From positions 1-13,663 of the forward strand of contig CAJMDR010000025.1 in the NCBI GenBank assembly GCA_905212215.1: a DNA stretch of 13,663 bases, in the 5' to 3' direction. Under the pieces are notes generated by a model that saw only the letters and a program-made list of their open reading frames with translations, did not search any database and was not told the DNA's origin. The translations under genes and the position numbers were made by a program. Position 1 is the first letter of the stretch, and the number at the start of each line of letters is the position of its first letter. Source of the stretch: an uncultured Porphyromonadaceae bacterium (GTDB taxonomy: Bacteria; Bacteroidota; Bacteroidia; Bacteroidales; Muribaculaceae). This document shows, piece by piece, positions 1 to 13,663 of the stretch.

Positions 1-15
1 TATTTTGGTCAAAGA

Positions 16-47
16 TTTGCGTATAAGGGCAAAATTTATTAACTTTG
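16..47 (+). promoter_or_regulatory. Bacteroidota-type promoter for the tat/FHA operon
   Basis: A TTTG box at 16-19 and TAACTTTG at 40-47 are separated by 20 nt. This matches the Bacteroidota housekeeping promoter pattern (-33 TTTG, 19-21 nt, -7 TAnnTTTG). Transcription would start near 52-54, about 58 nt upstream of the tatA start codon. Inferred from consensus only. Confidence 0.7.
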
Positions 48-60
48 CATATTAAAACTG

Positions 61-89
61 AGGTGAACTGAATGAAATGCAGAACACCT
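61..89 (+). other. Stem-loop in the tatA 5' leader
   Basis: AGGTG at 61-65 pairs with CACCT at 85-89 and CTG at 68-70 pairs with CAG at 80-82, with a symmetric AA/AA internal loop between the two helices. It lies in the predicted tatA leader, just after the inferred transcription start. A 10-codon reading frame (ATG at 72, TGA ending at 104) begins inside it and ends 6 nt before tatA. Either could affect tatA translation, but the stem is short and this may be chance. Confidence 0.35.
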
Positions 90-110
90 GAACTAACACT
101 TTGAAGAATC

Positions 111-302
111 ATGATATTGGCAATGTTTGGAACTTCCGAAATACTGATAATAGCAGCCATAGTACTTTTGTTGTTCGGTGGCCGCAAGATACCTGAATTG
201 ATGCGTAGTCTCGGCAAAGGCATCAATTCATTTAAGCAAGGTATGAACGAACCTATAGAATCCACAGCTTCTACCGAGAAGAAGGAAGAGCAAAAGGATT
301 GA
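111..302 (+). CDS. tatA: Sec-independent protein translocase subunit TatA
   Basis: Pore-forming or membrane-weakening subunit of the twin-arginine translocase, which exports folded proteins across the inner membrane. The 63-aa protein has the family layout: a hydrophobic helix (about residues 8-22), the hinge FGGRKIPEL (22-30), an amphipathic helix with [11 protein letters not shown] (34-44), and a short charged tail. The length is normal for small Bacteroidota TatA proteins. An internal ATG at 123 (Met5) is an equally plausible start, because the transmembrane helix begins right after it; neither has a strong ribosome site, as is usual in this phylum. It is first in an operon with tatC and two FHA genes. 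TatB is not present, as expected for a minimal TatAC system. Identification is firm; the start is uncertain by four codons. Confidence 0.95.
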
Positions 303-314
303 CTTTAATGTCAA

Positions 315-334
315 CGTTGAAATAGATTTCAACG
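315..334 (+). other. Intergenic hairpin between tatA and tatC
   Basis: CGTTGAAA (315-322) pairs perfectly with TTTCAACG (327-334) around a TAGA tetraloop. No U-run follows, so it is not a classical intrinsic terminator. By position it could be an RNA-processing or stability element that sets more TatA than TatC, a ratio known from other Tat systems. That role is inference. Confidence 0.5.
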
Positions 335-367
335 CTGCACGCTTTATATTTCTGAATAGCCCTGTGC

Positions 368-1198
368 ATGGACGATAACCGACAGGCTGACAACAAAGCC
401 ATAATGTCAATGGGCGACCATCTGGAAGAATTACGCCGGGTGGTAGTGCGTTGTCTTGTTATGGTTACAGTGTTCGGAGTTGCAGCTTTCTTTTTCAAGG
501 AAAGTGTGTTCGGAATCATCATGGCTCCGCTAAAACCTGACTTTATTACTTTCAGCGGATTGCGTGAAATGTTGGCAATGTTCGGTGCCACACTTGATGT
601 CGTCAGTACTCCGCAGGTAATAGCGACCGACATTTCAAGTCAGTTCATGGCACATCTTTCCATGTCGCTGTATATAGGTTTATTGCTTGCTTCACCATAT
701 ATCGGTTATCAGCTATTGGGATATGTCCTTCCGGCATTATATGAAAATGAGAAACGTTATGCTTCACGGCTTAGCTTAAGCATTTACAGTCTTTTCATTG
801 CCGGCTTGCTGATTTCATATTTTGTAATGTTCCCTGTGTCATGCCATTTTCTGGCTACCTACAGTGTCTCGCCGCAGGTTACCACTATGGTAGACATTAG
901 TTCCTATCTGACACTCTTCATGACCCTGAGCCTGATGTTAGCTCTTGTTTTTCAGCTCCCGGTAGTAATCTGGCTTCTCAGTAAAGCCGGAATAGTGAAC
1001 AGTGTCATGCTTCGTTCTCACCGCAAACATTGTTTTGTGGCGATACTGATAACAGCAGCAATGATAACACCACCTGATGCCATGAGCATGTTACTCGTAG
1101 CATTACCGTTGTATCTGCTTTTTGAAGTCAGTATCCTGGTGAGTTCCCGTGTGTATAAGAAAAGTAATGTTAATGCCTTAACGTCCGCAATAGATTAA
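368..1198 (+). CDS. tatC: Sec-independent protein translocase subunit TatC
   Basis: Polytopic inner-membrane receptor of the Tat pathway, which recognises the twin-arginine signal. The 276-aa sequence carries the N-terminal signature HLEELRR (18-24), the cytoplasmic-loop block LPALYENEKR (121-130, with Glu128 aligning to the signal-binding glutamate known as Glu103 in E. coli), and the C-terminal ITPPDAMS block (233-240) followed by a LLFE stretch. Hydrophobic segments at about 26-44, 98-121, 137-158, 181-206, 223-233 and 240-259 fit six membrane helices. Length is typical for the family. It lies 65 nt after tatA and its stop is 1 nt before the next gene, so it is very likely translated from the same mRNA as the FHA proteins. 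That link between Tat and a phospho-peptide reader is unusual. Confidence 0.96.
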   Translation: MDDNRQADNKAIMSMGDHLEELRRVVVRCLVMVTVFGVAAFFFKESVFGIIMAPLKPDFITFSGLREMLAMFGATLDVVSTPQVIATDISSQFMAHLSMSLYIGLLLASPYIGYQLLGYVLPALYENEKRYASRLSLSIYSLFIAGLLISYFVMFPVSCHFLATYSVSPQVTTMVDISSYLTLFMTLSLMLALVFQLPVVIWLLSKAGIVNSVMLRSHRKHCFVAILITAAMITPPDAMSMLLVALPLYLLFEVSILVSSRVYKKSNVNALTSAID

Positions 1199-1199
1199 A

Positions 1200-1973
1200 A
1201 TGAACCAAGAGAAAATACAGGTATCGTTCGATTGTCCTAACTGTCATGCGAAAAAGAAACTGCGCAAGTTACCGGAAATGAAAAGCGGCCTTATAAGCTG
1301 CCCGGAGTGCGGCACCAAACTTCGCTTGGAGTTCGATATCACTGTCACCCCCCAGACCTGTAAAGCATATATTGCCAATGCAGCTCCATCGCAGAGCAAT
1401 CAGCAAAGTGGCAATGCAGCAAAGCCAAACAAAGAGAAGACCATGTACAAGCCTCTTGGCGGCAATATGGGCGCGGAAGGTAATCAGCGGATGCAACCTA
1501 ATGTTTCATCGAATATGAATCAAGGAGGCAACGTCGAAAAAAGGACCATGGATTTGCGAGCCATGGGACAAGGGAGCGGAGGTTATGAACGACAATTCGT
1601 TCCAGGCGGCCAGATGCCTGTGAACGGGCCTCGTCTCAGAGAAAATATCTTCATAACCCGACTTGGCGGATTTATGGGCAAAACACCTATGGAGAAGTTC
1701 CAGATTTTCGATGGGAATATTACCATAGGACGAGAAGACCCGGAACAACAGAGCGACATCATGTTCAACCATGACCCGGAGATGAGCCGCCGATCCATTA
1801 TGATAACAATCATTCCGGATCCCCGCGGAACAATATGTCGGCTTAAGGTGCTTAAGTCCACTAATCCTATAATAGTCGGCCAGCGCCAACTTGTACATGG
1901 GGAAGAGGTGGCACTCCGTTTCGGCGATGTAATAACCTTGGGTAGAACTAAACTGCTTTTCAGTAATCAGTGA
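1200..1973 (+). CDS. Zinc-ribbon and FHA domain protein
   Basis: A 257-aa soluble protein, probably cytoplasmic. An N-terminal zinc ribbon has Cys12-x2-Cys15 and Cys34-x2-Cys37, resembling MJ0042-type ribbons. A Gly/Asn/Met/Gln-rich, probably disordered linker follows (about 60-150). The C-terminus (about 165-256) is an FHA domain, a fold that binds phospho-threonine peptides: ITIGRE at 175-180, MSRRSI at 195-200, and LRFGDVITLG at 239-248. The usual S-x-x-H motif reads SRRS, so the structural histidine is missing, while the Arg178 and Ser196 positions expected to contact phosphate remain. There is no signal peptide or membrane segment. It starts 1 nt after tatC. With kinases and a PP2C encoded opposite, it is a candidate reader of their marks; the specific partner is unknown. 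Confidence 0.85.
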   Translation: MNQEKIQVSFDCPNCHAKKKLRKLPEMKSGLISCPECGTKLRLEFDITVTPQTCKAYIANAAPSQSNQQSGNAAKPNKEKTMYKPLGGNMGAEGNQRMQPNVSSNMNQGGNVEKRTMDLRAMGQGSGGYERQFVPGGQMPVNGPRLRENIFITRLGGFMGKTPMEKFQIFDGNITIGREDPEQQSDIMFNHDPEMSRRSIMITIIPDPRGTICRLKVLKSTNPIIVGQRQLVHGEEVALRFGDVITLGRTKLLFSNQ

Positions 1974-2002
1974 AAAATCTTGACCTGTAAAAAAAGTGAG
2001 AA

Positions 2003-2827
2003 ATGTCTGAATTACAGTCTTCAGTATTCATAGGTCGCGATCCGAACACTTCCAGATTAGGAGTATTCAAGAGTCCTACAAGTCTTACTTTGCTGGACGA
2101 GATTGCCGACAATTGTGTAAGCCGTTATAAACCCAAGGAGCAGACAGCGCATTGTCGCCTTGAGTTTTATACTGACGGACAGCTCAAACTGATAAATCTA
2201 AATCCTCAGAATGTAACTTACGTCAATGGCCAGCCCATCGAAAAGGCATGGATAGACGATGATTCAATCATAGAATTAGGTTATAACCGTTACCGTCTGC
2301 CCTTCAAACAACTCCTGAAGAAGATCAAGTGGTCGAAGCCTTATTCCATTAATCATCTGCAAGGCATTTATCAGGATTATCAGGACGAACTGACGGAATT
2401 ACAACTCAAGCTACAGAAAGAAAGCAACAAACAGCGTCTTCAAGGCATTTTTACCCAGTTGGGAATGCTTGTGTGGTTTTTGCCGGAGAGTCTGGTAGGT
2501 TCTATGGCCTTGCCGATTAAGATTATATGCACAGTCATAACATTGGCAATCGGCATATATTTCTACGTCCGCAGCATGAACCCGCAGAATACCTTTGTGA
2601 TGCGCAAGAAGGATGTAGATACCAAATTAAAGGATAGATATCGCTGTCCCAATCCAGAATGTGACAGACCTTTCCCCGTCACTCTTTCCTATGAAAGCCT
2701 TGAGATGCAGAGAAAATGTCCTTTCTGTGGCTGCAAATATGTTGTCAAGAAAAGCGATATGTACGTTAACCATGGTTACCCACAGCCATACATACAGCAA
2801 AACGGCTATAACTTAGCCTATCACTAA
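2003..2827 (+). CDS. FHA domain protein with membrane hairpin and C-terminal zinc ribbon
   Basis: A 274-aa inner-membrane protein. Residues about 5-100 look like a divergent FHA domain: VFIGRDP (8-14, Gly11-Arg12), TAHCRLEF (48-55) at the S-x-x-H position with His50 kept, and VNGQPI (74-79) at the Asn-Gly position. A charged, coiled-coil-prone stretch (115-147) leads into two hydrophobic segments (about 150-168 and 170-190), which would form a hairpin leaving both ends in the cytoplasm. The C-terminus has a zinc ribbon, Cys215-x4-Cys220 and Cys239-x2-Cys242, with Cys244 nearby. The order FHA, membrane, ribbon mirrors the ribbon, linker, FHA order of the preceding protein. It is 29 nt downstream of that gene and last in the operon. 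FHA assignment is moderately sure; no enzymatic role is visible. Confidence 0.78.
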   Translation: MSELQSSVFIGRDPNTSRLGVFKSPTSLTLLDEIADNCVSRYKPKEQTAHCRLEFYTDGQLKLINLNPQNVTYVNGQPIEKAWIDDDSIIELGYNRYRLPFKQLLKKIKWSKPYSINHLQGIYQDYQDELTELQLKLQKESNKQRLQGIFTQLGMLVWFLPESLVGSMALPIKIICTVITLAIGIYFYVRSMNPQNTFVMRKKDVDTKLKDRYRCPNPECDRPFPVTLSYESLEMQRKCPFCGCKYVVKKSDMYVNHGYPQPYIQQNGYNLAYH

Positions 2828-2846
2828 ATTTGACATCCAGTAATAC

Positions 2847-2888
2847 AAGCGCGGCTGAGACAAATCTTCTTTTATCTCAGCCGCGCTT
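2847..2888 (+). terminator. Intrinsic terminator between convergent operons
   Basis: A perfect 14-bp GC-rich stem (2847-2860 with 2875-2888) encloses a 14-nt loop. On the plus strand a U/A-rich tract (TTTATAATTATAA) follows, so it should end the tat/FHA transcript. The same hairpin forms on the minus strand, where the U-run is poor, so it may also protect or end the facing operon's transcript. Confidence 0.85.
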
Positions 2889-2903
2889 TATAATTATAAT
2901 GGA

Positions 2904-3299
2904 CTAATCGAAATGGGTGTAGGTGTTGTTGGAGGAGGGTTGAGGTTTAACCGGTTGAACGGGCTTGGGTTTAGAAGGTACCGACTCTGGTTTCGGAGAA
3001 GGTTTGGAAGTCGTCGTCTTACTTTCCTTCTTATTCGCTGGTTTTGCTGCCGGAGAATCTTTGGCGGTATTGGTCGGAATGTTTACATTTTCCGTCTCTT
3101 GAGATTCTGATTCTGGGAATGTATTAGTATATGCGGCGGGACCCACATTGGCTGCTAATTTTTGATTTGCCGGTTCCTTGTCGCTTTTACTGCAACTGCT
3201 GAGCATGGAGCTTCCTATGGTGATTGCGGTTGCTCCAGCCATTATGCCTATTCTCTTTAAGGCTGCACGACGACGTTGTTGAAGATTTTCTTTATTCAT
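2904..3299 (-). CDS. Small putative lipoprotein with a twin-arginine signal
   Basis: A 131-aa exported protein of unrecognised family. The N-terminus has an arginine-rich n-region, QQRRRAALKRIG (7-18), which fits the Tat pattern RRxxLK, then a weakly hydrophobic helix (17-33) and a lipobox LSSC with Cys36 as the likely lipidated residue. The mature part (37-131) is low-complexity, rich in Lys, Pro, Ser and Thr with many KP/PK pairs, likely extended and disordered. The last residues are aromatic (TYTHFD). No enzyme motif is visible. It begins 5 nt after the small Cys-cluster gene, which itself follows a radical SAM gene by 13 nt, so co-expression is likely. It faces the tat operon across a shared terminator. 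I infer that it could be a Tat substrate and perhaps a substrate of the radical SAM enzyme; neither is shown by the sequence. Confidence 0.8.
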   Translation of the reverse strand: MNKENLQQRRRAALKRIGIMAGATAITIGSSMLSSCSKSDKEPANQKLAANVGPAAYTNTFPESESQETENVNIPTNTAKDSPAAKPANKKESKTTTSKPSPKPESVPSKPKPVQPVKPQPSSNNTYTHFD

Positions 3300-3304
3300 G
3301 GTTT

Positions 3305-3751
3305 TTAATATTTCTCGTTTATTGTTGCTCGAGAAGAGAAGAGAGATTCAGCATCTTGAATTTCTCCCATCAGTTCAAGACACTTTTTCCCGGGCAACGG
3401 TTTATTTTTACAGAAAACTATGCCGCAAAGATTATTATAAGTACAGCCCTTGCATTTTCTGTTTTCTACTGTAAACTTATCATTAAGATTCTCATGAATC
3501 TCACTGAAAGGTGCAATATTGCCATGAGGAAGAGGGGTATAATAATAGTAAGTAATAATTTCGAAGAGAGCTTCCAACGACTCCGGTCTTTTGTTAAATG
3601 TAATGATTACATTTTTATCAAGTGAAGATGCTATGATTGCTTTAGCTGCACTTTCATCTCCATTATAATCAATAATAATAGAGTCGTTGCAGTCTTTAAG
3701 TCTTTCGAGATTTTCTGCGGTGAAGAATGTGTACAATTCTCTTGAAACCAT
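3305..3751 (-). CDS. Small five-cysteine protein, putative partner of the radical SAM enzyme
   Basis: A 148-aa protein I do not recognise. Residues about 1-95 look like an alpha/beta domain with an acidic surface and no obvious catalytic motif. Near the C-terminus is a cysteine cluster, Cys100-x2-Cys103-x5-Cys109-x4-Cys114-x9-Cys124. This resembles the C-x2-C-x5-C-x3-C auxiliary iron-sulfur cluster motif at the end of SPASM domains and nearly matches the cluster of the enzyme encoded just upstream. There is no CxxxCxxC radical SAM core, signal peptide or membrane segment. It is sandwiched between the radical SAM gene (13 nt) and the lipoprotein gene (5 nt). It may be a substrate-recognition or Fe-S partner of the maturase, or the remnant of a second SPASM protein. 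Base composition is more AT-rich than the flanking kinases. Confidence 0.75.
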   Translation of the reverse strand: MVSRELYTFFTAENLERLKDCNDSIIIDYNGDESAAKAIIASSLDKNVIITFNKRPESLEALFEIITYYYYTPLPHGNIAPFSEIHENLNDKFTVENRKCKGCTYNNLCGIVFCKNKPLPGKKCLELMGEIQDAESLFSSRATINEKY

Positions 3752-3764
3752 ATATTTCTCCCTT

Positions 3765-4742
3765 TTAATTCATTATGTTTCCATTCTTCCTTTTCAGAAT
3801 ATGACTCAAACAGCCACCATCACATATTTCTTTATGTGAACAGTCAGAACACTCTTTGAATATGCCATTGTTTTGTCTAATGCTTCGGCTATAATCTTTG
3901 AAATGTTCTTTCAGTTCAGCAAAGGAGTTAAATTCAAAGAGGGAGACACAGTGCACATTCTCTAACGGGAAACAGTTCCAAGCAAGCATTTCTGGTGAAA
4001 TATCAATTGCTGAACCACATTTGAATCTCATTCCGGAAGGGTTATGTCGATACAGCACGCCGAGAGCATCATCAGAAAATGCACATAAAGGGAATCCGCA
4101 ATCCATAGATATTTTCATGCCTGCATTTTCCAGCATAGGGATAGCCTTGACAAGGTCATCAGCCATGGACTTCATTATAGCCTTATTGGGAGGCAAGCAG
4201 TTATTTTCCGTTCCGGGAATTGGATGTGCCAGACCAATCCGAAGCGATGGCTGCAGATTGAAACGACTCTTTGCCTCTACAACATAATCATAGCTAAAAC
4301 CTTGTCGGTAAATATTTATGCCGAGAGAACAGAAAGGAGCACATGCCTCAAGAAAGGCATCAATTCTTTGTATCTCAGCAGGAGCCGTATTATCCGGATT
4401 ATTGTAATTGACAACAATATTAAGCTCTCGGGGAGAAAGATATTTCAAATCCTCCTTGATGGATTCAAGATTGGAAGGAGAGGTTATGCCAGAGGTGAAA
4501 ATTGTTACATTTAGACCTCTTAAAGTCAGATATTTGGCAATCGCCATACACTGCGGATGCAGCAACGGTTCACCTCCGAGGAGCGAGACCGAGGATTCAC
4601 CACCGGCAATCAGAAAATCAGTTATATACACCAGATTTTCCAATGTTAATAAATCAGTAGGTGGTGCTGTTTCTATGTGCTGTTTGGCAAAACAGTACGG
4701 ACAACTGCGCACACACCTATTTGTGAGGAGAATATTGGCCAT
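3765..4742 (-). CDS. Radical SAM/SPASM domain protein, putative peptide or protein maturase
   Basis: A cytoplasmic iron-sulfur enzyme that would cleave S-adenosylmethionine to make a 5'-deoxyadenosyl radical. The 325-aa sequence starts almost directly with the core motif Cys10-x3-Cys14-x2-Cys17 (CPYC context), followed by LLGGEPLLHP (54-63), the family's SAM-binding GGE motif. The C-terminal part has SPASM-type cysteines: Cys242 and Cys257 spaced by 14, then Cys298-x2-Cys301-x5-Cys307-x3-Cys311; Cys215 and Cys220 add to the set. SPASM enzymes commonly modify ribosomal peptides or proteins (peptide maturases, anaerobic sulfatase maturases), so the substrate here is probably a protein. No sulfatase is encoded nearby. 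It starts 15 nt after the FGE-like kinase gene and is followed by the five-cysteine protein and the Tat-type lipoprotein. Family assignment is firm; the reaction is unknown. Confidence 0.9.
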   Translation of the reverse strand: MANILLTNRCVRSCPYCFAKQHIETAPPTDLLTLENLVYITDFLIAGGESSVSLLGGEPLLHPQCMAIAKYLTLRGLNVTIFTSGITSPSNLESIKEDLKYLSPRELNIVVNYNNPDNTAPAEIQRIDAFLEACAPFCSLGINIYRQGFSYDYVVEAKSRFNLQPSLRIGLAHPIPGTENNCLPPNKAIMKSMADDLVKAIPMLENAGMKISMDCGFPLCAFSDDALGVLYRHNPSGMRFKCGSAIDISPEMLAWNCFPLENVHCVSLFEFNSFAELKEHFKDYSRSIRQNNGIFKECSDCSHKEICDGGCLSHILKRKNGNIMN

Positions 4743-4757
4743 AAATCAGCTCCAATG

Positions 4758-7355
4758 CTATTTCATAACTACACGTAAACCAAAGGCCGGCGACTTTTTA
4801 GCCTTGTCGTAGCTTGCCTTGGCAGTGGTACGTACGGCATTAGGTTCGGAATCATAGTAACCGCCACGGAGCACATGGCTGGCATTATTGTCCGGGGAGT
4901 TGCCATTGGTATCTGTGTAGACATCCTCGCACCATTCAATAACATTTCCTGCCATGTCATATATTCCTAACACACTTGCTTCTTTCTGGGCAACTGGATG
5001 TATGGTGTTTGCCGAGTTCGATTTCAGCCAACCCAAAGTTGCCGGATCCTGACTCGTTCCGGCATAAAGTGCATTAGGATTTCCGGGCTGCATCTTTGCA
5101 GCATACTCCCATTGAAGTTCTGTCGGTAATGTGAACGTCTTGCCAGTTGTGGCGTTGAGCTTTGTTATGAAACTCTGTGCGTCTTCCCAACTGATATTGT
5201 TGACCGGGAGATCGTCACCCTTCACAGTTGAAGGGTTCGTTCCCATAATGCTTTGCCACAGCTTCTGTGTAACCTCGGTCTGGCCAATGGTAAATGCCGC
5301 TACATTCTCCTTTTTGTTGTCAAGTTTGGGATCCTGGGCTATGTCATAACCTAAAGTCATGGTTCCGGAAGGCACCTTCACCATTACCAACGGTATATCA
5401 TTGACCATGACAGTGTCGGTTACGGGCTTGTAAGCTGTTATCGTCTCCGGAGAAGCTTCCTCAGGTCCATTAGACTTTGACAGCCATAAAGCTATGCCAG
5501 TAATTGCTGCGACTCCCACTATACCTCCGGCAATTGCAAACATCAAATTCTTCTTGCGTGAAGGCTGCTGAATCGGTTGGGTCTCTTCTTTTGCAGGTAC
5601 ATTTACTATGGTTGCAGTTTCCTCTTCCGGTTCATAATCCTCAGAAATAATCGTAGATGAGTCCGATGCTTCTTCCTGCACCTCATCTGCTTCCTTAGAC
5701 TTCTGTTGTGTTTCTTGCTGTTCCTGAACTTTAGGCGCTTTATTAGACTTCTTTCCTTTTTTAGACTTGGAAGCCTTTAAATTAGTATTGCCTGTAACTT
5801 TTTCAGAAACAGAAGCTATTTCTGCCAGCTCATTTCCGGCAACAGGATACTCTTCTGTTTCATGAGGGGCGTTTGCCTCTGAAGAATCTTGTGTAGAAGT
5901 TTCTTCCTGCCTATCTTTATTTTCAGGCAGAACAGAAGTTTTTACAGTTTCTTCTTCAGTTGCACATTCTTCGTCTTTCTCTAGATTGAAATTACGAGTT
6001 TTTCTCTTCTGTTCAGGAGCGGGAACAACAACGGTCTCGGAAGAATCTGCATCTTCGGCTTTATTAAGATCAAACTTGCGGGCTTTTCTTTTCTTTTTAG
6101 GCTGAGGTTCAGGAATCTGAGTCTCGGAAGAACTTATTTCAGTTTCTTGTATTGGTTCTTCCTGTGCGGAAGACTGGTTCTGACTAATATCTTCAGGCGT
6201 TTCAACTGAATTTTCAGCCGGAACGTCATCCTCAGTTTCATTTATTGCAGAAGAATTGGCTATTACAGTCTCTTCCTCTAACGGATTTCCTGTTACCTGG
6301 TCTGCATCAGAATATTCATTGTCCTCCATGAAGTCTTCGTCAGGAATGATTTCCATCTCTTCCTGATTAAACTCTTCTTCTTCATTTTGCTCCTCTTGTT
6401 GCAGGTACTCCTCCTGATTTTGAAGATAATCCTCATTACTCCGGGGATAATCTTCGTTGTCCTGCGGATATTCATCCGCATAATTCTGGAGATATATCTC
6501 AGGAATCTCGTCCGACAACACCATATATCGAATCTGGCTTGCCGAAGGACGGAGGTTCATGTCGCGTTTTGTACACCAGTCGATTATCCACCTCATCCTT
6601 GGATAAGGAATGGGGGAGAGGTCTATTGTCACCTCCGGATAATTCTGCATCTGGTTACCGGTAGAAATTTCACCATAAGGCAATGTACCGGTAATTATTT
6701 CATATAATGTAAGACCGAAGCTGAAAATATCACCTTTGGCATCTGCTACACGGTCTTCAGGATTCTGCGAGAATTTCTCTGGTGGTGCGTAAGCGGGAGT
6801 CATGCTTGTCTGCTGCGCACGACCGCTAAGCCTGTTATTGAGATTTACCCATGTATTCTTGCTAATACCGAAGTCGCTAAGTTTAAAGACACATGTTCCA
6901 TCTTCATTATATGCGGTAAGTATGTTTGCAGGTTTAATATCCTGATGTACCAAGTGTCTGTTATGAAGGAAATCAAGACCCATGCTCACGTCCATTACCA
7001 TGGCCATGAGGTCCGCTTCACTTAATTTGCCTAAATTACGGTCAAGGCTGCTTCCGGCACAATACTGCATTATTAAGTAAGGAATACCGTCCCAAAGGTC
7101 AAAATGCTCTGCCTTAAGAATATTGGGATGGTTAAGGTCTTTCATCTGGGAATACTCTTTTGCTAAGTTCCCGAGATCTTCTTCATTTAGCTTGGAGAAA
7201 ATTTTTATAGCGATATATTGATTGGTGTATGTATCAAGTGCTTTCCATACTTCGGCAAAGCCACCTATACCAATCACTTCTTCAAGACGATAGCGTTTGC
7301 TTTGTGTAAAGAAGTCGCCTTCGCGAAAATTATAGTTAGTATTGTTAGAGTTCAT
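4758..7355 (-). CDS. Membrane Ser/Thr protein kinase with C-terminal FGE/SUMF1-like domain
   Basis: An 865-aa Hanks-type kinase. The cytoplasmic kinase domain (about 22-280) has GIGGFAEVW (29-37), Lys51, Glu67, HQDIKPAN (137-144), DFG (161-163), PPE (191-193) and GDIFSFG (208-214). A 320-aa, very acidic linker follows, with heptapeptide repeats (296-323) and two basic-then-acidic repeats (about 421-448 and 450-477). One membrane helix (about 603-625) precedes an extracytoplasmic domain (640-865) with hallmarks of the formylglycine-generating-enzyme fold: LPTELQWEYAA (743-753), MAGNVIEWCEDVY (801-813), VLRGG (828-832) and FGLRVV (858-863). The paired cysteines that make true FGE catalytic are absent near its C-terminus, so a sensing or binding role is more likely. 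It starts 2 nt after the preceding kinase gene stops. Kinase plus FGE-like fusions are known in other bacteria. Confidence 0.93.
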   Translation of the reverse strand: MNSNNTNYNFREGDFFTQSKRYRLEEVIGIGGFAEVWKALDTYTNQYIAIKIFSKLNEEDLGNLAKEYSQMKDLNHPNILKAEHFDLWDGIPYLIMQYCAGSSLDRNLGKLSEADLMAMVMDVSMGLDFLHNRHLVHQDIKPANILTAYNEDGTCVFKLSDFGISKNTWVNLNNRLSGRAQQTSMTPAYAPPEKFSQNPEDRVADAKGDIFSFGLTLYEIITGTLPYGEISTGNQMQNYPEVTIDLSPIPYPRMRWIIDWCTKRDMNLRPSASQIRYMVLSDEIPEIYLQNYADEYPQDNEDYPRSNEDYLQNQEEYLQQEEQNEEEEFNQEEMEIIPDEDFMEDNEYSDADQVTGNPLEEETVIANSSAINETEDDVPAENSVETPEDISQNQSSAQEEPIQETEISSSETQIPEPQPKKKRKARKFDLNKAEDADSSETVVVPAPEQKRKTRNFNLEKDEECATEEETVKTSVLPENKDRQEETSTQDSSEANAPHETEEYPVAGNELAEIASVSEKVTGNTNLKASKSKKGKKSNKAPKVQEQQETQQKSKEADEVQEEASDSSTIISEDYEPEEETATIVNVPAKEETQPIQQPSRKKNLMFAIAGGIVGVAAITGIALWLSKSNGPEEASPETITAYKPVTDTVMVNDIPLVMVKVPSGTMTLGYDIAQDPKLDNKKENVAAFTIGQTEVTQKLWQSIMGTNPSTVKGDDLPVNNISWEDAQSFITKLNATTGKTFTLPTELQWEYAAKMQPGNPNALYAGTSQDPATLGWLKSNSANTIHPVAQKEASVLGIYDMAGNVIEWCEDVYTDTNGNSPDNNASHVLRGGYYDSEPNAVRTTAKASYDKAKKSPAFGLRVVMK
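6387..6470 (-). repeat. Degenerate 21-bp tandem repeat encoding a Tyr-acidic heptapeptide
   Basis: Within the linker of the 865-aa kinase, four consecutive seven-residue units begin at Tyr296, Tyr303, Tyr310 and Tyr317 (YPQDNED, YPRSNED, YLQNQEE, YLQQEEQ). An acidic run of Gln/Glu follows. The regular 21-nt period suggests repeat expansion. Confidence 0.7.
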
Positions 7356-7357
7356 AA

Positions 7358-8713
7358 TTACATAGATGTTGAATCGTTAGGTAATACTTCGTAAACCTCA
7401 TGTTCGGTTGTGCCAGGAGTGCTATCTGATACTTCAGTCGCTTCTTTTTTCAGGAATGAGGAACCATGATCTGAATCATCCGCAGTTTTCTGTTTATTAT
7501 CGGAATGATCTTTAACCTTAGAGGGTATTCCCATTTCAATTTTTTTAAGACTATCAAAATTGAAGTTATCCAAGAAACGGGTATGATTTTTTACCATAAT
7601 ATAGCCTATAATAATTAAAGCTATTACAATAACAAAAAATACCCAATATTTCAGACTTGATTTTTTCTTCTTCTTATTATTGTTGACTGCTTTCTGTTCA
7701 TATTTGTCATACTCAATACGCTGTGTATGCGTAGCATGAATATCCTCATTACTTTTAGCTTTGTCATTGACATAACCATTGGATGAACCAGTATTGTCAA
7801 CTCTCTTCACTTTTACTGAAGGTGCTTCATGAAATGGGCCGTAAGAGGTTTTAGGTCCGTTTTGCGCATTTTGAACTTGTTGCGCGTTTTTACCATCAAG
7901 AAGCTGTTTAAGCTGTGAAGCATTCGGACGTTTTCCAGGATTAGCCTGCAAACACGCAGCAATGATGTTCCTTAGCCTATTATCAGAGATCTCAGAGAAG
8001 TCTATTTTGACCTCAGGATGGTAGAACAATTCACGGCCTGTGTCAAGGTCATCGAACGGCAGATGACCAGTCAATAACTCATAAGCAGTAATTCCAAGTG
8101 AAAAGATATCACCTTTAGGGTTGGGAAGGCGTTCTTCGCGACGAGGTGAGAATTTTTCAGGTGGTGCATAAGCGTATGTCAGACAGTCCCCCTTTCCGGC
8201 ATCTTTTACGCTCTGGCTGAGACGAGTCCGGCTTTTGGATGATATACCGAAATCGCTTAGTACATATTGGGTTATATTATCGGAGTGGTCTACAAGTATA
8301 TTTGCAGGCTTGATGTCCTGATGGATCAGATTACGCTGATGGATGTACTCAAGTGCTCTGGTTATATGACGCATCATGGCCATAACCTCGGAAGGATTCA
8401 ATAATCCCACTTTGCCCGCAAGATTACCACCATCGGCGAACTTCATTACCAGATAGGGATTGTTGCCTATCCTGTCGAAATGTTCAGCTCTGATAATGGC
8501 AGGATGAGAGATGTCCTGAACAGTACGATATTCTGAGGCGAGATCCTGGATGCTCTGGTCGTCGAGATTGGTAAAAATCTTCAGAGCTACGGAAGTGTTG
8601 GTGAGAGTGTCGTAAGCACGCCATACAACAGCGAAGCCACCGGCACCGAGAAATTTCTCAAGCCGGTAGCGTTCTGCGAATAAGTATCCTGTTTCCAGCA
8701 AGCTTTGAATCAT
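7358..8713 (-). CDS. Membrane Ser/Thr protein kinase (short form)
   Basis: A 451-aa Hanks-type kinase anchored in the inner membrane. The kinase domain (about 16-273) has GAGGFAVVW (23-31), Lys45, Glu61, HQDIKPAN (131-138), DFG (154-156), PPE (184-186) and GDIFSLG (201-207). A polar linker with a lysine-rich stop (347-351) leads to a single transmembrane helix (about 355-374). The remaining 77 extracytoplasmic residues are polar, rich in Ser, Asp and Lys, and show no recognised domain; PASTA repeats are absent. The catalytic loop reads HQD rather than HRD, as in both neighbouring kinases. The gene begins 65 nt after the PP2C stop, with no promoter-like element that I can find, and ends 2 nt before the next kinase, so it is likely co-transcribed. 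Substrates are unknown; the FHA proteins and sister kinases are natural candidates. Confidence 0.93.
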   Translation of the reverse strand: MIQSLLETGYLFAERYRLEKFLGAGGFAVVWRAYDTLTNTSVALKIFTNLDDQSIQDLASEYRTVQDISHPAIIRAEHFDRIGNNPYLVMKFADGGNLAGKVGLLNPSEVMAMMRHITRALEYIHQRNLIHQDIKPANILVDHSDNITQYVLSDFGISSKSRTRLSQSVKDAGKGDCLTYAYAPPEKFSPRREERLPNPKGDIFSLGITAYELLTGHLPFDDLDTGRELFYHPEVKIDFSEISDNRLRNIIAACLQANPGKRPNASQLKQLLDGKNAQQVQNAQNGPKTSYGPFHEAPSVKVKRVDNTGSSNGYVNDKAKSNEDIHATHTQRIEYDKYEQKAVNNNKKKKKSSLKYWVFFVIVIALIIIGYIMVKNHTRFLDNFNFDSLKKIEMGIPSKVKDHSDNKQKTADDSDHGSSFLKKEATEVSDSTPGTTEHEVYEVLPNDSTSM

Positions 8714-8778
8714 CAGCTAATCAGAGATATAGCCTTATAACTGAACCGATTTAAAATTTATAGAGTAGTGCCTCAATT

Positions 8779-10443
8779 TCAATTTTGGGGTTCTTTAGTA
8801 GGACCCATTGGCCTGCTTTTCTTCGGTTCTTTTGGTTTGGCAGACTGCTCTGCGGAAGATTGATGCGGTGTCTCGTGAGTCTCAATATTGCCTCCGGTCT
8901 TTTTAGGATCTTGTTTCTTTTCCTCGCGATTCTTTGTAGACCGTTTGGCTTCGGGCTTTTTACCGGATGGTATAGCAGGATTTGCCTGAGTCGGAATAGA
9001 CCTCGGCTCGTTGAAGGCTTCTGACTCCGTACGGTGAAGTAGTTCAGTGCAGTGGAGCTTTAACTCTTCTACAATAGTACGCTGTTTATCAGAGAGGTTC
9101 TGATTCTCCAGATTGGAACACCTGTTCTGAAGGTCTTTGATTCTCTGTGTGAAGGAAGAAGGAATCCTGTCGTTATATTCAGCAAGTTGCTCAGAAAGGG
9201 CATTGTAATCATCTGCCAGTTTCTTCACTTCACTTGAGAAATTATTGATGTCGTCATTCTCATCATCAACAGTGACAACTTCAGCTTTCTTGTCTTTATC
9301 TTTGTTGAGAAGATAATAAACACCCACAGCACCACAGGCAACAACCAGCCCGATGATGAGGTAGAGTATTGTGTTGCGGTAAGAACTGTGTCCTGGAGGA
9401 GCGGGCATACTCTGATTTGGTAATGCTACATTCTCCGGTACAGCTGTCGTGACCCGTGCATTACTCGCGTAATTGTTGCGGGAAGGAGGAACGATTTCCG
9501 GATAGCCCTCACACTTTCCTTTCTTTGCCTCAGGTAATTCACCGGTAACACATATCACCTCTATTGTGCAGTTGTCTGTGAATCCTTTTTTATCAGCTGC
9601 TTTCCAAAGGGCATCAAGGGTATGTTTGGAGGAACCGGTATTCGCACGCATTACTTCCTCTATTTCCTCGTCGGTAAGCAACCCACAAAGACCATCGGAG
9701 CAGAGAAGGAACTCGTCAAGGTCATATACCTTATATATCCTTGTCTCAGCTTTTGCCGGTTCGCCGTTATCACCTAACGAGCGAGTGATGATATTTGAAT
9801 CGGGATGATTGAATGCCATGTGTTCCGGCAGACGGCCTGTATCGACAAGATTCTGCACATAGCTGTGGTCATGGCTAAGACGGACAAGTCCGTTAGAGGG
9901 GTTGAAACGGTAGATACGGCTGTCGCCCACCCATGCTGCAACGGCAATTTTTTTGAATATCCACAAAGCTACGATAGTGGAGCCCATTCCTCTGGTGTTG
10001 GGATTTTTGCGGGCATATTGCTTTACATCATTGTCGGCATTAACTATGGCGCTGTTCATGAATGCAGCCATGTCATCGGGTGTGGCTACATTCTGCGCCG
10101 AGACATTGGCAAACTCCCGTTGCATGCCTGCCACAACTAATTCGCTAGCCTTTTCTCCGGCATTCATGCCTCCCATACCGTCGGCAACCACGAACAAAGC
10201 GCCGTATTCTCCCAATGGTATGGTGCGGTCTGTATTGATCTCTTTTCCGCTCTGGGAGTCCTGGTTCTTGAGGTCAAGCACGCAGAAACCATTATCCTGG
10301 TTTGCCGCTCTTCCTGCTTTATCGGTGCGGAATGCCGTATTGAATTCTATTCTTGCCATTGCTATGGTGTAGGTTGTTTTCTTTTTGTTTCCTTTGGCGC
10401 TGTGCGCCGCGGTCGAAGTGAATGCTTTGTCTGATGGCGACAT
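8779..10443 (-). CDS. Membrane-anchored PP2C-type Ser/Thr protein phosphatase
   Basis: Metal-dependent phosphatase expected to reverse the kinases' phosphorylation. The catalytic domain (about 29-300 of 554) has the metal-binding and signature motifs NQDN (48-51), VVADGMGG (85-92), GMGST (152-156), WVGDSRIYRF (171-180), LSHDHS (189-194), CSDGL (248-252) and TDN (289-291). A transmembrane helix (about 358-378) leads to an extracytoplasmic, helical, coiled-coil-prone region (400-475) and a Lys/Pro/Glu-rich tail. The first 28 residues are Ser/Thr/Lys-rich and precede MARIEF at the point where PP2C domains usually begin. An ATG at 10359, with an A-rich leader, is therefore a credible alternative start giving 526 aa. 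I kept the longer frame because a promoter-like element lies immediately upstream of it, but I am unsure. It is the only phosphatase gene visible, against three kinases. Confidence 0.93.
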   Translation of the reverse strand: MSPSDKAFTSTAAHSAKGNKKKTTYTIAMARIEFNTAFRTDKAGRAANQDNGFCVLDLKNQDSQSGKEINTDRTIPLGEYGALFVVADGMGGMNAGEKASELVVAGMQREFANVSAQNVATPDDMAAFMNSAIVNADNDVKQYARKNPNTRGMGSTIVALWIFKKIAVAAWVGDSRIYRFNPSNGLVRLSHDHSYVQNLVDTGRLPEHMAFNHPDSNIITRSLGDNGEPAKAETRIYKVYDLDEFLLCSDGLCGLLTDEEIEEVMRANTGSSKHTLDALWKAADKKGFTDNCTIEVICVTGELPEAKKGKCEGYPEIVPPSRNNYASNARVTTAVPENVALPNQSMPAPPGHSSYRNTILYLIIGLVVACGAVGVYYLLNKDKDKKAEVVTVDDENDDINNFSSEVKKLADDYNALSEQLAEYNDRIPSSFTQRIKDLQNRCSNLENQNLSDKQRTIVEELKLHCTELLHRTESEAFNEPRSIPTQANPAIPSGKKPEAKRSTKNREEKKQDPKKTGGNIETHETPHQSSAEQSAKPKEPKKSRPMGPTKEPQN

Positions 10444-10457
10444 TTCACTTCATCGTG

Positions 10458-10489
10458 CAAATATACTAACTATCGCCGATACGGACAAC
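10458..10489 (-). promoter_or_regulatory. Predicted Bacteroidota-type promoter for the phosphatase and downstream genes
   Basis: Read on the minus strand, TATATTTG (10465-10458) matches the -7 element TAnnTTTG. GTTG (10489-10486), 20 nt upstream, is a 3-of-4 match to the -33 TTTG. Transcription would start near 10452. This gives a leader of roughly 10 nt for the long phosphatase start, or about 90 nt for the start at 10359. Confidence 0.55.
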
Positions 10490-10603
10490 TGTTTTTTGAT
10501 GAATGCCCTGTTTTGTCATTTAAACCGCTTGGAAAAATGTTTCAACATGAAATTGTTCCAACTGCAATACCTCAGTAAAGATTTAATCTTGTTTCCAAGT
10601 AGT

Positions 10604-12514
10604 TTATCCTCCAATGGGGGTAGAGCCGCTTAGATATGTGAAACCATCCATGCGTTCCTGAAGTTTCCTCAAACGTTCGAGCATATCGTTCAGTTGTTTT
10701 TTCTCGCCATTGCTCGATGTCTTGGAATCGCTGTATGTGCGTATCTTGTCTATCTGCTTTCTTATGTCGTTTACTATATTATACCGGTCGTTGTTAAACT
10801 TCTTCTGGCTTTTGAAAACAGTTTTGGAGAAACCATCCACCGCTTCTTTCAGAGTGTTCACCTCTGTTTCCATGGAAGTTACCTCAGTAGTCGGAATATA
10901 TATTTCATCATCCTGTGTTGTCTCCTCGGTTACTGCAGTAGAACTGTCAGACTGGTCACGAACCATATAGATGACGCCAAAAGTAATTGCTCCGGCAAGC
11001 AATGCCGAAAGCACAAGCACAAGCCATAGCCCTTTCTTGCCGGGAGTATGACGGCTTACGGACTTGATGTCCTTAGTTTTGTTGTCATTATCGGAAAAGC
11101 CGTTGTATGGATTACGTAATCCATATTGAGTCCCGTTGTCGGGATAGTATGAAGCGCGATTGAATGAATTATCCGAATCATTGACTACAGTGGCGCCATC
11201 GTTGAAAGAAGAGACAATATCCACTTTTTTCACCTTATTGGCGCCTGACTTATCTGCTCCTTTTTGCTGCTCAATCACCTCCTTTTGCTCCGAAGCAGGT
11301 TCTTCGTCCGGCTCAAGTTCAAGAACTAAATCGTCATCGTCCTCCTCATATTCCCCTTTCGGATTGTTGAACTGTGTTCGGGGATCATCATTATCATTAG
11401 CCTCTTCTTCAAAATCGGCTTCTATGACTTCTAAAGAATCATCGTCCACATCAACCATCACATCGTCGTGGTAGATGTTGGATTGGCTCTCCTCCTCTTT
11501 AGGTTTGTTTATTTCAGCTTCACCATTCAGGTCATCACCGCCGGATGTTACTACCTTGACCTTGCCGGAAATGACAGGCTTCAGACCCATATTCTCGGCA
11601 AGACGTTCCATATAACGTTCTTGCTCGCCTTCAAGATTGCCTACAGTCTTTATATTGGTGATTTCGGAGCTGCCTAACTTCTCAATGATATTCTTTGCCC
11701 AGTCAAGATACAGCTTTGCCGTTCCGCGTTCCTTGCGGTCGAAACGGAGCATCCTCGCCACCATCAGTCTCAAGGGTTCAGAGGGCAGTGAACTTAGATC
11801 CACATTCCTCACGTTCTTATACATCATCTCTTGTCCGAGAGATGTGTCGATGCCGTTCAAAGCTCCCGTAAGCTCCAGCAGAGTGACACCAAATGAGAAA
11901 ATGTCGCCTTCGGCAAAGGGTTCATGATCCTGCTGGCGGGCGCTGAACTTCTCCGGAGGCGCGTAGAAGGTAGTCATGAACTGCATGTTCTCCTTGAGGT
12001 CTCGCATGGAACGCGACATGCTGGTACGGGTACGCGAGCTGATGCCAAAGTCGCACAACACGAAATTGGCGCGGGAACTCGACGTATCGATGAGTATGTT
12101 CGCCGGCTTTATATCCTGATGGACTATATTGTTCTCGTGAAGATATGCCAACGCACTCATGATGTCGCGAACGACATAGAGCATGTCAGTAGCGGTAAAA
12201 GTACCGATATGAGTGCTGAGGTTACCTCCGGCACAGTATTTCATCTTCAGGTAAGGCCGTTTGTTACAGATAGCGAAATGCTCCGCTTTCAGGATGTTGG
12301 GATGCGAGAACGCCTCCACGTTGGCATATTCCTTCTTCAGTTGCTCAGTACCGTCAGAATCCAATTGGGCATAGATCTTGATGGCTGTCTCCTTGTCGAC
12401 AAGAGTATCGTCGACGAGCCATACCTCCGCAAAGCCACCTACGCCTATGATTTTCTTCAGGCGATAACGTTCATGAAACAGTTCTCCCGGCTTAAACGAG
12501 TGGATAGTGCGCAT
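10604..12514 (-). CDS. Membrane Ser/Thr protein kinase with helical extracytoplasmic domain
   Basis: A 636-aa Hanks-type kinase, first gene of the minus-strand cluster. The kinase domain (about 17-275) has GVGGFAEVW (24-32), Lys46, Glu62, HQDIKPAN (132-139), DFG (155-157), PPE (186-188) and GDIFSFG (203-209). The cytoplasmic linker (about 280-490) is strongly acidic, with runs of Asp/Glu at 354-405, and is likely disordered. A basic stretch (PGKKG) precedes one membrane helix (about 496-517). The extracytoplasmic end (540-625) is highly charged and predicted to form helices or a coiled coil, resembling in size and character the extracytoplasmic part of the PP2C encoded next. A 160-nt gap with a likely second promoter separates it from the phosphatase gene. 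Its ATG sits close upstream of the Gly loop, as in the two sister kinases. Confidence 0.93.
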   Translation of the reverse strand: MRTIHSFKPGELFHERYRLKKIIGVGGFAEVWLVDDTLVDKETAIKIYAQLDSDGTEQLKKEYANVEAFSHPNILKAEHFAICNKRPYLKMKYCAGGNLSTHIGTFTATDMLYVVRDIMSALAYLHENNIVHQDIKPANILIDTSSSRANFVLCDFGISSRTRTSMSRSMRDLKENMQFMTTFYAPPEKFSARQQDHEPFAEGDIFSFGVTLLELTGALNGIDTSLGQEMMYKNVRNVDLSSLPSEPLRLMVARMLRFDRKERGTAKLYLDWAKNIIEKLGSSEITNIKTVGNLEGEQERYMERLAENMGLKPVISGKVKVVTSGGDDLNGEAEINKPKEEESQSNIYHDDVMVDVDDDSLEVIEADFEEEANDNDDPRTQFNNPKGEYEEDDDDLVLELEPDEEPASEQKEVIEQQKGADKSGANKVKKVDIVSSFNDGATVVNDSDNSFNRASYYPDNGTQYGLRNPYNGFSDNDNKTKDIKSVSRHTPGKKGLWLVLVLSALLAGAITFGVIYMVRDQSDSSTAVTEETTQDDEIYIPTTEVTSMETEVNTLKEAVDGFSKTVFKSQKKFNNDRYNIVNDIRKQIDKIRTYSDSKTSSNGEKKQLNDMLERLRKLQERMDGFTYLSGSTPIGG

Positions 12515-12548
12515 TATTCCTAAATTATCTGTTTCCTCTTTTCGTCTG

Positions 12549-12556
12549 CAAAGTTA
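12549..12556 (-). promoter_or_regulatory. Possible -7 element upstream of the first kinase gene
   Basis: Read on the minus strand this is TAACTTTG, a perfect match to the TAnnTTTG -7 box and identical to the box upstream of tatA. A start near 12543 would leave a leader of about 29 nt. No convincing TTTG -33 box is found at the expected distance, so the call rests on half the pattern. Confidence 0.5.
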
Positions 12557-12667
12557 ATAAAACTTTCATAAAATGAATAATAATCCACAGGCAAATAGCA
12601 TTTCATAAACCATCCTCTCGTTACACCCTTATGTTTTTATGTCTTTCTTTCCATAAATATATACGAA

Positions 12668-12704
12668 ACAATGAGAACCGTAGGTAGTGTATGGTTCTCA
12701 TTGT
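12668..12704 (-). terminator. Hairpin terminator after clpB
   Basis: ACAATGAGAACC (12668-12679) pairs perfectly with 12693-12704 around a 13-nt loop. It lies about 30 nt beyond the clpB stop codon and is followed on the minus strand by a short U-rich stretch (TTTCGTATATATTT). It likely separates clpB transcription from the kinase cluster downstream. Confidence 0.7.
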
Positions 12705-12734
12705 CAATTTATAGTTTATGGGTGTTTCGACATA

Positions 12735-13663
12735 TTAGTTCTTGAAGACAAGGGTGTCGCCGTCACGGTCGATGGTGATGGGATGCTCGCGGTCTACCTT
12801 CCCGGCAAGAATGTCTTTTGACAACTGGTTGAGCACCATTCGCTGGATGGTACGTTTCACAGGTCGTGCGCCGAATTCGGGATCATATCCGTCTTCGGCA
12901 AGCAGTTCTTCTGCGGCCGGAGTCACATTCAGTTCAACTCCGTTACCGGCAAGAATCTTCTTGACGCTGTTGACCTGGATGTCCACGATCTTGCGGATAT
13001 CCTTCTTGTTCAGCGGCTCGAACATCACGATCTCGTCAATACGGTTCAGGAACTCCGGACGGATGGTCTGCTTGAGCATGTCCAGCACATCCTTCTTCGT
13101 GCGCTCTATCGTCTCCTCTCGGTTCTCGTCAGTGATTTTGGAGAAGTTCTCCCTTATCAGCTGCGAGCCCATGTTCGAGGTCATGATTATGATGGTGTTC
13201 TTGAAGTTGATGAAACGGCCCTTGTTATCTGTCAAACGGCCATCGTCAAGAACCTGAAGCAGGATGTTGAACACATCCGGGTTCGCTTTCTCAATCTCAT
13301 CGAAAAGCACAACGCTATATGGTTTGCGACGCACAGCTTCAGTAAGCTGACCACCTTCCTCGTAGCCTACGTATCCCGGAGGAGCTCCGACCAGGCGGCT
13401 CACAGAGTGCTTCTCCATATATTCACTCATGTCGATACGGGTCATCATGTCCTCGTCATCGAACAGATATTCCGCAAGTGCCTTTGCAAGCTCAGTCTTG
13501 CCAACACCCGTAGTACCGAGGAAGATGAAAGAACCGATAGGTCTGCGGGGATCATTCAAGCCTGCGCGAGAACGGCGTACGGCGTCGCTGACGGCCTTTA
13601 TGGCATCGTCCTGGCCCACAACCCTGCGGTGCAGCTCCTCTTCAAGGTGGAGCAGCTTCTCCT
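12735..13663 (-). CDS. clpB: ATP-dependent chaperone ClpB, C-terminal part (5' end outside window)
   Basis: Hexameric AAA+ disaggregase that pulls proteins out of aggregates together with DnaK. Only the C-terminal third is present: the end of the linker between the two ATPase modules ([15 protein letters not shown]) and the second AAA+ module with its C-terminal small domain. Visible motifs are Walker [10 protein letters not shown], the pore loop GYVGYEEGG, Walker [11 protein letters not shown], sensor 1 IIIMTSN, and sensor 2 GARPVKR. The frame stays open to the window edge, and the apparent GTG start at 13619 is an internal Val of the RRVVGQ motif. ClpB is preferred over ClpC or ClpA from the [12 protein letters not shown] linker and the C-terminal sequence. 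It has higher GC than the kinase cluster and its own terminator, and it looks like a housekeeping neighbour rather than part of the system. Confidence 0.93.

Follow-up and report, generated by a model that had tools for sequence, protein, structure and literature searches.

A compact radical SAM gene cassette from a Muribaculaceae bacterium as a putative reduced form of a widespread, proposed maturation system for Tyr-rich, Tat-type proteins

The minus-strand cassette at positions 2904..4742 of the window, i.e. of the whole analysed stretch of 13,663 nucleotides from an uncultured Porphyromonadaceae bacterium, codes for a radical SAM enzyme (RS1), a short Cys-rich partner and a small lipoprotein with a Tat-type leader. 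We propose, with a probability of roughly 0.6, that RS1 and the shortened partner modify the lipoprotein in the cytoplasm prior to its likely export by TatA-TatC, and that the cassette is the reduced form of a larger one composed of RS1, a pseudo-radical-SAM protein (PRS) of ca. 289 residues, a second radical SAM enzyme (RS2), a GT9 glycosyltransferase and a Tyr-rich protein with a Tat-type leader. The gene order, the membership of RS1 in its subfamily, the homology of the 148-residue partner to PRS and the lack of RS2 and GT9 in the window were directly observed, and we infer from this background the modification of the lipoprotein, its chemistry and its site. The full cassette likely modifies Tyr-rich proteins chemically before export.

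Organization of the locus

The ORF list gives three minus-strand ORFs of 325, 148 and 131 codons separated by 13 and 5 nt, which together with the motifs described below confirms the compact three-gene set claimed in a preliminary description of this DNA. The cassette forms the end of a longer minus-strand run in the order kinase, PP2C-type phosphatase, kinase, kinase-FGE, RS1, short partner and lipoprotein. Two aspects of this arrangement were overlooked in the preliminary description: the kinase-FGE gene stops only 15 nt upstream of the RS1 start on the same strand, and tatA and tatC converge on the cassette from the plus strand, as do the genes of two FHA proteins. The features are as follows.

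111..302, plus strand: tatA (TIGR01411, 62.9 bits, cut-off 53.9)
368..1198, plus strand: tatC (TIGR00945, 165.2 bits, cut-off 132.7)
2845..2892, no strand: strong inverted repeat between the convergent runs, likely a shared terminator (RNA fold)
2904..3299, minus strand: Tat-type lipoprotein, 131 residues, putative substrate (position as in Bacteroidales relatives)
2907..2921, minus strand: Y127-T-H-F-D131, C-terminal candidate modification site
3117..3131, minus strand: Y57-T-N-T-F61, candidate modification site, one of two Tyr
3192..3194, minus strand: predicted lipidated Cys36 (LSSC, from the sequence motif only)
3249..3275, minus strand: RRRAALKRI leader, residues 9-17 (sequence; same motif class in relatives)
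3305..3751, minus strand: short partner, 148 residues, shortened member of the PRS family (HMM, hhalign)
3380..3454, minus strand: five-Cys cluster C100, C103, C109, C114, C124 (sequence)
3506..3526, minus strand: HGNIAPF, corresponding to HAxIEPF of PRS (alignment to PRS)
3765..4742, minus strand: RS1, 325 residues, a radical SAM enzyme whose C-terminus is SPASM-like (Pfam, NCBIfam, alignment)
3810..3851, minus strand: SPASM-like C-x2-C-x5-C-x3-C, C298, C301, C307, C311 (sequence, alignment)
3972..4100, minus strand: auxiliary-type cysteines C215, C220, C242, C257 (invariant in 29 rows)
4566..4577, minus strand: GGEP of the radical SAM core, residues 56-59 within LGGEP 55-59 (invariant in 29 rows)
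4692..4715, minus strand: radical SAM CxxxCxxC, C10, C14, C17 (sequence; invariant in 29 rows)
4758..7355, minus strand: Ser/Thr kinase with a fused FGE-sulfatase (SUMF1-like) domain (Pfam, ORF list)
7358-8713, minus strand: kinase
8779-10443, minus strand: PP2C-type phosphatase
10604-12514, minus strand: kinase (assigned from PADLOC hits)

The RNA fold of positions 2840-2903 (minus strand) consists of 18 pairs with -32.1 kcal/mol and a z of -8.3; the inverted repeat is absent from the output of the terminator scan.

The radical SAM enzyme RS1

RS1 reached 51.1 bits with Pfam Radical_SAM (PF04055; cut-off 29.5), which places it in the radical SAM superfamily. From its earlier designation as a complete radical SAM/SPASM enzyme the motifs CxxxCxxC, GGE and C-x2-C-x5-C-x3-C stand, and the eight auxiliary cysteines ending in the last of these correspond to the SPASM cysteine pattern. 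The SPASM assignment itself had to be weakened, as TIGR04085 scored 24.5 bits, below its cut-off of 27, and PF13186 was not listed at E<=1; we therefore refer to RS1 as SPASM-like. In an alignment of 29 rows C298, C301 and C307 are invariant and C311 is conserved in at least 90%.

The highest NCBIfam score of RS1 among the best 25 of 56 models was 39.9 bits for MoaA (cut-off 284), and neither RS1 nor PRS passed any NCBIfam or Pfam cut-off among the listed models, apart from the general domains Radical_SAM and Fer4_12. With the subfamily's own HMM, RS1 scored 418 bits, a value that is not independent because RS1 is one of the 48 seeds. Of 1560 candidates 382 matched RS1 at E 0.001, the best 120 of them with 99% to 39% identity and a query coverage of 97-100%. 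As judged by these sequence comparisons, RS1 is a member of a distinct, sparse and well-conserved subfamily. A profile scan of genome contigs with the 29-row alignment yielded 71 RS1 loci (L numbers below), which according to record titles and the tree belong to Bacteroidota, Ignavibacteriota, Nitrospirota, Nitrospinota, Elusimicrobiota, Spirochaetota, Chlorobiota, Thermodesulfobacteriota, Myxococcota, Armatimonadota, Pseudomonadota and others; RS1 together with PRS extends over about a dozen phyla. The relatives of RS1 themselves point to a Bacteroidales genome as the source of the window. Within genome samples RS1 is rare. It was detected in 6/297 genomes of the family of the L001 genome at E 1e-40, with only that genome itself (G001) above 35% identity, and in 2/399, 6/393 (in the order, at 1e-60) and 2/369 genomes of other samples, all of which overlap and each of which contains the genome it was centred on. 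Strong matches in these four samples all came from genomes already known and added no further window-like genome; weaker ones in the samples of 297 and 399 (five and one, respectively; 29-35% identity) lie in a different gene arrangement.

The short partner and the PRS family

A PRS HMM built without the short partner recognized it with 39.4 bits, compared to 5.0 for the best of 2000 shuffles, and hhalign aligned it to PRS with 96.5% (E 8.7e-10). On this sequence basis the 148-residue protein is a shortened relative of PRS which keeps about half of its length. C100, C103, C109 and C124 correspond to conserved PRS cysteines, one extra cysteine (C21) is present, and CxxxCxxC is missing, so that the small protein was correctly described as having a SPASM-like Cys cluster and no radical core. 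Full-length PRS is likewise devoid of the radical SAM cysteine motif, and its predicted fold resembles those of radical SAM/SPASM peptide maturases; as far as this model holds, it is a pseudo-radical-SAM protein. That a fold family had no VIA-align row was not counted as evidence.

The homologue search for the short partner gave one match among 11 candidates, a close allele (P0121, 99% identical), a Foldseek search no match at E<=0.001, and NCBIfam at E<=1 only the Cas4 and GbcA models. PRS of L001 and L006 matched no NCBIfam family at E<=0.01. An origin of the short partner as a copy of the RS1 C-terminus was rejected (hhalign 0.5%), and the PRS and RS1 profiles could not be aligned at the sequence level (0.2%).

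The lipoprotein and its leader

The lipoprotein starts with RRRAALKRI followed by a hydrophobic stretch and the lipobox-like LSSC with C36, and of its description as a lipoprotein with a twin-arginine signal a predicted Tat signal can be kept. The NCBIfam Tat model TIGR01409 did not match it at E<=1, and Tat targeting is therefore based on motif and position; with the same model one Tyr-rich ORF of L001 scored 17.0 versus 16.7 and one of L005 was unmatched at E<=0.01. Homologues were restricted to close alleles (4 matches of 11 candidates). YTNTF and YTHFD are unchanged in the four other close alleles and all changes fall between them, which is weak evidence for the Tyr sites because the alleles are 89-99% identical.

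The leader motif was rejected as a system-specific marker, as unrelated Bacteroidales Tat proteins carry it as well. Its DNA form, which admits some Ser codons too, occurs in 20/25 genomes reached via RS1 loci (backward-read control 6/25) and in 45/149 genomes of the L001-genome family including that of L001 (control 27/149). Fourteen loci, two separate ones and twelve matches from the 149-genome scan, were examined for an in-frame leader by a regular expression; the four positive ones are all other Tat-type proteins, with no RS1 beside them in these short loci. Owing to this lack of specificity, leader counts were used beside RS1 only.

The full cassette in relatives

Neighbouring ORFs were clustered, and HMMs for RS1, RS2, PRS and GT9 derived from the clusters were searched in six frames. 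RS1 exceeded 60 bits in 69/71 loci (only a stub is present in L070 and L071) and 400 bits in 52. In these 52 close loci PRS was found 49 times, RS2 43 times and the GT9 domain 28 times, domains inside fused ORFs included. A Tyr-rich ORF that has four or more Tyr and a leader of the RRxALKR type lies on the same strand in 39/52 loci and in 42/52 in all, the opposite-strand cases (L038, L039 and L051) having been seen in the control part of the count. When only the 35 loci are considered that extend 1.5 kb or more upstream and 4.5 kb or more downstream, the corresponding numbers are 34 for PRS, 30 for RS2, 20 for GT9 and 28 for a same-strand leader plus Tyr ORF; the remaining 17 loci with weaker RS1, which include the contig-end fragments L063, L066, L068 and L069, contain three PRS, four RS2, one GT9 and one leader plus Tyr ORF. 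The counts describe co-occurrence and are no independent test, because the HMM seeds stem from the same loci and because a first count, of 48 PRS and 34 Tyr-rich ORFs, was followed by one widening of the leader expression and of the search distances. Since different phyla share both near-full-length RS1 relatives and their gene neighbours, the cassette is more than a chance assembly. A rare co-occurrence of the three genes in relatives, which would have contradicted the preliminary description, was accordingly not observed; its three-gene set is not the standard form, as relatives mostly add RS2, often GT9, plus a Tyr-rich sequence.

In L001 the genes are arranged in the order kinase, 233-residue protein, RS1, PRS, RS2, GT9, Tyr-rich ORF, TatA, two Tyr-rich ORFs and TatC, with a relative of the window FHA protein thereafter. 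RS2 and GT9 form a single ORF in L015, L024, L027, L033, L038 and L039, and PRS and GT9 in L019, L025 and L029, all three without RS2 beside RS1. The leader ORF of L019 and L025 lies upstream of RS1 and is short; it lacks a clear hydrophobic stretch and has three Tyr after the leader, two of them in the counted part. PRS was not counted in L002, whose contig ends inside the PRS start, in L021, whose contig ends 99 nt after RS1, and in L028. RS2 is not found near RS1 in L002, L019, L021, L025, L028, L029, L031, L041 and L045. A relative of 45-48% identity is encoded elsewhere in the genomes of L021, L041 and L045, L025 has only matches of 25-26%, and none was detected at E 1e-10 in the genomes of L002, L019, L028, L029 and L031; some of the nine genomes are drafts.

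The 44 counted Tyr-rich ORFs (39 loci) contain 30% Tyr beyond the leader plus 15 residues, with Tyr-Tyr spacings of 3 (348), 1 (316), 2 (206) and 4 (117) and, at position +2 after Tyr, Ser (0.29), Asn (0.26), Tyr (0.23) and Asp (0.09). Examples of such sequence are NYTNYSDYTNYTNYTNYANYSN in L015, YYNYSYSDYYNYSYSDY in L005 and GYGVSGDYVA repeats in L050. A strict lipobox follows the leader in 8/44, so that the Tat-type lipoprotein of the window falls within the range of the family.

The window as a probable reduced form

RS2, GT9 and Tyr repeats are absent from the window locus, and the lipoprotein occupies the place of the Tyr-rich protein in close relatives. In the RS1 tree (58 rows, rooted for drawing only) the window groups with P0002 (support 100/99), and both nest in a supported group of 10 rows, which also contains L001 and L002 and of which seven are database proteins. 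Based on this nesting, the absence of RS2 and GT9 is most likely derived. Presence or absence of RS2 does not cluster on the RS1 tree beyond shuffled labels (168/500 shuffles as low), the labels being set by nearness to RS1, so that L021 and L041 count as without.

Using our own small HMMs, tatA was found in the fetched locus in 7/52 and tatC in 4/52 cases. With the TatC model, G001 and G006 each gave a single match, next to the cassette, and G003 gave two, one of them next to it; in others tatC is on a separate contig (18/22 genomes matched, mostly draft).

Discussion

Mechanistically, the leader might recruit RS1 and its partner in the cytoplasm, where the PRS-type protein would grip or present the substrate and RS1 would generate the radical. 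After SAM cleavage RS1 may attack a Tyr-containing site and form a cross-link, most likely at Tyr57 (YTN) and/or Tyr127 (YTHF), and the lipoprotein would subsequently be exported in folded form by Tat and lipidated at Cys36. In full cassettes RS2, the component closest to cyclophane-forming maturases, might act on the Tyr repeats, which would explain why the window is devoid of both. RS2 and Tyr repeats are also both missing in L019 and L025, and these three cases suggest that RS2 acts on the repeats and that RS1 and PRS perform a separate core step. As a tentative extension, RS1 may define a pan-phylum class of Tat-exported Tyr-repeat proteins built by the RS1/PRS pair, RS2 and GT9, conceivably cross-linked, glycosylated Tyr fibres finished in the cytoplasm and exported folded, with the window as a minimal version, where one or two Tyr of a lipoprotein would be modified by RS1 and a half-size dead partner.

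The earlier suggestion of the lipoprotein as the modified substrate is backed by its position, given the frequency of PRS and of leader-bearing Tyr-rich ORFs in the close RS1 loci, but not by the mature part of its sequence, for which no homology to the Tyr-rich proteins was detected. We consider it rather improbable that the cassette is decaying and that the loss of RS2, GT9, the Tyr repeats and one half of the partner has left a remnant which modifies nothing. The halved partner, the missing genes and repeats and the stem of 0.46 changes per column leading to the window and P0002 in the RS1 tree would be compatible with decay; however, RS1 retains all catalytic and auxiliary cysteines, is 58-59% identical to P0002 along its length and has an end branch of 0.31, near the tree median of 0.29, the three ORFs are all open and closely packed, and the partner has an allele of 99% identity. 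Little probability is likewise given to the view that the target of RS1 and its partner is a different protein encoded in the region, such as the kinases, the FGE-domain kinase or the FHA proteins, and that the lipoprotein is an unrelated Tat cargo. The closeness of RS1 to the kinase-FGE gene and the common use of the leader as a Bacteroidales Tat signal fit such a view, whereas the window kinase cluster F21, considered alone, recurs only in L001 and L002 of 71 loci and leader-bearing Tyr-rich ORFs accompany RS1 in most close loci.

The role of the partner in substrate recognition, as originally suggested, agrees with a pseudo-radical-SAM family fitting substrate handling, and that part stays inferential. 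It is unlikely, albeit worth consideration, that the partner instead serves as an iron-sulfur electron carrier or a structural prop for RS1 and handles no substrate. The five clustered cysteines could ligate an iron-sulfur cluster, and four of them rank with the best-conserved positions of PRS, but the Ser of ILSSLG and the Pro-Phe of HAxIEPF are equally conserved in PRS, and the predicted PRS fold is of the whole radical SAM/SPASM type and not that of a ferredoxin. Strongly disfavoured is an assignment of RS1 as a kinase-associated prokaryotic viperin, an antiviral nucleotide-making radical SAM enzyme. Although the top PADLOC match is pVip (45.5 bits) and kinases adjoin RS1, this match spans only residues 2-101, i.e. 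the shared radical SAM core, NF038283 scored 34.5 bits against a cut-off of 180, RS1 has eight auxiliary-type cysteines, and PRS, RS2 and Tyr-rich ORFs accompany its relatives; a viperin identity was rejected on the basis of the NF038283 score and the core-only match.

Several known systems come close to the cassette. The His-Xaa-Ser (HXS) system HxsABCD comprises two different radical SAM maturases and a repeat-rich substrate, as do the full cassettes. In contrast to HXS, Tyr repeats, a Tat-type leader and GT9 belong to the RS1 cassettes, and the scores of RS1 for HxsC (20.2 versus 267.9) and of RS2 of L006 for HxsB (65.4 versus 370) are far below those of equivalogs. The GG-Bacteroidales radical SAM/pseudo-rSAM pair (TIGR04148-TIGR04150) consists of a maturase, a catalytically dead relative and a peptide. 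It shares with the cassette the maturase beside a dead relative and the occurrence in Bacteroidales, but the NCBIfam pseudo-rSAM model was unmatched by the window partner (E<=1) and by PRS of L001 and L006 (E<=0.01), and the RS1/PRS pair is found well beyond Bacteroidales. A radical SAM/SPASM gene and a small lipoprotein in Bacteroidota are also combined in TIGR04133 and TIGR04134. The TIGR04133 cut-off of 425 is remote from the top RS1 score among the best 25 of 56 models and from the 41.5 bits of RS2 of L006, the one protein for which this model was listed, and TIGR04134 is not among the six NCBIfam families listed for the window lipoprotein. The cassette differs from the anaerobic sulfatase-maturating enzyme (anSME) system in that Pfam showed no sulfatase domain in the ten window proteins analysed, the FGE-sulfatase domain present being sulfatase-modifying-factor-like, and in the lack of the radical SAM cysteine motif in PRS.

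Cyclophane-forming maturases (triceptides; DynA, DarE, GrrM/OscB, YhhB, XyeB) resemble the cassette in the location of a radical SAM/SPASM enzyme next to a small ribosomal precursor. RS2 of L006 scored best with DynA (163.7 bits, cut-off 450), followed by anSME and DarE, whereas RS1 is distant (YhhB, 21.2 bits versus 445); moreover, the cassette adds a Tat-type leader, a pseudo-radical-SAM partner and GT9, and the window is without RS2. One report describes an Aro-Xaa-Asn motif for strained cyclophanes and, for radical SAM clusters not yet studied, precursors with Aro-Xaa-Asn and Aro-Xaa-Xaa-Asn (PMC9062424); these precursors are the nearest published idea found. Tyr-x-Ser/Asn/Tyr/Asp, the commonest pattern in the Tyr-rich ORFs of relatives, is of similar type. 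In the literature searched (titles and abstract openings, mostly outside subscription journals) we found no description or name of the cassette, none joining radical SAM with tyrosine-rich, and none joining radical SAM with twin-arginine and precursor peptide or a Tat signal with RiPP. Radical SAM-modified ribosomal peptides and proteins constitute a known mechanism class, of which the cassette appears to be a previously undescribed variant.

Tat export carries folded proteins. If the proposal is true, radical peptide chemistry would be joined to this export route in an unnamed, widely spread maturation system which pairs a radical SAM enzyme with a catalytically dead relative. Natural reduced forms such as the window and the PRS-GT9 fusions without RS2 could help to separate the roles of the individual enzymes. 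The idea is testable because the alphaproteobacterial Pleomorphomonas oryzae DSM 16300 (L050) has RS1, PRS, RS2 and a repeat ORF with leader.

Leader sequences with and without RS1

The leader RRxALKRMG is a general Bacteroidales Tat signal, because Tat-type proteins carry it in the short loci L089, L094 (genome G005), L097 (G147) and L101 (G124), from which RS1, the window's radical SAM enzyme with a SPASM-like C-terminus, is absent. A lipobox-like Cys is present in the proteins of L089, L094 and L097. By eye, the Tat-type proteins of all four loci appear flavodoxin-like.

A short ORF with an RR leader (sequence SLTRREATKRIAERPD...) is located immediately 5' of RS1 in two cassette loci:

L019, 9647-9829: short leader ORF
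L025, from about 9632: short leader ORF

Since a clear hydrophobic stretch is missing from both ORFs, their RR leader may be a maturase recognition element and not a Tat signal.

Divergent RS1 relatives

RS1 relatives of 29-35% identity occur in L083-L088 (genomes G167, G031, G261, G098, G092 and G662), analysed as 15 kb regions around these relatives. Each region contains two or three RS1-like ORFs close together, and the pseudo-radical-SAM partner PRS, the second radical SAM/SPASM enzyme RS2 and the glycosyltransferase domain GT9 were not detected there above thresholds; L083-L088 therefore apparently represent a system different from the RS1 cassette. Short Tyr-rich frames were flagged within these regions. 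More distant relatives are encoded in L054, L058, L059, L061, L062 and L065, several of them adjoining additional weak RS1-like ORFs and the shared gene clusters F5, F10, F17 and F18; this set perhaps comprises additional unnamed radical SAM systems.

Fusions and neighbouring genes

RS2 is fused to GT9 in L015, L024, L027, L033, L038 and L039, and PRS to GT9 in L019, L025 and L029. Proteins of ~230 aa, falling into the two clusters F38 and F51, adjoin the cassette in four loci:

L001, 2433-3134 (no Pfam match at E<=0.1)
L002, before RS1
L016, 13913-14599
L026, 13158-13868

In the window, a kinase/PP2C/FHA signalling cluster is formed by 4758-13619 and the FHA genes at 1200-2827:

1200-1973, +: FHA protein, 3' of tatC
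2003-2827, +: FHA protein, 3' of tatC
within 4758-13619: three Ser/Thr kinases, one fused with an FGE-sulfatase domain
within 4758-13619: one PP2C-type phosphatase
12735-13619: ORF resembling, by eye, a C-terminal portion of a ClpB-type ATPase

Both FHA proteins contain CxxC pairs, zinc ribbon-like in appearance. In L001 and L002, a kinase from the same cluster as the window's is likewise found close to RS1.
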